Below the pieces are notes generated by a model. The model worked only from the letters and a program-made list of their open reading frames with translations. It was not told the origin of the DNA and did no database searches. This document shows, one piece after another, positions 1-64,000 of a stretch of 64,000 nucleotides of DNA (positions are counted from its first letter, which is position 1; the number at the start of each line of letters is the position of its first letter). Source of the stretch: a virus; the IMG/VR virus record IMGVR_UViG_3300021401_000004, positions 28,961-92,960 of that record; one strand, given 5' to 3'. Both the position numbers and the translations under genes were made by a program.

Positions 1-2
1 GG

Positions 3-791
3 GTCGCACTCGGTGGAAAGCAAGTAATTATTTATGACGGCACGCCCGAAGATTTAGGGGCGAAGATGGCCGCACAGAATTCCGAGCTTATTAAGCTCAA
101 CCGCCGCCTCAATAAAGACCTTCGGCTATCGAGTTCCACGGTTGACCGGATTCCGGACAATATCTCGCGCTTTGATGAATCGAAGTACGATCTGAAGCCC
201 GAACCTTTGACCGCTGAAGAACGGATTCAGTTGGCGAGCGATATCAACGATCCCGAGAAGTTTGATAAGGCCGCCCAGCGGATTGTGCGGGCGCAGATCG
301 GCGATCCAGAGGTCCTGCGGACAAGATTGTCCCGCGTTGAACAGCGCCTTGACCGAGCAACCGTCCAAGAAGAAGCGATTGCGTTTAAGAACGCGACGCC
401 CGAATATTACCCGTGTGCGGGAAATCTCCAGACACTCGCCGCATGGATGCAGAAGAATAACCTTGATCCGGTTAAGGAAAACTTCCAGTTTGCTTTCGAG
501 CAACTGAAAGAATACATGACTCCGAAGCCCGAGCCCGTTGTACAGAAAACGGAGCCGGAACCGACCCCTCAGCCCGCGCCACAGCCTGCACCGAGGCCCG
601 TGAGTTCGGGATTGACTCGCTCGAATGGTTCCGATAGTGGGCCCGCGCCGAACATCGGGATCACCCGCGCCGAGATTGACAAGATGTCGGGTGACGAATA
701 CAAAAAGAAGCTGCTCCATGAGCCCGGATTTCGGGCGAAGGTCGAAGCTCTTGACCAAGCGGAAGTACAGCGTCGGCAGGCGAGGGCGTAG
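3..791 (+). CDS. Capsid-assembly-like protein, 5' end outside window
   Basis: The reading frame is already open at base 3, so the true start lies upstream; the first internal ATG is at 66. The visible part is charged and mostly helical, carries the motif ATPEYYPC about 115 residues after that ATG, and then a Pro/Glu/Gln-rich linker before a short basic C-terminus. Genes of this look commonly sit just upstream of the capsid gene in podovirus-like genomes, so an assembly or scaffold-associated role is inferred from position and composition only. It contains one copy of the dispersed 13-bp motif (541-553), read in frame as VQKTE. Its stop is directly followed by the TTG start of the next gene. 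Confidence 0.6.
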   Translation, partial: VALGGKQVIIYDGTPEDLGAKMAAQNSELIKLNRRLNKDLRLSSSTVDRIPDNISRFDESKYDLKPEPLTAEERIQLASDINDPEKFDKAAQRIVRAQIGDPEVLRTRLSRVEQRLDRATVQEEAIAFKNATPEYYPCAGNLQTLAAWMQKNNLDPVKENFQFAFEQLKEYMTPKPEPVVQKTEPEPTPQPAPQPAPRPVSSGLTRSNGSDSGPAPNIGITRAEIDKMSGDEYKKKLLHEPGFRAKVEALDQAEVQRRQARA

Positions 792-1205
792 TTGATCCGG
801 AGATACGAGGATCGCGATTTCGCAGATGTCGCTTGGTTAAACCAAGTCTCTTATGCGAAGCCTTGCTCGGATGAAGAACTCCGAGAACGCCTGATGTTGA
901 ATCGGGCATGGGTCTACGAAGATAGCCCGATAGTTGTTGGAGCTTTGATAACTGACGAATATTTCGAGCGAGATTACATCTGGAGCGTCACCGTTGCCCG
1001 CAACTGGCAGAAGCGAGGAATCGCAACAGCTTTGATTGCACAAGCAGAGAAGAACTTCGGAGAACTTCATTTACACACTGAGCCTTTCTCCGAGGGTGCC
1101 CGATTGTACACGAAGCTCGGCTGGAAGCCCGTAAAAACAGAGTTTGACTACTACGGGCCCGGAGCCGATGCTGTTCTGATGGTGAAAAGAAATGTGGACG
1201 TTTAA
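792..1205 (+). CDS. GNAT family N-acetyltransferase
   Basis: A 137-residue protein with the GNAT fold pattern: a central strand followed by QKRGIATALI (the Q-x-x-G-x-A acetyl-CoA loop, residues about 75-84) and a C-terminal ARLYTKLGW segment typical of the last helix and strand of the family. It would transfer an acetyl group from acetyl-CoA; the substrate cannot be read from sequence. The start is TTG, immediately after the stop of the upstream gene, and the 3' end overlaps the next gene by 14 nt, so it is probably translationally coupled. A second GNAT-like gene lies at 27728. Confidence 0.8.
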   Translation: MIRRYEDRDFADVAWLNQVSYAKPCSDEELRERLMLNRAWVYEDSPIVVGALITDEYFERDYIWSVTVARNWQKRGIATALIAQAEKNFGELHLHTEPFSEGARLYTKLGWKPVKTEFDYYGPGADAVLMVKRNVDV

Positions 1206-1590
1206 CATCAAAGCCGGGAAAGTATTCCATAACGGAGAATTCTTTTCTACGGGTTGGTCCGGGCATAATGTTCGGGGCGGAGTTCAAGGGCGCAACAATC
1301 CCGCGACTCAGGCTATTAAGGATATTGGATCATTGCCCGTGGGTAAGTATACAGCGGGCACGGCATACGATAGCCCGAAAACAGGGCCCGTGACGATCCC
1401 GTTGTCGCCCAAACCGGGAACAGAAATGTACGGGCGCGACGGCATGAAGATTCACGGTTGGCAAATCGGAACGGACCCGAATGATCCGTATAATCCGTCG
1501 TCTGACGGGTGCATTCAGCAGGGACGCCCGTATCGGGAAGCGATCAATTCGTCGCCCGATAAAGATTGGGAAGTAGTTTCGGGCGAGTAG
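1192..1590 (+). CDS. L,D-transpeptidase-like (DUF2778/Tlde1-type) protein
   Basis: A 132-residue protein whose C-terminal half has KIHGW, then about 15 residues, then SSDGCI. This is the H...S-x-G-C pattern of YkuD-like L,D-transpeptidases and of the related DUF2778 family, where the Cys is the nucleophile. Such enzymes cut or exchange peptidoglycan cross-links, so a role in wall penetration or lysis is likely. It has no signal peptide, so it needs a holin or delivery within the virion. It overlaps the GNAT gene by 14 nt. The alternative is a defensive or superinfection role at the wall. Confidence 0.7.
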   Translation: MWTFNIKAGKVFHNGEFFSTGWSGHNVRGGVQGRNNPATQAIKDIGSLPVGKYTAGTAYDSPKTGPVTIPLSPKPGTEMYGRDGMKIHGWQIGTDPNDPYNPSSDGCIQQGRPYREAINSSPDKDWEVVSGE

Positions 1591-1646
1591 AGATCACGAT
1601 TTGTGATCTCAAGTTCATTTTCCGTATAAAACAAAGGAGGCGCACA

Positions 1647-1664
1647 ATGACAACCTTTAAATAG
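1647..1664 (+). CDS. Five-codon leader ORF (MTTFK)
   Basis: ATG at 1647 follows a perfect Shine-Dalgarno (AAAGGAGG, 1633-1640) and stops at TAG 1662-1664. The stop is fused to the next Shine-Dalgarno (TAGGAGGTC) that serves the gene at 1674. The arrangement looks like a coupling or attenuating leader peptide. Being so short, it could also be chance, but two strong ribosome sites in tandem are unusual. Confidence 0.4.
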   Translation: MTTFK

Positions 1665-1673
1665 GAGGTCAAA

Positions 1674-1859
1674 ATGCGTACAGAAGAACAGAAGTTCGCG
1701 ACCAAGCTCCGTAAGGCGGGGGAGCGGGCAAAACATCGCGAGAGAGTTTTCAAGAAACATCCGCCATCGGTTCGCTATGCGAAGTCGAAGTTCAAAAAAG
1801 GAACTAAGCGTCCTCGCAAGAATCGGAAGCCCGTAACTGTAAAGTTGGGCGTGCAATAA
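1674..1859 (+). CDS. Small, very basic protein of unknown function
   Basis: A 61-residue protein in which more than a third of residues are Lys or Arg, without hydrophobic segments; it would bind nucleic acid or an acidic surface. The start is well supported by AGGAGG seven bases upstream. It lies directly before the capsid leader. I do not recognise a family. Confidence 0.6.
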   Translation: MRTEEQKFATKLRKAGERAKHRERVFKKHPPSVRYAKSKFKKGTKRPRKNRKPVTVKLGVQ

Positions 1860-2096
1860 GAACGCAGTCCTCAAGCCTACTAACAGTGCTGAAATCGAGG
1901 TCTATTAAGTCGGGCGGTAGGGCAACTTATCGCCCGCAAATTTTGAGTCGAAGGCCGGATTGCCCGAGACTCCCCAATTACGTGAGGGATTCACCTGGAG
2001 TTCTCTGACTCCAAGCCCGCAAGCCTATCGGATTATAGGTTGCCCGCGAGCGTAGTAGAGCAGCTTCGGCTGAACTTGACCTAAACAGGTGAAACT
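1860..2096 (+). other. Structured leader of the capsid gene
   Basis: No open frame is convincing here. The stretch can fold: CGGGCG 1911-1916 pairs with CGCCCG 1931-1936, and GCAA(G)CCTAT pairs with ATAGGTTGC in the segment 2023-2048. A ribosome site (ACAGGTGA) lies just before the capsid ATG at 2097. It probably forms a structured 5' UTR; a weak terminator or the relic of another group I intron are alternatives. Confidence 0.35.
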
Positions 2097-4726
2097 ATGG
2101 GCTATAGCCCGAGTTCTAATAACCAGTCAAACCTGCCTCAGTCCACGGTTCGGTACTACGACAAAAAGTTCCGTTAAATGGTTCTTGCGGAATAGGGTCG
2201 AAGCTCGTGTGCCAAGAAACAGGAGAACCTGAAGGCACAGACGCCGTTCGTCGCGTGTTCCGAACGTTTGGACCTCCCGATGAAATCTGGTAACCAGTAC
2301 AACTTGTATCAAACAGGTACCCTCATCGCGTAAGCGATGTTGAATAACGTGGCTATATCGGGGGATAACTCATTGAGTCAATCCCGAGGGAAGTCTAAGT
2401 GACCCCGTAGAGACTACACGCCGCGCCCCGGAAACGGGTGATGATATAGTCCGCACTTACGGGCGACCGTAAGAGGTTGGCAGTTATACTTGCCCGCCGC
2501 AACAAAATGGATGTATGTTCCCCTCGCGGCCAACACCAGTCAGACGACTGAAGGAACTGTTGGCGCGGGCGTGAGCGTATCTGTACTGAATACCTCGGCG
2601 ACAATCGGTGAGTTGATTTGCGGCTCACCATAAACTTGACTATATCGGTGGACATCTGCTATAATGGCAGACAATACCGAGCCAAGACTAACCGTTTTAC
2701 AAGCCTATTAAATAATCCAAAAGGATGGCTAGAATGTCAGACAAATCAAAATATTCGTACCTCGCTGGAATTATTGATGGCGAGGGCTGTTTTTGCATCG
2801 GAGCTGGACGACGCCAGAAGTGGGGCGTCATCAACTACAATCCGCAGATATTGGTTGGCAATACGGACCATAGATTGACTGCGTGGCTGAAGGAAAACTT
2901 CGGGGGCGTAACTTTTACGCAACGCCCGAATAACCCGAGATGCAAAATTCCGTCTATTTGGCGGTTGTCGAAAAAGAAGGACATGGAACTTCTTATTTTG
3001 GCAATCATGCCTTATCTGATAATCAAAAAAGAGCGTGCAATTGTCTTCCTAGAATTTCTACGGCTTCCGCCGACAATGAATCCCGAACGTCGGGAAGAGT
3101 TGTGGAAACAGTTGTCGATCTTGAATAAACGGGGAGTAGACGTAGAGACTAATACGTCAAGCAGTTCGGAAAACGAACTGAAGATAGAGTCCGAACTTAC
3201 TGGTGACAGTAAGAGTGGCCCTGTGGTGACACAGGAGACGGCGACGCCCGTAATGACTGCCTAAAAACAGCATTCCCAAAACACAGTTGACGCTGATTAC
3301 GCTAACTTCTCCAGCCTCAGTCTGGCGACCGCAATCGACAACACTGTCGAAAACGTCGCCCGAGAGATGGCCTACCGTCTCGGCGAGTCCCTGTCCGCTT
3401 TGGTTCGTGCAACTGCGGACGGCGCGAACTCCGTGGATTCTTCGGTCCTGACCAAACTGGCCGCGACCTCGACCACGAGCTTCACGACTCTCTCCTTGAC
3501 CTACATCCGAAACGCCGTGCAGTCACTTGCTGGGCGTTCGGTTCGCCCGTTTGACGAAGCTTCCAAAAACTTTGCTGGTGTGATCCATTAGGTTGCGGGC
3601 AACCGCATAAGGGTGGATATAAAATTCTCTCTGATTGACTCGAACGCTGAGATGCCAACGAGGGGCAAGTCAATATAGTTCCATAATGGAAACATATTGA
3701 CAGCCTGAACGACTAAGCGAGAGAACGTTCATGTCGCATGAACGATGCAATAGTCTGAACAGTACGGAAAATGAACGTACTGAAGTAAGCAGAAATGACT
3801 TGCTCGGGCAAATCGCCCGTAACAACTTGCCTTTTGCACTCGGCGATGTTTTGGCGGACAACTCGAACGATTCGCCAATCGATATCCTGAAGCGTACTCC
3901 GCAGGGTTACAGCCGCCTGGATGAAATCATCTCGACGGACTTGACCGAAGTCATTGAAATCCCGACTTCCGGCGTAAGCTTCTTCCAGTCAAACTTGGTG
4001 ACCACCAGCCCGAACTACAATCCGGGAACTGGCGCGGTTACGGGCTTGACTGCTCTGCGTACGTATATCTTCGGGCGCGATGGCATTTTCTCCATCAACC
4101 TCGGAGCGCAGGGTGACACCGGATACGGTGACGGTGAGTGGCGGAATATCCGTTTTTCATAATGTTTAGCGGATACAAAATTTCTTCTAATTGACTCGAA
4201 CCCTGGAATGGCAACGAGGCGCAAGTCCAGAAAACGGACAGCGTGAGAGACTAAACGAAGAAACGCCTTCGGGCGATGCAATAGTCCGGTCTTCACAGAA
4301 CAACAAATGTGAAGAGGCAAGCAGAAATGACTTGCCCGTCGAAAGACGTAACACAGACGTGCAACATCGTGCAAAACGCCGAGCCTTCGGTTGCGGACCC
4401 CAGCGGTCTAATTCCGGGGTGGACCAGCTATCGTGTTCACTTCACGACCAGCTTGGGTCCGGATACTACAATCCGTATGTCATGGTAAAGTCCTAATGCG
4501 GATTCAAAACTCAATCTTATTGACTTGAAACCTGAAATGGCAACAAGGCGGAACCCTTCGGGGACCGTGAGAGACTAAGCGATTGAGCGCCTTCGGGCGA
4601 TGCGATAGTCCGAACATACGGAAAACGAACCGTATGAGGTTGGCAGAAATGACCAATCTCAACAGCTTGTAAGTTGTTGATAACAAGGCGATTAGGGAAA
4701 TTGACGCGGCCAGCGCAATCAGCTAA
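2097..4726 (+). CDS. Major capsid protein, seven exons
   Basis: Exons: 2097-2174, 2223-2309, 2511-2613, 3287-3588, 3830-4153, 4357-4476, 4688-4726. Joined, they encode 350 residues, the usual length of HK97-fold capsid proteins. Successive pieces match the expected order: an N-arm with YYDKKFR, then ENLKAQTPFVACSERLDLP, then MYVPLAANTSQTTEGTVG, then GESLSALVRATADGANS, then RSVRPFDEASKNFAGVIHP, then RTYIFGRDGIFS, and a C-terminal IDAASAIS. No single frame spans them: each break has stop codons, and exons 4, 5 and 7 change frame on the DNA. Five breaks are group I introns. The first, 2175-2222, is not a recognisable intron. A functional capsid therefore needs RNA splicing plus a way past that gap. 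Confidence 0.88.
2175..2222 (+). other. 48-nt in-frame gap with two stop codons in the capsid gene
   Basis: After codon CGT (2172-2174) comes TAA at once, then 45 more bases with a second in-frame TAG (2193-2195). After this the capsid sequence resumes at GAG AAC CTG in the same frame. Removing exactly 48 nt restores YYDKKFRENLKAQTPF, a natural capsid N-arm. The segment is far too short for a group I intron. GTTCTTG (2181-2187) can pair with CAAGAAAC (2213-2220) into a hairpin. The layout resembles the translational bypass gap of T4 gene 60 (stop right after the take-off codon, about 50 nt, internal hairpin). Matched AAG codons (2166 and 2214) are possible take-off and landing sites, but they lie two codons off. 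Mechanism unknown. Confidence 0.6.
2310..2510 (+). ncRNA. Group I intron 1 of the capsid gene
   Basis: The P7 pairing is GACTA (2412-2416) with TAGTC (2447-2451). A hairpin CTTACGG/GCGA loop/CCGTAAG follows (2456-2473), the same order as in the other introns here, and a GTAA-capped hairpin lies near the 5' end (2324-2339). The ends are set by protein continuity (NLY joined to MYVPL) with U at 2309 before the intron and G at 2510 as its last base. P1 is the weak point: only GTAT (2306-2309) with GTAC is seen. It has no ORF. Confidence 0.65.
2636..2665 (+). promoter_or_regulatory. Sigma-70 promoter inside intron 2
   Basis: TTGACT, an 18-bp spacer and a perfect TATAAT (2660-2665) lie 69 bp before the endonuclease ATG. 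This lets the homing endonuclease be made independently of capsid transcription. Confidence 0.6.
2734..3264 (+). CDS. LAGLIDADG homing endonuclease in capsid intron 2
   Basis: The protein has one clear LAGLIDADG motif, YLAGIIDGEGCF, near its N-terminus, followed by the alpha-beta region typical of single-motif enzymes that work as dimers. It would cut intron-less capsid alleles and drive intron spread. ATG 2734 is preferred over the in-frame ATG 2725 because AAGGA lies eight bases upstream of it. The C-terminal 45 residues are low-complexity (Ser, Glu, Thr) because the frame passes through the intron P7 and P9 elements, so that tail is probably structurally irrelevant. Confidence 0.85.
   Translation: MSDKSKYSYLAGIIDGEGCFCIGAGRRQKWGVINYNPQILVGNTDHRLTAWLKENFGGVTFTQRPNNPRCKIPSIWRLSKKKDMELLILAIMPYLIIKKERAIVFLEFLRLPPTMNPERREELWKQLSILNKRGVDVETNTSSSSENELKIESELTGDSKSGPVVTQETATPVMTA
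3589..3829 (+). ncRNA. Group I intron 3 of the capsid gene
   Basis: Exon ATCCAT (3583-3588) pairs with guide GTGGAT (3613-3618), again with U-G at the splice site. The four bases before the guide (AAGG) pair with the first four of the next exon (CCTT, 3830-3833), a textbook P10. P7 is GACTA (3711-3715) with TAGTC (3751-3755). The 3' end reads TAACAACTTG then exon; splicing gives GVIH-PFALGD. It has no ORF. The hairpin after P7 (CAGTACG/CGTACTG) has GAAAATGAA in its loop, a variant of the dispersed 13-bp motif. Confidence 0.85.
4154..4356 (+). ncRNA. Group I intron 4 of the capsid gene
   Basis: Exon ATCCGT (4148-4153) pairs with guide GCGGAT (4169-4174). P7 is GACTA (4249-4253) with TAGTC (4282-4286). 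CTTCACA/TGTGAAG follows, then GGCAAG/CTTGCC, then a GAAA-capped CGTC/GACG hairpin and TAACACAG as the 3' end. Splicing gives RNIR-TCNIVQ. The core sequence is very like intron 5. Confidence 0.82.
4477..4687 (+). ncRNA. Group I intron 5 of the capsid gene
   Basis: Exon ATCCGT (4471-4476) pairs with guide GCGGAT (4498-4503), the same target and guide as intron 4. P7 is GACTA (4573-4577) with TAGTC (4606-4610). Hairpin CATACGG/CCGTATG holds the 13-bp motif. The 3' end is placed after the CAACAGC/GTTGTTG hairpin at TAACAAG (G 4687), matching introns 3 and 4; this gives TIR-AIREIDAASAIS, the expected capsid C-terminus. Confidence 0.8.
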
Positions 4727-4734
4727 CAAGCTGC

Positions 4735-4763
4735 TTGACAAACCGCTTCGGTTTTGCTATACT
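4735..4763 (+). promoter_or_regulatory. Sigma-70 promoter before the endonuclease VII-like gene
   Basis: TTGACA (4735-4740), 17-bp spacer, TATACT (4758-4763), placed just after the capsid stop. The predicted transcript has a leader of about 80 nt before the GTG at 4852. Confidence 0.7.
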
Positions 4764-4851
4764 GATACTAGCTCCGTGAAATTCGGAGCGACAATTGGAA
4801 GGGTCGGGTGCCCAATCACTCGGCCCAACCAGTTCCCTATTGGGAGGGAAT

Positions 4852-5565
4852 GTGGACAAAGGAAATATAGTAGGTCAGAGGTACGAGCGGCTCGAAGTCC
4901 TGATGCCCGCTTGGATAAACGAAAAACAAAATCAAGTTTGGTTGTGCGTCTGCGATTGCGGGCAAATTCGGTTTATCACCACTGCCGTTTGGAATGCCCA
5001 AAGTCGCAAAAGTTGCGGGTGTTTGCGTCGGGAAGTTTCTCGCGGGCAAACAACGGCCATGAATCTGGCACGGGCGGGCCAACCGCGATCCGCCAAAGGC
5101 AAGATAGCGTCTCAAGCAGCTTGCAAGAAAATGAACGCGGTGCGGCACTCTCACGCCCGCCACGTTCTGATTAAAGTAGACCCCGAGCGTTTGGTGGGCG
5201 AATGTGATGTCTGCGGGGCCGTTCCACTCAAGATAATGAAGCACCGCGTCGGCAATCAACGCGACCAATATCTATGTTGGGTGGGTTCTTTGCGGGTTCA
5301 CAACGAATACGCGAATGCGAGAGTCCGTTATCCGAACCACGCCTTGGAAATGTTTAACAAACAGGCCAACGCCTGCGCGGTTTGCGACGGGCAGATGATT
5401 AGGGGCGATGGTTTGGCAAATGACGGTATGGTTCTAGATCACTGCCACACGACGGGCTATATACGCGGGTTTACGCATCAACGATGCAACAAAGGGCTTG
5501 CAATGTTTCTTGATCGTCCGGAAGTATTCCGCAAAGCCGCCGATTACTTGGAAAGAAATCGCTAG
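4852..5565 (+). CDS. Endonuclease VII-like HNH protein with N-terminal zinc domain
   Basis: This is a two-part protein of 237 residues. The N-terminal part has GQRYERLEVL followed by VCDCGQ and SCGC, a zinc-knuckle arrangement common in phage homing endonucleases. The C-terminal part has CAVCDGQ, then LDHCHTTGYIRGFTHQRCN, the Cys2 plus His-x-His core of T4 endonuclease VII. It would cut branched DNA or act as a site-specific homing enzyme. GTG 4852 is chosen because GGGAGGG lies just upstream. It has its own promoter and sits immediately downstream of the intron-rich capsid gene. Confidence 0.8.
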   Translation: MDKGNIVGQRYERLEVLMPAWINEKQNQVWLCVCDCGQIRFITTAVWNAQSRKSCGCLRREVSRGQTTAMNLARAGQPRSAKGKIASQAACKKMNAVRHSHARHVLIKVDPERLVGECDVCGAVPLKIMKHRVGNQRDQYLCWVGSLRVHNEYANARVRYPNHALEMFNKQANACAVCDGQMIRGDGLANDGMVLDHCHTTGYIRGFTHQRCNKGLAMFLDRPEVFRKAADYLERNR

Positions 5566-5578
5566 CCCGAGTAATTTT

Positions 5579-5740
5579 ATGAAACGCCTCCTAATCATCG
5601 CCCTGATTTTGCTCGCCTTGTTTTGTATCGGGCAACGGGCGATCATCATCGAATACGAGCACGACATCGATAAACTGCACCAGGAACTCAAGCCATCTGC
5701 GGGCGTCGAGAAACCTCCGGCCTGCTTCGACGAAGATTGA
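5579..5740 (+). CDS. Small single-span membrane protein
   Basis: A 53-residue protein with MKR followed by a strongly hydrophobic stretch (residues 4-19) and a charged C-terminal half. It looks like a type II anchor or spanin-like inner-membrane subunit, but no family is recognised. It starts 13 bases after the preceding stop. Confidence 0.5.
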   Translation: MKRLLIIALILLALFCIGQRAIIIEYEHDIDKLHQELKPSAGVEKPPACFDED

Positions 5741-5741
5741 C

Positions 5742-5770
5742 TTGACAAGGTTTCGGAAGTTTGGTAATCT
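5742..5770 (+). promoter_or_regulatory. Sigma-70 promoter for the RNA genes
   Basis: TTGACA (5742-5747), 17-bp spacer, TAATCT (5765-5770). It faces the tRNA-like and tmRNA segment, with no protein gene before 6498. From 5771 to 5945 I see no gene. Confidence 0.6.
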
Positions 5771-5944
5771 GTCTTTGGTCGATTATAGGAACGACAAATT
5801 ACGGGCTAGCTGACACTACCCGCGACAAATCGTTCGTCCTGTCAGGGAAAACCGGAAGTAATCATAGGAACCTTTCGGGCGACCAATTTGTTTTGTCCGT
5901 TTTCTGGACTGGTGGAGGCGGCGAACCTGCTGCCCTAAGCTTGT

Positions 5945-6030
5945 GCGGTGGCTACGTACGTAGCTCAGACAGAGAGCACTGAGACCATAAATCTCAGGGT
6001 CGCAGGGTTAATGCCGTACGAGGCCCGCAC
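5945..6030 (+). tRNA. Degenerate tRNA-Met-like gene (anticodon region CAT)
   Basis: A D-arm GCTC...GAGC (5972-5986) and an anticodon stem TGAGA/TCTCA around CCATAAA are clear, and CGTACG on both sides can form an acceptor stem. The T-arm is defective: GCAGGGTTAATGC gives only a 3-bp stem and lacks TTCRA. The sequence reads like a tRNA-Met(CAT) with small deletions. It is probably a relic, or a processing signal for the adjacent tmRNA. Confidence 0.4.
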
Positions 6031-6059
6031 AATTAAGTTTGCTCAGTTGAAGTGCTGTT

Positions 6060-6100
6060 AAGACGTGCAAGACCGGGCTTCGAAGCCCGCAGGTCCACCA
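6060..6100 (+). ncRNA. ssrA: tmRNA acceptor piece (3' part, located upstream)
   Basis: The segment ends with T-arm CGGGC-TTCGAA-GCCCG (6074-6089), acceptor strand CAGGTCC (6090-6096), and encoded ACCA (6097-6100). CAGGTCC pairs over seven bases with GGGCCTG at 6181-6187, and CGTGCAA (6064-6070) pairs over seven bases with TTGCGCG at 6200-6206 (helix P2). Both partners lie downstream, so the gene is circularly permuted as in two-piece tmRNAs. Confidence 0.75.
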
Positions 6101-6180
6101 GATCGCCCGTTAAGTCGGTCGGAAAACTTGACTTCGGGTTTGGCTGCCAATATTTGCAAACTGGTAATGGGCGACGTGAC

Positions 6181-6480
6181 GGGCCTGAAATGGATTCGAT
6201 TGCGCGGACGAGATAGCATGGATGGGCACGGATGCTGTGGCCACGTTACGGACACAGAAACAACAACCGCTACGACTAAACCTCGGGCGTTTGCGGCAGC
6301 CGCTTAATAAACGGCCCGCACGGAGTCAGCCGGGAACTCTGGAAAATAATCCCGGCAACTTTTGAATTTGCGGGTAACCCCGACCTGTTGGGTATTAGGC
6401 GGCGTACGAGGATGCAACAGGGAACTCCTCACGCAGAAGTCCTGCCCGTAATAAAAACCGAGGCTCGGAGGCTAAACCTT
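6181..6480 (+). ncRNA. ssrA: tmRNA coding piece with tag frame
   Basis: It begins GGGCCTGAAATGGATTCGA, the conserved tmRNA 5' end. The tag frame ends at TAATAA (6305-6310) and reads up to TETTTATTKPRAFAAAA; the exact resume codon is not certain, but the -AAAA end fits a ClpXP-type degron. Helix CCCGCA/TGCGGG (6315-6320, 6369-6374) encloses GCCGGG/CCCGGC, and CCTGTTG (6384-6390) pairs with CAACAGG (6415-6421). An 80-nt spacer (6101-6180) separates it from the acceptor piece. The 3' end is not sharply defined. Confidence 0.8.
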
Positions 6481-6497
6481 CGGGCTTCGGGTCCAAT

Positions 6498-6710
6498 ATG
6501 AACTTTCCCAAGACAGTTCGAGTCTACGATGCTATTGCGGGTGATTTTGTGGACAAGAAAGTGCGCTACAGGGAAGAAAAACTAGCTGACGGGCTAGTCT
6601 ATCGCTCTTGGGTAGTTCCGAGCGACCAATCCGTCGAATACATACACAAGAACGGCGGAGTTTACAAACGTATTACGGCGGGCTTCAGTCTTTATACGGA
6701 AAACGTATGA
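6498..6710 (+). CDS. Small hypothetical protein
   Basis: A 70-residue protein beginning MNFPKTVRVYDAIAGDF, predicted beta-rich and without membrane segments. Family unknown. Its stop overlaps the next start as ATGA, and its last codons contain the 13-bp motif (6695-6707). It is the first of five tightly packed small genes that are probably co-translated. Confidence 0.55.
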   Translation: MNFPKTVRVYDAIAGDFVDKKVRYREEKLADGLVYRSWVVPSDQSVEYIHKNGGVYKRITAGFSLYTENV

Positions 6711-6850
6711 CCTACCACTCGAAATATCCGCAAACCGAAGATACCCAACAGAAGCTTATCAAATGGGGTTGGTGCGACACTCTTGTCCGCCCGCTGTATT
6801 GGAAAACCATTTACGAAGATAGGCGAGAGCGCCGTATTCTTACCACCTAG
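6707..6850 (+). CDS. Small hypothetical protein
   Basis: A 47-residue protein, ATGA-overlapped with its upstream neighbour. The 13-bp motif ends on the A of its start codon, so GGA of the motif may double as the ribosome site. Basic C-terminus; no known family. Confidence 0.5.
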   Translation: MTYHSKYPQTEDTQQKLIKWGWCDTLVRPLYWKTIYEDRRERRILTT

Positions 6851-6862
6851 TACGGAAAACGT

Positions 6863-7045
6863 ATGGAAGTTTTGATATGGTATAACTCGCCGTACGTTCC
6901 AAACGAGCCTGACGTTGTTTTTCTCTTCTCAAGCCCGCAGCTTGCCCGAAGATTCGTTAGTGATTTAGGCGATGTTCACGCGAGTTCTGTAAACAAATTT
7001 AGAGACCCGTTTAAAGCGGGAGTCGTTACGGTTGAAAACGTATGA
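6863..7045 (+). CDS. Small hypothetical protein
   Basis: A 60-residue protein (MEVLIWYNSPYVPNEPDVV...). The start codon again coincides with the last base of a TACGGAAAACGTA motif (6851-6863). Its stop overlaps the next start (ATGA). No recognised domain. Confidence 0.5.
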   Translation: MEVLIWYNSPYVPNEPDVVFLFSSPQLARRFVSDLGDVHASSVNKFRDPFKAGVVTVENV

Positions 7046-7371
7046 CCTTCGAAGAATGGGCAGATCGGCTTGATCTTAGGGCGGGAGCCTTCGAGCAATT
7101 TCCGCCCGCAGGAATCAAAGACCCGTGGCGCTGTGACGGCCCTTGCAATCAGTTGATGTACGGGCAAGCTCGCGATAATAACTGGAACTACCCATCGCCC
7201 GAAGGCGTTCCGACAGGATATTTCTTGTCCGAAGAATACCCGCGAGTCTGCGACATCTGCTGGACATTATACAGCGTCCTGAAAGACCGAAGTTACTGGA
7301 CGACCCTGCTCGCAGAACGCAGCAAAGCTTACAAGAAATTAACCAACGGTGGCAATTATCTCTCAACGTAA
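7042..7371 (+). CDS. Hypothetical protein with Cys pairs
   Basis: A 109-residue protein with RCDGPC near residue 32 and RVCDIC near residue 71, suggesting one zinc-binding site. Translation is coupled on both sides (ATGA before, TAATG after). Function unknown. Confidence 0.55.
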   Translation: MTFEEWADRLDLRAGAFEQFPPAGIKDPWRCDGPCNQLMYGQARDNNWNYPSPEGVPTGYFLSEEYPRVCDICWTLYSVLKDRSYWTTLLAERSKAYKKLTNGGNYLST

Positions 7372-7586
7372 TGGAAATCAAGACGAATTTCTTCACGAAA
7401 GCCACCACAGCGCCCGCGCCGACAATGGCGCAGGTAATGTTCACGAATGACCCGAAGTATAGGGCGACGTATGGCGGTTGGCTGTACGAGAACTTTGACG
7501 AACTTGCCCGAGAATACAAGACTCACGGGCGATTCCTTTCCTTAGCTGAAATCCAAGACACTGATTCCCCTTTAGACCTTACATAA
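7371..7586 (+). CDS. Small hypothetical protein
   Basis: A 71-residue soluble protein, the last of the small-gene cluster; its start overlaps the upstream stop (TAATG). No family recognised. Confidence 0.5.
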   Translation: MEIKTNFFTKATTAPAPTMAQVMFTNDPKYRATYGGWLYENFDELAREYKTHGRFLSLAEIQDTDSPLDLT

Positions 7587-7860
7587 GTTCAAGCTACGGG
7601 CAAAAGATGGTCCGGACGATTGGATTATCGCCATCTTAGTTCGTACGCTTGCCCGCAGAGTCATCCTCTGCACCCCGCGCTTTGTCTGCGGGCAATGAGA
7701 CAGAAAGAGTCGTCTTAGCGGGCGATTCTACGCCAATTGCGAGTTGAGGCGGCAGCCAACATACTTGCGACCTCCGAGAACTTGCCCGAGTTCATTTTCC
7801 GCACTGCGTCTATAGCGCCGTCCGGACGGAGGTAATTTTCTAGGACACTAAGGATAAATC
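7587..7860 (+). other. Non-coding 274-bp region with long hairpin
   Basis: No convincing ORF. TTGCCCGCAGA (7649-7659) and TCTGCGGGCAA (7685-7695) form an 11-bp perfect stem with a 25-nt loop. No T-run follows, so it is more likely a structured RNA or processing site than a terminator. A weak 13-bp motif variant (TTTTCCGCA) lies near 7797. Confidence 0.4.
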
Positions 7861-8463
7861 ATGGGAACAGCAGGACGCGCCAAAGCTCCGTGGGAGGATT
7901 ACGGAGAGAATCTGATGGGCCACGACTCGAAAGAGATGGACGCCCTCATACGAAAGTATGCCGAGAATCGCTATGTAACCTCTAGCGCCCAGAATCAAGA
8001 AGAGTTGGCTCGGCAGAAGGAAATCAACTACGCGCTCGCGGCCCAATACCGCTTCCTTGATCCCGCCGACTACGAAGATATCCATGCCCGTATCGGGCAA
8101 GTTATGACTTACGAGCAGTTCATCGGAAAGCTCAGGGATGGCTGCAAGCTGAAATGCTTCTATCGCGAGATGGGGCATCCGCAGATGATCGCTCTTTGGG
8201 GCGTAAGAAAAGAAGGCCAGCAGGCGGACGTGATCTCGTGGTGCCAAAGGCCCGCCATGATTGAGCTAGAAGTACCCCGCTTCGATGACAAGGGCGTTCC
8301 TTCGGGATTCCGATATCGGGGTTGGAGAACTTGTCTGATGGACGCCCGCAGAAAAGGATTCCTTACCGAGGCGCAGATCAAGAAAGTTTTCGGGGAACCA
8401 ATAGGTCCCGCCGCCCGCACATATTTGAAATTCATGCAATCGCTTAGACAAAACTATGAGTAG
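7861..8463 (+). CDS. Hypothetical virion-region protein
   Basis: A 200-residue, soluble, mixed-charge protein beginning MGTAGRAKAPWEDYGENLMG. Its place between the capsid and fibre genes suggests a head or connector function, but I recognise no fold. The stop is followed after six bases by the next ATG. Confidence 0.6.
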   Translation: MGTAGRAKAPWEDYGENLMGHDSKEMDALIRKYAENRYVTSSAQNQEELARQKEINYALAAQYRFLDPADYEDIHARIGQVMTYEQFIGKLRDGCKLKCFYREMGHPQMIALWGVRKEGQQADVISWCQRPAMIELEVPRFDDKGVPSGFRYRGWRTCLMDARRKGFLTEAQIKKVFGEPIGPAARTYLKFMQSLRQNYE

Positions 8464-8469
8464 GTTCTC

Positions 8470-8733
8470 ATGATTTACAGCACGTCAGATTCCCGCCTTG
8501 CGAGCTTCCTCCAGATTCGGGGCGTAGCCTTGCAGGGTACGGACACTCGATACCAAGGCGACGAAGATCGCGTCCATCTTTTGTTCGAAGTAGACGAAGA
8601 TAGAATTACGGGCCTCAAACGCGAGTTCTTTGAAGGCGGGCAAGTTCCTGCTCTGGAATTCGCAAATGTAATGAAATCCACGATGCACGCGATCCGCGAA
8701 GCCCGCGAACTATCCCGAGAATCCCTGCGTTAA
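8470..8733 (+). CDS. DUF5659-like small protein
   Basis: An 87-residue protein with the pattern TSDxxLASFL, a central RVHLLFEVD strand and a helical tail after FFEGGQVPALEFANVM. This resembles the small DUF5659 phage family, whose role is unknown. Start ATG 8470. Confidence 0.55.
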   Translation: MIYSTSDSRLASFLQIRGVALQGTDTRYQGDEDRVHLLFEVDEDRITGLKREFFEGGQVPALEFANVMKSTMHAIREARELSRESLR

Positions 8734-8793
8734 TCCATTTTCCGTACAAGACTCTGCCCGTCACGATCCTAACACCCAACCTAAAGAGGAACT

Positions 8794-9411
8794 ATGTCTA
8801 ACGATCCGAAGCTCGTAAATGAATCTGGATTAATCAAAGCCGATGATGTGATATTGGCGTCCCCGTTGAGCGAACTAAATATCACGGAGTTAACTCGTCG
8901 GAAGTTGCTGACCGATATTTTGTCTCAAGAAGCCGAGCGAGAGGATGTTATTGAGCGTCTCGCCGATAGACGTAACAAGCGCAACACCAAGTCCCAAGAG
9001 TACGAATCTCGCGGGCGCGAGCTAGTCAAAACTGGCCGGGATCAGGCAGCGGTTCAGAACGCTTGCCAGCATAAAAAGGGCGGCAGAGGGAACATTCCGG
9101 GCGGCTTCTTGCGCGGGAACGATGTAAATTATTCGGTCATCAAGCACACCTTGCCGACTAATCAGATGTATATTCGCTGCACCCGGTGCGGCAAGACCTG
9201 GAAGCCCGTAAGTCAATTTGATTACGACATGAAATCCGCCGAAGGCAAAGCTGCATATGAAGCCGCGAAGGTTGAGTATCAGCGGGCAATTGATTTCAAT
9301 ACCGACAACATCGAATCGTCGAGCATAACTTTCCAGCACACGAGCGACGATAACAACGTAACTGCTCAGAAGTTCGTCCACGACGTAATGAAGGACGTTA
9401 CCCTTCGGTAA
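8794..9411 (+). CDS. Hypothetical protein with zinc-ribbon-like segment
   Basis: A 205-residue protein with a coiled, charged N-terminal half, then a Cys/His segment (ACQHKKGG ... YIRCTRCGKTW, residues about 88-135) that could hold zinc. A ribosome site AAAGAGGAA precedes ATG 8794. No known family; virion-associated by position. Confidence 0.55.
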   Translation: MSNDPKLVNESGLIKADDVILASPLSELNITELTRRKLLTDILSQEAEREDVIERLADRRNKRNTKSQEYESRGRELVKTGRDQAAVQNACQHKKGGRGNIPGGFLRGNDVNYSVIKHTLPTNQMYIRCTRCGKTWKPVSQFDYDMKSAEGKAAYEAAKVEYQRAIDFNTDNIESSSITFQHTSDDNNVTAQKFVHDVMKDVTLR

Positions 9412-9462
9412 CAAAAGATGCGAAACTCATCGCGGGCTCCGTTATAGCCGGAGCAACTTTAT

Positions 9463-9987
9463 ATGTCTAACAGCCAAATCTATCCAAGTTCGTCGTATCC
9501 AGGGTTTGGCGATCTCTTGACTACCCCAGGTTCGCCCGCGACCACGGTAACCGGGCTCCAAACGTATCCTGTTGCTAATTTCGCGCCGCAAGCGGGTGAG
9601 ATTCTGTACTTCTCGCAAGGCGAGTGGCAGCCTACTTTGTTTTCGGGCGTCCAAGGCCCGCAAGGCTCGCAAGGCCCGTTCTCAACTTTGTTTGATACTG
9701 CGGGCGATTCCGTAGTTCTCGGGCAGGGCGGGAATCAGTTCGCGATCAGCAACGCCGCTGGAAGTGCGTCGGTTAGTAATTCTTCGGGCAACGCGTACGT
9801 CACGATTAAAACTGGATTAACTATTTTAGGGGCGACCCCGACCGCGCCCGCTTCTCAGTTAGGAGTCGGGGCGACAACGGCCACAACCGCGACAAGCGGC
9901 AGCGAAACATTGCCCGCGCAGCCCGCAGGATTCTTGGTAATGAATCTCGGCGGAACCGTAATCAAGATACCGTACTACAATGCTTAA
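9463..9987 (+). CDS. Short collagen-like structural protein
   Basis: A 174-residue protein, Gly/Ser/Thr/Ala-rich, with a brief collagen-type run GVQGPQGSQGP near residues 63-73. It resembles the longer fibre genes at 11551, 13056, 17616 and 35274, but the triplet block is tiny. Probably a virion surface or neck decoration. Confidence 0.55.
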   Translation: MSNSQIYPSSSYPGFGDLLTTPGSPATTVTGLQTYPVANFAPQAGEILYFSQGEWQPTLFSGVQGPQGSQGPFSTLFDTAGDSVVLGQGGNQFAISNAAGSASVSNSSGNAYVTIKTGLTILGATPTAPASQLGVGATTATTATSGSETLPAQPAGFLVMNLGGTVIKIPYYNA

Positions 9988-10108
9988 AAGACTTCTAAAA
10001 CGGCTGATTCTCTGGGCGCTTGACGGCGGGCTTCCGCAGATCGTGATTGTACAGAAAACGGATAGCCCGCAAATGATCGACATTCGAGTCCCGAAAGTAA
10101 AGCGTTAG
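9980..10108 (+). CDS. Small basic protein overlapping the upstream gene
   Basis: A 42-residue protein starting at ATG 9980, inside the end of the previous gene. It is amphipathic and basic at the N-terminus (MLKRLLKRLILWALDGG). It contains a TACAGAAAACGGA motif read as VQKTD. Its stop overlaps the stop of the antisense HNH gene. Confidence 0.45.
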   Translation: MLKRLLKRLILWALDGGLPQIVIVQKTDSPQMIDIRVPKVKR

Positions 10109-10596
10109 ATTTGGTTTAGCAAAGCGAAAGGGCCGTGCAGTTCCGAGGCAGCATCATTATAAGATTTGGCAGCCTCGATTTCCGTTTTGAATCTCCCAAG
10201 TTTTCTATTGCGCTTTCCCACCCATATTTGTGCCAGCCATCTACCGGACTCCGCATCAAAAGACACGCCTTTAAATCTTGAAGTTGTTTTGCGGGTGGTT
10301 TTTCTTCTGTTTCGACAATTTTCCGACCGCGTGCATTTGCGCAGGTTACTTTTACGACAATCCAATCCGTTATGGTTTATATGGTCTACGTGGGTGTTCG
10401 AGTCTGAAACTTTAAGAATGAACCGATGCAGCCCAATCGTAGCCCGAGTTCCCTTGTTTCGCGGCCCGTGCCTCTGGGCGTAAATAACTCTGCTGTGGGG
10501 TTTGATGCACACAAACCAGTTGAATTCCACAACCCGTTCGTAGTCCTCGTCATCCACTAAAGCTTCGTAGCCACGATTTAGAGGAACTATTTTCAT
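10105..10596 (-). CDS. HNH homing endonuclease with AP2 domain
   Basis: A 163-residue protein. Residues about 67-100 have LHRFIL...HVDHINHNGLDCRKSNLR, the HNH nuclease core; the C-terminus (RFKGVSFDAESGRWLAQIWVG) is an AP2 DNA-binding fold. ATG 10596 is chosen over longer frames because the promoter at 10604-10632 leaves only seven bases between the -10 box and this ATG, which implies a leaderless transcript. It is inserted antisense in the virion operon, just before 10652. Confidence 0.85.
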   Translation of the reverse strand: MKIVPLNRGYEALVDDEDYERVVEFNWFVCIKPHSRVIYAQRHGPRNKGTRATIGLHRFILKVSDSNTHVDHINHNGLDCRKSNLRKCTRSENCRNRRKTTRKTTSRFKGVSFDAESGRWLAQIWVGKRNRKLGRFKTEIEAAKSYNDAASELHGPFALLNQI

Positions 10597-10603
10597 GTGG
10601 GAA

Positions 10604-10632
10604 ATTCTATCACATAACTTTTCAACTGTCAA
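10604..10632 (-). promoter_or_regulatory. Leftward sigma-70 promoter of the HNH-AP2 gene
   Basis: On the minus strand: TTGACA (10632-10627), 17-bp spacer, TAGAAT (10609-10604). No 13-bp motif is embedded, unlike most other leftward cargo promoters in this arm. Confidence 0.65.
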
Positions 10633-10651
10633 GACGGAGAGGTAACTCCAA

Positions 10652-10921
10652 CTGTTCCAAAATTTCCCATTTTCGACAGGCCAAGCCACGGTCACGGGCG
10701 TTGCCAGCCTGATTGTTGGCGCGAATGCTGCCCGCTCGGGTATCGTCATCAGCAATACCGACGCCACGAATACCGTGTACTTGATCGAGAATACCTCGGG
10801 CACGACTTCCACGGGACATTACTTGCCCGCAGGAGCTAGCATTGGATTCTCGACCACGCTCGCTATTTACGGAATTACGAGCGGCCCATCAGTAGTTGTG
10901 ACTTGGTTGTCCACACAATAA
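10652..10921 (+). CDS. Small structural protein, apparent CTG start
   Basis: An 89-residue protein aligning along its length with the product of 16637 (LFQNFPFSTGQATVTG versus MFQNYPFNTSQVSVTA). It is Thr/Ser/Gly-rich and beta. In the position of the ATG used by its paralogue there is CTG (10652), preceded by GAGAGG at normal distance and by an in-frame TAA three codons upstream. Either CTG initiates, or the gene was damaged when the HNH gene inserted just upstream. Confidence 0.5.
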   Translation: MFQNFPFSTGQATVTGVASLIVGANAARSGIVISNTDATNTVYLIENTSGTTSTGHYLPAGASIGFSTTLAIYGITSGPSVVVTWLSTQ

Positions 10922-10924
10922 GAC

Positions 10925-11554
10925 ATGTTCTGCGCCTATCTAGAGCAAAATACGGTCAATGGGAAGTTTTACTCAGGCAAAGGCCCGTGGAAAAAGCGCC
11001 GTGCTTCCCGAATCTGGCATGCCCATAATCCACAAGGCCATTGGCACAATTCCTTAATCTGTCGGGCATATAGAAAACACGGGTCGGATGCTTTTGCTCT
11101 ACACACAATCTGTCTATTCGATACGGAAGAAGCGGCTTTTGAACAAGAGAAGGCTTGGATTCGCGAGCTAGACCTAATGAATCCGGAAAAAGGATACAAC
11201 CTGACTCTAGGCGGGGAAGGAACTTCTGGGTATGTATACACGCCTGAGCATAGGCAAAAACTTTCGACAGCCCACAAAGGCAAGCCCGCCAAAAATCTGT
11301 ATGCTTTACATTCCCCTGAAAGCAGACGCAAGGCGGGGCTAGCAATTCGCGGAAGAAAGCAATCTCTCGAAACTGTTGCTAAAAGACGTGCCACCTTTCT
11401 AGCTAATGGCGGGAATAAGGGCCGTCCGTCCCATCTTCGAAAGACTCATTGTTTTAGGGGACATTTGTTGCCCGAAATAATTGCCGTAGGCATTCCTCGA
11501 CATTGTTTAGAATGCCGTCGTATTTATTACGCAACCAATAAGGCCTCCCGTTGA
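10925..11554 (+). CDS. GIY-YIG homing endonuclease
   Basis: A 209-residue protein. The N-terminus CAYLEQNTVNGKFYSGKGP is a GIY-YIG nuclease start; a downstream Glu-rich helix (EEAAFEQEKAWI) carries the conserved catalytic Glu region. The middle has NLTLGGEGTSG and TPEHRQKLSTAHKGK repeats of the NUMOD type that bind DNA, and the end has a Cys cluster (CFRGH...CLECRR). A free-standing SegA-like mobile gene within the fibre cluster; its stop overlaps the next TTG start (TTGA). Confidence 0.85.
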   Translation: MFCAYLEQNTVNGKFYSGKGPWKKRRASRIWHAHNPQGHWHNSLICRAYRKHGSDAFALHTICLFDTEEAAFEQEKAWIRELDLMNPEKGYNLTLGGEGTSGYVYTPEHRQKLSTAHKGKPAKNLYALHSPESRRKAGLAIRGRKQSLETVAKRRATFLANGGNKGRPSHLRKTHCFRGHLLPEIIAVGIPRHCLECRRIYYATNKASR

Positions 11555-13047
11555 GTAACAAACAATATCCCGTTCCATTTGAGTTCTCTTCTAAGAGTGG
11601 CGGAGGCTCGCCCGGACCTCAAGGTCCCCAAGGGCCTGCGGGCACTCAAGGGTTTCAGGGTCCACAGGGCTCCGCTGGAAGCCAAGGTGCAACTGGAAGT
11701 CAGGGGCCGCAGGGAACGTCGGGATCGCAAGGTTTTCAAGGACCTCAAGGTAGCGCGGGTGCTCAAGGGCCACAAGGCAATCAAGGCACCCAAGGAGTGC
11801 AAGGTCCGCAAGGCTTCCAAGGTTTTCAAGGACCAGCATCAAGCTCTGTTCCGTGGTCGTCGCTCACGAACGCTGTTGCGAACTTAACGCTCGCAAACGG
11901 GGCCAATGCCACGACGTTCAATCAAACTGCCGCAGTAGGCTGGATTTGGGCCAATACTACCGTAGCGACCGCCGTGTCTACTAATCTTAGCCCATTGCTT
12001 GAAGTGGCTGCGAATTACTGGACTGGATCGGCTTCGGCTCAGGATTCCTGGAATCTACAATCTCAGATCGCCACGGGAACTAATGGAACTAGTGCGCTAT
12101 CTTTTAATCACCTAGGGTCAATAGGAAATAACTATGTTGCATTCCCAGTTACTGGAATTCAGTTTCCAAATACCCCGTTTGCGGTAGATTTCGGAAGCAA
12201 CGCGGCTTGGACCTTGAATTTTACCAACGCGAGCGGCGTAACCACGAACGGTGCGCTAACCTTCGCCAGCAGCACCCTGACGCTTAAAACTTCTGTTGCG
12301 AATAACTTTCTGGCGTTTAACGGAAACGTAACATCAAGCGCCACTGCTTGCGTCTCGCTCGGTAACACGACTTCTTTCGCGGCGACAGCGGCCATAACCC
12401 AAGTCGATATCCAGTTAGCCCACGACACGTTCAATCCGGGCAGCGGATCAGCTTCGTTCCAAGCAGTTCAGATTTCCCCGGCGATAAAGGGAACTTCTAA
12501 CGGGAATACGACGGCATTGGTTGTCAACCCTACGTTGACCGCCACGAATCTTACGGGCACGAATCGGATTGCGTCTTTCCAGAGCGCGGGAACTACCGCT
12601 CTTGATATCGGATACGTTGGCACGATTACAACTTACGGCGGACTGACCACGGTTCGGCGCGGAGTCCCGTCGAGTATTGCTTCCACGGACTTGACGGCTC
12701 AGACTGCCGCTATCGCCGCAACCACTTTGTTGTCCGCGCCCGCTACTGGAGCGTACCGAGTCGCGTGGTCCGCCACAATTACTACTGCTTCAGATACCTC
12801 CTCCGTGCTCGGGGGCTCGGGCGGTTTTCAAGTTATATACACGTCCCCGACAGACAGTGTTGTCAAGACCACGGTTTCGGGCAATAGCGTTACTAGCGCG
12901 GCTAACACCACGGGAACTGCTGTCGGCGACGATATCGTGATATACGCCAAAACTGGAACGAATATTCAGTTCCAATACGGGTACACGAGCGTACAAACAA
13001 CGACCGCTATGGTTTTCGAACTTCACGTTTCGCTTGAAGCCCTCTAA
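11551..13047 (+). CDS. Collagen-like tail-fibre protein
   Basis: A 498-residue protein. Residues 20-94 are some 25 G-X-Y triplets, mostly GPQ, GFQ and GSQ, expected to form a rigid trimeric stalk. The remainder is Thr/Ser/Ala-rich beta structure. The segment GTSNGNTTALVVNPTLTATN (about residue 314) recurs in the fibre at 17616, so the two are paralogues. The start is TTG 11551, overlapping the endonuclease stop. Confidence 0.75.
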   Translation: MSNKQYPVPFEFSSKSGGGSPGPQGPQGPAGTQGFQGPQGSAGSQGATGSQGPQGTSGSQGFQGPQGSAGAQGPQGNQGTQGVQGPQGFQGFQGPASSSVPWSSLTNAVANLTLANGANATTFNQTAAVGWIWANTTVATAVSTNLSPLLEVAANYWTGSASAQDSWNLQSQIATGTNGTSALSFNHLGSIGNNYVAFPVTGIQFPNTPFAVDFGSNAAWTLNFTNASGVTTNGALTFASSTLTLKTSVANNFLAFNGNVTSSATACVSLGNTTSFAATAAITQVDIQLAHDTFNPGSGSASFQAVQISPAIKGTSNGNTTALVVNPTLTATNLTGTNRIASFQSAGTTALDIGYVGTITTYGGLTTVRRGVPSSIASTDLTAQTAAIAATTLLSAPATGAYRVAWSATITTASDTSSVLGGSGGFQVIYTSPTDSVVKTTVSGNSVTSAANTTGTAVGDDIVIYAKTGTNIQFQYGYTSVQTTTAMVFELHVSLEAL

Positions 13048-13055
13048 AATAACGA

Positions 13056-13871
13056 ATGACAAAAACGTATCAACTTGGCGATTATTGTTCGATGACGGTT
13101 CCTACGATGCCGTCCGATCTCGGGCCTCCTACTTCGGGCGTTCAAGATAGTCACGGAAATCTGGGAACTCCCGGCCAAGTTTTGAGTTCGATTGCGGGCG
13201 GAACGCAGTGGGTTTCCACAGCCTCCGGTTCGCAGGGCCCGCAAGGGCCGACGGGTAGTAACGGATCAACGGGCGTGCAAGGTCCGCAGGGCGCGACCGG
13301 AACCACGGGAAATTCTGGTAATACGGGAAGCCAAGGCCCACAAGGTAGTAATGGCAGTCAAGGTCCCCAAGGAACTCAAGGTTCCAGTCCGTTTTCCGGA
13401 GTTCAAGGGCCGCCCGTATACGCAATTCAAGGAACACAGTTTAGCTGCACGGCTCAAACTCCGACTTCAGTTCAAGGTTGCCAAGTTACGGGCTTGGCTG
13501 CCAACGCTACGTATAAATTCGAGATTCTTCTCGGAGTTCAGGGCGTAGGAATTCAAGGCTATCAGTTCGGGCTTCAGTGTACGCAAAGCGGAGCGTCGCA
13601 AGGCGCGGCGATTCTCGCCAAGGTCGCGGGCGGCCCGCAAGGAACTGTTGCCACAGGAACGGGCCATCAGAGTTATATGGCTACGGGCTTCGGTATCCAA
13701 GGCCCGCAAATGTGCGGCGCAGTCGGTAGCTCGTGGATGACCGCCGAGGGAATCTTCACCACCAACGCCGTTGCGGGCAGCGTGTTCGGCGTTCAGGTAA
13801 AAGGCACGCAGGCAACGATAACGCCCGCCGTGCTCGCGAATTCGTATCTCAGGCTAGAGCGGTTGGCTTAA
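13056..13871 (+). CDS. Collagen-like tail-fibre or tip protein
   Basis: A 271-residue protein. After a short head comes a G-X-Y block (residues about 50-115) and a C-terminal domain unusually rich in Gly-Val-Gln. Its order after the 11551 fibre suggests a second subunit of the same appendage. The 3' end overlaps the convergent methyltransferase by four bases. Confidence 0.7.
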   Translation: MTKTYQLGDYCSMTVPTMPSDLGPPTSGVQDSHGNLGTPGQVLSSIAGGTQWVSTASGSQGPQGPTGSNGSTGVQGPQGATGTTGNSGNTGSQGPQGSNGSQGPQGTQGSSPFSGVQGPPVYAIQGTQFSCTAQTPTSVQGCQVTGLAANATYKFEILLGVQGVGIQGYQFGLQCTQSGASQGAAILAKVAGGPQGTVATGTGHQSYMATGFGIQGPQMCGAVGSSWMTAEGIFTTNAVAGSVFGVQVKGTQATITPAVLANSYLRLERLA

Positions 13872-14449
13872 AGGTCTTGTAAAAAGTCTGCGGGCACCGG
13901 GCTGTGCGTTTTCCGCACAAGTTTTAGACTTTCTCTGATGTCTTTTCCGTCATCCGGAGCTTCGTTGCCGAGAACCGTCCAATTAGGTCGGGACCGACGT
14001 CCGAATATTTCAAGATAAGGGCCGGGGAAGTTTTGTTCGATTATCTCGTGAATTGTGTCGGGCTTCTGGCTGTGCTTCAAGCGGGGAGACGCAAAGATAG
14101 ACCGTTGTTTAGGGCAACGGACGGAAGGAACGTTTGGTTTTCGCCCGACCATGACAAGTTCGTGGTCCCCACGAAACCAATATCCCACTCCTAGGCCAGT
14201 ATTCTTATGCCACACGAGTTGGGACTTGTACTCGAACCCCCACGCTTTCATAAGCTCCACGGATTCCCAGACGAAAGGCCCGGTCGTCCAGCAAAATAGG
14301 TAGCCCGAAACAACGTCCCCAACGGGCAGAGTTTTGAGTTCATCAATGGGCATGAGTTTGTATTGGTCACAAACATAGCCCTGACTTTTGCCTGCCCGAA
14401 CCTCTCGGTAGGGCCAAGGCGGGTCGATAATTGCGGTTTGAAAAATCAT
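13868..14449 (-). CDS. MT-A70 family adenine DNA methyltransferase
   Basis: A 193-residue protein. The catalytic DPPW (residues 9-12) is followed by WTTGPFVWESVELMKAWGF and a C-terminal HSQKPD...LEIFGR, the MT-A70 signature in which SAM is bound near the FGR segment. It methylates adenine N6, probably for self-protection. ATG 14449 is six bases from the -10 box (TACAAT) of a strong promoter, so the mRNA should be leaderless. It is carg oriented against the fibre operon. Confidence 0.85.
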   Translation of the reverse strand: MIFQTAIIDPPWPYREVRAGKSQGYVCDQYKLMPIDELKTLPVGDVVSGYLFCWTTGPFVWESVELMKAWGFEYKSQLVWHKNTGLGVGYWFRGDHELVMVGRKPNVPSVRCPKQRSIFASPRLKHSQKPDTIHEIIEQNFPGPYLEIFGRRSRPNWTVLGNEAPDDGKDIRESLKLVRKTHSPVPADFLQDL

Positions 14450-14455
14450 CAAGTA

Positions 14456-14484
14456 ATTGTACAGAAAACGAACTAGTTTGTCAA
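14456..14484 (-). promoter_or_regulatory. Leftward promoter with embedded 13-bp operator motif
   Basis: Minus strand TTGACA (14484-14479), 17-bp spacer, TACAAT (14461-14456). The motif (14460-14472) fills the right half of the spacer and the first -10 bases, so a protein bound there would block RNA polymerase. Confidence 0.7.
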
Positions 14485-14495
14485 GACCCTAAAAC

Positions 14496-16202
14496 ATGCG
14501 ATACACGATTATTACGCCCACGATCCTTCGCCCGAGTTTATTGCGGGCGTGCGCCTCGGTTGACAGCCAAACCTATAAAGACTACGAGCACATCGTCGTT
14601 GTAGACTCTGAGATTTCAGACGACACAATCTCGAAGATCGCTCATCCGCAGAGAACGGTTGTCCGATGTGAAAAGCCCCATAATAATTGGGGGCATACTT
14701 GCACCCATCAGGCTTGGGCACTCGCCAAGGGCGACTACGTTCTCAGGTTGGACGACGATAATTTCCTAGCCGATCCAAACGTTCTCGAAGACCTGAAGGT
14801 AGTTGACAAGCCTTGGGCGATTTTCCCGATGACGCGTTTTGGCGGGCGATTCTTTAACGATCCGCCTGGAATACGGAAAACGGATTCGGGTAGCATCTTG
14901 GTCCGCCGCGATCTCGGCCCGTGGCCCGATCTGAATCAGTACGACGCGGACGGGGTGTTCGTTGAGCAACTTCTAAAGCAGCATCCGTACCAAGCGTTGG
15001 CTGACAGTCGCCCGTTAGTTATCGCACCACATTCGGCAGAAAATGTCGAAGTTACGACGGGCAATCGAGTGTCGATCTACACGCCCGTACATGACGCTTC
15101 GTACTTACCGCAGGTTTACGAATCGATTAAGCACCAGGATTTTTGGGAATGGATAATTGTATGGAACAACGGGGCGGTTCCGTTGGAGTTCAACGATCCT
15201 CGGGTAAAATCCCGCGTCTTATACAAAGCACCCGAAAAGGTAGGTACGCTAAAAGCCTACGCCTGCGAGCAAGCCGCGGGCGATATCCTTCTAGAGCTTG
15301 ACTGCGACGACCTTTTGTTGCCCGGCGCGATCTCAGAAGTTCAGAAAGCGTTCGCCGATCCAGAAATTGGATTTGTCTATTCGAACGCGATTCATACTAC
15401 GGGCGACCTTGAGAAGTTCCCGCGCTACGACGAAATCTACGGGTGGAAATTCCGCGAAGTAGAATACGCGGGCAAGATTTTAGACGAGTGCGTGAGTTTT
15501 CCGCCGACGCCCGAAGCCGTATCAAGAATCTGGTACGCGCCTGATCACCTTCGGGCATTTCGTAGAAGCGTGTATCACCAGATCGGCGGCTATGACAAGT
15601 CCATGAAGATTCTGGACGACTCGGATATTATTTGTCGGGCGTATTTGGCTACAAAGTTCAAGCACATCGACAAGCCGCTGTACGTCTACCGCGTCCACGG
15701 GAACAATTCTTGGCTGCGGTTTAACAAGGATATTCAGGAAGGCGTTTATAAAGTCTACGATCAGTACATCGAGAGACTGGCGGGCCGCTGGGCAAACCTT
15801 AACGGGCTGGCGGTAGTTGACGATCTAAATATCTTACCAATGTTGCCCGAAAGTTCTGCGGGCGTTATTCGTTCAACTTCGCTTTGTATGGCGGCTGACC
15901 CAATTCGGGTGATGAAAGAAATATCCCGAGTTCTGGCCCCCGGAGGAATGGCGTTCCTTACCGTGCCTTCGACTGATGGGCGAGGCGCTTTCCAAGACCC
16001 GAGGCATAGGTCATTCTGGAACGAAAATTCGTTTCTTTATTATACGAACAAGGGCTGGAGTAAATTTATTGAGACGCCCGTAAAATTTCAGGCGACAAGA
16101 TTGTACACGACCGAAAAAGACGAACGGCAAATCTGCTGGACAATCGCTCATCTTGTTTCGCTTAAATCGGGCTACCGCCCGCCGGGATTAATTGAAATAT
16201 GA
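14496..16202 (+). CDS. Double GT2 glycosyltransferase with methyltransferase-like tail
   Basis: A 568-residue protein. Domain 1 (residues 1-190) begins IITPTILRPSLLRACASV and has the metal-binding LRLDDDN. Domain 2 (about 192-430) begins VSIYTPVHDASYLPQVYESI, has LELDCDD and the acceptor-side LDDSDI. Residues about 430-560 resemble the C-terminal half of a class I methyltransferase (EISRVLAPGGMAFLTVPS) without the SAM-binding G-x-G-x-G part. Likely roles are glycosylation of fibre or coat proteins, or of host surface glycans. It overlaps the next gene as ATGA. Confidence 0.8.
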   Translation: MRYTIITPTILRPSLLRACASVDSQTYKDYEHIVVVDSEISDDTISKIAHPQRTVVRCEKPHNNWGHTCTHQAWALAKGDYVLRLDDDNFLADPNVLEDLKVVDKPWAIFPMTRFGGRFFNDPPGIRKTDSGSILVRRDLGPWPDLNQYDADGVFVEQLLKQHPYQALADSRPLVIAPHSAENVEVTTGNRVSIYTPVHDASYLPQVYESIKHQDFWEWIIVWNNGAVPLEFNDPRVKSRVLYKAPEKVGTLKAYACEQAAGDILLELDCDDLLLPGAISEVQKAFADPEIGFVYSNAIHTTGDLEKFPRYDEIYGWKFREVEYAGKILDECVSFPPTPEAVSRIWYAPDHLRAFRRSVYHQIGGYDKSMKILDDSDIICRAYLATKFKHIDKPLYVYRVHGNNSWLRFNKDIQEGVYKVYDQYIERLAGRWANLNGLAVVDDLNILPMLPESSAGVIRSTSLCMAADPIRVMKEISRVLAPGGMAFLTVPSTDGRGAFQDPRHRSFWNENSFLYYTNKGWSKFIETPVKFQATRLYTTEKDERQICWTIAHLVSLKSGYRPPGLIEI

Positions 16203-16612
16203 GCATTACCTTGACAACGCCGTACGTAGTAAATGTAAACGGGTCGGTCGTGGAAGACGATACTATCGGGGCGTGTACAAGTTCTTCAATGGACTACCTC
16301 GCCCGCATGCTTACGTATACTTTCAAAATAGGTTCCCTTACGGGCAGCCCGTCAAACCTAAACGTCGGCCCGTACTCCCAGAATCCGCCTAGTCAAAACA
16401 TTGTTGTCAGCGTCTACGTAGGCCCGACTATTGGCACACAGACTTTCGGGCAATGGTTTTTGAATGGCGTTCTTCAGGCGACGATCATTCCTTCGGGCAC
16501 TCTGGCCCCATTCGTTACAAGTCTTTTGGCCGACAGGAACTCGGCAGAAGGTTTTGTCGCGGTGAGCGGCGGCCTTCTCCCCGGTTCGGTCGTGCCTTGG
16601 ACCCAGCTTTAA
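16199..16612 (+). CDS. Hypothetical structural protein
   Basis: A 137-residue, beta-rich, Ser/Thr/Gly-rich protein beginning MSITLTTPYVVNVNGS, with no charged helical parts, coupled to the glycosyltransferase by ATGA overlap. Probably a baseplate or fibre accessory; family unknown. Confidence 0.55.
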   Translation: MSITLTTPYVVNVNGSVVEDDTIGACTSSSMDYLARMLTYTFKIGSLTGSPSNLNVGPYSQNPPSQNIVVSVYVGPTIGTQTFGQWFLNGVLQATIIPSGTLAPFVTSLLADRNSAEGFVAVSGGLLPGSVVPWTQL

Positions 16613-16636
16613 TCCGTTTTCCGTACAGGAGATTTC

Positions 16637-16903
16637 ATGTTTCAAAATTATCCGTTTAATACATCGCAAGTCTCGGTCACGGCGTCGGCTACACCGATCT
16701 TGCCCGCCAACTCCAGTCGCTCTGGAGTATCAATAGTCAATACGGGCAGCACCACGGTCTATATTGGAAACAGTGCGTCCGTCACGACTTCCACGGGCTA
16801 CCCTGTTTTAGCAAGTTCGGCGGTTGGGTTCGCTACCACACTCGCTATCTTCGGAGTTACGGCATCATCTTCGTCCACCGTCGGCGTTTTGGAAACCCAA
16901 TAA
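16637..16903 (+). CDS. Small structural protein, paralogue of 10652
   Basis: An 88-residue protein (MFQNYPFNTSQVSVTA...), beta-rich, with a normal ATG and GGAG site. Its likeness to the 10652 product along the whole length shows a duplicated fibre-associated unit placed before each collagen-like fibre gene. A clean TCCGTTTTCCGTA motif lies in the gap at 16613-16625. Confidence 0.6.
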   Translation: MFQNYPFNTSQVSVTASATPILPANSSRSGVSIVNTGSTTVYIGNSASVTTSTGYPVLASSAVGFATTLAIFGVTASSSSTVGVLETQ

Positions 16904-16904
16904 C

Positions 16905-17600
16905 ATGGCGAATAAGCAATATTACGTTCCAACAAACTCTTCCTCTGGAACTGGCGGGGGCGGCGGAGTTTCGTCCATCACGGGCGACGGCTCACTCATT
17001 ACTAACAGCGGGTCAACGGGCGCGGTAACCTTGACGCTCGGAACGCTGCCCGCAACTTCCCTTCCCATTCCTACCGGGGCCGAAACAGCGGGTATAGGAT
17101 ATTTCTTTGGCGGAATATCTTCGCCTGATATATTGTCTAAGGGCGGACTGGCACTATCTACCACGGGCTGGACAGCGAACCAAGCCTACGCCTTCCTGTT
17201 CTACCAACCTTCCGTTATTTCGGTCGGCCATGTCTCGATCCTTTGCGCGACGGCCAGCGCAGCGACAGCGGCGAGCGCCGGGATTTACAGCGTTACGGGG
17301 ACCAAACTTGTTGATAGCGGAGTTTTCGCAACCACAAGCCCCGGCGTGCTTACGAACGCGATTACGCCCGTTACACTTCAAGCCGCGTTTTATTACTACG
17401 TTTTTACGACCAACTCGGCAGCGAACGGCTTTGAATACTTTGGCGGGAACAGCACCAATCTCGGTCTGATCGTTAACGCCCTTGGAAATCGGGCGGCTAA
17501 AGGCACGGCGACTACGGGCGGGGCTTTGAATACCGCTCTTGGTTCATTAACCGCATTGGCCGCTATTACTTCTTGCCCGATGGCACTGTTCGAGCCGTAA
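16905..17600 (+). CDS. Tail-fibre-like protein
   Basis: A 231-residue protein starting at ATG 16905 (MANKQYYVPTNSS), similar in its opening to the 11551 fibre (MSNKQYPVPFEFSS). Gly-rich hinge at residues 14-20, then beta-rich sequence. Probably a fibre or fibre-attachment subunit that lacks the collagen block. Confidence 0.6.
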   Translation: MANKQYYVPTNSSSGTGGGGGVSSITGDGSLITNSGSTGAVTLTLGTLPATSLPIPTGAETAGIGYFFGGISSPDILSKGGLALSTTGWTANQAYAFLFYQPSVISVGHVSILCATASAATAASAGIYSVTGTKLVDSGVFATTSPGVLTNAITPVTLQAAFYYYVFTTNSAANGFEYFGGNSTNLGLIVNALGNRAAKGTATTGGALNTALGSLTALAAITSCPMALFEP

Positions 17601-17615
17601 CAAGGAAAATATCTT

Positions 17616-19949
17616 ATGGGTTTTGATTACACGGTTGTTGGACCGCCGACGCTACCCGCGCCATCGACGCCCGCGACTTGTTACGACAAGCAGAACGACG
17701 TTCTTTATTGCTCGACACCCGCGAATCCCACGATTCCTACTACGTGGTCGCCTATTAACGGGTACGCGGGCACGAACCCGCAAACTGGTAGTTATTCGGC
17801 GCAGATATCGGATAACGCGCATTTGCTGGTGTTCAATATTGGCGGAACGCCCGCAACTCTTAAGCTTTTGAATCCTCCGCCTAGTTCGACTTGGGCGACG
17901 TACGTACAAAATATAGGAACAGCAAGTCTTACGGTTTCTGGCAACGGTCTAGACATCAACGGCATTCCCGCATCTTTGTCGGTTTCCGGGGGATCGGGCG
18001 TTCTAATATATACGGACGGAAAGAATTACTTCGCTCTGCTTGGGGGCGGGGGAAGTGGGTCTCAAGGACCGCAGGGCCCGCAAGGTCCTCAAGGGTTCCA
18101 AGGAGCACAAGGTTCTGGTGTTCAAGGGCCTCAAGGGACTCCCGGACCACAAGGCAATCAGGGATTCCAAGGCCCGCAGGGATCGGGCGCTCAAGGGGCG
18201 CAGGGCGTCCAAGGCCCGCAAGGATTGCAAGGGTTTCAAGGCCCCGCTGGCGGCGGGAACAGCAACCTGATTCTAGCCAATACTACGCCCGCAACCTCTT
18301 CGACGCCGCAGTCGTCCCCGGTTTTGGGATTAGACGGTACATGGTTCGGGCCGTTCTTAGCCTCCGCAACGGATGGCTGGACTATTCAGGATGTTCCCAC
18401 GGTATCGACAACCATGCCCGCTGGCAAAGTTGCTACGGCGTCTGAGACGGGCGGCGTTGTTACTCTTTCGGGCACGGGTATGACCGTGTTTCCTGTATTG
18501 AGTACAGCAGGGTTTACGGGCACCAATCAGGGAAGCACGCCCGTAATTTTCGAAGGCTTTACTACGCTAACTTGGCTCAACGGTCAAGTCGTGAAGTTGA
18601 TTACTAATACGTCTTCGTCGATAACCTTTCTTGATCCTACTAGCCACGCCAATCAGGGAAGTGTCGCGGAAACTGGTGTCACGGCTTCGTCCGCACAGAG
18701 CACGCTAACATTTCAGCAACTTTCGGGCTCAGCCCCATTAGGCGTATTTCAATTATCGAACCCCACTCCGGCGACTGCGGATTCGATGATGACTTCTCCA
18801 ACCTTGCAATTCCAGACGAATCGCTGGAACGGGTCCTCGTCCGTGCCCGAAGACTGGAGTATTTATTCTAACGGCATCACTACGGGAAACGCCGCCGCGA
18901 GCCTGGTTTTCTCTTACACGGGGCAAACCACGAACACGGGCGCAGTCCTATTAGTCGGGCAGGGCAATTCGAACCAGAACACACCCAACCTTGGCTGGTA
19001 TAACAACAACAACGGAGTCCTCCAAACCGTAGGATTCATTGGCATGACGCCCGCAGACGGAACGACGTACAACACGGCGTTCAGCATGCAAACCACTTCA
19101 AACGGAAGTGCGATGGCGCTAGGCGGCGCGGCGGGTTCTACGGCAGGCGCGGATGTAGACATCGGCAGCCAGAACAATAACGTCAGAAACAATACAACTG
19201 GCCCGAACTACGGCATTGTTTTGGGTGGGGTGTATTTGGGCGGAAATCCCGGATTCGGCGGGGAAACCTTTCAGCCCGCTTCCGGCGCGTCCAAGAATTT
19301 CTGCGTCTGGGTGGGGGGGAAGTTTAATCCGACCACCGGGACTAGCACTTTCTCGGGATTGTACGTAACCCCGATTATCGCGGGCACGAGCAGCGGAAAC
19401 ACGACGGCACTAACGGTCGCCCCGCAACAAACTCTCACTAATCTTACGGGCACCAATCTAATTCAGGATTGGCAGTCGGGGGCGTCGGGAACTACGCCCG
19501 GAACCTCCGTAGCCAGCATCGACTACAACGGAAAATTCCATACATATTCTGGAATAACGACGGCGGGCAACGGTGTTCCGGCGGAAGCTAACCAGATCAT
19601 CGCCACAGGCTTGACCGCAAATTACAATGCGGGCACTGCGAAGACGATTTTTACGCCTACTGCGGCGAGTCAACTACGGATTTCGTTCACTCAGGCTATC
19701 ACGACGGCGGATGCGGTTAGTTCGACATTCCCGAGCCTCACACTTGGCTGGACGGATGCGGGCGGAATCGCCCGAACCAAAATTCTCGTTGCGACTTCGG
19801 CTACAAATACGACGGCGGTAGAAAGCGACGGAGTAACGGTTATCACCACGAACACTAGCACGGCGGTTACGGTTACTAGCGCGAGTTATGCTTCAAACAC
19901 GCCCGCGACTATGACATACGCCCTGACGATAACGACCGAGGTACTTTAA
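17616..19949 (+). CDS. Large collagen-like tail-fibre protein
   Basis: A 777-residue protein. After about 145 residues of beta-rich head comes a G-X-Y stalk (residues about 148-212: [16 protein letters not shown]...), then a long Thr/Ser/Asn-rich region, and the segment [20 protein letters not shown] shared with the 11551 fibre. Likely the main host-contact fibre. It has RBS AAGGAAAA before ATG 17616. Confidence 0.75.
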
Positions 19950-19950
19950 A

Positions 19951-20139
19951 ATGATGGATAAAATTCTCAGCAATATGAAGGATTATCATCTTCCGATCTG
20001 CCTACTCGTGTTTCTTATAGGAAGCGTGATTCATTGGTTCCATCATTTGGATGCAAGTTACGTGGGGTTTACCGCTACGGTTCTTGGGGCAATTACGGGG
20101 CACGCCTTCTCGCCAGCACAAAACAACAACGGCCAATAA
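19951..20139 (+). CDS. Holin-like membrane protein
   Basis: A 62-residue protein: a short helix, then a hydrophobic span (ICLLVFLIGSVIHWF), a short turn and a second weaker span (FTATVLGAITGHAF), then a polar tail. Two-span topology and small size fit a class II holin; position within the virion operon is compatible. Function is inferred from topology only. Confidence 0.5.
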   Translation: MMDKILSNMKDYHLPICLLVFLIGSVIHWFHHLDASYVGFTATVLGAITGHAFSPAQNNNGQ

Positions 20140-20157
20140 TACGGAAAACGGACAAAT

Positions 20158-20478
20158 ATGATCTTCATCGTAATCCTAATCTCGGTTGCCTTCTGCGAAG
20201 CCTGCGGAATCTACGACGCTACAATGACCGAAAAGGGCCTGAAGGCGGGCGTTGCCGTTGAGGGTTTTGATTGGCTCGTAGGCGAAAAGCCGAGTGCGGT
20301 CGCCTTGTATCTACGGGACAATCTTCTACTCGGGTTCTGCTCATTGCCCGCAATCTTGTGCGCAACCGTTTTCCATAACGTGCCTCTGGCTTACGGGGCG
20401 TGCATTTCGCCCGTACTCTATGGGATTAAACACATTCAGGGCGGTAGGCAATGGAAGAAACTTGTGGGTGGGAAATAG
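20158..20478 (+). CDS. Small membrane protein
   Basis: A 106-residue protein with an N-terminal hydrophobic segment (IFIVILISVAFCEACGI) and another near residues 55-85. A TACGGAAAACGGA motif (20140-20152) sits between it and the holin-like gene. Adjacent to the holin-like gene, so possibly a lysis or membrane-insertion partner; no family recognised. It ends directly at the next ATG. Confidence 0.5.
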   Translation: MIFIVILISVAFCEACGIYDATMTEKGLKAGVAVEGFDWLVGEKPSAVALYLRDNLLLGFCSLPAILCATVFHNVPLAYGACISPVLYGIKHIQGGRQWKKLVGGK

Positions 20479-21783
20479 ATGGCCGTTAACAACTCCAGCT
20501 ACACGCTCCAGGATGTCGCGGACATAATCTCGGCGAATGGAGATACCGCGCCCGCGTTGGCTACGGGCGGGTTCTCGCAGCAGCCCATGATCCAGATGGC
20601 CAATAAAGTTTTGGCGGCCATGCTAAACGGAGGAGCACAGGGGCAGCCGATGGGATGGAAATGGAATCGACTGCTCGTTACCCCCTTCCCCACGATTTCT
20701 TGGCAGCAGGATTATTTTATTGCTGGACTGGTAAATCTTTCGTGGCTTGAGAGCGCGTGGGGGATTTGTTTCACAAACACTTCCCAGCCGAAACCGAAGA
20801 TACCCCTCGAAGTTCATAAGGACTTGTTAGTTACGTATCAGCAGTGCGGATACCCTGGGAAAGTGTGCTGGGTCCAGGCTAGTCAAGCGCAAACCGGAAC
20901 GTGGGGTGACACGGAACTTCAAACTCCGACCGGACAAAACAACCCCGGCCCTGGAGTTTTGTATGTAAATCCGTTAACCGTACTGACCCAACCTTCGAAC
21001 GCTTCGACCGCAATCGAAGACCCGAACGGCGGGCTTTGGGCGCTTACGACTTACGGAACCTGCGGAACGTTCAACCCATTCGCGTTGAATATCACAGCGA
21101 CTTCGATTACCGGAAATGTTCTGACTGTTACTTGCCCGAATTCAGTTCAAATTGGGCAGAGCGTGTTGCTTCAGGGAACTGCTGAACCGTTCCTAAACGG
21201 GCAGTCTGTAACCGTGGCGTCCGTTATCGGAGCTAGCCCGAATCAAACAGGATTTACCGCCGCATTTGTAAATGCAAATTACAGCAACCCCGCCGACACT
21301 GGAACCGTATTCATCAATCAGACTTACCCGACTCTGACTAGCCCTAACATCGTGGCTACGACCGTCATCGACGGAACCGTTGTCTGGACCGCGATCAACC
21401 CCAACGGGCAAGCGATTCGCCTGAATCCGATTCCGCCGCAGCAAGGCCAAGTCTGGACGATCAACTGCGTGGGACAATTGCGAATTACTCAGTTCACGAC
21501 GTTGACGCAAAGCCTGGGAGTACTGCCCGACGATTACTATCAGACTTTCGTAGACGGCTGCATGTCCGAAGCATACCGAAGAAATCCAGACGCAAAAATA
21601 CGCGCCCGTTTCAAAGACGAGTGGACTATTTGGTTGAAGTCTCTGAAAGAGTCTTTCGACTTTGCGAATAAAGAAATGGACGATTTTGGTTTTTATCCTT
21701 CCGAACCGATCATGGAGACGGGCGCGGGCAGCATTTGGCTGGGGCCTGCTGCGCCGTATCCAGGATGGCCGTGGTACTACTAA
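20479..21783 (+). CDS. Tail or connector structural protein
   Basis: A 434-residue protein. N-terminal and C-terminal parts (PDDYYQTFVDGCMSEAYRRNPDAK...) are helical and resemble podovirus head-tail connector or tail-tube adaptors; the middle is a beta insert with DGTVVWTAINPNG, a carbohydrate-module-like motif that recurs in the next two virion genes. Paralogue of 21787 by overall plan. Confidence 0.6.
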   Translation: MAVNNSSYTLQDVADIISANGDTAPALATGGFSQQPMIQMANKVLAAMLNGGAQGQPMGWKWNRLLVTPFPTISWQQDYFIAGLVNLSWLESAWGICFTNTSQPKPKIPLEVHKDLLVTYQQCGYPGKVCWVQASQAQTGTWGDTELQTPTGQNNPGPGVLYVNPLTVLTQPSNASTAIEDPNGGLWALTTYGTCGTFNPFALNITATSITGNVLTVTCPNSVQIGQSVLLQGTAEPFLNGQSVTVASVIGASPNQTGFTAAFVNANYSNPADTGTVFINQTYPTLTSPNIVATTVIDGTVVWTAINPNGQAIRLNPIPPQQGQVWTINCVGQLRITQFTTLTQSLGVLPDDYYQTFVDGCMSEAYRRNPDAKIRARFKDEWTIWLKSLKESFDFANKEMDDFGFYPSEPIMETGAGSIWLGPAAPYPGWPWYY

Positions 21784-21786
21784 AAT

Positions 21787-22686
21787 ATGGCGTCTACGAA
21801 AACAATTCTCGCGAGCATGGAGTGGGCGAAGCGTTTCTGCTTCAACCGCCATCTTTCCATCGGCGGTTTCAAGGAACCCACGATTACTTCGGCCAACACC
21901 GTCTTGCAGACAATCTTGGGAAAGCCCTTCCGCTGGCAATTTAATCGGGCGATTACGGGCTTTTTCGCCACACCCGGAACCCAAGATTATCTTCTTCTCT
22001 ACTCGTGGCCCGCGAGTCAAACATTGTCTGCGGGCGTCCAACTTATCGACAGCAACGGAAACTCGCAAGTCGTCACAGTTGCGGGCACTACGAACGCCAC
22101 GATCCCCGGATGGAATATCACCAAGGGCGGAACAACTACGGATAACGGAGTGACTTGGACGAACCAAGGCCCGATTCCGAATGCGGTTTCGAGCTTCAGT
22201 TTTGGCTGGATTGAGAATGCGAGCGTCCAAGACCCGGTGTCCAGTAAATGGGTTCAGATTTCAAACAAAGTCGATCTCGCGCTGGATGCCGCTACGAGCC
22301 GCCCGCAGAATATTGCCGCTGAACTTCCGGGCAGCCTCGGCGTTTTGTTCAGGCTTATGCCCGTGCCTGACAAGGCGTATCCCGTAGCAATTACGCTGCA
22401 ACAGGAAGCGCCAACAGTTTCTAGTTTGGCCCAGACGTGGGCACCGTTGCCCGATAGTTTTGGATACGTCTATCAACTCGGGTTTCTGAGCTTCGCTTAC
22501 GAGTTTAGCGACGATTCAAGATGGGCCCCAACCCGCCAGAAATTTATTGCGGGCTTGCTAGGCGCGGCGGAAGGTTTGACCGCCACCGAAATTGACATCT
22601 TTTTGACTAACTTCAACGCGATTTCGCTCGATCCTATCGGGCGTCAGATGGCGTTGAATCAGGGGATGCAGCATCGGCAGATTTAA
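21787..22686 (+). CDS. Tail or connector structural protein, paralogue of 20479
   Basis: A 299-residue protein with the same helical frame (SDDSRWAPTRQKFIAGLLG...) around a beta insert with NGVTWTNQGP. Probably forms a ring at the portal-tail junction with 20479. It ends four bases into the antisense gene at 22683. Confidence 0.6.
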   Translation: MASTKTILASMEWAKRFCFNRHLSIGGFKEPTITSANTVLQTILGKPFRWQFNRAITGFFATPGTQDYLLLYSWPASQTLSAGVQLIDSNGNSQVVTVAGTTNATIPGWNITKGGTTTDNGVTWTNQGPIPNAVSSFSFGWIENASVQDPVSSKWVQISNKVDLALDAATSRPQNIAAELPGSLGVLFRLMPVPDKAYPVAITLQQEAPTVSSLAQTWAPLPDSFGYVYQLGFLSFAYEFSDDSRWAPTRQKFIAGLLGAAEGLTATEIDIFLTNFNAISLDPIGRQMALNQGMQHRQI

Positions 22687-22907
22687 TAATAATCGAGGGG
22701 GTCTTCCTCGCGAATTATTCCGCGTATTTCTAGACTTTGCATTTCGTTGAATTCTAGGCGGTGCCCGAAGTGCTTCCACAGAAATTCTTTCAGCAGAGTT
22801 TCGGGCTCTCCCGAATAGAAGCAAAACGACGAACTGCTGCGCGAACTTTGCCCGATCCAAACTGAACTTTTACATTTGTGGCAGGCTAATTCGTAGGTAT
22901 CGCTCAT
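22683..22907 (-). CDS. Small zinc-finger-like cargo protein
   Basis: A 74-residue protein beginning MSDTYELACHKCKSSVW, with one Cys pair, a Ser-rich stretch and an acidic C-terminus. ATG 22907 lies six bases after the TATAAT of a consensus promoter, hence leaderless. It is a lone leftward gene between two rightward virion genes and is probably expressed in the prophage when not repressed. Function unknown. Confidence 0.6.
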   Translation of the reverse strand: MSDTYELACHKCKSSVWIGQSSRSSSSFCFYSGEPETLLKEFLWKHFGHRLEFNEMQSLEIRGIIREEDPLDYY

Positions 22908-22913
22908 TCCCAA

Positions 22914-22942
22914 ATTATACGGAAAACGGACAGGATTGTCAA
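22914..22942 (-). promoter_or_regulatory. Consensus leftward promoter fused to the 13-bp motif
   Basis: Minus strand TTGACA (22942-22937), 17-bp spacer, perfect TATAAT (22919-22914). The motif at 22918-22930 forms the spacer's right half and the first bases of the -10 box. This is the best consensus promoter in the window and must be held off by something. Confidence 0.8.
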
Positions 22943-22945
22943 TAG

Positions 22946-25900
22946 ATGGCAGGAAGCCTACAATTATCGGGCGGGTCCCCTAGCAACAAGCAGCCACGCT
23001 ACGCCCCGCTGTTTCAAGGCCGCTGGGTAGTGGGCTTGGTTTCTCAGCGGTCGCCTCTGCGAAGCTCGGCCAGCGCCTACGTAGAGCGATATATTGGCGG
23101 GCAATCCGACGCTCTGATCGACGGTTCGAATTGCGAGATTACCCCCAAACTCACGCTTGCCCGAAGGCCCGGAAACTCAGTTTACAACTCGAATATTTTT
23201 ACCGCGATTGACGCTTTCTACGCCTTCCGGATGTTCGGGCCTACGAATGAAGATATCCAGGTTCTCGCGGACACGGCTACAAATGTCTACGATGTCTCGA
23301 ACAACCAGAAGATTTCAATTTTCACGAAATCTCCGGGCAGCGGGCAAACTTTCTTTCAGTCGGTCGGCAACACGCTGTTTTTCGGCGACGGAATAGACCA
23401 GAAGAAGTACGTTCAAAGTCTGTTTACCCGCACTAATAGTTCTGCGGGCCTACCGAATATCGGGGATAACGTAACGTTGTCCGCCGCATCGACTCCGTTT
23501 ATCTCGACGTACCTGATCGACACGAACGGGAATATCGAGGAATTACTGGCGACCGCCGTTACCACGGTTTCAAACGTTGCGTACGTGGAATCCACGAACA
23601 CGTTGACTTTGACCGTTGGATCGACTGCGGGCATTACAGTTGGAGACAATTACGTTGTTTGGAACTTCACGAACGCGACTTGGTTGAACGGCGTTACTTG
23701 GGAAGTTTTAACTGCGGGCGGATCGACCGTAACCGCGAAGCTCTTGAATACCCTGCACGTAGATTACGCTTCTGCGTCGGATACGGGCAACGTTACGGAT
23801 GCCCAAGGCGGGGTTCCAGTTACGGGCGGCAGCGTCCCTTCGTGGAATACTCAAGTCCCGAGTTCAGCAAATGACTTCCAAGGCGGGATTACAATTGACG
23901 GTACGGCGGTTTGGATTAATCGCGGACTCCCGATTGAAAATTGGGGGATTGCGGCGGGCACGACTTCCCCGAATGTCGTCGTCGGAACCTCGACTTCCGC
24001 GTGGAAAGCCACGACTTTCTTCTCATTGTCGGGCGCGGTTGTTGATACGCAGTTTGCTGGGCAGACAAATATCTGGCAAGTTACGGTTGCGGGGAAATCA
24101 GGATTCTCCAATCCGTTTACGAGCAACCCGGTTTCAGGCACGACTACGGTTATTGACGGTGGGGCGACTTGGAAATGTGTTGCCAGCACTTTTTCGGGCG
24201 ACTCTTCCTGGTCCGCGAGCACGACCTTCGCCGCCGACCATCTTATCGTAGCCAACGCTTCGGGCACCCCGAGTTTATTTCAACTTCAGCCCAATCCTTT
24301 TCCGGTTTATAAACTGGTTGCGGGCGTGTACGTAACCGCAAATTTCTACCCGCATAACGGTGCGTTTTCCGGGCAATGTGAACTCCGGAACCCCGTAGAC
24401 GGGACGAACAATCCCGGCGTTGCTCCATACACTCTCCAAGCGACCGCTAACGGGAGCAGCGTTTTATTCAACCCCCCGCAACAGAATAACGCCGGACATA
24501 CTTCGCCGTTGCAGTGGGCGACTTTGGACGCTGCCGGGGATATCACGGGCTTTACGACACCGTATGCCGGGGCTACGCCCGGAAATTACACGCTTTCGAC
24601 GTTCGGGACTTTAACGATCCCAACTGCCGGACAGTATTCGTTTACGATATTTCACGATGATGGAATGTTCTGGGGCATTGGGCCCTCGGGTACGAACCAG
24701 CCAACAAGAATCTCGGGGCCGACAAACTGCCCGGCACCTAACGCGACATTGACCGCGCTCCAAAGCTACCCAGTTATGGGCGCGAATAACGTCTCTGGGC
24801 AATTTCAGGATGTTTTCGTTATTAATTTCCCGGCAGCCGGAGATTACCCGTTCGAAATTGATTTCGCGAAATCGTCGAGCACGGGTCAGTTTCTTGATCT
24901 GTATTGTAACGGGCAGACTCCGATTCCGGGCACGCCCGAAACGGGGACTACGCAACCGATTTGGCCCGCTTTTTCAACCGCTTTCGCCCCTAATTACGCA
25001 ACCGTTTCGGAGATGAACAGCGCCGGAATCGGCGTCCTCGGGCCCGGATCGTTTTCGGGCGGCAGTGGACCCGGACCTCTGAGTTGGGCGAACCTCGGCC
25101 CGATCACGGATTCCGTGTGGACGGCTTCGGTGAACTACACGTTGCCAGACACGACAATTACCGACCCGAATAACAACACTGAAGGCCCGTTCCGGGCGGG
25201 TGTATCGGGAACCACGACTCCGACTTTCGCCACGGGCATCAATCAGCTTACGCTCGACAACCCGAATCTGATCTGGATCAATCTTGGTCCGGCTTCGGCC
25301 CCCGCGCCTGGAACTATTTCAGCATTCAACGGCGGATTTATATACTACGTTGCTTTGGTGAATTCCGCAACTGATACGGTTTCAAACGCATCCCCGGCAA
25401 GCGCGGTTACGGGAAACTTTATTGGGGCTGCGGGCGTTCAAGTAACTGGCGGGCTTCCGCCTATAGCAAGTATTGACCCGCAATCGGATTACGTAGCCAT
25501 TTTCCGTACAACGGACGGTCTTGCCGTTCCGTTCCTGATTCCGGGCACTACGAACGCTATCTGGACGGTTCCGCTGCCCGATTACCTCGTCAACGGGTAT
25601 TTTGACGACACTCCCGATACGGGCTTGAATAACCTGATTGAAGGCCCGATTGAAGGCGAAAACACTCCGCCAGCTTTGGGAGCCGTCAACCTCACGCTGT
25701 ATCTCCAGCGAATATTCTACAGTATCGGGAACACCGTGTTTTACACGTCGGGACCAGATGCGCCCGTGGGCAATGGATTTGAGGGAACCGCGCCCGATAA
25801 TTTCCAAGAACTTCAGTCCAGAGTAACCCGGCTAGTCCCGACAATTGTTGGGCTATTTATATTCACGGTCTCGGATATTTATCTGATCGCGAATACGGGC

Positions 25901-26716
25901 GGAACAATTCCTCAGGCGGTTACTTACGCCCAAGGTCTGGGGCTTCTGAATTACAACGCCTTGGATGTTTTCGGGTCGAGCGTCGGGTTCTTTGCTTCCG
26001 ACTCGACGTTTAATACTTTGGACATTTCCTCGGGGCCCTCGGAAACCGGATTCAATATCGGGAATCTATTGCAGGTTGCCCCGTGGGACCCGAATACCGC
26101 GTACGTTACGTGGCATTCTTCGGGCGAAGACAAAGCATGGTTCTTGTCTGACGGGACTACGGGTTGGTACAGAATCGGAGTTACCCCGTCGCCCGAGCAG
26201 GGCGTGACAGTTTCTCCGTTCGCAACTATCGTCAACGGGGCGCAAGCCGTCCAGTCAATTGAGACTTCTCCGGGCGTCCATCAGTTGCTCGTAGGCCCCG
26301 CAACTTCCGGCCCAATTCTTGCCCGAAATTTAACAGAGTTTCAGGACGGCGGAAACAACTACCCGTGGTACGCGACGGTTGGAAGCATAGTCTTGGTAAA
26401 TCCCGGACAACTCGCTGAAGTCGCGTTCATCACCACGGAAGCAAACGCTATCGGGTCTCGCCCGAGCGTAAGCGTAATCTTGGATGAAGCGTTTCCGACC
26501 TACACAGGCCCGTTTGAAAATATTCCAGAATGGGTTGAAGACCCTCCGACGCTGCCACAGTCTACCTCGATTTACGCGCAGCGTTGGTATCTGTCTCTAA
26601 TGCAGGACCCCGCTGTTTGCAGGCATATGCAGATTCGGGTTGATCTGCCTGCTGAAAATGAGAAAAATGAATTATGGAATTTCACGGTTTTCGGGGCCAT
26701 TTTACAAGAAAATTAA
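22946..26716 (+). CDS. Large tail protein with PA14-like domain
   Basis: A 1256-residue protein. The N-terminus (YAPLFQGRWVVGLVSQRSPLR) and following beta repeats resemble tail-tube or tail-hub proteins. Around residues 555-650 TAGQYSFTIFHDDGMFWGIG and AGDYPFEIDF look like a PA14/GLEYA sugar-binding beta barrel. Several DGTAVWINRG / DGGATWKCVA motifs repeat. It is likely the distal tail or adhesion component of a short tail. One motif copy (25497-25508) lies inside. Confidence 0.6.
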   Translation: MAGSLQLSGGSPSNKQPRYAPLFQGRWVVGLVSQRSPLRSSASAYVERYIGGQSDALIDGSNCEITPKLTLARRPGNSVYNSNIFTAIDAFYAFRMFGPTNEDIQVLADTATNVYDVSNNQKISIFTKSPGSGQTFFQSVGNTLFFGDGIDQKKYVQSLFTRTNSSAGLPNIGDNVTLSAASTPFISTYLIDTNGNIEELLATAVTTVSNVAYVESTNTLTLTVGSTAGITVGDNYVVWNFTNATWLNGVTWEVLTAGGSTVTAKLLNTLHVDYASASDTGNVTDAQGGVPVTGGSVPSWNTQVPSSANDFQGGITIDGTAVWINRGLPIENWGIAAGTTSPNVVVGTSTSAWKATTFFSLSGAVVDTQFAGQTNIWQVTVAGKSGFSNPFTSNPVSGTTTVIDGGATWKCVASTFSGDSSWSASTTFAADHLIVANASGTPSLFQLQPNPFPVYKLVAGVYVTANFYPHNGAFSGQCELRNPVDGTNNPGVAPYTLQATANGSSVLFNPPQQNNAGHTSPLQWATLDAAGDITGFTTPYAGATPGNYTLSTFGTLTIPTAGQYSFTIFHDDGMFWGIGPSGTNQPTRISGPTNCPAPNATLTALQSYPVMGANNVSGQFQDVFVINFPAAGDYPFEIDFAKSSSTGQFLDLYCNGQTPIPGTPETGTTQPIWPAFSTAFAPNYATVSEMNSAGIGVLGPGSFSGGSGPGPLSWANLGPITDSVWTASVNYTLPDTTITDPNNNTEGPFRAGVSGTTTPTFATGINQLTLDNPNLIWINLGPASAPAPGTISAFNGGFIYYVALVNSATDTVSNASPASAVTGNFIGAAGVQVTGGLPPIASIDPQSDYVAIFRTTDGLAVPFLIPGTTNAIWTVPLPDYLVNGYFDDTPDTGLNNLIEGPIEGENTPPALGAVNLTLYLQRIFYSIGNTVFYTSGPDAPVGNGFEGTAPDNFQELQSRVTRLVPTIVGLFIFTVSDIYLIANTGGTIPQAVTYAQGLGLLNYNALDVFGSSVGFFASDSTFNTLDISSGPSETGFNIGNLLQVAPWDPNTAYVTWHSSGEDKAWFLSDGTTGWYRIGVTPSPEQGVTVSPFATIVNGAQAVQSIETSPGVHQLLVGPATSGPILARNLTEFQDGGNNYPWYATVGSIVLVNPGQLAEVAFITTEANAIGSRPSVSVILDEAFPTYTGPFENIPEWVEDPPTLPQSTSIYAQRWYLSLMQDPAVCRHMQIRVDLPAENEKNELWNFTVFGAILQEN

Positions 26717-26728
26717 TACGGAAAACGG

Positions 26729-27418
26729 ATGCCCGATAATATCGCAAGTCATCTCAATATAAACACGCGCGGTTACGCGCCCGTAGCTTCGCCGCCCGCG
26801 ACTCAGTTGCAAGAGCAACCGTTGATCCCGACCCGAAGTCCGTTACTTAGATTCTCGGCTCCGAATATTCCAGGATCGTTTCCTTCGTTTGATACCCTTA
26901 CGGGCTACCATATGGGCGGGAAAATCCCGCAGTGGCGGATTCCCACGGTTCCGACACAGACGGGAACGACTAGTAGCTCGACAGCGGCGGCAACGACCGT
27001 TATTTCTTCAAGCAGCACGAGCACGAATAACCCGCCGAAGGCCCAGACCGCCTCGGTTACAACTTCGGTACTGTCTCCTGCGGGACAGTTTACGGGCGTA
27101 ATCTCGATGGCGAAAGCATTTATCGTCCTGTCGATTTCGGTCAATTCCGCCGCCCGAGCCCGGTTGTATTCGACGGCAGCCGCCCAGAATGTGGACAAAA
27201 GTCGTCCACAAACTCAAGGTCCGGGATTCGGCACCGAGCAAGGAATTATCGGCGACGTTGTTCTTACGAGCGCCCCGACAGTTTGGTACACGGAAAACAT
27301 GACGGGCACGAACGGGGATAGCCCGCAATCAACAGCCGCGTATTTGACCGTGGATAATCTTACGGCTTCGAGCATGGCGGTTAACGTTTCTATCGTGTAC
27401 GTGCCGCTACAGAGCTAG
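26729..27418 (+). CDS. Hypothetical virion protein
   Basis: A 229-residue, Thr/Ser/Pro-rich, beta protein. Its start codon is the last base of a TACGGAAAACGGA motif (26717-26729). The 3' end overlaps the convergent gene 27390. Expected to be a tail accessory by position. Confidence 0.5.
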   Translation: MPDNIASHLNINTRGYAPVASPPATQLQEQPLIPTRSPLLRFSAPNIPGSFPSFDTLTGYHMGGKIPQWRIPTVPTQTGTTSSSTAAATTVISSSSTSTNNPPKAQTASVTTSVLSPAGQFTGVISMAKAFIVLSISVNSAARARLYSTAAAQNVDKSRPQTQGPGFGTEQGIIGDVVLTSAPTVWYTENMTGTNGDSPQSTAAYLTVDNLTASSMAVNVSIVYVPLQS

Positions 27419-27680
27419 ACAGCAAGTATTTTGCGGGCACGTTGAGTACAAAGGAAAACGGATAGACTTCCGCTTTGCTCTCAAAATCAGAAACAAATCG
27501 CTCCGCCTTGGCTGGTAGTTTTCGGGTCTCTGTGCCCAGATAAAAATACGATCCGATAACTCCTTCCATCGCTCCACGACGAACCACTCTTTTGATGGCT
27601 CGGGCGATTGGGCAATTCCACGGATCGCCGTGTTTTCCGAGTCGGATATCTCGCTGGGTTACCTGAACTGTTATTCTCAT
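27390..27680 (-). CDS. Leftward cargo protein of unknown function
   Basis: A 96-residue protein beginning MRITVQVTQRDIRLGKHGD and containing WNCPIARAIKR. ATG 27680 has GGAGGG upstream. It is driven by the promoter at 27698-27726 and overlaps the end of 26729 tail to tail. Possibly a small regulator; no recognised domain. Confidence 0.55.
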   Translation of the reverse strand: MRITVQVTQRDIRLGKHGDPWNCPIARAIKRVVRRGAMEGVIGSYFYLGTETRKLPAKAERFVSDFESKAEVYPFSFVLNVPAKYLLSSSVAARTR

Positions 27681-27697
27681 ATTTCCCTCCAAACCAG

Positions 27698-27726
27698 ATA
27701 GTACAGAAAACGAACAGGAATGTCAA
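27698..27726 (-). promoter_or_regulatory. Leftward promoter with 13-bp motif
   Basis: Minus strand TTGACA (27726-27721), 17-bp spacer, TACTAT (27703-27698); the motif occupies 27702-27714. The -35 box abuts the start of the rightward gene at 27728. Confidence 0.7.
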
Positions 27727-27727
27727 G

Positions 27728-28099
27728 ATGATTCGCACGTTAAACGAAAATGATCGCCCGCAAATCGAGGCGTGGATCGCCGCCGAGCCAACCCACGCAA
27801 GTAATACATTCGATTGGTATTCCGAGGCGGGGGCAAAATCCGTTATTTTTGAAGACGCCGAAGGCGCGGTTTTAGTGGCGAAATTTACGCCGTGTTTGAA
27901 AATCGATATTGATTTCTTGCCCGAAGCGGAACCCAGACGGGTAGCCCGCGCACTATCGGAAGGACTTAGCGAGATGGAAAAACAAGCCAAGCAGCAAGGG
28001 TTCAAACAGTTTTCGTTCGATTCTGTCTCGGGCAAGTTACGGGCGTTCTGCGAAAGGCTCGGGTTTATACCGTCGCCCGAACTTCGAAAGGTCCTATAG
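27728..28099 (+). CDS. GNAT-like acetyltransferase
   Basis: A 123-residue protein; the C-terminal LRAFCERLGFIPSPE is the usual last GNAT segment. The acetyl-CoA loop is less clear than in the gene at 792, so the activity is less certain. The RBS is poor; its start lies next to the divergent promoter. Confidence 0.55.
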   Translation: MIRTLNENDRPQIEAWIAAEPTHASNTFDWYSEAGAKSVIFEDAEGAVLVAKFTPCLKIDIDFLPEAEPRRVARALSEGLSEMEKQAKQQGFKQFSFDSVSGKLRAFCERLGFIPSPELRKVL

Positions 28100-28102
28100 A
28101 TT

Positions 28103-28714
28103 ATGTGTGGTGCGTCGAGTAGCGAGAAAAATTTAGCGAGCGAGCAGACTCAGAACTTCCAGACCTTACAAAACGAGGCTGGACAAGTTTTCGGGCAAAG
28201 CTCGCAGATTTTCAATCAGTTGAATTCGGCTTTTTCCCCGATTTTAGCCGCAGGTCCGGGGCAACCGGGTTACACGCCCGCAGAACTTTCTAATCTCCAG
28301 TCGCAGGCGGTCACGCAAGGCGGAATCGCAACTCGAAACGCTGAACAAGCCGCGGGCGAGCGGTCTGCTGCGGCGGGCGGGGGCACGGCAGTTCTTCCGA
28401 GCGGTGCTACAATGGGTATGGACGCCAATATCGCAGCAGCCGGGGCGTCAAATACCGCAAATAATCTGGCGCAGATTAATCTTAACAACGCGGCTTTAGG
28501 CAGGCAGAATTGGACTCAGGCTGCTGGCGTGCTTGCGGGCGCTCCGAGCGTATTCGGTGAAGCCAACTCGTTTAACTCTGGTGCCACAGGTTCAGGGCAA
28601 GCGGCTTTCGGTAGCGCGAACGCTATTAACCAGCAAAATCAGGCGTGGCAAGGGCAATTGATGGGAATACTCGGAGATGCAAGCCAGCTCGGGGCGGCGG
28701 CGATAAAAGCATAA
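28103..28714 (+). CDS. Putative internal virion (ejection) protein A
   Basis: A 203-residue protein beginning MCGASSSE, low-complexity helical and rich in Ala, Gln, Asn and Gly. It has the size and composition of T7 gp14-like or P22 ejection proteins, and it is first of three consecutive genes of this type. Confidence 0.55.
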   Translation: MCGASSSEKNLASEQTQNFQTLQNEAGQVFGQSSQIFNQLNSAFSPILAAGPGQPGYTPAELSNLQSQAVTQGGIATRNAEQAAGERSAAAGGGTAVLPSGATMGMDANIAAAGASNTANNLAQINLNNAALGRQNWTQAAGVLAGAPSVFGEANSFNSGATGSGQAAFGSANAINQQNQAWQGQLMGILGDASQLGAAAIKA

Positions 28715-28717
28715 TCT

Positions 28718-30910
28718 ATGGCAGACGATCAAGTTCAACCGACAACTTCGGATAGCACGGAAACTCAGGTTACTCCTGCGGAAGTTCAGTCTTCTACGGG
28801 CGACCAGCCCAGTCCGCAAAACGGGCAAGCACCGCCCGATACTAGCAACTTACCTGTTAGCGGGCAAACCCCTATTCAGCCTCCGCAACCCGCCGATCCT
28901 CGGGATTCTCATCCCGCCGTTCAGCAGGCGGGGATCATGCGTCGCATAGGAGAAACGATTGCGGGCGGCCCGAGAATCAAAACGACGATTGACCCAAACA
29001 CGGGCGTAGTCACCCGTGAAAAACAGCCGCTCGACACAAAGGACATTCTTGTCGGCGCTTTGGCTAACATCCTCGGTGGCTTCGGGCAAGTTGCGAGCAA
29101 CGCCTCCGCCCGCCAAGCCGGACGGTCGCCCGCGCCCATTCAGCCTTTACCGACTCAAGTCGCGCAGCAGAAACAGGCCCAGCAGTCGCAAGCTGATTTC
29201 GAGCAAGAGCAGCAGACCAAAATCCAGAAGGCAAAAGTCCTTCAGGCGAACATGGAAGCCATGCGCTCGGCCTACGCTGCGGGCAAAGAAGATGACGAAG
29301 CCAAAGACTCGATTGTCTCGAATCACTCGGATGATCTGGAGAATTGGAAGAACTCGGGCGCAGTTGAAGCCTCGAATATTCCGTCAAACGAATTGATGCA
29401 GAAGGGGTTTGACAAGACTAAGTACGTCGCTATCCCCGACGGAAAAGTTCCAGTATTCGGGCCTAACGGTCAACGGGCGACCGACAATAACGGCGTTCCG
29501 CTGTCTCAGCTTACGTATTCGGTTGTGGACGGCACGACTCAAACGCCCCTAACGCAAGCAAAGTACAACCAGTTGGCGAAATACGGACTGATGTCGGCGA
29601 AGCAGGGGTTTAATTTGCCCGAAGGCGCGACGATTACCTCGGCATCGCTCGCCTTGATGAACCACAAACTGGACCTGATCCAACAGACGCAGCGGGAACT
29701 TGACGATGTTCACGATCAAGTAGGTGGGGATAAAGTCGATCTCGCGGAGCAGATCAAGAAGAACCCGCAAGTATTGTCCGCGATTGAGAAGTTCCATAAT
29801 GATGCTGCGAGCGCCGATCCGAACGATCAGATAAAGTCGATCCAGAAGAATCACCCACAGGCTGCGGGCATCATGTCGGAGTTGTTCGGGCAAGAGAATC
29901 TTGAGAAATTGTCGAATCAAAAAGCTGCTGATCTCGCGAAAGCGAAGGAAAAAGGGGTAACGGAAGGCCGCCTTGAAGCTGAAGGTGACAAGATGGATGA
30001 CAACAAAGCCGCCAGCATCTTGTCCGATCCCAAGTCTACGCCCCAAGATAAGCAGCGGGCGCAGGATTTCCTGAAAATAAAGGCCAATACCAAGTTTACG
30101 GATAAAGAACAGGAAATCAACGCTCAACGGGCGATTGAGGACAAAGATTTATCCACGGCGGCTAAAAACATTGTTTCGGGCAATCTCGCGCAAATCCGCG
30201 ATTTAGTCTCCTTCCGGGGGGATCAGAAAACCCGTGTCTATAACATGATCGCGGACGAGGCGAAGGCTCAAGGGAAAGACCCGAAGGATTATTCGCCCGC
30301 GAAACTCGAAGCTAAAACTAAAGTTCTTAACGACTTCAGCGACGGGAAAGCCGCTGACAGTATCGTGTCGTTCAACACGTTCCTCGGGCACGCGAATGAC
30401 GCTTTGTCTGCTACGGGCGCGATGCGCGGGCAGACGGGCAGCCCGCTTATCAACCGTCCTCTGAATTGGATCAGAAAGAACGCCGCCAACGACACGAACT
30501 TCCAAGCGTTCCAAACCGCTCTCGTTCCTGTACGGAAAGAGTACATGAGTTTCCTGAACAACAATCGGGCGGAGCACGAAGGCGATATCAAGGTAATGGA
30601 AACCGTGCTAAACGACGATTCTACGCCCGCCCAGATCGAATCAGCCTTAAAGAAACTCGGAGAAAGCGGCGATATCCGCCTTGCCGAGCTTGGCCGGAAA
30701 TACTCGAACACGATGGGCGACGAATATCCAAGTCTTCTGGCTCCCGAAAGCAAACAAGCTTTGCAGAGGATGGGCGTTCAGAGCAGAACTGTTACGAGCA
30801 CGAAGGACAAGCCCGTTACGCCCCCGAAGCCCGCACAAAACTTCGCGGCAACTAGCTCGGATGGAAAATGGGGTTACGACGGCAAGCAATGGGTAGCGAC
30901 GGGCAAATAA
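28718..30910 (+). CDS. Putative internal virion (ejection) protein B
   Basis: A 730-residue protein. The first 130 residues are Pro/Gln/Thr-rich and disordered; residues about 150-480 are charged coiled-coil-like helix; the C-terminus is short and polar. There is no enzymatic motif. Long helical proteins next to A and C in this order are the hallmark of podovirus ejection cores. Confidence 0.55.
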   Translation: MADDQVQPTTSDSTETQVTPAEVQSSTGDQPSPQNGQAPPDTSNLPVSGQTPIQPPQPADPRDSHPAVQQAGIMRRIGETIAGGPRIKTTIDPNTGVVTREKQPLDTKDILVGALANILGGFGQVASNASARQAGRSPAPIQPLPTQVAQQKQAQQSQADFEQEQQTKIQKAKVLQANMEAMRSAYAAGKEDDEAKDSIVSNHSDDLENWKNSGAVEASNIPSNELMQKGFDKTKYVAIPDGKVPVFGPNGQRATDNNGVPLSQLTYSVVDGTTQTPLTQAKYNQLAKYGLMSAKQGFNLPEGATITSASLALMNHKLDLIQQTQRELDDVHDQVGGDKVDLAEQIKKNPQVLSAIEKFHNDAASADPNDQIKSIQKNHPQAAGIMSELFGQENLEKLSNQKAADLAKAKEKGVTEGRLEAEGDKMDDNKAASILSDPKSTPQDKQRAQDFLKIKANTKFTDKEQEINAQRAIEDKDLSTAAKNIVSGNLAQIRDLVSFRGDQKTRVYNMIADEAKAQGKDPKDYSPAKLEAKTKVLNDFSDGKAADSIVSFNTFLGHANDALSATGAMRGQTGSPLINRPLNWIRKNAANDTNFQAFQTALVPVRKEYMSFLNNNRAEHEGDIKVMETVLNDDSTPAQIESALKKLGESGDIRLAELGRKYSNTMGDEYPSLLAPESKQALQRMGVQSRTVTSTKDKPVTPPKPAQNFAATSSDGKWGYDGKQWVATGK

Positions 30911-30913
30911 AAT

Positions 30914-32974
30914 ATGGCTGACGATAACAATCAGATTCCAGCACCGCCTAGTGGAACTACAGTCCAAGCGCAGCCACAGGCTCAACCTGCGGGCGGGCAA
31001 ATTCCTCCGCCCCCCTCGGGCGATATCGTTATGGTGCAGCCCGCTAGTACGGAAAGCGGACAGCCCGAAGAGTCTACGCTCGGCAAGATCGGCGATGTTG
31101 CGGGCGATGTTTCGTCGGGCTTCGGAAACGCCCTGATGGATACGGTTCACGGAATCGGAACCCTGCTCAATAAGGTTCCGGGCGTTGGGGAAACGCTCGC
31201 CCCTACTGAAGGATTGGCCGCCGAGAAAAAAGGCATACAAAGCCCGGAAGGAACCGCCCAATGGGTAGGATACGGCGGGGAGAATCTCGCGGAATTCATG
31301 CTCGGCGACGAGGCCCTGAAAGGCTTGTCGATGGCCGACAAGTTCAAACAGATTTCGGGCGCGATGGGTCTTCTTGAGAAAAGCCCGAGATTGATGCGGG
31401 CGATTCAGATGGGTGCTGACGTAGGAAAAGCTACGGGCGAACTTGGCGAGGAAGCCAAAGCTCTGATCCAAAAGAATCCGTTACTTGCCCGATTAGTCGG
31501 GGCGGGAATGGACGCGCTCCGCCAAGGCGCGGTTGCGGGCGCTCAGGAGACAGCGAAAACTGGTAGTCCGGAAAAAGGATTGAAGGCGGGCGTTGAGCAG
31601 GGCGCGACTTCGGGCGTGCTTGGAGCGGCCTTTGGGACGCTCGGAAGAGTAGCGGAAAAAGCAGGCGAGGCGGGGAAAGCGGTTCAGGAAGCGTCGGAAG
31701 CGGGGAAGAATGCTCCAAGTGCTTTGGATATCGGGCAGAAGGTTGCCGATCAGATTAACGACGCCGAAACCAAGATGCACGGCGACTTTGAGTCCGGAAT
31801 CCAGAAGCTCAAGGGAGATTTGGGTGACCAAAAAGTCCCGTATCAAGGTAGCCCGTTACAGAAAGCCGCGAAAGCGACCCTCGAAGGAATTACCGACAAG
31901 CAAATTGTTCCAGGGAAAACGGAAGCTACTGGCGTCTTAGATGAATTCGGGCAACCGATCACGAAACAAGGCGCAGATACAACCGTTCGAACTACCAAGG
32001 GCGCGTTGCCCGAATTCGGAAGTCTTGCGGGCGGATCGCCCGAAAGCAAGAATATTCTAACAGCTTTGGCTGATCCCAAGAAAACGGGCGACCTTACAAT
32101 TGACGAGCTTATCCAGCGACGCCAGCAACTCGGGGAAAAGATTGGAGTGCTGACGAAAGGCGGAACTAGCTCGGCGGATCGGGCCGACGTTCAAGTTTAC
32201 CAGAAACTACGCGACGGAATCGACGACACAATCGCGAATCTTGCGAAGAAGTCTGGGAAGCCCGAGGCCGCGCAGGATTATGATGCTTTGCGCTCGGCGT
32301 ACAAAGACAAAGTAAAGTTATTCCAGAGTCCAGCGATGCAGGCTATGTCTGCGCCAGGAGTTGCGAGCGACGTGAAACTTGATAACGCCGCAAAGTATTT
32401 ACTCCAAGGCGGGAACAAGCTTGACAAGATCAACACGTTGACCGAGACAATCGGGGAGCCCGCCGTAAAGGACTTGGGAAAAGGAATCCTCCAGAGCAAG
32501 TTAGCCGAAGCTAGCGCGGGCGGGCAAATTAACCCCGCGAAGTTCGTCAAGAACTTTAAGCAGATTGACCAGCTCCCGCCGGAAGTGAAGGAGAAATTGT
32601 TTGATTCGGGCGACGCTCAGAAGGGTTTGGATAAGCTTTCGGGCGACTTGAAAACAGCAGCAAACTATCAGAAGCTTATTCGAGCGGGAATCGTACTCAA
32701 TCCGGTTAGCGGAATGGGGCTATTGCTAGGGTCGCTTGCAAGCGGGGATGCGGAAGGTGCCCGCGAACTTCTCGATAAAATCGCCAACCGCCCCGGAATG
32801 TGGTCCGCTTTCCGTACAGCGGGAAAGATTGGGGCGACTCTAGAAGCATCGTCCGCAGCCCGCAGAGTTGGAACGGCGGCCAAAGGCGCTCTTGGAAACG
32901 TCCTTCAGGGGGCAACCGAACCACTGTCGCAGCCCGAAGATCAGGATCAACAAGTCGTTTACACGAACCAATAA
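30914..32974 (+). CDS. Putative internal virion (ejection) protein C
   Basis: A 686-residue protein with a disordered Pro-rich N-terminus (residues 1-60), then Ala/Gly/Lys-rich helices and a mildly hydrophobic segment (GIVLNPVSGMGLLLGSLASG, about residue 595) that could cross a membrane during DNA entry. Third member of the ejection group. Confidence 0.55.
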   Translation: MADDNNQIPAPPSGTTVQAQPQAQPAGGQIPPPPSGDIVMVQPASTESGQPEESTLGKIGDVAGDVSSGFGNALMDTVHGIGTLLNKVPGVGETLAPTEGLAAEKKGIQSPEGTAQWVGYGGENLAEFMLGDEALKGLSMADKFKQISGAMGLLEKSPRLMRAIQMGADVGKATGELGEEAKALIQKNPLLARLVGAGMDALRQGAVAGAQETAKTGSPEKGLKAGVEQGATSGVLGAAFGTLGRVAEKAGEAGKAVQEASEAGKNAPSALDIGQKVADQINDAETKMHGDFESGIQKLKGDLGDQKVPYQGSPLQKAAKATLEGITDKQIVPGKTEATGVLDEFGQPITKQGADTTVRTTKGALPEFGSLAGGSPESKNILTALADPKKTGDLTIDELIQRRQQLGEKIGVLTKGGTSSADRADVQVYQKLRDGIDDTIANLAKKSGKPEAAQDYDALRSAYKDKVKLFQSPAMQAMSAPGVASDVKLDNAAKYLLQGGNKLDKINTLTETIGEPAVKDLGKGILQSKLAEASAGGQINPAKFVKNFKQIDQLPPEVKEKLFDSGDAQKGLDKLSGDLKTAANYQKLIRAGIVLNPVSGMGLLLGSLASGDAEGARELLDKIANRPGMWSAFRTAGKIGATLEASSAARRVGTAAKGALGNVLQGATEPLSQPEDQDQQVVYTNQ

Positions 32975-32995
32975 TTGCTAACTGTAGGTATACAA

Positions 32996-33142
32996 ATGCC
33001 CTTCAAATCAGTCGCGCAGCAGAAATATCTTTACTCACACCCGACAATTCTCGGGCGAAAAGCACTGAAAGAGTGGAGCGAAAAGACCAACTTCAAAGCT
33101 CTGCCCGAAAAGAAATCCCCAAAGAAATCAGGTAAAAAGTAA
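32996..33142 (+). CDS. Small basic phage protein (MPFKS-QKYLY type)
   Basis: A 48-residue protein beginning MPFKSVAQQKYLYSHPT. Such short MPxKSxxQxxYL proteins are widespread beside phage head genes; their role is unknown. Its stop overlaps the next start (TAATG). Confidence 0.6.
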   Translation: MPFKSVAQQKYLYSHPTILGRKALKEWSEKTNFKALPEKKSPKKSGKK

Positions 33143-33378
33143 TGTCGATGAATCCCCAAACTATTCCTACTCCCCTTCAATGCAAGAACTGCGGTGGATC
33201 GTTCTCGGACGGCAAATGCCAGTCCTGCGGAAGCCGTGTAGCCATCGCCCGAAGTCAATTTGAAACTGACCAGCATCTTCGGTCAAGATTAGACGGCGGG
33301 GCTTACTTCGTGCATTTCGGGAAGCTCGAAGAACCAGGACGCCCGGAACCAGAGCTTCATACGGATGAGGAAGAGTAG
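33142..33378 (+). CDS. Zinc-ribbon small protein
   Basis: A 78-residue protein with CKNCGGSFSDGKCQSCG, two Cys-x2-Cys pairs for one zinc, followed by an acidic tail. Coupled by TAATG to the upstream gene. Its end overlaps the convergent methyltransferase frame by about 20 bases. Confidence 0.6.
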   Translation: MSMNPQTIPTPLQCKNCGGSFSDGKCQSCGSRVAIARSQFETDQHLRSRLDGGAYFVHFGKLEEPGRPEPELHTDEEE

Positions 33379-34140
33379 GCTAAAGGCCCGCTAGATAGTC
33401 TGCGGGCGATTCGTTCGGACAGGATATTCCATGCAGTTGCAGCCACGAGTGGAATTTGTCCGTTTCCAATGGCGTGGATGCGGTCCATGTAGTTGGCCAC
33501 CCCATTGCCGCCTCTGCAAAGTTGGGGTCGGTATATATCGGGTCGGTCTCTGAAGTCCTCAATCCCTCGGACATTTTGGCACCACGGTATTGCGGGCTTC
33601 CACGGAATCGAACTTTTGAGGAGCCCTTGTATTCGCTGGCTCCGAGGGTTGGCAGCGAGAATCCATATTCGTTCTCTTTTTATGCCAAGCTCCGCAGGCT
33701 TTGCCTGAAAGCACTCCCCATTCCGCATCATACCCCATTTGGGCAATATCCCGCAAAACTCTGGATAACCCGCGTTTGGTAAGCAGTGGGCTATTTTCAA
33801 TCCATACAAGGGGAGCTTCACATTCTCGGGCGATTCTAGGGAAATGCGACCATAGGCCGCTTCGTTCTCCATCCAGACCGAGACCCGTTCCTGCGGCGGC
33901 AACGTCTTGGCAAGGAAAGCCGCCCGAAACCACGTCAACAATTCCTCGCCACGGGTGTCCGTTGAAGGTACAAACATCGTCCCAAATGGGAAACGGAAGA
34001 AGGATGCCGTCATTCTGCCGTTGCATGAGGATTCGGGCGCAGTAGGGGTTGATTTCCACGGCACACACGGCTCTCCATCCGAGCAGTTTGCTCGCGAGAA
34101 TTCCTCCACCAGCGCCCGCGAAAAGTGCCAACTCATTCAT
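33357..34140 (-). pseudogene. C5 cytosine DNA methyltransferase, frameshifted
   Basis: The N-terminal frame (from ATG 34140) has LFAGAGG, VVSGGFPCQD with the catalytic Cys, and ENSP. After AWHKK the frame fails and the real continuation (KRERIWILAANPRS ... MDRIHAIGNGQIPLVA) is in the neighbouring frame, ending at 33357. Deleting one A from the A5 run (T5 on the plus strand, 33677-33681) restores a perfect HKRERIWIL. So there is one extra base in a homopolymer: inactivation, phase variation, programmed slippage or a sequencing error. It has its own promoter with the motif. Confidence 0.75.
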
Positions 34141-34156
34141 AGTTCCTCAGATTGAA

Positions 34157-34185
34157 ATTATACGGAAAACGGAGTAGAAAGTCAA
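34157..34185 (-). promoter_or_regulatory. Leftward promoter with 13-bp motif for the methyltransferase
   Basis: Minus strand TTGACT (34185-34180), 17-bp spacer, TATAAT (34162-34157). The motif spans 34161-34173. The leader carries GAGGA before ATG 34140. Confidence 0.75.
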
Positions 34186-34449
34186 ATGGCTGACGAAGGA
34201 CAAGGTGCTCCCGCAGATTTTGGCGGGCGAGTTCTACCTAACCCAACGGGGATAAAGCCGACTTCGAGCGAAGACGATGCCCGTAAATCCGACACGCCCG
34301 TGGGGGCAAAGTTCAGCGTCCAAAACGCTCCCGCAGATCAGGACAAGGCGAACGGGATTAGCCCGCACCCTCTGCATTTATACGCGGCTAAGCGCGGCGC
34401 TCCCGTCCGAAAACTCGGGGCGTCGCCCGTAGACCCTAAACAACACTAG
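34186..34449 (+). CDS. Hypothetical disordered protein
   Basis: An 87-residue, hydrophilic, Pro/Asp/Lys-rich protein without secondary structure signals. The start abuts the leftward -35 box. Possibly a small virion component. Confidence 0.45.
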   Translation: MADEGQGAPADFGGRVLPNPTGIKPTSSEDDARKSDTPVGAKFSVQNAPADQDKANGISPHPLHLYAAKRGAPVRKLGASPVDPKQH

Positions 34450-34466
34450 TACGGAAAAAGGATTCT

Positions 34467-34877
34467 ATGGCAAGCACGAACTCCGAACTCTATATCAAAG
34501 CCCAACTTATAGAATGCGCTTGGAAATACGGGCAACATTATGGCGGGACACCCGCTATGTTGAACATTCTCCACACGTTGAAGAACAGAGAGAAAGCGGG
34601 CTTCGGAACCTATCTTCACGTTCTTGACACGGTTGACAAATGGCACGCCGCGCCTCCGAAGACAACGCAGCACCCCGACGCCTGGGATCGACGGTTTCTT
34701 TCGCTGTACAACGATATTGACGGGATTTGCGACGACACCCGAAAAGATTCAAGCAACGGTGCTTTGTATTGGGGCGACCTAGCTGACGTTCAATCCGAGT
34801 GGTGGTTAACCCACGTCGCCCGAAATCCCGAACGGGTAAGATGCGCCGACATGGGAAGTTTAACATTTTTTAAATAA
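34467..34877 (+). CDS. Hypothetical protein, possibly wall-hydrolase-like
   Basis: A 136-residue protein with NILHTLKNREKAGFGTYLHVLD and GALYWGDLADVQSEWW. The spacing of NR..., W and late NPERV...F segments loosely recalls SleB-type cell-wall hydrolases, but no catalytic residues can be assigned with certainty. Preceded by TACGGAAAAAGGA (34450-34462). Confidence 0.4.
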   Translation: MASTNSELYIKAQLIECAWKYGQHYGGTPAMLNILHTLKNREKAGFGTYLHVLDTVDKWHAAPPKTTQHPDAWDRRFLSLYNDIDGICDDTRKDSSNGALYWGDLADVQSEWWLTHVARNPERVRCADMGSLTFFK

Positions 34878-34887
34878 GGATAAACCG

Positions 34888-35265
34888 ATGAGCGTTTCAA
34901 CAGTTCCTATTTCCACGCCCGCTAGCTCGTATATCTTTACCGATACGGCGATGGGCAACACCGCCGACGACATCAAGGCATCCAGCGCCCTTGTTTATTG
35001 GGTTCAGGTGACTAATTCCACGGTTTCCGCTATATATGTGAAGCTGGCGAACGCAACCTCGGCGACGGTCGGAACCACTAACCCGGACGTTTGCCTGATG
35101 GTTCCGGGGAGCAGTGAGCAGACCTTTTACTTCGTGAATTCAGGGGCATCGACTCCCGGATTAACTTTTGGAACGGGCTTGGTCGCTTGGTGCGTAACAG
35201 GCTCGGCTGTCGGCTCTACGACTTCTCCGGCAACTAGTTGCGCGGTCAGTATCAATTACGTCTAG
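34888..35265 (+). CDS. Hypothetical structural protein
   Basis: A 125-residue, Thr/Ser/Ala-rich, beta protein similar in composition to the 16637 family (xxVYVKLANATS, GLVAWCVTGSA). RBS AAGGATAAA. It precedes a collagen-like fibre gene, as the small proteins at 10652 and 16637 precede theirs. Confidence 0.5.
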   Translation: MSVSTVPISTPASSYIFTDTAMGNTADDIKASSALVYWVQVTNSTVSAIYVKLANATSATVGTTNPDVCLMVPGSSEQTFYFVNSGASTPGLTFGTGLVAWCVTGSAVGSTTSPATSCAVSINYV

Positions 35266-35273
35266 AGGACTAA

Positions 35274-36272
35274 ATGGCGACAGTTCAGATATATGGCGGT
35301 GGCTTCACACTCGCAGACGGGCAACCGATTGCGTTTTCCTCGGGCGTTCCGAATCCGTACGGGACTATAACTTTCCGTCTTTCTCAAGACGCTACCGTTC
35401 TCAACACCAATCAGATTTGCCCGCCTACTGTTTCTTTCGCTCTCAATAATTTAGGCAGCATTCCACAATCCGCGAACGCCCAACTCTGGCCGAATACCGC
35501 CCTTGTCCCTTCGGGCACGTTCTACTACATGGCCGTCTATGACGGTACGGGTGCTTTGGTTTTCGGCCCGACCAACGTCGTGATTATGGGCCCCGGCCCG
35601 ATCAATCTTGCGACGCTAACGCCCGCAAGTTCTAGCGTTAGTTATCCTGGAGCGGTCCTTCTGAACCCTTCGGGCGACCAGACGATTCAGGATTTCAGCC
35701 TCTTGCCTGCGGCGGGCAACACGACTCAGAGCCTCGGGTTTCAGGGCGCAGAATGGGACGCCTCGCTACTTAACGTCGGTATTTACGGGAAACTTACCGA
35801 TGGCCTTGGGTTTCAGGGAACTTCGGGCGAAGTTTTGACATCTACGGGAGTTGGGGTTCAATGGGGGCCGCCTGGAGCAGGGCCACAAGGCCCGCAAGGA
35901 GTTCAAGGGCCCAGAGGGTTTCAGGGGTTTCAAGGCCCGCAAGGGTCAACAAATACAACGCAGATTTCGGGCGTAACCGTAAGCGGAACTCCGGCTGCCG
36001 GACAAGTATTAACCGCGACTTCTTCATCCGCCGCTGATTGGCAGACGGGCTTAATAATTCCGCCGACTAACGGGCTTCGGTTTGAATACGGTACGGCCAC
36101 GGGAAGCACTACTGTGAACTTCAGTCCCGCATTCAGTGGAACCCCGAACGTGTTGTTAAGCACAGGCCCCGGTACGGGGACGACTCAGTTGAACACCACG
36201 TCGGCTTCAAGTTTCACTACGGTAAGTTCTGATGGATCGCCGTTTACTTGGTTTGCGATAGGGCCCGCGTAG
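35274..36272 (+). CDS. Collagen-like tail-fibre protein
   Basis: A 332-residue protein. Beta-rich N-terminal region to about residue 200, a short G-X-Y block (GPQGPQGVQGPRGFQGFQGP, about residues 203-222) and a globular C-terminal tip. Fourth collagen-type fibre of the phage. Confidence 0.7.
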   Translation: MATVQIYGGGFTLADGQPIAFSSGVPNPYGTITFRLSQDATVLNTNQICPPTVSFALNNLGSIPQSANAQLWPNTALVPSGTFYYMAVYDGTGALVFGPTNVVIMGPGPINLATLTPASSSVSYPGAVLLNPSGDQTIQDFSLLPAAGNTTQSLGFQGAEWDASLLNVGIYGKLTDGLGFQGTSGEVLTSTGVGVQWGPPGAGPQGPQGVQGPRGFQGFQGPQGSTNTTQISGVTVSGTPAAGQVLTATSSSAADWQTGLIIPPTNGLRFEYGTATGSTTVNFSPAFSGTPNVLLSTGPGTGTTQLNTTSASSFTTVSSDGSPFTWFAIGPA

Positions 36273-36306
36273 TACGGAAAACGTATAAATCGCCCGAAAG
36301 GAAAAT

Positions 36307-36528
36307 ATGGAAATCGAGCATCACGAGAGACGGGAATACAATCTACAGATGGCGTCTGATATCGGGCAAATTAAGGGTATGCTCGAAAGTCTTGCGGGCG
36401 AGCACGGGCGCGTCACAATGCTCGAAGACGCCCAGAAGACCGCCGACACCCGATTCTGGATTCAGAGCGCCGTGATCGTCCCCCTAGTCGGGGCGTTCCA
36501 TGTTGTCGCCAAGAAGATCGGGCTTTAG
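36307..36528 (+). CDS. Haemolysin XhlA-like / holin-associated protein
   Basis: A 73-residue protein: a coiled-coil helix (residues 5-45) followed by a single hydrophobic span (WIQSAVIVPLVGAFHVVAKKI). This topology is typical of XhlA-type lysis helpers. It is the last rightward gene of the arm and ends convergently with the leftward arm, sharing four bases with the next gene. Confidence 0.5.
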   Translation: MEIEHHERREYNLQMASDIGQIKGMLESLAGEHGRVTMLEDAQKTADTRFWIQSAVIVPLVGAFHVVAKKIGL

Positions 36529-36776
36529 TTCGTTTTCTGTATTTTCTTACGAGCTTTCTTCGTCTTCGCTACCGCTTCTAAAGCCGCCAATCGTTCGGAC
36601 AATTCCTGAATGAAAGAATCTTTCTTGGGATCAAAGCAGTCCTTGGCCCCGAGTTTCTTGTCGATCTCCGCGAGCCTTCGGATAATGTCTGACATATCTT
36701 GTACTACGGGATACGGCCATTTTTGAATCGGGCCCCATTGCTGGGAACTGTCAATCATAGCACTAACTACGCACAT
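36525..36776 (-). CDS. Hypothetical coiled-coil protein
   Basis: An 83-residue protein with a charged helical second half (SELAALEAVAKTKKARKK-like composition). AGGAGGAAAT gives a strong start at 36776. Terminal gene of the leftward arm; function unknown. Confidence 0.55.
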   Translation of the reverse strand: MCVVSAMIDSSQQWGPIQKWPYPVVQDMSDIIRRLAEIDKKLGAKDCFDPKKDSFIQELSERLAALEAVAKTKKARKKIQKTN

Positions 36777-36784
36777 ATTTCCTC

Positions 36785-37210
36785 CTATTTAGCTCCTCGG
36801 GCAATTGGAGCGCCTTCGGATTCAAGTTCCAGTTGCAAAATTGCGAGCGCCCGCCAAGCCATCTTCGCCGAGTGGCGATGCCCGTCAACATCCAAAGTTC
36901 CGCGCTCCAGGAAATGGCGAATCAGAGTATCCGCTTGATCTCCGGATTTTCCTCGCGACCAGTGAAGTTCTTGACCAGGGTTGTGCTGCTCATTGCCCGC
37001 ATAAGAGACGGCGGCGACAGCGGCTAGGGCTGCCGGGAAGTAATCTAGGACGCCCGTACCAATCGGAATTTTCTTTCTTTCAGTAGCGGATTCGGGCAGG
37101 ATTGATTTCTTTTCGCCCGTAACCAGAAACTGCGTCGGCTTATCTTCAACGTAAGCTACAGGCGTCGCCCGCAGAGAATCGGGCTCCCGCCCTTCAGACT
37201 TACTAATCAT
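36785..37210 (-). CDS. dATP/dGTP diphosphohydrolase-like (DUF5664)
   Basis: A 141-residue protein with YFPAALAAVAAVSYAGNEQHNPGQ...HWSRGKSGDQADTLIRHF...MAWRALAILQLELE, the pattern of the DUF5664 phage family, annotated as a dATP/dGTP diphosphohydrolase domain. It would adjust nucleotide pools during replication. ATG 37210 follows AGGAGAC. It is grouped with a deoxyribosyltransferase-like and a MazG-like gene. Confidence 0.7.
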   Translation of the reverse strand: MISKSEGREPDSLRATPVAYVEDKPTQFLVTGEKKSILPESATERKKIPIGTGVLDYFPAALAAVAAVSYAGNEQHNPGQELHWSRGKSGDQADTLIRHFLERGTLDVDGHRHSAKMAWRALAILQLELESEGAPIARGAK

Positions 37211-37218
37211 TACGTCTC

Positions 37219-37623
37219 CTAGACAATAATAGCTTTGGTTAAGGTTGCCTTGAGTTCTTCCCAAGTGTTGAACTGGTTGAACTCGGGCAGCCAATGAAAT
37301 AGGTTCTCCCGAGGCCCGCAGATCAGCAGGGACTTTCCGAGTGCGTGAGCAAAACCCGCCTCGTGCATTCGCCCGCCGCGATGAAACGGAACCAGAGGGT
37401 CTTGGGTGAACAATATGATAGCGTCCGCTGAAAGGATTTCATTCAAGTCTTTTCGGGCATGGGTGCGGAGGTATTCGTCCGAAACCTCGTGCAGTTTAGC
37501 ATTGCCCGAAATATCCTCGTAAGGCCAAGTCGATGTTACAAATATGCCGAGATTCTCAAGCTCTTGAGACTTCTCGGCAATTTCGTTTTTACGGGAAAAG
37601 CCTGCTGCTAGGTAGACTTTCAT
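37219..37623 (-). CDS. Nucleoside 2-deoxyribosyltransferase-like protein
   Basis: A 134-residue protein beginning MKVYLAAGFSRKNEIAE with a central ARKDLNEILSADAIILF and HRGGRMHEAGFAHALGK. The Asp and Glu in those segments match substrate and catalytic positions of the deoxyribosyltransferase family. Start and stop overlap its neighbour by four bases. Confidence 0.7.
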   Translation of the reverse strand: MKVYLAAGFSRKNEIAEKSQELENLGIFVTSTWPYEDISGNAKLHEVSDEYLRTHARKDLNEILSADAIILFTQDPLVPFHRGGRMHEAGFAHALGKSLLICGPRENLFHWLPEFNQFNTWEELKATLTKAIIV

Positions 37624-38009
37624 CCGACAACCTTTCGCCCGTGAGTCAAAGTTACTAAACGGTTTTCTCCGGGCAAGAATTCCTGCCAAGTTTTTGCCCA
37701 CGGACCTCGGAAGGAAATAGCCCAAGCATTGCTCGTCGGCAAGACTTTGTGCATCGTGTCTCGCGACGTATACTTGAGCTGCCCTGCTTTCCAAATCCGT
37801 TTTTTGTACCCGCCTCCCGTCTTAGCCAATTCTTCTACCTGCCCGCTTAACCAGAAGGTCAAGGCATTGAAGGCATGGCTGTGGAAAGCTTCCCGAGTTC
37901 CGCCGAAGTGCAGCAGGACGACTGAAAACAAAGATTTGATTTCAACCAGAAAGTACCCGATTACGGGCGACTCTGGTCCGCCGTCTCGCATTTTCTTGAA
38001 CAGTTTCAT
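37620..38009 (-). CDS. Cupin-like protein
   Basis: A 129-residue protein with EAFHSHAFNALTFWLSG, a His-containing cupin motif, and beta-rich remainder. Members of this sort occur widely in phages next to nucleotide-metabolism genes; reaction unknown. Confidence 0.5.
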   Translation of the reverse strand: MKLFKKMRDGGPESPVIGYFLVEIKSLFSVVLLHFGGTREAFHSHAFNALTFWLSGQVEELAKTGGGYKKRIWKAGQLKYTSRDTMHKVLPTSNAWAISFRGPWAKTWQEFLPGENRLVTLTHGRKVVG

Positions 38010-38329
38010 CGATTGTCTCCGTCGCCCCTGAGTTTACCGCGCTCGCGCCTAGAAATCAATTTATCAATATTCGCCTGAATGACTTTCGAAGGTTCAAGCC
38101 CGAACTGCTTGCAAATCCGAGCCCAATAGTAAATCGAATCCCCGAGTTCCTTCTTGAGTTCTTCCAAGTTAATATGGTCGTCGCGAATCAGCTTCTTGAG
38201 ATGTTCCACGACTTCGCCCGCTTCTCCGGCAAGCCCTAGGCCCATGATTGCGATTGATTCTTTTTCCGGGCGATTATTGCCTGAAAACCAAAAGCCTTCT
38301 GTCCATTTTCCGTACTCGTCAATCGTCAT
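38006..38329 (-). CDS. MazG-like nucleotide pyrophosphohydrolase
   Basis: A 107-residue protein with LGLAGEAGEVVEHLKK and LKKELGDSIYYWARI, the E-x-x-E ... E-x-x-D metal-binding pairs of MazG enzymes. It would hydrolyse (d)NTPs to monophosphates, or lower ppGpp. ATGA overlaps at both ends with neighbours place it in a single translational unit. Confidence 0.8.
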   Translation of the reverse strand: MTIDEYGKWTEGFWFSGNNRPEKESIAIMGLGLAGEAGEVVEHLKKLIRDDHINLEELKKELGDSIYYWARICKQFGLEPSKVIQANIDKLISRRERGKLRGDGDNR

Positions 38330-38517
38330 TCTATTATCCTCGGAAGCCCGTAACGAACTTCCTTTTCTCGGGCGATTGCCAAATCCTTTATCCGTACAGC
38401 CCGCCCGTCCCTAAGCTTCTTCATTCCTCGATCTAACGCCTGTTTGACCGCCCGTTTCGAGCAACCGATTTCACTCGCTATTTCCTCAATTGACTTCTCG
38501 TGGCGCTGCGTCCACAC
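38326..38517 (-). CDS. Small HTH (sigma region 4-like) protein
   Basis: A 63-residue protein with SIEEIASEIGCSKRAVKQAL, a helix-turn-helix of the sigma-70 region 4 type, and a basic tail. GTG 38517 is chosen because GAGGAAG precedes it; an upstream ATG (38559) would lengthen the overlap with the next gene. Possibly a transcription regulator. It has a promoter inside its neighbour. Confidence 0.55.
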   Translation of the reverse strand: MWTQRHEKSIEEIASEIGCSKRAVKQALDRGMKKLRDGRAVRIKDLAIAREKEVRYGLPRIIE

Positions 38518-38683
38518 CGTCTTCCTCCGTCTCCCAGAATCTCGTTGCCATAGTTGCAAGTGCCATAAGTCTAGCAGGGTATCCGTCGCGTGTCAACGTC
38601 TGCTCGAAAGTTTCTTCGGGCAATGGTCTGTACGGCTTCGGGAATCCCCAGCGCCAACCCTCTGGAGGATCGTAGTATTTCAT
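38486..38683 (-). CDS. Small hypothetical protein
   Basis: A 65-residue protein beginning MKYYDPPEGWRWGFPKPYRP, Pro/Trp-rich at the N-terminus. Its ATG overlaps the stop of 38680-38796 (ATGA). No known family. Confidence 0.5.
   Translation of the reverse strand: MKYYDPPEGWRWGFPKPYRPLPEETFEQTLTRDGYPARLMALATMATRFWETEEDGVDAAPREVN
38568..38596 (-). promoter_or_regulatory. Internal leftward promoter upstream of the HTH gene
   Basis: Minus strand TTGACA (38596-38591), 17-bp spacer, TAGACT (38573-38568), lying inside 38486-38683 and about 50 bp before the HTH start. Confidence 0.5.
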
Positions 38684-38796
38684 AATATCCTACCCGTAAG
38701 CACGTAAACGATATCAATCAAATGCCAGACGCCCGAGCCTAGCCCGATATGAAGCATTTTTACTTCTACGTATCGGGCTTTTAGTCTTTTGAACAT
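38680..38796 (-). CDS. Very small membrane-like protein
   Basis: A 38-residue protein (MFKRLKARYVEVKMLHIG...). It has a basic N-terminus and a hydrophobic second half (GVWHLIDIVYVLTG). Its ATG lies inside the recA end and its stop overlaps the next start (ATGA), so it is coupled on both sides. Confidence 0.5.
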   Translation of the reverse strand: MFKRLKARYVEVKMLHIGLGSGVWHLIDIVYVLTGRIL

Positions 38797-39764
38797 AGCT
38801 TTTCGAGCAACTTGGTTTTGAACCCGCCCGCGTAATCCGAATCATCGCGAAACGCCTGAACCACGGCATCCCTACCCTGAAACTTCCTACCGCCCTCGGT
38901 GACGAACCACGCGCCACTCTTAGAAATCACTCCGTTTTCCGTACAGAGATCAACCAAATCGCCTTCTTTGCTGAATCCTCGGTCAAACAATAGATCGACC
39001 TCGCAGTAGTTCGCGGGCGCTGCGATCTTGTTCTTCACGACCTTGATCTTGGTTCGGGCACCGATAACTTGCTCGCCGTCCTTCAGGTTGCCCGTACGAG
39101 AAACTTCGAGTCTCAAACTTGCGTAGAACTTGAGTCCTTTACCTCCCGTCGTAACAGTTGGCGTCCCGTAGAAAACCCCGATCCGGTCGCGCAACTGATT
39201 TACGAAGCACAGACAAGTATTCGTCTTCGATACGCTGCCCGTAAGTTTCCTAAGAGCCTGATTCATCATTCGGGCTTGGAGGGCCATAGAAGCGTCGCCC
39301 ATCTGCCCTTCTAGCTCGGCTTTCGGAACCAAAGCAGCAACGCTATCGACTCCGACGATGCCAACTTCACCCGACCGGACAAGCTCGTCGGCAATCTCCA
39401 GTCCTTCTTCCCCACAACTTGGCTGCGAGATATAAAGATTGTCTACGTCAACTCCAAGTCTTCGGGCGTGGTCGCGGTCGAAGGCGTGTTCGGCGTCGAT
39501 CAAAGCACAATTTTCGCCGAGCTTCTGGGCTTCAGCCATTGTGGACAACAAGATCGTGCTCTTGCCCGTCGCCTCTTGCCCGTACAATTCTACGATTCGG
39601 CCCCGTGGGAATCCGCCTAAGGGATTCGGGCGAATCGCCCGATCAAGACTCAGGATGCCCGTAGAAATAACCTCGGCAGGAATATGCTCAGTATCTCCGA
39701 CTCGCATCAAGGCGTCTTTTCCGAAAAGCTTCTCGATTTTTGTGCGGGCAATTCTGAGGGTCAT
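38781..39764 (-). CDS. recA: RecA-like recombinase
   Basis: A 327-residue protein. Walker A is GQEATGKST (residues 62-70); Walker B IVGVDSVAAL; VNQLRDRIGVFYGTPTVTTGGKGLKFYAS holds the L2 loop and the conserved polymer-interface segment. It lacks the long acidic tail of bacterial RecA. It would promote strand exchange in phage recombination. A TCCGTTTTCCGTA motif (38931-38943) lies within it. Confidence 0.92.
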   Translation of the reverse strand: MTLRIARTKIEKLFGKDALMRVGDTEHIPAEVISTGILSLDRAIRPNPLGGFPRGRIVELYGQEATGKSTILLSTMAEAQKLGENCALIDAEHAFDRDHARRLGVDVDNLYISQPSCGEEGLEIADELVRSGEVGIVGVDSVAALVPKAELEGQMGDASMALQARMMNQALRKLTGSVSKTNTCLCFVNQLRDRIGVFYGTPTVTTGGKGLKFYASLRLEVSRTGNLKDGEQVIGARTKIKVVKNKIAAPANYCEVDLLFDRGFSKEGDLVDLCTENGVISKSGAWFVTEGGRKFQGRDAVVQAFRDDSDYAGGFKTKLLEKLCSKD

Positions 39765-39767
39765 AGG

Positions 39768-40871
39768 CTACCAGCGGCGATACTTGTCGAGCTTCTCGTA
39801 AAATTTCTTGTCATAGAACGGAATGAACTCAACCTGGAAGCGATTGATCTCGCCCGTGTCTGCTTGGTGGAAGCGGATAATAGTGCCTCCGACGTGAGCC
39901 TGCAACTTCAATTTCCGCATAAACGGGCTTTGATCTTGCGTGCAGCCCGTCTGGACCGTGTGGACTTCGCGAGGATATCCGTGGCTGAGTTTGTGGTAGT
40001 GCCCGACAAGTTGAATGTGCGGTTTCTCCCCGCCTTGGTAGCTTTCGACGAGCTTTTGTTCGGTGTAGCTCGTGGCGTACGCCGAACCCCCGCCCGGATG
40101 AGAAACGCGCATCCACGCTTCGCCCTTCGGGGCTTTGAACTTTACGTCGGCTTCTACGTGCCCGATCCAGACTAAATCCTTTCGGCCAACGTCTTCCGCT
40201 GCGGATTCCAGAAGGCGGCCAATGTTGACGCCCTCGCGGTTGATATACCACCCCTCGTGGTCGTCACCCGTGATGAACTTCGTGGTGATCCCGTCCCTGC
40301 GGGGATAAAACTCTGCATTGTATTCAACCTGCCTGCCCATCCCGCTCGGACCCACGAGATCGAACTTGTTGAAACGGGCTTCGCCCTCGATCATGTTGCC
40401 CGTGTGATACACGGTGTCAATCCCCTCGGCCTCGTAAATATCGTACAAGGCTTCCGCCACATCCAGACGGGCGTACTTGGAATACAAATGAGTGTCGCCC
40501 ATTGCCCCGAACTTATACCACTTCCCCGTCGTCGTAAAATCTGAAGCGTCTACGACAATCTTCCCTCCGGGTTCCAAGGCGTTCTCGATACTAACTTGAT
40601 CTTGAAGCAAGCTGACGTTGTGTCCGGCATCCGCCAATCGAGCAACCGCTGCCTTGATTTCTTTGGGAGCAACCCCGAGCTTGTCGGCAGCGTCGGCGAC
40701 GGTCACTTTCTTGCCGAGCAGCATCTTCTTTACCCGCTCATCCATCTTCACGGGCACGGCTGCTTGGGCTAAATTAGGGTTTGACCCTTGGCAGCCGCAC
40801 GTCTTCTGATCCGCCCGAAACTTCTTGGTCTCCAAGCACGCCGGACACTTCCGTTCAATTGGTTTGGACAT
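39768..40871 (-). CDS. Metallophosphoesterase with HTH N-terminus
   Basis: A 367-residue protein. A Cys cluster (CPACLETKK...CGCQG), an HTH-like region (residues 50-85), and a calcineurin-type core: GDTH, GNM, GDDHE and GHYHK in order, the metal ligands of the family. Possible substrates are DNA ends, cyclic nucleotides or phosphoproteins. It lies directly upstream of recA. Confidence 0.75.
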   Translation of the reverse strand: MSKPIERKCPACLETKKFRADQKTCGCQGSNPNLAQAAVPVKMDERVKKMLLGKKVTVADAADKLGVAPKEIKAAVARLADAGHNVSLLQDQVSIENALEPGGKIVVDASDFTTTGKWYKFGAMGDTHLYSKYARLDVAEALYDIYEAEGIDTVYHTGNMIEGEARFNKFDLVGPSGMGRQVEYNAEFYPRRDGITTKFITGDDHEGWYINREGVNIGRLLESAAEDVGRKDLVWIGHVEADVKFKAPKGEAWMRVSHPGGGSAYATSYTEQKLVESYQGGEKPHIQLVGHYHKLSHGYPREVHTVQTGCTQDQSPFMRKLKLQAHVGGTIIRFHQADTGEINRFQVEFIPFYDKKFYEKLDKYRRW

Positions 40872-40881
40872 GATTCCCTTT

Positions 40882-41577
40882 CTAGAAGTAATGACCCGTA
40901 GCTAACCCGCCGATAAATCCGACGGCCACCCCCGCCTTAAAATATTTCCAGCGAGACTTTCGGGCGACCGCGACTTGCGCCTGACACGCTTTGCTCGCGT
41001 CCGTTAACTGGATGGTGAGGCCCGCAATTTCAGTATTCTGCCCGTTAACAACCCCGCCGAGGCTGGCGATTTGTTTATCTTTGTCCAACGACAATGTAGT
41101 TTCATCCACAAGTTGTTGTTTGATTGCGGGCAACGATTCCAGGTTTGAAACCGTCGCCCGCGCCGCCTCGGGGGAAGCTTGAAGTCCGTTTTCCGTACTT
41201 GAGATTCCTGAAGTTCCGATTAAGAATTCCCAACGGGACGCCAGTTCGGGCAACGAAAGGGCTGCGTCCTGTTTTTGTCGGGCAGCAAGCGTTTGTGAAA
41301 GCTGGAACATTTCGGCGGTCAGCTTCTTGTTATCCGCAGAGACTTGCCCGAGAAGAATTTGGTACTGTTGCTGTGCCTGCCGGTTTTGAACCGCTAGCTT
41401 GTCGGTCTGTTCTTTCTGGGTCTGTAAAGTTTGTTCGGCGGATTTCTCTCGGGCGACCGCCGCATCGTAATCTTTGTTCAGGGCCTTGTTACCGAGCAGG
41501 GCAACGGGAACAACTATAATCAAAGCGATTGCAAGAAATTCGTGAGCTTTGAACCACTTAAGATAGTTATCGAGCAC
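40882..41577 (-). CDS. Membrane-anchored coiled-coil protein
   Basis: A 231-residue protein. One hydrophobic span (residues 14-30), a long Gln/Ala/Lys coiled coil (residues 40-190), and a second short hydrophobic end (FKAGVAVGFIGGLATG). Shape suggests an inner-membrane-tethered scaffold; function unknown. Confidence 0.55.
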   Translation of the reverse strand: MLDNYLKWFKAHEFLAIALIIVVPVALLGNKALNKDYDAAVAREKSAEQTLQTQKEQTDKLAVQNRQAQQQYQILLGQVSADNKKLTAEMFQLSQTLAARQKQDAALSLPELASRWEFLIGTSGISSTENGLQASPEAARATVSNLESLPAIKQQLVDETTLSLDKDKQIASLGGVVNGQNTEIAGLTIQLTDASKACQAQVAVARKSRWKYFKAGVAVGFIGGLATGHYF

Positions 41578-41992
41578 GCTTTTTCCTCTTCGTCTTGATT
41601 GCGGGCAATGGTCCGTTTTCCGAACCGTAGATCATAACTTTCTTGTTCTTGGCCAGTTTCAGAATTCCGAACCGTCTGCCGATTACAAGCGTTGCGGGCG
41701 GCACTTCGAAATAAGTAGCCAACTGCCGAAGAATGTGCGGAGTCAACTCCTTGAAAGCGTTTTCAATGGCCCCCAGCGCCTTGTTGATTCTCCAGTCAAG
41801 CACCCCGCGAACGAGCCCCGTGTCGTGGTTGTGATCCAGACCCCGCCGAGTCGTGCCCAAAAGTAAATCGTATTCCGGGCGCTCCGCCTGAAATCCCTCA
41901 ATCGCCCGGTACTCTTCGAGACTTGTCCGAAAGAACTTCTTTAATCGGGCGTCCTTAGCCGCGTCTCGTTTTTGATCTTCAATCTTGGGCAT
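41567..41992 (-). CDS. Endonuclease VII (Holliday-junction nuclease) family
   Basis: A 141-residue protein with GLDHNHDTGLVRGVLDWRINKALG, the His-Asn-His/Asp core of T4 endonuclease VII. The upstream Cys pair of the family is not seen, so the zinc site may be replaced. It would resolve branched DNA before packaging. Confidence 0.75.
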   Translation of the reverse strand: MPKIEDQKRDAAKDARLKKFFRTSLEEYRAIEGFQAERPEYDLLLGTTRRGLDHNHDTGLVRGVLDWRINKALGAIENAFKELTPHILRQLATYFEVPPATLVIGRRFGILKLAKNKKVMIYGSENGPLPAIKTKRKKRAR

Positions 41993-41996
41993 GATA

Positions 41997-42308
41997 TCAC
42001 TTTTCGGGCGTCAGTGTCAAGTCCGTTTTCTGTACGGGCTTCCAGTCTCCAAACGCCCGATAATGATCTTTTTCCGCTTGTTTCAGATATTTCTCGGCTA
42101 GTTTCAAAGAAGAGAACAAGCGAACGTTAGGTAATTCGTTCCAATAATCTCTAACATCCGCCCAATACTCCCGCCCGCTCCAAAAAGTCGTCTTACGCTC
42201 CTGAATCTTGAATTCATGCCCGTTAGTTAAAATCCGAAACGGAGACTCTTGTTTTGCGTAAAACTTGCAACAATCCCCGCCGTTACAGCCCGGAATAGTC
42301 CAATTCAT
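41997..42308 (-). CDS. Hypothetical protein with N-terminal Cys cluster
   Basis: A 103-residue protein (MNWTIPGCNGGDCCKFYAK...). Three Cys within seven residues suggest a metal site. The end encodes a TCCGTTTTCTGTA motif on the plus strand, read as VQKTD. Confidence 0.5.
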   Translation of the reverse strand: MNWTIPGCNGGDCCKFYAKQESPFRILTNGHEFKIQERKTTFWSGREYWADVRDYWNELPNVRLFSSLKLAEKYLKQAEKDHYRAFGDWKPVQKTDLTLTPEK

Positions 42309-42622
42309 TTCTTCCCCGTAGGCAAATTAATAGAAATCCGCAGTTGCCGAAGAACCGAGTCCAGCATGTCGTGCCGATTCGACAGATTGTCGTACTTGCC
42401 CGCAATCCTATCGTACTTGTCCTCGGCGGCCAATAGCGAAGAATTCAGTTTTTCATTTCGGGCTTCTAGACCCGCAATCTGTTCCTTGAGTTCGTTTGTT
42501 ATCTGAACTCCTCGGCGGAAGGCGTCTTGGAGGATCGATAGTTCGGATTCTTTTCGGTCTCGGGATTTATCCAGACTAAGGTTGGCCGCCCGTAAATCCC
42601 GGATGGTTTTCTGATAAAACAT
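42305..42622 (-). CDS. Coiled-coil protein
   Basis: A 105-residue protein, almost all predicted coiled coil (heptads across residues 10-85). ATGA overlap with the next gene. Unknown role, perhaps a spanin or DNA-structuring subunit. Confidence 0.5.
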   Translation of the reverse strand: MFYQKTIRDLRAANLSLDKSRDRKESELSILQDAFRRGVQITNELKEQIAGLEARNEKLNSSLLAAEDKYDRIAGKYDNLSNRHDMLDSVLRQLRISINLPTGKK

Positions 42623-42630
42623 CTTTCCTC

Positions 42631-42939
42631 CTAATTCAACTTATCTGGGGCTTTCATAACGGATTCTATGATCGCCCCTAGCTGCTGGATATTTTCGTCG
42701 GTCATTACTGCGACTGCGGGCCTCTGTAAGACGTTTGCGAGCGTCAGTTTCATGTATTGGCTTTCGGTTTCGGCGACGCCCGCTCGTTTCTCGGCGTCCA
42801 AGGCCGATTGCATGAGTTCTTCTCGGGCAACTTCTAGATACCCGATTGTTTCCCGAAGCCCGCGAATACGGAAAACGTACAGGACGCCCGTGAGAACCCA
42901 GCCGACAGCAAGGAACGCGACTAGCAAGGCAATAGCCAT
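42631..42939 (-). CDS. Membrane protein with cytoplasmic coiled coil
   Basis: A 102-residue protein. A hydrophobic start (MAIALLVAFLAVGWVLTGVLY) followed by a charged helix. ATG 42939 overlaps the stop of the HAD gene. Together with 42305 it resembles an i-spanin-type pair, unproven. Confidence 0.5.
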   Translation of the reverse strand: MAIALLVAFLAVGWVLTGVLYVFRIRGLRETIGYLEVAREELMQSALDAEKRAGVAETESQYMKLTLANVLQRPAVAVMTDENIQQLGAIIESVMKAPDKLN

Positions 42940-43397
42940 CAGAAATTTCCTGGCGCAACCTGAAATACTCGCAATCCTCGGGCGCGATACATATCCACGA
43001 CTTGCTGACGGTCTTCGAAGATTCCAGCAATCGGAACCGCGTTCGGGCCAAGACACTCGTCCCTATCCAGCAATATTTGATCAAGCAGTTCAGACTTGAC
43101 GATACTGTCTTCCCGATGGTCGCCTTCTTTTCGCATGTATAAACCTTCGTGAAATATGGCAAACCTACTAAGCCATTTTTCTGTCTGCTCGCGAATCTCA
43201 GCCGAGCGCCCAGTTGACAGTAAAATAGAAGCGCCCGCTCGGTTGAGATTATGCAAAGTCGCGACAACCTCGGGAATAGGAAGATCATTCGAGCAAGCCG
43301 CGTAGAACCCCGTCCAATCCTTCTTCTCGCCCGCGATAAAGTGCAGCCGATGTGACAAGTCCGCCAGCGTTCCGTCAATGTCAAAGATGTAGATCAA
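42939..43397 (-). CDS. HAD-family phosphatase (PNK 3'-phosphatase-like)
   Basis: A 152-residue protein starting LIYIFDIDGTLAD (nucleophile Asp of the D-x-D-G-T motif), then LLSTGR (motif II Thr) and IAGIFEDRQQVVDMYR (motif IV). The order and spacing match the 3'-phosphatase domain of T4 polynucleotide kinase. TTG 43397 is the likely start: AAAGGA is seven bases upstream. Confidence 0.75.
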   Translation of the reverse strand: MIYIFDIDGTLADLSHRLHFIAGEKKDWTGFYAACSNDLPIPEVVATLHNLNRAGASILLSTGRSAEIREQTEKWLSRFAIFHEGLYMRKEGDHREDSIVKSELLDQILLDRDECLGPNAVPIAGIFEDRQQVVDMYRARGLRVFQVAPGNF

Positions 43398-43398
43398 G

Positions 43399-43584
43399 TT
43401 ATCCTTTCGATGCGGGCGAACTCCACGAGCCTTGCCCGCGAATAAATCTTCCTGGAACTTCGGGCACCCGTTCAAGTTCTTCCCCGCATGTCCGGCAGAA
43501 CTGATTTTTAATTGCTTCTGTTACGGCCTGCCGACGCTCGAACCCGACATTACAGCAATCGCAACGATAGCAGTAGATTGGCAC
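43399..43584 (-). CDS. FmdB-like zinc-ribbon protein
   Basis: A 61-residue protein with YCYRCDCCNVGFERRQ and FCRTCGEELERVPEVPG, the two Cys knuckles of FmdB-type regulators. Two bases separate its stop from the HAD start. Confidence 0.7.
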   Translation of the reverse strand: MPIYCYRCDCCNVGFERRQAVTEAIKNQFCRTCGEELERVPEVPGRFIRGQGSWSSPASKG

Positions 43585-43587
43585 GGG

Positions 43588-44136
43588 CTATTCTCCTGCT
43601 CCGTCTGCTTGCCCGATAACTGTTGGTTCGGGCGTGTCGGGTTTCAAACTCGCAATTTGTTCGTTCGTAGCGTAGAAACCCATCGTTGGCGGCGAGACTT
43701 CAGGCCACTTAACTGCCGCCACGAAAGACCCGTCTGATAGTTGGCTAGTCTGTTCCACCGCGGTAATCCCCTCCGAATCCGTTTTCTGTACGGGTGTCTC
43801 ATATTCGTTTGGAGGCAAATTAACGCCCGCAGAACTCGGAGCAATGTACTGGTAGCTGAGAAAATCCCGAACACAACTCGGGCTACAGAAATTCGGCGGC
43901 ATTGGTGTATACTGCGGGCTGGTTTCGGGCAAGATTAACGAAAGCCATTGTCGGCCTTCTGCGGGCATCGGTTGCCCGTCAATCAGCGAAACTTCCTGCG
44001 GCAATTCTTGCCCGTGTCGGGAAGCGCATCGCTGGCTGTTGCACTCGATGATAACCGTCTTCTGGATCAGGTCGCCTTCGGTTAGCAGGATATTCTGGCC
44101 GTCTTTTAGCTTTACTAAAACTTCGACTCTTGGCAT
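43588..44136 (-). CDS. Hypothetical Cys-containing protein
   Basis: A 182-residue protein. CNSQRCASRH and FCSPSCVRDFL could hold zinc; the C-terminal half is Pro/Ser/Thr-rich and disordered. The middle reads the 13-bp motif as VQKTD. Function unknown. Confidence 0.5.
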   Translation of the reverse strand: MPRVEVLVKLKDGQNILLTEGDLIQKTVIIECNSQRCASRHGQELPQEVSLIDGQPMPAEGRQWLSLILPETSPQYTPMPPNFCSPSCVRDFLSYQYIAPSSAGVNLPPNEYETPVQKTDSEGITAVEQTSQLSDGSFVAAVKWPEVSPPTMGFYATNEQIASLKPDTPEPTVIGQADGAGE

Positions 44137-44378
44137 TATTCTTCCTCGGGCGATTCTTTTTCCGTATCGTCGCCATCTTCAATACGACGACGGGTTTCCA
44201 AGGCGGCGAAATAGCATTTTTGAAGATCGGAAAAGTCCATTACGTATCCCGCTGAATCATCGTGCCCGAAACAAACCCCGTCAGTAATATACCCGCATTC
44301 GCTCGGGCCGGGTTCAAACCACATCATATCTTGATCCGAATAGCCCGCAATTTCAAATTTGAATCTTGGATAAGCCAT
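44136..44378 (-). CDS. Small acidic protein
   Basis: An 80-residue protein (MAYPRFKFEIAGYSDQDMM...) with a Glu/Asp-rich tail. Coupled by TAATG to the upstream HNH gene. Acidic small proteins often mimic DNA, but there is no direct evidence here. Confidence 0.5.
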   Translation of the reverse strand: MAYPRFKFEIAGYSDQDMMWFEPGPSECGYITDGVCFGHDDSAGYVMDFSDLQKCYFAALETRRRIEDGDDTEKESPEEE

Positions 44379-44755
44379 TATTCCAACTCCTTCGTCCATT
44401 GAGGTTTTCGATCCCCGTGAGCTTTCGGGCTATTGAAGTGGCAATCATAGCAGATTCCCACAGAGTTTGTCAAGCTGACTTCGCCGCCGTTGCCTTTCGG
44501 GATTACTTCGTGCATATTCATCCTGCGCCAAAGCGGGCCCGTTTCTGTAATCCGTTTTCCGCACCACTCGCACTTGCCCGAGCACCGCTTCCAGATGCTC
44601 GCACGAATAGCCCCAATTGCATCCTTCTTCGGGCAAGTTTCTAGGGTTCGGGCTTCCATCGCCCGAGACCAATCAGGGCCATGAGTCGAGCGAAACACAC
44701 GGATTATTTTGCCCGCGTCATTTCTTTCAACCCAGCAAGTGTTTCGGGCGTTCAC
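44378..44755 (-). CDS. HNH endonuclease
   Basis: A 125-residue protein with CEWCGKRI, HEVIPKGNGGEVSLTNSVGICYDCH, the zinc-stabilised HNH core. Possibly a homing endonuclease or a packaging-associated nick enzyme. A TTGACA-18-TATGAT promoter lies inside it (44444-44473), facing the next gene. Confidence 0.75.
   Translation of the reverse strand: MNARNTCWVERNDAGKIIRVFRSTHGPDWSRAMEARTLETCPKKDAIGAIRASIWKRCSGKCEWCGKRITETGPLWRRMNMHEVIPKGNGGEVSLTNSVGICYDCHFNSPKAHGDRKPQWTKELE
44444..44473 (-). promoter_or_regulatory. Internal leftward promoter
   Basis: Minus strand TTGACA (44473-44468), 18-bp spacer, TATGAT (44449-44444). Would feed 44136-44378. Confidence 0.45.
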
Positions 44756-44958
44756 TTCTTAGTCTTTGCTTGTCGCAGGCGAACCGTGCGGACCAATTCT
44801 AGTTTACGCTCCTCGATCAGCTTGTAAGTGCCGACATTGACGGGTTCCTTCTCTTCGGAGCCGCTTACAGCGTCTTCGGGCGATAGGTTTGCAGAGTACC
44901 AGCCCCCTTCTTGATCCGGGTGTTCGTTGGTAACAAAAATTTCTTTTGGTAGTGACAT
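44752..44958 (-). CDS. Small hypothetical protein
   Basis: A 68-residue protein beginning MSLPKEIFVTNEHPDQEGGWY with a basic tail. RBS AAGGAGAAAATATG is strong. No family. Confidence 0.5.
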   Translation of the reverse strand: MSLPKEIFVTNEHPDQEGGWYSANLSPEDAVSGSEEKEPVNVGTYKLIEERKLELVRTVRLRQAKTKK

Positions 44959-44970
44959 ATTTTCTCCTTT

Positions 44971-45615
44971 TTACGCTCCCCAACTTGATAGACATTCGGC
45001 AGCCATAGCTTGCGCTACGAGCTTACGTTCCAACCATTCCGAACAGTTTTCGGGCAACTCGATCTGGTTTTTGGCCGCCTGGATCGCCCGGTCGAACTCG
45101 GCTTTCTCTTCAGGCGTCACGTAAAACCCACTTAAGAACTCGAACCACTTTCCAGATTCGGGCTTCTCATGCAGCGTCTCGGCAATGCTTGCCCGAAATT
45201 CTTCGACTCCGACTTCTGCACTTTCAGCGGCGGCTAACAACTTAAAGGGCGGTTTCTTACCCGTATTCTTCACCAGCGTCGCGAGTGGCTGCGCTTTCGA
45301 AATTCCGATTTCTACGAGCTTTTCTGCGGGCATGTGCGGAAGGAGGTATCGGGCGACCGACTTGCACGAGTACAAAACTGTACGACCTTTTCCGAACTTG
45401 GATTCGCAGTCCTTGATATACTGATCCGAGGATTTCGCCCGTAAAGTCCAAGCCCGCGTATCGTCAATAGCCGTCAGAGCAATCCCTATCTCCACGTAGT
45501 TCCGATGAAGTTTTTCTTGCCCGAGACGAGTTTCATCAAGCAAGGCGTCTACTTTGTCTAGGAGTAGCTCCTGCTTCTTTCGGGCTTCGGGCGACACGGG
45601 TTCAATTTCTTGCAT
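44971..45615 (-). CDS. Hypothetical helical protein
   Basis: A 214-residue, charged and helical protein with a middle region KVRYLLPHMPAEKLVEIGIS-like in character, resembling phage DNA-binding or partition-type proteins. ATG 45615 is inside the end of the next gene. No catalytic motif is seen. Confidence 0.5.
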   Translation of the reverse strand: MQEIEPVSPEARKKQELLLDKVDALLDETRLGQEKLHRNYVEIGIALTAIDDTRAWTLRAKSSDQYIKDCESKFGKGRTVLYSCKSVARYLLPHMPAEKLVEIGISKAQPLATLVKNTGKKPPFKLLAAAESAEVGVEEFRASIAETLHEKPESGKWFEFLSGFYVTPEEKAEFDRAIQAAKNQIELPENCSEWLERKLVAQAMAAECLSSWGA

Positions 45616-45784
45616 CTGCCATCCTTCGTACCGTTTCGTGGTCGGGCACCGTTTTACCGTCAACCTTGATCCACATATACCCGCGAGGGTCGCTCAAGTC
45701 AAGCATGGTTCCATCCTCGTATCCCCACCAGCTAGAGAAGTAGTTACTATACTGCCCGATAACGGCTTTGATTTCTTCGGGCAT
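45602..45784 (-). CDS. Small hypothetical protein
   Basis: A 60-residue protein (MPEEIKAVIGQYSNYFSSWWGYEDG...) with an aromatic centre. Overlaps the next gene by 14 bases. Unknown. Confidence 0.5.
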   Translation of the reverse strand: MPEEIKAVIGQYSNYFSSWWGYEDGTMLDLSDPRGYMWIKVDGKTVPDHETVRRMADARN

Positions 45785-45799
45785 TATCCGTTTTACGTA

Positions 45800-45988
45800 C
45801 TAATCAAAGAAAATCTTGGCGATCAGCGCGAACAGCGTGCTAAACAGAAACGGGAGGACAAGAATTTTAAGGAAGTGATCCAAAATTCCCGTATCGCCCG
45901 AAATTATCAAATTGCTCAAGGCTACTATGCAAATGAACAATCCGCCCAACAAAGAAGACCAGAACCATTTATCAATACAATTTTTCAT
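45800..45988 (-). CDS. Two-span small membrane protein
   Basis: A 62-residue protein: spans FWSSLLGGLFICIVALSNLII and FLKILVLPFLFSTLFALIAKIF. Small and almost wholly hydrophobic. Preceded by a promoter at 46007-46036. Could be holin-like or a superinfection-exclusion protein. Confidence 0.55.
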   Translation of the reverse strand: MKNCIDKWFWSSLLGGLFICIVALSNLIISGDTGILDHFLKILVLPFLFSTLFALIAKIFFD

Positions 45989-46006
45989 CGCCCGCAATCC
46001 TCCTAC

Positions 46007-46036
46007 ATCCTACCATGCTTTAAGATTCTGTGTCAA
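46007..46036 (-). promoter_or_regulatory. Leftward promoter of the membrane-protein gene
   Basis: Minus strand TTGACA (46036-46031), 18-bp spacer, TAGGAT (46012-46007). Confidence 0.5.
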
Positions 46037-46227
46037 GCCCTTGGTTTGCGGGCGACCCAGCAACTCTGGCAATACCCATCTTGGTCGTTGCACGGAGTTC
46101 CGGTATGACTATCCGTTTTCCGTATAATCTGATCAATAAGATTTAGCTCGTGACGGGATGCCTCATCATCGGCTTCATTCAAAAGCCCGAGCCTGTTTCT
46201 GATATACTCTTGAATTCTTTCGATCAT
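46033..46227 (-). CDS. Small hypothetical protein with Cys pair
   Basis: A 64-residue protein: a helical N-terminus, then CNDQDGYCQSC. The 13-bp motif at 46112-46124 is read as IRKTD. Start overlaps the helicase stop. Confidence 0.5.
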   Translation of the reverse strand: MIERIQEYIRNRLGLLNEADDEASRHELNLIDQIIRKTDSHTGTPCNDQDGYCQSCWVARKPRA

Positions 46228-47453
46228 TGTTGATCTCCAAATAACTGCGGTTCGTTTAATCGGGCGATTTCCACGAAGGAGGCAATCTCGCCCAAAAATA
46301 GTAAATCAACTTCGGCGTCGCCCGGACCTTTATCTCTGACCTTTACGAGCCGCAGCTTTGTCTGCGGGCTATAATCGTTCTTCCGGTCGTCGGAGTTCGT
46401 CAGCATGTCTCGATGAATCGTAAATACGGCGTCCGAATCGTCTCCAAACGCTACGCTACCACGAACGTCAGTAACATGCAACTGCTTGCCTTTGGCCGTG
46501 GATTCGGCTTTCTTCGGGGCTCCGAGGACGAAGAATTTTAGCCCGTAAAGAACGGCCATAGATTTAACGCGCTGCATCGCGTTTTCCATCGCCTTAACTT
46601 GATCTTGCTCGTTACGGACAAGGTAATGGATATTGTCGAGTACCGCGACTGTTGGGGATAAACGACGGATAGCGGCTTCCATCAAATCAAGCACGGGCGT
46701 GATCGTAGTCAATGCCGCGTTTCGCCCGACATAGTATTTAGCCCCAGCGAGGGCGTGGGCCGCTGATTTCATGTCATCGGGAGTGAGTTCAAGACGATGC
46801 TTTCGCAGAACGTGGGCGGTAACAATTCGGGAAATTTGCTCGATGGTTAGTTCGGCTTGATAATTGAGCACGACTTCCCCGTGTTTGCGGGCGGCTTCCA
46901 GCGTCTCCTGAAGTACGAATGTTGTCTTACCTTGCCCAGTAGAAGTCGCGACTACTCCGATTACTGATCCGGGCGACAGGATCGCCATTCGGTCCACGCT
47001 CGGAATCGAGAAGCGAAAGCGGTTTGGATCGTCCTTAACGTTTTCTTCCGTGCTGTTCATCAGGGATTCTTGCAAGCTGTAAATCCCCGCCATCGGGCGA
47101 ACTTTGGCTTCTTGGGCAAGGGCTTCGATCTTTGTACGGAAAACGGATTCTGATCGCCCGCAAGTTTCTAGAAAGAACTGATTCGCGTCTTTCACGCCTT
47201 CGGGCCATTGAAGCAAGTACGTTCGCTCTTTCATCTCAGCCCAAAGTTTGTTCATTGCCTTCTTGCCCGCATCGTCGTTATCGCCCGCAAGGATTACGGA
47301 TTCGGCTTGAAGTAGGCGATCTTTGTCTTCTGGGGTACATTGGTATTGGGCATTTGGAAGGCTGACAGACTTGAATCCGGCTTGTTCAAATGTCAAGCAG
47401 TCTATTTCACCCTCCACCAGGAACACGGGCTCAAGGAAGTCTATGTTCAACAC
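46224..47453 (-). CDS. DnaB-like replicative helicase with N-terminal TOPRIM
   Basis: A 409-residue protein. Residues 1-100 are a TOPRIM domain ([32 protein letters not shown]). Then a RecA-like helicase core: Walker [11 protein letters not shown], Walker [11 protein letters not shown]. It is the 3' half of a primase-helicase; its N-terminal zinc part is the separate gene 48051-48728, with an HNH gene wedged between. GTG 47453 lies inside the HNH end (GTGTTGA), so translation is probably coupled. Confidence 0.85.
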
Positions 47454-48049
47454 GATGCCCCACCTTCTAAACCCCGCCGACGCATTTCAGCGATTACTTC
47501 CGCGTCAGAAAAATCAGATATCTTTTTTATCCGCGTGTTCCCGCTTTGTTCGCGGTATGTGGCCCACCGACAATTTTCTGGAGAATACGGGCCGTCGTTG
47601 TCAATCCGTTCCAAGCTATATTTATTGCTCGGGCGTCGGCCCATATCCGAAATGAAATTGATAAACCCCTGCGGAGCCGCGATCCAACGATCACAAACAG
47701 TAATCCCTCGCCCGCCGTAGCTAGAATATTTTCTGTCCTTGGGGTTGAGACATCTTTGCTTCATCTGGCCCCAAATTCTGTATTCAGAAGCAACTTTGCC
47801 GCCGCCGCGACCCGAATAGCCGTGTCTAAAAGATGTTTTTCTTAATTGTTCCCTTTGAAAGCATCGGCAACTCACTACCCTTCCCGAAACTAACGGGCTC
47901 CCCATTACCGTGGTTTCATTACCGCAATCGCATTTGCAGACCCAAAGAATCAAACGGTGCCCTGCGGGAGATACATAATCCTCGGGGGCTCTGGCGACCA
48001 CCCGCAATCTGCCGAATTTCTGTCCGACTAAATTTTTAATTGTGCCCAT
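47447..48049 (-). CDS. HNH homing endonuclease splitting the primase-helicase
   Basis: A 200-residue protein. The N-terminus ([10 protein letters not shown]...[12 protein letters not shown]) is the zinc-binding repeat of phage HNH proteins; the C-terminal half has [27 protein letters not shown]...[20 protein letters not shown], a canonical HNH core. It sits exactly where the primase ends (LFNLE) and the TOPRIM starts (NIDFLEP). Its start follows the primase stop by one base; its stop overlaps the helicase start. There is no intron core around it, so it is an intronless insertion. Confidence 0.85.
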
Positions 48050-48050
48050 A

Positions 48051-48728
48051 TTAGCTTTCCAAATTAAACAGAGCCGTGTTCATGCCGGGTTGCCGCGAAA
48101 ACGCTTTGCGAACTATGCTTCGATACTTTATGCCCGTGACCAGGGGCTTGGAAGGAACATCGTCGCTTCGAACGAACGTCGGAAACGCCAACCAACCTCG
48201 GCCAGCAACATCTGCATTTGATTCTCCGGCGAGTTTACCAACATCCTGGCGAAATCCGATTCGTAGGCGTTGAGCCGTTTCCATAGAGATTCCTCGGGAT
48301 CGCAAAAAGGATTGGGCTTCGGGCGAGTTCTTGAGCGCGTTTTCCAAACGCCCGTATTCTTCGAGGCTGTACGTTTTCCGGACTTTCGATTCTTCTTGCC
48401 CGATAGGTTTAAAGACTTGAGAGACTTTTTCTGCATTTTGACTCCATTCCGAGCAATAGTTGCGGACAATTCCTACGGACGCCCGAAAGTCACAATTATC
48501 AGTTTGCTGGAGCAATTTGAAAATATCGCCGCTGGCCCCGCATGAAAGGCATTTGTAGATATACGTGTTTTCGTGCAACCAGATGTCGAAGTTAGTCGCA
48601 TGCTTGTCCGAATGAAATGGACACGGGCCTCGCCATCTCCGCCCGTCCTGCTTCAGAGACAGCTTCGCCCGATACAGATCAAGTATCTTGGGATGCTGCT
48701 TGAGTTCCTGCAAAGAGGATTCGGGCAT
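48051..48728 (-). CDS. Primase N-terminal part with CHC2 zinc finger
   Basis: A 225-residue protein. [12 protein letters not shown] and [13 protein letters not shown] are the zinc-binding CHC2 region that recognises primer sites; a helical linker follows. It ends TALFNLES at the HNH insertion. Together with the helicase it would equal one T7 gp4-like primase-helicase. It opens [14 protein letters not shown], almost the same as the neighbour at 48728. Confidence 0.8.
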
Positions 48729-48949
48729 CAGTATTTGGGGTCTTTCCTGAGTTGCCCGAAGGCATCCCAATCAAAATCACTAAAGCTGTTTTGCTCACTA
48801 ACCGAATCTAGTTTAGCGAGCACTTGCCCGTTATCTATCGTGAATTCCCTCGACCACCCGTACCAAGCGTACGAGCCTTCGGGATGCGGATTCAACTTCT
48901 TCCACAATTCCTCGGCTTGCTTGAGTTCTTGTAGGCTAGTTTCGGGCAT
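48728..48949 (-). CDS. Small protein sharing its N-terminus with the primase
   Basis: A 73-residue protein beginning MPETSLQELKQ, nearly identical to the primase start [11 protein letters not shown]; the rest is unrelated and rich in Trp/Asp. It overlaps both neighbours by ATGA. The shared start suggests an in-place duplication. Confidence 0.5.
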   Translation of the reverse strand: MPETSLQELKQAEELWKKLNPHPEGSYAWYGWSREFTIDNGQVLAKLDSVSEQNSFSDFDWDAFGQLRKDPKY

Positions 48950-49743
48950 TAGTACGCATCTCGGATTTTCTTCTCGTCAATCTTCTTGATTTCTAACTCG
49001 GTCTCAATGTTGAAAGCGATCTTGAGGGCTTTGGCGTGGAGATTTTCTAGTTGCTCCTGAATACGGGTGCCCATACCGTTTAGAACTTGGTGGACGGCAG
49101 TTCCGATCTTTTCGGGCGATTCCCAGCTACGGCCAAGGCTCACGCCGCTGGCTCGCTCGAAGGCGTGTACTTTCTTCTGGAGTTCTTTGAGTTCTTGAGC
49201 CTCGTAATTGTGTGCCCTGTGGTATTCGTCGGCCTCGTGTTTGCCCGCAATACGTCCGCGTTTGTAAGATGCCTCTTCTCCAACTTGGTTCTGAATCTGG
49301 CGAAGCACGGCGGCCAAGAAATTTCTATCGGGTTGTGGTTCGGGCTCTGCTAGTTTGGCCTCTGTCTTTATGCGGAGGGAATCTCCGGGAGCTTTGGGCA
49401 CGATGAGCCCCCAGCCTTTCGGCAATTCACCTTCTTGAACAATGTTTTCGTCCCCGACAGCCAAATACCAGCGGTCGCAGTATTGCGCGATTGCTTCTGC
49501 CTTTTCGGGCATTGAAAGCTCCTTCAGCCAATCGCTACGGCGAACCTTGACTTCTATACCGATAATTTCTAGCCCGCGAGACGGCCATAATGACATCACT
49601 AAAGCATCGCAATGCCGCCGACACCCGAAGCCCGTAGAATTTCCAACTTCGGTAAGCAGAGCATAGGCATCCGGTGGATACTTTTCCCGAAGTAATTGAA
49701 TCATTTCGGCAGCCGTAGAAACTATTGGCCGATCTTTCTTCAT
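48949..49743 (-). CDS. MmcB-like PD-(D/E)XK nuclease
   Basis: A 264-residue protein. The core has RRHCDALVMSLWPSRGLEIIGIEVKVRRSDW, with the D...E-x-K catalytic triad; upstream LLTEVGNSTG. MmcB family proteins act in DNA repair; here the C-terminal 120 residues are a charged helix not in the family. Could be a recombination endonuclease or restriction-like enzyme. Confidence 0.65.
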   Translation of the reverse strand: MKKDRPIVSTAAEMIQLLREKYPPDAYALLTEVGNSTGFGCRRHCDALVMSLWPSRGLEIIGIEVKVRRSDWLKELSMPEKAEAIAQYCDRWYLAVGDENIVQEGELPKGWGLIVPKAPGDSLRIKTEAKLAEPEPQPDRNFLAAVLRQIQNQVGEEASYKRGRIAGKHEADEYHRAHNYEAQELKELQKKVHAFERASGVSLGRSWESPEKIGTAVHQVLNGMGTRIQEQLENLHAKALKIAFNIETELEIKKIDEKKIRDAY

Positions 49744-49853
49744 CGCCCGCGCCTCCAAAGATACAGAATACCCAAAGTATTTACGGGCGTCAATACCACG
49801 ACCGCCCACATCATCCAAAGTTCAGGGTGGGTAAAGTGACCGTGGTAGATCAT
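49740..49853 (-). CDS. Very small membrane protein
   Basis: A 37-residue protein (MIYHGHFTHPELWMMWAVVV...) with one hydrophobic span. ATGA overlaps on both sides strongly suggest it is a real, coupled gene. Confidence 0.5.
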   Translation of the reverse strand: MIYHGHFTHPELWMMWAVVVLTPVNTLGILYLWRRGR

Positions 49854-50077
49854 GCTTTATGCTCTAGAGTTCGGGCTTCCGTGAATTCAATGATTTCCCG
49901 CAGGCAGTTGCCGTCGAAGTCGCAGTCGGCAACTGTACGGAAAACGTACTTCCTCCAAGCTCCGCGCCACATGATTGCTCCGAGAATGCCGCCCGAAGCC
50001 TTGGATTTCACGATCCAGATGCTAGTCTTGCCGCTCGCGGTCTTACATTCGAATTCGAAATCCAGAAATTGATCCAT
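49850..50077 (-). CDS. Small hypothetical protein
   Basis: A 75-residue protein from ATG 50077 (AAAGGAAAC site upstream), beginning MDQFLDFEFECKTASGKTS. It reads the motif at 49936-49948 in its DNA as YVFRT on the minus strand. Unknown. Confidence 0.5.
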   Translation of the reverse strand: MDQFLDFEFECKTASGKTSIWIVKSKASGGILGAIMWRGAWRKYVFRTVADCDFDGNCLREIIEFTEARTLEHKA

Positions 50078-50166
50078 AAACCTCGTTTCCTTTCGATTTA
50101 AGCGTTTCGGCCATCCTACCGCTCGCCCCTCGCCCGAACCTTCGTGCACGGGCGAGGAAAGCGGGT

Positions 50167-50787
50167 TTAAAGGGTATCCTCGATGAGATTCTGCTCCGCA
50201 ACTTCGGCTTCCAGCAACTTTCGGGCTTCCTCGGCGGCCTTAGCGACTTCGTTTTCCGTACTGACCCGAATAAGCTCCTCGGTCTTTCGGGCGTCCGATG
50301 CCCGCTTCGCCCGAACAAACAAAAGTTGCTCGGCAGCCTCGGTAAACGTCTTGGCCGCCTGACGGACAAGGAAATCGTCGCCCGAAATGTTCCCCCAGAA
50401 CTCGGAGAAGGCGGATTTGATGTCTGCGGGCGAGTGGGTAGCCATAAGTCGCCCGATAGCTGCTTGCTGATCTCGATTGAACAGAACTTGGTTGTCTGAT
50501 ATAGCGGCTAAGTCGTTAAGCAAAGAAAACAGATCGCCTTTGGGCTTGAGTTGGATAATGCCCGTACACAACCCTGGGGCAATCTTCAGGAATTCGGTTA
50601 ACGGACCTTTCTTGAACAGATCGCCTTTACGGGTATCCGCCCATTCGTCAAAAGCCTCTTGGAGCTTCCGCTCGCCAAAGACCTCGGATAGTTGCATAAC
50701 CTGCTTCCAGACATCCCATTGTTCGGGCTCTGGATTGGTGCCAAGAACCAGCAGGCAAGTCTTATGAATTTTCTTCTTGATTGACAT
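50167..50787 (-). CDS. Hypothetical replication-region protein
   Basis: A 206-residue helical protein with a coiled Ala/Glu-rich end (AAEEARKLLEAEVAEQ). It is adjacent to the DUF1376-like gene; a loader or partner for primase/helicase is possible by position only. Confidence 0.45.
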   Translation of the reverse strand: MSIKKKIHKTCLLVLGTNPEPEQWDVWKQVMQLSEVFGERKLQEAFDEWADTRKGDLFKKGPLTEFLKIAPGLCTGIIQLKPKGDLFSLLNDLAAISDNQVLFNRDQQAAIGRLMATHSPADIKSAFSEFWGNISGDDFLVRQAAKTFTEAAEQLLFVRAKRASDARKTEELIRVSTENEVAKAAEEARKLLEAEVAEQNLIEDTL

Positions 50788-51286
50788 TCAGTTCTCCGAG
50801 GCAGGAAAAAGGGTTTTCTTCCCTTACCTCTACTTCACTTACTTCACTTACTTTACTTACTTTACTTACTTTACTTACTTGCTTTACTTGCTTTACTTCC
50901 TTGGTAAGCTGGCGCTTAGCTTTTGCTAAGCCACCGCTACGCCCCCGCTCAGCTAATGCTTCGCGTTTGTCTAGCAAACGCTGCCAATCCCTCATCACCC
51001 GCCCATGAGCCAGCATTTCTTTCCCGTCCACAATTTCCGTGTAGAAGCGAGCAACTACTTTATTTTTGTTGGACATCCAGAAATCTTTGGTATCACAGTC
51101 TGCGAGCATCCAGAGAATATCGTCGTCTTTGGGGAGGTACGGGCGAGTGCTATGAAAGAAAGCAGCCTGCAAGAGCGTGCGATACAGGAATTTCTCCGAC
51201 TGATTCATTTTCCGGACAAACAGATCGGACTGGAATTCTTCTTCGTTCCATGGTTGATAGAAAGCCTTATCTTGCCCGTTAAGCAT
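50762..51286 (-). CDS. DUF1376-like replication protein with repeat tail
   Basis: A 174-residue protein. FYQPWNEEEFQSDLFVRKMNQSEKFLYRTLLQAAFF and YLPKDDDILWMLADCD match the DUF1376 (YdaU) pattern seen in phage replication regions. The C-terminal repeat (KQVKQVSKVSKVSKV) is encoded by an A/G-rich microsatellite. Start ATG 51286 inside the HNH gene end. Confidence 0.65.
   Translation of the reverse strand: MLNGQDKAFYQPWNEEEFQSDLFVRKMNQSEKFLYRTLLQAAFFHSTRPYLPKDDDILWMLADCDTKDFWMSNKNKVVARFYTEIVDGKEMLAHGRVMRDWQRLLDKREALAERGRSGGLAKAKRQLTKEVKQVKQVSKVSKVSKVSEVSEVEVREENPFSCLGELNVNQEENS
50830..50902 (-). repeat. Short tandem repeat (GTAAGTAAA-like units)
   Basis: Plus-strand ACTTACTTT-type units repeated about eight times with small changes. 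It encodes a Lys-Val-Ser-Lys-Val tail, so length changes in steps of three would keep the frame. A length-variable tail is likely between isolates. Confidence 0.7.
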
Positions 51287-51869
51287 TGACCGTTCCAATC
51301 TTAGCATGTCTGAGCATGTAATCTGCGATCAGAAGGATGTCAGACAAAGTGGCGTCGTTCTTTATTCGGTTGGCTTTTTCTGATATAACCGCGATGTTAT
51401 CGGGCGTGTAGCCTTTGGAGGAATCAATGCGATCCAAAGACGGGGAATTAGCACAGCGAATTTTTATCCCGTGTCTTAACTCGATTCCAAGAACGGGACA
51501 ATATTTGGGTATCACGATATCCTGGTGCGCGAGAGTGCAAACCCATCCCTTTTTCTTCGCCCGCTTGCGGGCCTGAATCAGCATTTGTCCAACACGGTTA
51601 ATTTTTCTCCACTGATTGTTTAATTGTCTAAACTTCGGTTTATTGTTGGAAAAATAACTCTTGTTGTATTCCTCGATACTCGCCTTATTTTCTGGTTTAC
51701 TTCTCCATCTTTTCCCCCGTCTTTGCCTGCCGACCTTGGCTTGTTCTGGATGGCTGCTATCATATTCTCGGTTGTAGCAGGTTTTACACAACCCGTTGCT
51801 ATAATGTTTCTTTTCGGGATGACATTGGGGAGGTTTGCCTCTAAAGGGCCGCAAGGAAATCTTGTTCAT
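51279..51869 (-). CDS. HNH endonuclease (homing type)
   Basis: A 196-residue protein. Cys knuckle CHPEKKHYSNGLCKTCYN at the N-terminus, then YCPVLGIELR ... SPSLDRIDSSKGYTPDNIAVISEKANRIKND, an HNH core. Starts inside the end of the RecB-like gene with GGAG upstream; overlap implies insertion at a gene junction. Confidence 0.8.
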   Translation of the reverse strand: MNKISLRPFRGKPPQCHPEKKHYSNGLCKTCYNREYDSSHPEQAKVGRQRRGKRWRSKPENKASIEEYNKSYFSNNKPKFRQLNNQWRKINRVGQMLIQARKRAKKKGWVCTLAHQDIVIPKYCPVLGIELRHGIKIRCANSPSLDRIDSSKGYTPDNIAVISEKANRIKNDATLSDILLIADYMLRHAKIGTVNA

Positions 51870-52689
51870 CTGTTTTCTCCCTCTTCGGAACTCTACGCAA
51901 GTGTTTCAATCTATCGTACAACTTGAAGCAACACGAGAAGGTTTCTCGATCCAAATCAAAAGTTTCGGGTCCATATTTTCTATCTTCAAAGGACCCATCA
52001 GTCTTATCCAGCCGCAAGGCCCAGCGGGTTGCGGGCAATTCTCCGAACTCCTCGGCGTGCATCATGGCGTACGCGGTCATTTGCAGAGCGACTTCGGGGT
52101 AGATGAATTTCGTGGACTTGTAGTCGAGCACCGACAATTGCCCGTCAATATGCCCGATGAAATCCGGTCGCCCGCAAATCTTGAGAATCCGGCTGTATTG
52201 GGCTTCCTCGACTCGTAGGGGTTTGACTTCGTGCTTGGAGAACCAACCTAAAGCAGCGTGGATGCAATTAACCACTTTCGGATCGTCTGCGGGTAAGGTG
52301 AGGCTGTTGATATACTGGCCGCCGTTCAGTTCTTGCCGAGATTTCCACCATGTAGCGAGAAGATCATGTACGTTCGTCCCAATATCCGCCGCTTCCTGCC
52401 GGGTCCGGTCGTGGGCGGTTCGGGCTTGCTCGACAATCTTGAAAACATCCTGTACGGAAAACGAATCGCCCGATATCAACAGCTTCAGGTTGTCTTCAAC
52501 GTAGTTGCAAGCGCACTTTACGCCCCATTCTACGAGTGCGGGCTTCGCCAAGACGTTCAAAATAGTCGTCACGGAAGGGCAATGTTCGGGCTTGCTGCCC
52601 GAATCCGACACCTTATACCGATGTGATTTCTCCGCAAACGTGAGAACAACTTCTCCGTTGTACAACTTGAATTCCTGTTTATCGGGCAC
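51841..52689 (-). CDS. RecB/Cas4-like PD-(D/E)XK exonuclease
   Basis: A 282-residue protein. GTNVHDLL..., then PDFIGHIDGQLSVLDYKSTK with the D...D-x-K catalytic residues and YPEVALQMTAYA, typical of RecB-nuclease-domain phage exonucleases. It would generate 3' single strands for the annealing protein at 54166. GTG 52689 follows AAAGAAG. Confidence 0.75.
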   Translation of the reverse strand: MPDKQEFKLYNGEVVLTFAEKSHRYKVSDSGSKPEHCPSVTTILNVLAKPALVEWGVKCACNYVEDNLKLLISGDSFSVQDVFKIVEQARTAHDRTRQEAADIGTNVHDLLATWWKSRQELNGGQYINSLTLPADDPKVVNCIHAALGWFSKHEVKPLRVEEAQYSRILKICGRPDFIGHIDGQLSVLDYKSTKFIYPEVALQMTAYAMMHAEEFGELPATRWALRLDKTDGSFEDRKYGPETFDLDRETFSCCFKLYDRLKHLRRVPKREKTDEQDFLAAL

Positions 52690-52703
52690 GCCTACACTTC
52701 TTT

Positions 52704-53168
52704 CTAAATGATTGCAGTTTGTGACTCTCGCTCTCGTCTGCGGGCGTCCGCTTGGAAGTGATGGGGCTTGCACAGCCAAACGACTTCGAGGGGTTTTGAA
52801 TAGTCCTCGTGATGGGCTTGAGACTTTTCATTGCCGCAAATTTCGCACGGAAGGCGGGACAATTTTCCCCATCTGATGGCATTATTTAAAATAGTCTTTG
52901 CCACCCACCTGTCTGGATGTTGTTTCTTGTATTCTGCTTGAGCGCGGACCCTTAGCGCGATCCTATGCGGAAGTTTTTCCCGCTCTCTATCATATTTCCG
53001 AACTTCTTCTAGTTTCGATTCACGGTGAATAATTGAGTCTTTCTTACTGCACTCCTTGCAGTTTCCTCGCAGACCGTCAGTCGTTTGCGGGTGGGCGTAG
53101 AAATCCGCCCGCGTCTTGGTAATCCCGCATTTGAAGCAAGTCTTGGGATCAGAAGGGCACGGAGTCAA
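52704..53168 (-). CDS. HNH-type endonuclease
   Basis: A 154-residue protein. CFKCGITKTRADFY...CKECSKKD is the N-terminal Cys pair, and LPCEICGNEKSQAHHEDYSKPLEVVWLCKPHH the HNH-like core. A common phage homing-type enzyme, here between the exonuclease and ssb. Confidence 0.8.
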   Translation of the reverse strand: MTPCPSDPKTCFKCGITKTRADFYAHPQTTDGLRGNCKECSKKDSIIHRESKLEEVRKYDREREKLPHRIALRVRAQAEYKKQHPDRWVAKTILNNAIRWGKLSRLPCEICGNEKSQAHHEDYSKPLEVVWLCKPHHFQADARRRERESQTAII

Positions 53169-53523
53169 TATCTACCTCTTGCTGCGCTTGCGGGCGATTC
53201 GCGGGCTTCGAGTCCGTTTTCCGTACTTCGAAAGCATTCGCCACGACTTCGGTAACCGTGACCTCGACGCCTGTTTTGTTAGTGTACTTTCGGGTCGTCA
53301 GACGCCCGTAGACCGTAAGTTTCGATCCCTTGCGAAGCTGGTTGCCCGCAGTCTCCGCGAGCGGGCCCCAGGCAACTACGTTAAACCAGAAGGGGTCTTT
53401 CTTATTCTCCCCGAACCCGTTATCGACCGCGATTGAAAAGTTAGCGACAGACTTGCCCGTAGTCGTGCTCTTGAGCTCGACATCACGGCCAAGCGTTCCG
53501 TCCAAAACAACGAGGTTAATCAT
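53149..53523 (-). CDS. ssb: Single-stranded DNA-binding protein
   Basis: A 124-residue protein with the OB fold (MINLVVLDGTLGRDVELKST... FWFNVVAWGPLAETAGNQLRKGSKLTVYGRL) and the acidic tip DSVPF. ATG 53523 has AGGAG upstream. It protects replication intermediates and docks partners through the tip. Confidence 0.9.
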   Translation of the reverse strand: MINLVVLDGTLGRDVELKSTTTGKSVANFSIAVDNGFGENKKDPFWFNVVAWGPLAETAGNQLRKGSKLTVYGRLTTRKYTNKTGVEVTVTEVVANAFEVRKTDSKPANRPQAQQEVDIDSVPF

Positions 53524-53531
53524 TTCTTCTC

Positions 53532-53684
53532 CTATTTCCAAGCCTGATTAAAAGTTATCGTGCAAGCTAGCCCGCAGACAATCATCGCGAGCAAGCTCGG
53601 AAGACTGGCGGTAAACGCGAATAAAAGCAAGTGCGCTAGCCCGACAAGACACGCTGCTAGCCAGAGTAGTTTGTAGTAGATCAT
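53532..53684 (-). CDS. Small membrane protein
   Basis: A 50-residue protein (MIYYKLLWLAACLVGLAHLL...) made of two hydrophobic spans. Adjacent to the next gene (TAG then ATG). Function unknown. Confidence 0.5.
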   Translation of the reverse strand: MIYYKLLWLAACLVGLAHLLLFAFTASLPSLLAMIVCGLACTITFNQAWK

Positions 53685-53849
53685 CTAAACCTCGTAATAA
53701 CTGTCTCGGGCGACGATTTCTTCGTTCGTGAATCCTGCCCGTTTTAAAGCCTCGACTTCACTATCGCTTGAGGAATTTTCGGTTCTTACCGTCTGGTAAA
53801 TCAATTCCATAAGTAGAAGCTCTACGGGCGTCCGTTTTGACTTTGTCAT
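53685..53849 (-). CDS. Small hypothetical protein
   Basis: A 54-residue soluble protein (MTKSKRTPVELLLMELIYQT...). Strong RBS GGAGGAGAT before ATG 53849. A clean TCCGTTTTCCGTA motif lies just upstream (53856-53868). It may be a short regulator. Confidence 0.55.
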   Translation of the reverse strand: MTKSKRTPVELLLMELIYQTVRTENSSSDSEVEALKRAGFTNEEIVARDSYYEV

Positions 53850-53868
53850 ATCTCCTCCGTTTTCCGTA

Positions 53869-54166
53869 CTAGATTCTTTGTTCTGCCGCGAACTTGTATT
53901 CGGGCAACCGAATCATACCAGCCCTGAACGCCCGAATCAAGCGGTACTCGTCGAGCGATAAATCCTTCTTGTCCCGATTACACCCGAGGCAGGAAGTTAC
54001 GATCTTGGTTCCTCCCTGCGACTGCGGAACGATATGATCTTTGGTCTTGATATCGGGCGGCGGGATCGACTTTGGATTGATACTTCCACGACCAAACCGC
54101 TCGCCCGCAATAGAAGCAGAACGAATCCGGATGCCCGAGTAGCCCGCCATTTGCGAGGACGACCAT
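53869..54166 (-). pseudogene. HNH endonuclease with apparent frameshift
   Basis: The start side (ATG 54166, GGAGG upstream, TAATG coupling) gives DSFCFYCGRAVWSWKYQ; the other half of the HNH core, KTKDHIVPQSQGGTKIVTSCLGCNRDKKDLS, is in the next frame. Removing one C from a CCC run (plus-strand 54062-54064) fuses them. It is inactive, or has an assembly error; the downstream part could also start at ATG 54150. Confidence 0.6.
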
Positions 54167-55194
54167 TATTTTCCTCCGAGCAACTCCTTCAGCTTTCCTT
54201 CTGATTCCGCGGCTTCTAATCGGGCGACCAACTCGTTCATTTTCTGAACTGGAATGTCGTTCGTTATCTGAACGCCCGATTCCTTCAATAAATACTCTCG
54301 GATGCCCGTAAATCCTTTGTCCTTCAGTTTGATTAACCGCGCCATGAAAGCTTTTCGCTCGTCGTCAGTAGCGAGCCTCGCGGGGTTCTCACCTACCATT
54401 GACTTTCCAGGATTGACGGGCGGTTCAGGGTCGCCCGGAAAGATAACATCGGCGTCAGTAATAGGATTTTCGGGCGTTATGGTGTTGGAAACAGCCTTGA
54501 CATCTTGTGGAGGAGTGTATCCCACATTTTCAAGGCCGGGAAAGACTTCGTTGGTCTGTTTCGTAGCGTTGACGCCCGCAAGTCCAGCCCAAGGCTTGCC
54601 CGCATCAGGAACAGATTCTTTCTTCTTACGGGCTACGGGCTTCTGAAGCTCGGGCAACTTGCCAACGGTTACGGGCGCTACTGGCAGATTAGGGACGTTG
54701 ACACCTTGTCCAGCAGTAACGGGCGAATCCGTTTTCCGGACAAAGTTATCTCCCTGTTTCTCGAACTTCTGGCTGGCGGCATTCCCGTCGTCGTCCTCAG
54801 CGGCTACACCAACGATTGCTTGGTAAGCGTAACGACGGGCGTACGTAATCGCGCTACCTGTTCCTTGGGCGTCGAATTTGGCAATGGGAAGTTCAAGTTC
54901 GTCTTTGATCCACTCGCCCGAGGCGTGCGAAAGCAAAGTCGTGAGCAGGATATGGCCGTTATAAATCTTTCCGGGCGATTGAATGACGGCAAGTCCTTGG
55001 TCGGACAAAGCGTCAGCCGTAGCTTCGATTACGCCCGCAAGATCGGCATACTTAGATTTGAAGAAAGGGTTGTTGGCGTCCTTCAGAACGGGCTTGAACT
55101 GTTTGTGGGCGTTAGCGAGGGCTTTGGTTAGCTCGCCAATTGTGGGGGATTTCTCGAAGCCCGAAATTACGGGCAGATTTTCATTGCCTGACAT
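54166..55194 (-). CDS. ERF-family single-strand annealing protein
   Basis: A 342-residue protein. The N-terminal 150 residues match the ERF domain (KDANNPFFKSKYADLAGVIEAT ... ITYARRYAYQAIVGVAAEDDDGNAA). The long middle is disordered, Pro/Val-rich; the C-terminus is helical. It anneals single strands for end repair and circularisation, and pairs functionally with the RecB-like exonuclease. Confidence 0.85.
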   Translation of the reverse strand: MSGNENLPVISGFEKSPTIGELTKALANAHKQFKPVLKDANNPFFKSKYADLAGVIEATADALSDQGLAVIQSPGKIYNGHILLTTLLSHASGEWIKDELELPIAKFDAQGTGSAITYARRYAYQAIVGVAAEDDDGNAASQKFEKQGDNFVRKTDSPVTAGQGVNVPNLPVAPVTVGKLPELQKPVARKKKESVPDAGKPWAGLAGVNATKQTNEVFPGLENVGYTPPQDVKAVSNTITPENPITDADVIFPGDPEPPVNPGKSMVGENPARLATDDERKAFMARLIKLKDKGFTGIREYLLKESGVQITNDIPVQKMNELVARLEAAESEGKLKELLGGK

Positions 55195-55457
55195 TACTTT
55201 TTCCTTTCGAGTTTCGCGGGCAGAACTACGTAGGAGTTCCTTGTCCAGCTTGGGGTTTCTGTGCGGGCAAAGCGGCCCGAGCCATTAACAAAAGTGTAGT
55301 TCGTCGTAGCGGTAATTGCAGCTTCCGCCGATTTCCTTGTACGGAAAACGGACACTGGGTCTTCCCGACTAGCTTCCCAAAGAATAGGAAACTTATCGCC
55401 CGCATTCTTGCTGAAGTTCAAAACCCTGCGCGAAGTCTGATCGTAGACGATGAACAT
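55194..55457 (-). CDS. Small hypothetical protein
   Basis: An 87-residue protein: two short beta-rich parts around FPILWEASREDPVSVFRTRK. The plus-strand motif 55340-55352 encodes SVFRT. Driven by a promoter at 55519-55548. Function unknown. Confidence 0.5.
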   Translation of the reverse strand: MFIVYDQTSRRVLNFSKNAGDKFPILWEASREDPVSVFRTRKSAEAAITATTNYTFVNGSGRFARTETPSWTRNSYVVLPAKLERKK

Positions 55458-55518
55458 CGAAACTCCTATAAGTGGACGAACGGACGATCAACGGCTAGCA
55501 AGCCCGACGCCCGAAAAC

Positions 55519-55548
55519 AGTCTAGCAAACTTTCGGGCAAGATGTCAA
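55519..55548 (-). promoter_or_regulatory. Leftward sigma-70 promoter
   Basis: Minus strand TTGACA (55548-55543), 18-bp spacer, TAGACT (55524-55519). It lies in the gap between 55194 and 55550 and would feed the ERF cluster. Confidence 0.55.
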
Positions 55549-55549
55549 G

Positions 55550-55912
55550 CTATTCTTCCCACTCTATGTGGGTAGTTGCTATGTATTCCTCTTTCCAGTG
55601 GGGTTCGGCATCCAACGCCCGTAAAGCTTCTTCCTTCGTGGCGTGTATGCTTCTCCCTAGCCTTGGAACGTACCGATACACATTCACCCAACCCTCTTTC
55701 TTCTCAGAGGCCATGAAGAGGTCGTACTTGTTAGGGGTGCCGTTGTTCCAGTATTGACCGTTCTCACTGAAGCTAACTACTTCTTTTTCAACCACGGCGT
55801 GGATTCCTTGATATCGGGCGTCAGGAAATACGTGTAAACCGATTGCGGGTTTTCCCTCTCGGGTAACCACGGGCTTGCCCGCCAAAGCTTCCTGCAAATT
55901 AAAAGGTCTCAT
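55550..55912 (-). CDS. Hypothetical protein
   Basis: A 120-residue protein (MRPFNLQEALAGKPVVTREG...), the N-terminus a beta-hairpin pattern found in several phage small proteins with a FNLEEALAGKPV opening. Strong RBS AGGAGAAAAC before ATG. Function unknown. Confidence 0.55.
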   Translation of the reverse strand: MRPFNLQEALAGKPVVTREGKPAIGLHVFPDARYQGIHAVVEKEVVSFSENGQYWNNGTPNKYDLFMASEKKEGWVNVYRYVPRLGRSIHATKEEALRALDAEPHWKEEYIATTHIEWEE

Positions 55913-55920
55913 GTTTTCTC

Positions 55921-56067
55921 CTAGACGATCTCCACTTCCACAACTTCTACGGGTTCTCCCGTTCTATCCATTTCATCGCCTGCCAGTTCCTTAGCATAAT
56001 CCAAAGCTTCCTCAGCCGTGTTAACGTCTTCTCGCTCAAAAGAAAAAGTCACCTGAAATCGCGCCAT
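55921..56067 (-). CDS. Small acidic protein
   Basis: A 48-residue protein (MARFQVTFSFEREDVNTAEE...) with a strongly acidic end. RBS AAGGAGAAAAC. It may form part of the same unit as 55550. Confidence 0.5.
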   Translation of the reverse strand: MARFQVTFSFEREDVNTAEEALDYAKELAGDEMDRTGEPVEVVEVEIV

Positions 56068-56143
56068 GTTTTCTCCTTGTATCGGGCGACCCGAAAGAGG
56101 CCGTCAATCAGGCCGCCCGTGTTCCAACAGTTCATTAACCGTA

Positions 56144-56902
56144 TCACGAGTCCTTGCGGGCGTCAAGAGAATTCTGGTATGTCACGAGACGGGCAATCCA
56201 GGCATAGAATTCATCTTGAGTCAGTGTTCGTTTGGCGTAATTACATTGCTTGCAGCACGGTACTACGTTGTTTTCCTTGTATCCTTCGCTGTTCCTAACG
56301 CGGTCTAATCCGTTGTATGTAAATCGGTCGCCCGTCTCAAGACGGCGAACTTGTCTCGGTTCTACCCCGCAGTAATGGCAATTCCCTTTTACTAGGGCGA
56401 AGAATACTTCCTTGGTCAGGGTGAATTCGTATCCGCGCTTCTTAGAAGTTCCCTTGTACTGTTTGTATAAATTATTCCGGGCAGCCAAACCCTCGGGCAG
56501 GCGATTGGCCGTGCAGCCACATCCTGTTGACGTGCCGTTCCGCAGGGTGGGCGCTATTACGTTTCTTTCCGTGCCGCATTTGCAGCGGCAGAGGTATTGG
56601 ACGAGAGCACCCTTGTTTTCCGATTGGCGGATTACGAACCAATCGCCATAGTGCTTGCCTGTCTCGTTCTTATGGAGTTTGCCTTTACGTTGACAATTGC
56701 AACTTGTAGATCGCCCGTCAACGAGACTAGTAGCCAAGACAGACCGCTTTGTTCCACAATCGCAAAGACAGAGAAACCTAGTTGCCCCGTTCGTGCCGTT
56801 TTCGGCGCGTTCTAGGACAATCCATTTTCCGAATCTTTGACTTGTTAAATCCCTGAATGCGAGTTGCGGATGGCTTTTTAGGGGATATTTCAGTGCTTTC
56901 AA
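56144..56902 (-). CDS. HNH homing endonuclease with two zinc repeats
   Basis: A 252-residue protein. Two tandem repeats (RFGKWIVL...CDCGTKRSV; YGDWFVI...CKCGTERNV) precede an HNH core (CHYCGVEPRQV...YNGLDRVRNSEGYKENNVVPCCKQCN). A free-standing mobile gene beside polA. It starts TTG 56902, over the polA stop (TTGA), and has its own promoter inside polA. Confidence 0.85.
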   Translation of the reverse strand: MKALKYPLKSHPQLAFRDLTSQRFGKWIVLERAENGTNGATRFLCLCDCGTKRSVLATSLVDGRSTSCNCQRKGKLHKNETGKHYGDWFVIRQSENKGALVQYLCRCKCGTERNVIAPTLRNGTSTGCGCTANRLPEGLAARNNLYKQYKGTSKKRGYEFTLTKEVFFALVKGNCHYCGVEPRQVRRLETGDRFTYNGLDRVRNSEGYKENNVVPCCKQCNYAKRTLTQDEFYAWIARLVTYQNSLDARKDS

Positions 56903-58848
56903 TGCGCTTCCTTCCAGTTTGAACCTATGCCCGCGTTGACTAGAGTCGGGACTTGGAGAGGAATAGATTGTACCATAAACTGTTTAACCTTGTCAAGTGC
57001 CCTTTTACCCGCCTCCCCCGAATCGACCGAACCGTCTAATTCGTCATGGACGGTTAGCGTTAGAGTGATATTGCCTTCTTTGAGCAAACCCGATTCCCAA
57101 ATGTCCACCATAGCCTTCTTGGTAATATCGGCATTCGAACCCTGGAGGACGCGATTCAGGGCTTTATGCGTACCCGCCCGCGACAGTTTGATTCCTTTGT
57201 AATATCGTTCGGCTTCTTCCAAGGGCATCGCCCCTGCATACGGAATATTTGCGGGCAAGTCTTTTGTGAAACGCGGCTCATACAGATTGAATCGGCATCG
57301 TCGTCCGAGGATGGTCTTGACGTAACCTTGCCTCTCGGCTTGCTGGGAGGCTTTGTTGTAAATCTCCTTGATGAACGGTGCTCGGGCGTGGTAGGTTTCC
57401 ATGATGTCCAGCGCTTCCTGCTTGGGCGATCCGTCTTCATTTGCTAGCCCCAAGGAAGCTGCTAGCTTGGGGGCCCCCATGCCGTAGCATAGCCCGAAGT
57501 TCAAATTCTTGGCGGGCTTGCGGTCGAGCCCCGTCAGATCGGCAACCATCTGATGGAAATCGATGTCCGGCTTCTCAATATACGTTTTCTGTACGCCTTC
57601 TGCGCCCTTGCATTTGGATAATAAAGCGTAGTGGACGAGGAGACGGTACTCCATTTGGCTGTAGTCCGCACTATACCAATCCATCAGGAACTCGGGAACG
57701 AATAGCCCGCGTATTTCTGCTCCTAGCTCGGTTCTGATGGGAATATTCTGTAGACTTGGATCGGATGTTGAGAAACGCCCACTGACAGTCCCGCGCACGC
57801 CTTCCTCGTCCGCCCGTCGTAGGGGATGAATTTGTGTGTGAATCCTGCCATTGAGATGTCCGTTCAGAATGTACGCTTCTACGAATGTCCCACGAATCTT
57901 TTCAAACTCGCGGGCTTCATTCAAGAGGGCTGCGAACGGGTGTTTTACTTTTTTCAGCCAGTCGTTCTTGAATGACGGGTTCCCTTTCTCAGTCAATGGG
58001 TACTTGATACCCAAAACCTGAAATGCTCGGGCGAGGTCTTTGGGCGAACTAGGATTGACTTGAAACCCGAATGTGTTTGCCATTTGCTGGCAAGCATCTT
58101 GATACTTGGTTTTAAGTTCTCGCTCCAATTGCACGGCCTTATCTAGGTCTACATCTACGCCCCGCTCACGCATGTAGTTCAGGAGCGGCGTCAAACGGCA
58201 TTCCAGATCAAATAGGGCGGTCAGTTCGTCGGCTTCCAAAGCAGGAATCTGCTTCTCATACGTCCGGAGGGCCAAATCTACGTCCACCAGAGCATAAGGT
58301 GAAGCGTGCCCCGGATGAACTTCGGAGAAATGTTCCTTGACGTTCTCTCCATACTTCTCAATCAATACATCCGAAGTCTTGCCTTCGCTCAGATACTTTT
58401 GAGCAATGGCTTCTAGTCTGTAGCTGATTGCGTATTCATCAAGGAGTGCTTCTGCCCATTGAACGTCCCGCCATTTGGCCGAGTCAGCCGTGATGCCCGC
58501 TTTGAGCAAGAAGAAAGCGTCAAACAGATTGGAGTTGGCTCCCACGATTTCGCCCGTGTAGCCATGCAACTGGTCTTTCAGCCAGCGCAGGACTACGGCT
58601 TCGTCACAGTTTGGACCCCCTTTATGACGTGTCGGATAGTATTCCTGAAAGCCATCATCGGTCTTAACGGTCACGCCGACAATGTAACCTCCACGCAGCG
58701 GATCAAGCCCTTGGGTTTCAAGGTCAAGGCTAATCCGTTTTGCGGATTTAATGGGGGGAAATTTGGTAGGAGCCCGATAGCCCGCAACAGATAAGCGGGG
58801 GAGGGCCCAGAGTTCGCTTTCGGGCAGCAATGATAGTTGCTCAGCCAT
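56899..58848 (-). CDS. polA: DNA polymerase I family (family A)
   Basis: A 649-residue protein. 3'-5' exonuclease D42/E44 (SLDLETQG); polymerase motif A DWYSADYSQMEYRLL; motif B KPAKNLNFGLCYGMG; motif C TVHDELDGSV. It has no 5'-3' exonuclease. ATG 58848 overlaps the previous stop (TAATG). It replicates the phage genome with SSB and the helicase. Confidence 0.93.
   Translation of the reverse strand: MAEQLSLLPESELWALPRLSVAGYRAPTKFPPIKSAKRISLDLETQGLDPLRGGYIVGVTVKTDDGFQEYYPTRHKGGPNCDEAVVLRWLKDQLHGYTGEIVGANSNLFDAFFLLKAGITADSAKWRDVQWAEALLDEYAISYRLEAIAQKYLSEGKTSDVLIEKYGENVKEHFSEVHPGHASPYALVDVDLALRTYEKQIPALEADELTALFDLECRLTPLLNYMRERGVDVDLDKAVQLERELKTKYQDACQQMANTFGFQVNPSSPKDLARAFQVLGIKYPLTEKGNPSFKNDWLKKVKHPFAALLNEAREFEKIRGTFVEAYILNGHLNGRIHTQIHPLRRADEEGVRGTVSGRFSTSDPSLQNIPIRTELGAEIRGLFVPEFLMDWYSADYSQMEYRLLVHYALLSKCKGAEGVQKTYIEKPDIDFHQMVADLTGLDRKPAKNLNFGLCYGMGAPKLAASLGLANEDGSPKQEALDIMETYHARAPFIKEIYNKASQQAERQGYVKTILGRRCRFNLYEPRFTKDLPANIPYAGAMPLEEAERYYKGIKLSRAGTHKALNRVLQGSNADITKKAMVDIWESGLLKEGNITLTLTVHDELDGSVDSGEAGKRALDKVKQFMVQSIPLQVPTLVNAGIGSNWKEAH
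56967..56996 (-). promoter_or_regulatory. Leftward promoter within polA for the HNH gene
   Basis: Minus strand TTGACA (56996-56991), 18-bp spacer, TACAAT (56972-56967), some 65 bp before the HNH start. Confidence 0.6.
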
Positions 58849-59009
58849 TACTTGCCCGAGCAAGAACGAAGGGGGCACTTGAAATACGAATCCTCGCCCG
58901 TACCCGAATCCCGAGGGACGCTGACAAGGTTGAAATCGTGCTGGGAGCAAACCGCCGCCGAGATAACGACGATCATAGGTTCGGGCGTTACTTCCACAGT
59001 GTCGCTCAT
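58848..59009 (-). CDS. Small hypothetical protein
   Basis: A 53-residue protein (MSDTVEVTPEPMIVVISAAV...) with Cys residues (CSQH; CPLRSC). TAATG coupling to polA and ATGA coupling to its other neighbour make it part of one translational unit. Confidence 0.5.
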   Translation of the reverse strand: MSDTVEVTPEPMIVVISAAVCSQHDFNLVSVPRDSGTGEDSYFKCPLRSCSGK

Positions 59010-59197
59010 TGACTTTCCTCTTTCGTATATAATTCACATTCACTTGCGGGCAAAACTTTCTTCCTCTTGCCCTTGATCGGTTGGGCGATTTCCGCCGTCA
59101 GGCTGACGAGGACGCCCGTACGCTTCCCTTGGTTCTTAGGATCGTAGTAGAACACGGTTTCCCCGATGTTTTCGTGCGTGATGGGTTTGCCCGACAT
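59006..59197 (-). CDS. Small hypothetical protein
   Basis: A 63-residue protein beginning MSGKPITHENIGETVFYY, an SH3-like beta barrel by pattern (GETVFYYDPKNQGKRTGVLVSL). Upstream of polA. Role unknown. Confidence 0.5.
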   Translation of the reverse strand: MSGKPITHENIGETVFYYDPKNQGKRTGVLVSLTAEIAQPIKGKRKKVLPASECELYTKEESQ

Positions 59198-59199
59198 AA

Positions 59200-59517
59200 T
59201 TACCGTTTCTTTCGGGCAACTTTCTTCACGGGCTTCGTTTTCCGGACGCCCGCAGCCTTGAGAATCTTGGCGAACGTTGCGGGCGAGAACGTGCGGCAGC
59301 CGATAGCAAATATATCGGGACTGTAGTTGATCTTTATGCAATTTCCTTGCGGGCAAATCTTGCAATGGAGTTGAACTTCGTTGAGTCCCGCTTGCGCCGC
59401 AAGCCTCAGTTCCGATAGAAGAACCCAAGTGGAGTAGGGATCAATCATGCCCGCGACTTCTCGCAAGCGAGTCGTGCTCAGATTCAACTTTTCTCCGTTC
59501 ACATCTTTGATAATCAT
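59200..59517 (-). CDS. Hypothetical protein with Cys site
   Basis: A 105-residue protein (MIIKDVNGEKLNL...); HCKICPQGNC hints at a zinc site; basic tail. Motif read as VRKTKP at the end. Unknown. Confidence 0.5.
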   Translation of the reverse strand: MIIKDVNGEKLNLSTTRLREVAGMIDPYSTWVLLSELRLAAQAGLNEVQLHCKICPQGNCIKINYSPDIFAIGCRTFSPATFAKILKAAGVRKTKPVKKVARKKR

Positions 59518-59519
59518 GT

Positions 59520-59780
59520 TTACACTCCCTCCAAGAAATCCGCCGCTGTTTGATTTACGGGCAGCCGATCTGCGACGCAAAGATCGCCCGTACCTTGATA
59601 CGTTTTCCGTACTACGAAGACTTCGAACCGCCGAGCTTCTACTTTTCTGTGCCGCCCGCAAAGAACCAACCGAACTTCAAACGACTGCCCGCGAACAATA
59701 GAATCCCTGCCGCTACGCCCGCAAGGAATCTTGGCGAGTAACTTCCTGTTTTTCACGAAGGCTTGACACGGGTGCTTCAT
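59520..59780 (-). CDS. Small hypothetical protein
   Basis: An 86-residue, very basic protein from ATG 59780 (ATGA overlap). It has alternating strands and may be DNA-binding. Reads the motif at 59599-59611 as VRKTY. Confidence 0.45.
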   Translation of the reverse strand: MKHPCQAFVKNRKLLAKIPCGRSGRDSIVRGQSFEVRLVLCGRHRKVEARRFEVFVVRKTYQGTGDLCVADRLPVNQTAADFLEGV

Positions 59781-60088
59781 TTCATTTGACGGGCGTCGAA
59801 CTCTGGAAACACTATTTCGGCTTCGCAAGTCTGCATCTTGCCGTCCTGAAAGTATTTTACCCAGATATCGCCCGCTTCCTCGCCTTCACCTTTCAGAATA
59901 AACAACTTCTTGGGGTGTTTCTTGGAGAACGCCCGCATGTCCTGCTCGTGTTCGTACCATTTGCAGGCGTCGTCAAATGGGTCCCCTTCACCACCGTACA
60001 AGGTTTTATACTGATCCTCGATGACTTCAGTTTCAATTACGTTGTCCTTGGGAGAAAATTCCAACTCAAATCGTGTGTAATAACCCAT
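59777..60088 (-). CDS. Hypothetical protein
   Basis: A 103-residue protein (MGYYTRFELEFSPKDN...), with EDQYKTLYGGEGDPFDDACKWYEHEQDMRAFSKKHP resembling a small phage family of unknown use. AGGAGGAGAC before ATG 60088. Confidence 0.55.
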   Translation of the reverse strand: MGYYTRFELEFSPKDNVIETEVIEDQYKTLYGGEGDPFDDACKWYEHEQDMRAFSKKHPKKLFILKGEGEEAGDIWVKYFQDGKMQTCEAEIVFPEFDARQMK

Positions 60089-61116
60089 CAGTCTCCTCCT
60101 GCGGTCGCCCGCAATACGTTTTCCGTACACAAAGCTTGCCCGATAATCTCAGCGTACTTCTTGTGATCTTCGGGCGATGAGTGCGTATACCTCGCCCCGA
60201 TTCCTTGTCTCGCGTGGCCCATTCGTTCGTCTTGGAGGTATTCGGGCACCCCGAGACTCTGCATCAGGGACTTGTTCATGTGCCGAAGTGCGTGCAAGCC
60301 GATACCTTCACCAAGTACGGGTTTCAGCCGTCTCACAACATCGCCGTTGTTCCAGACTTTACCCTTGTTGGAAAATAATAAATTCTCGTCAGGTCTTGTC
60401 GTGTCGGGTCCTGTCCAGTCGCGTCTTGTCAGGTCCAGTTGCGTCAAGTAAAACCCAAGATTGCGGGCGAGGCCCCGGCTAATGTGAATCGCCCGCAAAG
60501 CATTCGTTGTCTTTGGGGTTTGCAAGACGCCCCGAAACGCCGAGCGCCGAATGTGGACGATCTGATTAGCCAGATCAATATCGTCGCGCATTAAACTGAC
60601 CATCTCCCCGCCACGGCAACCGAGTTCGGCGCATAGCTGCAACATCATCCCGAATTGTCCGTCCACCTTCCGTACTAACTCGCGAACCTCCTCGGTGGAC
60701 AAGTGACGGGCTTCGGTTTTCTGCGCCCTCGGCAGGCTTAGGAATTCAAACGGGTTTTCCTTGACGTACTTCCAAGCGCGGGCCTTCCGCCAAACCATCC
60801 GCATTACTCCGAGCAAGTTTCGGAGAGTTTTGGGAGAGCCTAGGAAGCCCGTAACGTATTGTTGAATCCGCTCGGTATCGATCTTATTCAGCGGCAGTTG
60901 CCCGAAAGTCTGATTCAACGCTTCGATGTTCGATGTAATACTGCTCTGCGATGCGGGTTTGAAGTTAGGAACGATATCGGCCAAGTATTGGTCCGTAACG
61001 GTCTTGAACTTGACGTATTCCTTCGGGCGTTGGCTGCTCGCAAATATCCCGTCTTCGCGCATCTCAACCCAAACTTGGATCGTATTACCGTCGAAAGTGA
61101 GGGTTCCGCGTTTCAT
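60088..61116 (-). CDS. int: Tyrosine recombinase / phage integrase
   Basis: A 342-residue protein. An SAM-like N-terminal domain, then catalytic residues R (ELGCRGGEM), HALRH, H (MGHARQG) and Y (GARYTH). It integrates and excises the prophage. The tandem repeat LTRRDWTGPDTTRPDE (encoded by 60386-60450) lies between the two catalytic halves. No attP-like repeat is obvious near it; the core may lie within the gene or outside the window. Confidence 0.88.
   Translation of the reverse strand: MKRGTLTFDGNTIQVWVEMREDGIFASSQRPKEYVKFKTVTDQYLADIVPNFKPASQSSITSNIEALNQTFGQLPLNKIDTERIQQYVTGFLGSPKTLRNLLGVMRMVWRKARAWKYVKENPFEFLSLPRAQKTEARHLSTEEVRELVRKVDGQFGMMLQLCAELGCRGGEMVSLMRDDIDLANQIVHIRRSAFRGVLQTPKTTNALRAIHISRGLARNLGFYLTQLDLTRRDWTGPDTTRPDENLLFSNKGKVWNNGDVVRRLKPVLGEGIGLHALRHMNKSLMQSLGVPEYLQDERMGHARQGIGARYTHSSPEDHKKYAEIIGQALCTENVLRATAGGD
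60386..60450 (-). repeat. GGTCC-type short tandem repeats inside the integrase
   Basis: Ten or so near-copies of a TCxxGTC/GGTCC pentamer-decamer pattern on the plus strand. It maintains the reading frame and may be a simple-sequence expansion within a surface loop of the enzyme. Confidence 0.55.
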
Positions 61117-61229
61117 CAGAACAACCCTTCCAAGACTTCGTTAATTGCCCAGACGCCCGCTAAGACTACTAGCCCGAAAACTACGAGAGCGCCTATTCCT
61201 AGAACTAGAGTTTGAGCTATGATTTCCAT
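61116..61229 (-). CDS. Very small membrane protein
   Basis: A 37-residue protein (MEIIAQTLVLGIGALVVFGL...), one hydrophobic span with TGATG coupling to the integrase. Real by coupling; no known role. Confidence 0.5.
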   Translation of the reverse strand: MEIIAQTLVLGIGALVVFGLVVLAGVWAINEVLEGLF

Positions 61230-61238
61230 TCGGGCCTC

Positions 61239-61427
61239 CTATTTGTCGGTCGGCAACGGGTTGCTGGTGCGGTTCCCGTGCCGTTTGGTGTATCCGTTTC
61301 GGGCGGCCATTGATCGCGGGCAAGTTTCGTTTCGCCCGAGTTTTGGCAAACAACTCTGAACGCCAAGCTGAGTCAGAATCGTAGTCGGTTGCCCGACATC
61401 AACTTTCGGTCTGCGGTCGTGTTTCAT
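61239..61427 (-). CDS. Small basic protein
   Basis: A 62-residue protein (MKHDRRPKVDVGQPTT...) with Cys and His/Arg-rich end (RNETCPRSMAARNGYTKRH). Preceded by the promoter at 61437-61466, whose spacer holds the 13-bp motif. A possible early regulator or excision helper. Confidence 0.5.
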   Translation of the reverse strand: MKHDRRPKVDVGQPTTILTQLGVQSCLPKLGRNETCPRSMAARNGYTKRHGNRTSNPLPTDK

Positions 61428-61436
61428 AGCTCCTCC

Positions 61437-61466
61437 AATATACGGAAAACGGACTGTTAATGTCAA
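61437..61466 (-). promoter_or_regulatory. Leftward promoter with 13-bp motif
   Basis: Minus strand TTGACA (61466-61461), 18-bp spacer, TATATT (61442-61437); the motif 61441-61453 overlaps the -10. It feeds the small basic gene and the integrase. Confidence 0.65.
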
Positions 61467-61478
61467 GATAAATCTGCG

Positions 61479-61766
61479 CTATTTGCGGGCAACTTTGCGA
61501 AAGACTTCGGTCGCCCGTAACAACTTGCGGGAGTATCCGATGAGGTTGTTTCCTCGACACCAGAGATCAAATACCTCTTCTAAAGAGGCGCTTTCAACCC
61601 ATTCCCGTGTTCGCTGGAACTCGCCACGTCCGTCCCGCGTTGCTTCTTCCTGATCTGGATAAATCTCCGACCACAAAAGCTCGTCAGCGTGCCCAGATCG
61701 TATTAGTTTCTTGAGGCGGGGCCCGACCGTGAGCACGGTCCCGTACTTCTCAGATTTCTTTAGCAT
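61479..61766 (-). CDS. Hypothetical protein
   Basis: A 95-residue protein (MLKKSEKYGTVLTVGPRLKK...) with an acidic middle part. Its start overlaps the resolvase-like gene by 17 bases. Unknown. Confidence 0.5.
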   Translation of the reverse strand: MLKKSEKYGTVLTVGPRLKKLIRSGHADELLWSEIYPDQEEATRDGRGEFQRTREWVESASLEEVFDLWCRGNNLIGYSRKLLRATEVFRKVARK

Positions 61767-62328
61767 TGTCTTCCTCCAATCTATAAATTTCGTACGTCAC
61801 GCTGCCCGCCTGCACAACGTCTCTAACCTGTCGTTCTCGGGCGTTCATCTGACTCTCGCCCGTCTTGACTTCCAACAACACGATTCTATCAAGTTTGCCC
61901 GCATCAAGTCCAGAGAAAATTACATAATCCACGGGCTGCCCGATAAAATGGCAGTCTTTCGGGCTATACGGGAATCCAACCATGTGCGGCGCAAGTTGCT
62001 CGGCAACGAGTCCGCGATTCACGGCTTTGGATTGCTTGATGGCGTCCTCGCGTTCGGTTTTCGTATACTTGACTTTCCATTTATCAAACTCAAGTTGCGC
62101 CTGTTCAAGAGCTTGCCTACGGGCGACTTGCCCGAACTCCGTACGGAAAACGGATAACTGCGATTCCAACGAATCCATTGCCTGCTTCTGCGCGGCAGCC
62201 CGAAAGCTTTCAAGAGATTGCTGAAACGCCTCCAACTCTTGGGCTTTCGCGGCAGCTTGCTTTTTCGCCCGTAAGAGTCCCAACAGAAGCCCGAAGGCTA
62301 ACACCCCGAGAATCGCTGCTAGAATCAT
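61750..62328 (-). CDS. Holliday-junction resolvase-like (Endonuc_Holl) protein
   Basis: A 192-residue protein. An N-terminal span (LGVLAFGLLLGLL) and coiled coil, then GLVAEQLAPHMVGFPYSPKDCHFIGQPVDYVIFSGL...VLLEVKTGESQMNARERQ. The D-x-V...E-V-K signature is that of PF10107-type endonucleases. Membrane-anchored nuclease; role in DNA repair or defence not clear. Confidence 0.7.
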   Translation of the reverse strand: MILAAILGVLAFGLLLGLLRAKKQAAAKAQELEAFQQSLESFRAAAQKQAMDSLESQLSVFRTEFGQVARRQALEQAQLEFDKWKVKYTKTEREDAIKQSKAVNRGLVAEQLAPHMVGFPYSPKDCHFIGQPVDYVIFSGLDAGKLDRIVLLEVKTGESQMNARERQVRDVVQAGSVTYEIYRLEEDNAKEI

Positions 62329-62362
62329 TTTCGAATTCGCTCGGTATAAACCACCTAAAGTT

Positions 62363-62818
62363 TTACTTCCCGAAAACCAAATCGTGTATTTTCATCGCGT
62401 TACAAGTTTCAATCGGGCGTCCGCTTTCCAAACAAAGCAGGCACCGAAGCAAACGCCCGTTGTATCGCCCGTGAATCCCACAATGGTTTACCGGGCCTTC
62501 GGGCAAGTACCGCTCGGGATTGCCCGAGAACCTTCCAGCATCTTCGGGCGTCCAGCCGTGAGCCTTGACCAGATGCGCGAAGGTATTCTTGCCCGTGAAA
62601 TGACAAATCGGGCACATTGGCGGGCCAGAAACGCTCTCCCGAATCTTCACGGGCTTCGACGCCCGAAATCTACTCAAAGGCTCGCCATACTCCCTAAGCT
62701 TGCGGTACAGCGTCGTTCGCCCGATACCTAGCTCACGGGCTGCCCGTTGACAATCCCGTGTTTCCAGGCATGCCGCTAGGATTGCTTCCCGTTCTATGGT
62801 TGCAAGTGGGCGAATCAT
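62363..62818 (-). CDS. Fis-type HTH protein with zinc motifs
   Basis: A 151-residue protein. Residues 8-44 (REAILAACLETRDCQRAARELGIGRTTLYRKLREYG) are a Fis/NtrC-type helix-turn-helix. Then CPICHFTGKNTFAHLVKAHG and GIHGRYNGRLLRCLLC add zinc ligands. It is the best DNA-binding candidate in the right arm to read the 13-bp motif, but there is no direct evidence. Confidence 0.65.
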   Translation of the reverse strand: MIRPLATIEREAILAACLETRDCQRAARELGIGRTTLYRKLREYGEPLSRFRASKPVKIRESVSGPPMCPICHFTGKNTFAHLVKAHGWTPEDAGRFSGNPERYLPEGPVNHCGIHGRYNGRLLRCLLCLESGRPIETCNAMKIHDLVFGK

Positions 62819-63168
62819 TCCTTTTCACTCCGTTCCCAAGCGTTATGCTGGGCGTCATCTTGTATCTGCCCGCATCGATCCTGCCAGCATGACGGGCAGC
62901 GGGCCGAGCCTTTACCGGGCGTAGTAGGTTGCCCGCAATCAATACAGAAAGTGGATTCGGGCGATACCCTTCCTTCCCGCGCTATAACGTCTATAGCCTT
63001 GCGGGTGTCTGACTCTTCCCAATCATCTAGCGTCCGTTGTATGCTCCCTTTCCATACGTTTTCCGTACCGTGCAAGTCTTGACGCCCGACGCCTGGACAC
63101 AAGAGCATCGGTCGCCCGTTATAGGTATGTGCGGCATGAGGCTCTAGGCACGAACAAGGTTTGGACAT
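62815..63168 (-). CDS. Zinc-binding hypothetical protein
   Basis: A 117-residue protein. SKPCSCLEPHAAH, FCIDCGQPTT and CPSCWQDRCG can hold zinc. It overlaps the HTH gene by four bases. The motif at 63055-63067 lies inside it. Confidence 0.55.
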   Translation of the reverse strand: MSKPCSCLEPHAAHTYNGRPMLLCPGVGRQDLHGTENVWKGSIQRTLDDWEESDTRKAIDVIAREGRVSPESTFCIDCGQPTTPGKGSARCPSCWQDRCGQIQDDAQHNAWERSEKE

Positions 63169-63192
63169 TTCTCCTCCGTTTTCCGTATTTTC

Positions 63193-63221
63193 TTGACAAC
63201 GTAGCCCGAACGTGCCATGAT
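63193..63221 (+). promoter_or_regulatory. Rightward promoter for the lone plus-strand gene
   Basis: TTGACA (63193-63198), 17-bp spacer, CATGAT (63216-63221). The motif (63175-63187) lies just upstream of the -35 box, between this promoter and the leftward gene at 62815. Confidence 0.5.
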
Positions 63222-63244
63222 GCTACACGAAAGGGGAATTACTT

Positions 63245-63361
63245 ATGGTTACTTTCATTCTCAAACTTGCGGGTGTCTGGTTCTTGGCTTCCATCGTCTT
63301 CGCTTTGTTCTTCGGGCGGCTCTGCGCTATGAGCGATTGCCCGAAGCCCGATAAACGCTAA
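63245..63361 (+). CDS. Small membrane protein, lone rightward gene
   Basis: A 38-residue protein (MVTFILKLAGVWFLASIVFA...), one hydrophobic span and a Cys-containing end. GAAAGGGG precedes ATG 63245. The only rightward gene in the leftward arm. Might be an exclusion or prophage-expressed factor. Confidence 0.55.
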   Translation: MVTFILKLAGVWFLASIVFALFFGRLCAMSDCPKPDKR

Positions 63362-63525
63362 ACCTTCGGGCTAAACCAAGATTGTCCTCCATGAATATCG
63401 TAACGGACAACGGTCTTGTCGTACTCGTCCGCAAGCTTCTGAGCGGTCTCGTTCGCTTGCTTTATGTCTGAAAAATAGTAGCGTGTCCGCTCATCTTTCG
63501 GATGACAAACATAGAATTCCCGCAT
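63358..63525 (-). CDS. Small hypothetical protein
   Basis: A 55-residue protein (MREFYVCHPKDERTRYYFSD...). AGGAGGAAGT precedes ATG 63525. Tail-to-tail overlap with 63245. Family unknown. Confidence 0.5.
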   Translation of the reverse strand: MREFYVCHPKDERTRYYFSDIKQANETAQKLADEYDKTVVRYDIHGGQSWFSPKV

Positions 63526-63553
63526 ACTTCCTCCTATCGCCCGTGTCTACGGG

Positions 63554-64000
63554 TTACTCAAATTTGATACCCTTTTCCTTGAACAAGCGAAGCATTAAGT
63601 TGATCGGTTTGCGGAATTTTCCTTTTCCCCAGAGTTCTTTCCTCTCCTGAAAGTTGCAAGCCCGTTGAACATTGACTCCTTCATACGGGCAAGGGCCGCC
63701 CGCTGCCCACTTGTCAAAGGCATTTTGATTCGGATGGCATGAGGCATCATACATCATTAAATCGGCGCACAATTCCGCTGATACGCTCCCCCATGAAGCC
63801 ATAAGAACCATTGTAGGTGCGGGTAGTTGTGCTTTGGTCAAGTCCGCCGACCGCAAGTCCGCCGACCACAAGTCCGCCGACCGCAAGTCCGCCGACCGCA
63901 AGTTCGCCGACCACAAGTCCGCCGACCGCAAGTTCGCCGACTGCAAGTCCGCCGACTGCAAGTTCGCCGACTGCAAGTCCGCCGACTGCAAGACCGCCGC
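63554..64000 (-). CDS. Pentapeptide-repeat protein, 5' end outside window
   Basis: The frame is open to the window edge, so the start is not visible. At least ten A-[DN]-L-x-S pentapeptides (residues 4-50 of the visible part) form a right-handed quadrilateral helix; the C-terminal part has Cys residues (CADLMM, CHPNQ, CPYEG, CNFQ). Pentapeptide-repeat proteins often mimic DNA and bind gyrase, but there is nothing to confirm this here. Confidence 0.75.
   Translation of the reverse strand, partial: AAVLQSADLQSANLQSADLQSANLRSADLWSANLRSADLRSADLWSADLRSADLTKAQLPAPTMVLMASWGSVSAELCADLMMYDASCHPNQNAFDKWAAGGPCPYEGVNVQRACNFQERKELWGKGKFRKPINLMLRLFKEKGIKFE
63838..64000 (-). repeat. Tandem 15-bp repeats encoding the pentapeptides
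   Basis: Units of GACCGCAAGTCCGCC with slight change, about 11 copies to the window end. All keep the reading frame. Highly similar units suggest recent expansion. Confidence 0.75.

Follow-up and report, generated by a model that had tools for sequence, protein, structure and literature searches.

The primase-helicase gene of this phage is interrupted by an inserted HNH endonuclease gene, and it is very likely that this gene is free-standing, carries no splicing element and has split its host gene so that the enzyme is made as two chains. The insertion itself is confirmed, and chance is no sensible alternative to it, since homology to the intact protein extends, on either side, right up to a complete HNH gene from a large, known family. 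The locus lies in the window, i.e. the whole stretch of 64,000 nucleotides analysed here, which is the final 64 kb of a 92,960-bp record of an uncultured virus whose genome may be incomplete.

The three open reading frames follow one another on the minus strand. Namely, the N-terminal primase-helicase piece (48051..48728, 225 aa) carries the CHC2 zinc ribbon and the N-terminal subdomain of the primase RNA polymerase domain, with matches to Zn_ribbon_DnaG (Pfam, 1e-16) and to TIGR01391 dnaG (7e-24, profile positions 3-160); it terminates in ...NTALFNLES, followed by TAA at 48053-48051. A single base, 48050, separates this stop from the ATG (48049) of the free-standing HNH endonuclease gene (47447..48049, 200 aa), which was recognised from its match to PHROG 374, its AF2 model, the BFVD matches of that model and the family alignment. 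Finally, the C-terminal piece (46224..47453, 409 aa counted from its GTG) consists of the Toprim subdomain and a DnaB/T7 gp4-type helicase, and it matches Toprim_2 (8.5e-12) and DnaB_C (2.3e-11) in Pfam as well as PHROG 239, DNA primase/helicase (7e-50). Its GTG (47453-47451) and the TGA of the HNH gene (47449-47447) overlap in GTGTTGA, 7 nt being common to both frames. The earlier note had claimed an HNH gene inserted in a primase-helicase gene, with a one-base gap on one side and an overlap on the other, and this description is borne out, with the reading frames where it placed them and the colinear pieces aligning end to end. As context only, an ORF of 73 aa (48728..48949, minus strand) overlaps the primase ATG with its 3' end, and an ORF 92% identical to it also sits before the intact gene in the related contig L002. 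The start of this ORF, MPETSLQELKQ, is a near-copy of the primase start just downstream.

That relatives are unsplit, as the earlier note had also stated, holds for each of the nine related contigs (L002-L008, L010 and L091), in all of which one continuous primase-helicase frame runs across the site. Identity to the 409-aa piece is 80-95% in L002-L008, 43% in L010 and 44% in L091. In particular, L006 and L007 look like a single allele, and the scores of L005-L007 are similar in the first part; the nine contigs therefore represent approximately 7 distinct alleles. In the whole records of five relatives, the gene is a single open frame of 630-679 aa, as compared with 420 aa in the window. When the viral collection was searched with the motif that directly follows the site, known intact members and three unrelated contigs came up, with no split allele, and no relatives were found in bacterial genomes.

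What exactly was inserted? In the alignments with L002, L003, L004 and L008, the first piece up to its residue 225 is continued with zero gap by the second from its residue 4 onwards, and the insert is for this reason inferred to span approximately 609 bp (47445..48053, minus strand), absent from 9/9 related contigs. The first three codons of the 409-aa ORF (VLN) thus derive from the insert. Since the three codons before the junction differ among relatives, the edges of the insert are uncertain by a few bases, and a loss or gain of residues at this point cannot be fixed. The insert contains nearly nothing beyond the HNH gene, and it brings with it the stop of the first piece and the GTG start of the second; its end is purine-rich, and the bases preceding that GTG are AGAAGGTGGGG. 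Directly adjoining the GTG, within the last HNH codons, one can read from the sequence a candidate ribosome-binding stretch, AGAAGGTGGGGCATC (47454..47468, minus strand). If read in the frame of the host gene, the insert opens with TAA and contains many more stops after it.

The earlier note called the two pieces a primase half and a helicase half, and this part of its description has to be corrected. In Pfam searches, Toprim is found on the downstream (helicase) piece and not on the first one; in other words, the break falls inside the primase catalytic domain, between its N-terminal subdomain and its Toprim subdomain. In the DnaG and T7 gp4 families, Toprim bears the metal-binding residues of the primase. 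The first piece is consequently an incomplete primase, because the Toprim residues go with the helicase chain. A profile of the intact family aligns through the break region with T7 gp4 and DnaG, and the AF2 model of the intact L008 gene, which is reliable for approximately residues 1-340 only, matches the structures of DnaG and of the T7 primase. In this model, the break corresponds to a coil directly before the first Toprim strand, a linker-like place at which two chains could plausibly meet. Taken together, the two ORFs contain what characterises T7 gp4-like proteins, a zinc ribbon, a Toprim primase and a DnaB/RecA-type helicase. Like T7 gp4 and DnaG/DnaB, the relatives have a zinc ribbon, a Toprim-bearing RNA polymerase domain and a helicase, which they carry in a single polypeptide, and the window differs from T7 gp4 and DnaG/DnaB in having the break within the RNA polymerase domain. 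The short form of the T7 protein, gp4B, is without the zinc domain only, and it arises from an internal start and not from an insertion.

How would the two pieces be expressed, and would they work together? According to our proposal, one message would carry all three ORFs, translation being reinitiated at the 1-base gap and at the 7-base overlap, and the spacing of the frames makes such translational coupling plausible. No promoter-like site was found on the coding strand of the HNH gene, and the one weak match in the first piece scores below the shuffle mean. With its upstream neighbour free of promoter-like sites, the downstream piece probably relies on read-through transcription and GTG initiation. 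The chain with the zinc ribbon and the N-subdomain would then dock on the Toprim-helicase chain, and the ring of the helicase would in this way carry a restored primase active site. Judging only from the motifs that are preserved, we consider functional reassembly of the two chains somewhat probable. In the downstream piece, none of the 156 positions that are invariant among relatives is broken. That said, the conserved residues may be just a sign of a recent insertion, with decay that has not yet begun.

The alternative that survives best is that the split has abolished priming, such that the downstream chain acts as nothing but a helicase, the first piece decays as a remnant and priming is left to the host DnaG or to another route. 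In its favour, the whole catalytic domain is present in neither piece alone, and the first piece has diverged more than the second (51-68% as against 86-95% identity to the four nearest relatives). However, the two parts differ in this same way among the unsplit relatives too. What is more, the first piece has kept its zinc ligands, and 4 of its 46 invariant positions are broken, which lies within the range of 1-11 seen in intact relatives. Its pairwise dN/dS of 0.19-0.27 is likewise inside the 0.13-0.33 of unsplit pairs, with dS near saturation. Neither dN/dS nor the counts of invariant columns single out the first piece, and relaxed selection on it was rejected. Loss of priming is therefore in our opinion unlikely, if still a serious contender. 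As a separate observation, the N-terminal part of the gene (48054-48728, compared over L002-L010) is strongly mosaic and fast-changing in unsplit relatives too, independently of the insert; amid its divergent sequence, the window and L008 share a near-identical short stretch (97% over 75 nt). A co-conversion tract around the insert was also considered, as the window and L002 show a divergent stretch at the site, and this reading was dropped because the region is mosaic in unsplit relatives and L002 is an outlier beside the junction.

Does the insert remove itself at the level of RNA? If it were a self-splicing intron, with an endonuclease ORF overlapping the ribozyme core, the primase-helicase would be rejoined as RNA. 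A colinear insertion free of loss is indeed typical of introns, group I introns are present elsewhere in the same phage, and one register, read from the sequence, would let exon 1 end in U and the intron in G. Nevertheless, an Rfam search over 711 bases gave zero matches even at E<=10, as compared with 51, 34 and 21 bits for the group I cores that the window contains at another place, which served as a positive control. In addition, the HNH homology occupies approximately residues 1-190 of 200 and therefore leaves no room for a separate ribozyme, and the RNA of the insert folds like its shuffles (z -0.3). An intron, whether of group I or of group II, is for these reasons very improbable. The cores used as the control lie in tandem at 2300-4314 on the plus strand, perhaps together with a fourth one (16 bits); an ORF among them (2725-3264) is LAGLIDADG-like by eye, and several interruptions seem to lie there in a single gene. 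Rfam also reports a permuted tmRNA at 6040-6307 (plus strand) with 65.8 bits, above the gathering score, for which ARAGORN made no call.

An assembly artefact or a minority variant might also have placed the HNH gene in this locus, especially as a single record shows the insert. On the other hand, the edges agree to the codon with the intact alleles, the start and the stop of the insert fit its neighbours, and its G+C content (0.49) is close to that of the flanks (0.50-0.51), leaving this explanation with only a slight chance. Finally, split inteins that rejoin both chains after translation are hardly credible here: fractured genes of this kind with a new endonuclease family have been described (Dassa 2009, as cited in PMC10448857), but the pieces end and begin within approximately three codons of the homology boundary, and N- and C-intein sequences are consequently absent. 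An ordinary intein was rejected as well, since there are no extra residues and the frame of the host gene is broken by many stops. The earlier note had named an RNA or an intein reuniting the halves, or a second intact copy, as evidence against a split; the sequence shows no sign of the former two, and in the 92,960-bp record, maybe an incomplete genome, the zinc ribbon, Toprim_2 and DnaB_C give a single match each. The phage thus probably synthesises its primase-helicase as two separate polypeptides.

The protein encoded by the insert matches phrog_374 (HNH endonuclease) with an E-value of 4.2e-60, and its family is large, with matches in 1,100 phage records. It combines a Cys-rich N-terminal domain with an HNH domain of the beta-beta-alpha type, and its AF2 model (mean pLDDT 87) displays a strand-strand-helix arrangement at 144-169. 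In BFVD, this model has matches among the predicted HNH proteins of phages, and it gives no significant match to solved structures (Foldseek, PDB). Over an alignment of 28 proteins, the one from the window included, 13 columns are invariant, and its residues at these columns are intact. Canonical HNH enzymes have a His general base in the first motif; in the window protein the presumed place of this catalytic His is taken by Arg148, invariant in 28/28 proteins, with the correspondence of columns judged by eye. The family also has an Asn at the likely metal-ligand place and a near-invariant Tyr. In PacI, the general base is a Tyr (PMC4081073). The window protein resembles that enzyme in being Cys-rich, in the Asn at the ligand place, in the Arg in place of His and in the Tyr, yet the structural match is below significance (Foldseek E 0.78) and there is no sequence match, such that the likeness is a lead only. 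The HNH protein is predicted to home, nicking or cutting the uninterrupted allele of co-infecting phages, whose repair would copy the insert in. The record of the sister phage L002 contains two members of the same family at other places. Further HNH-like ORFs lie on the minus strand of the window at 44378-44755, 51279-51869, 52704-53168 and 56144-56902, those starting at 51279 and 52704 being recognised by eye. The first of the four has PHROG HNH matches and a position that is conserved in relatives, and the last one adjoins a DNA polymerase gene and gives two matches to the Cys-rich domain found in this HNH family.

Several known systems resemble this one. In Aeromonas phage Aeh1, mobE splits nrdA, and the split NrdA is active, as PMC2988022 relates from Friedrich 2007. 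The likeness of layout that the earlier note saw here does hold: in both cases, an HNH gene free of intron and intein lies in the gene of an essential, replication-related enzyme, which becomes two chains. Unlike in Aeh1, the host gene is a primase-helicase, and the HNH protein belongs to the phrog_374 type and has a Cys-rich domain at its N-terminus; it is for NrdA that activity of the split enzyme is known. The split of the T4 topoisomerase gene is linked with mobA, and in Aeromonas phage 25, a less sure case, gene 43 is split together with a seg gene, whose enzyme is of the GIY-YIG class and which may have been inserted where the gene was split already (PMC2988022). Both share with the window an endonuclease gene associated with a split replication gene, in other host genes. 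Endonuclease genes are also reported to disrupt replication or nucleotide genes, again different from ours, in phage MQM1 (DNA polymerase; its authors suspect an intron; PMC10410586) and in phage Mushroom (anaerobic ribonucleotide reductase; PMC4392139), and a survey of phage endonuclease genes describes numerous interrupted genes (PMC10448857). Among the open-access titles and abstracts that literature searches listed, none reports a split primase-helicase, which is weak evidence of absence given that subscription papers are missing from them. The insertion is well supported and the event is of a known type, for which the host gene appears to be new.

Coming back to the split into two chains, what would it mean for the phage? 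We tentatively envisage, at somewhat less than even chances, a working two-chain primase, in which a protein made of the zinc ribbon and the N-subdomain docks on a Toprim-helicase ring, with reinitiation across the endonuclease gene governing the ratio of the two. If this is true, priming could be adjusted independently of unwinding, and one would have in the primase RNA polymerase domain an enzyme that nature itself has split. The locus provides a natural cut point in the primase catalytic domain, and one can use it to test directly whether this domain assembles from two chains.
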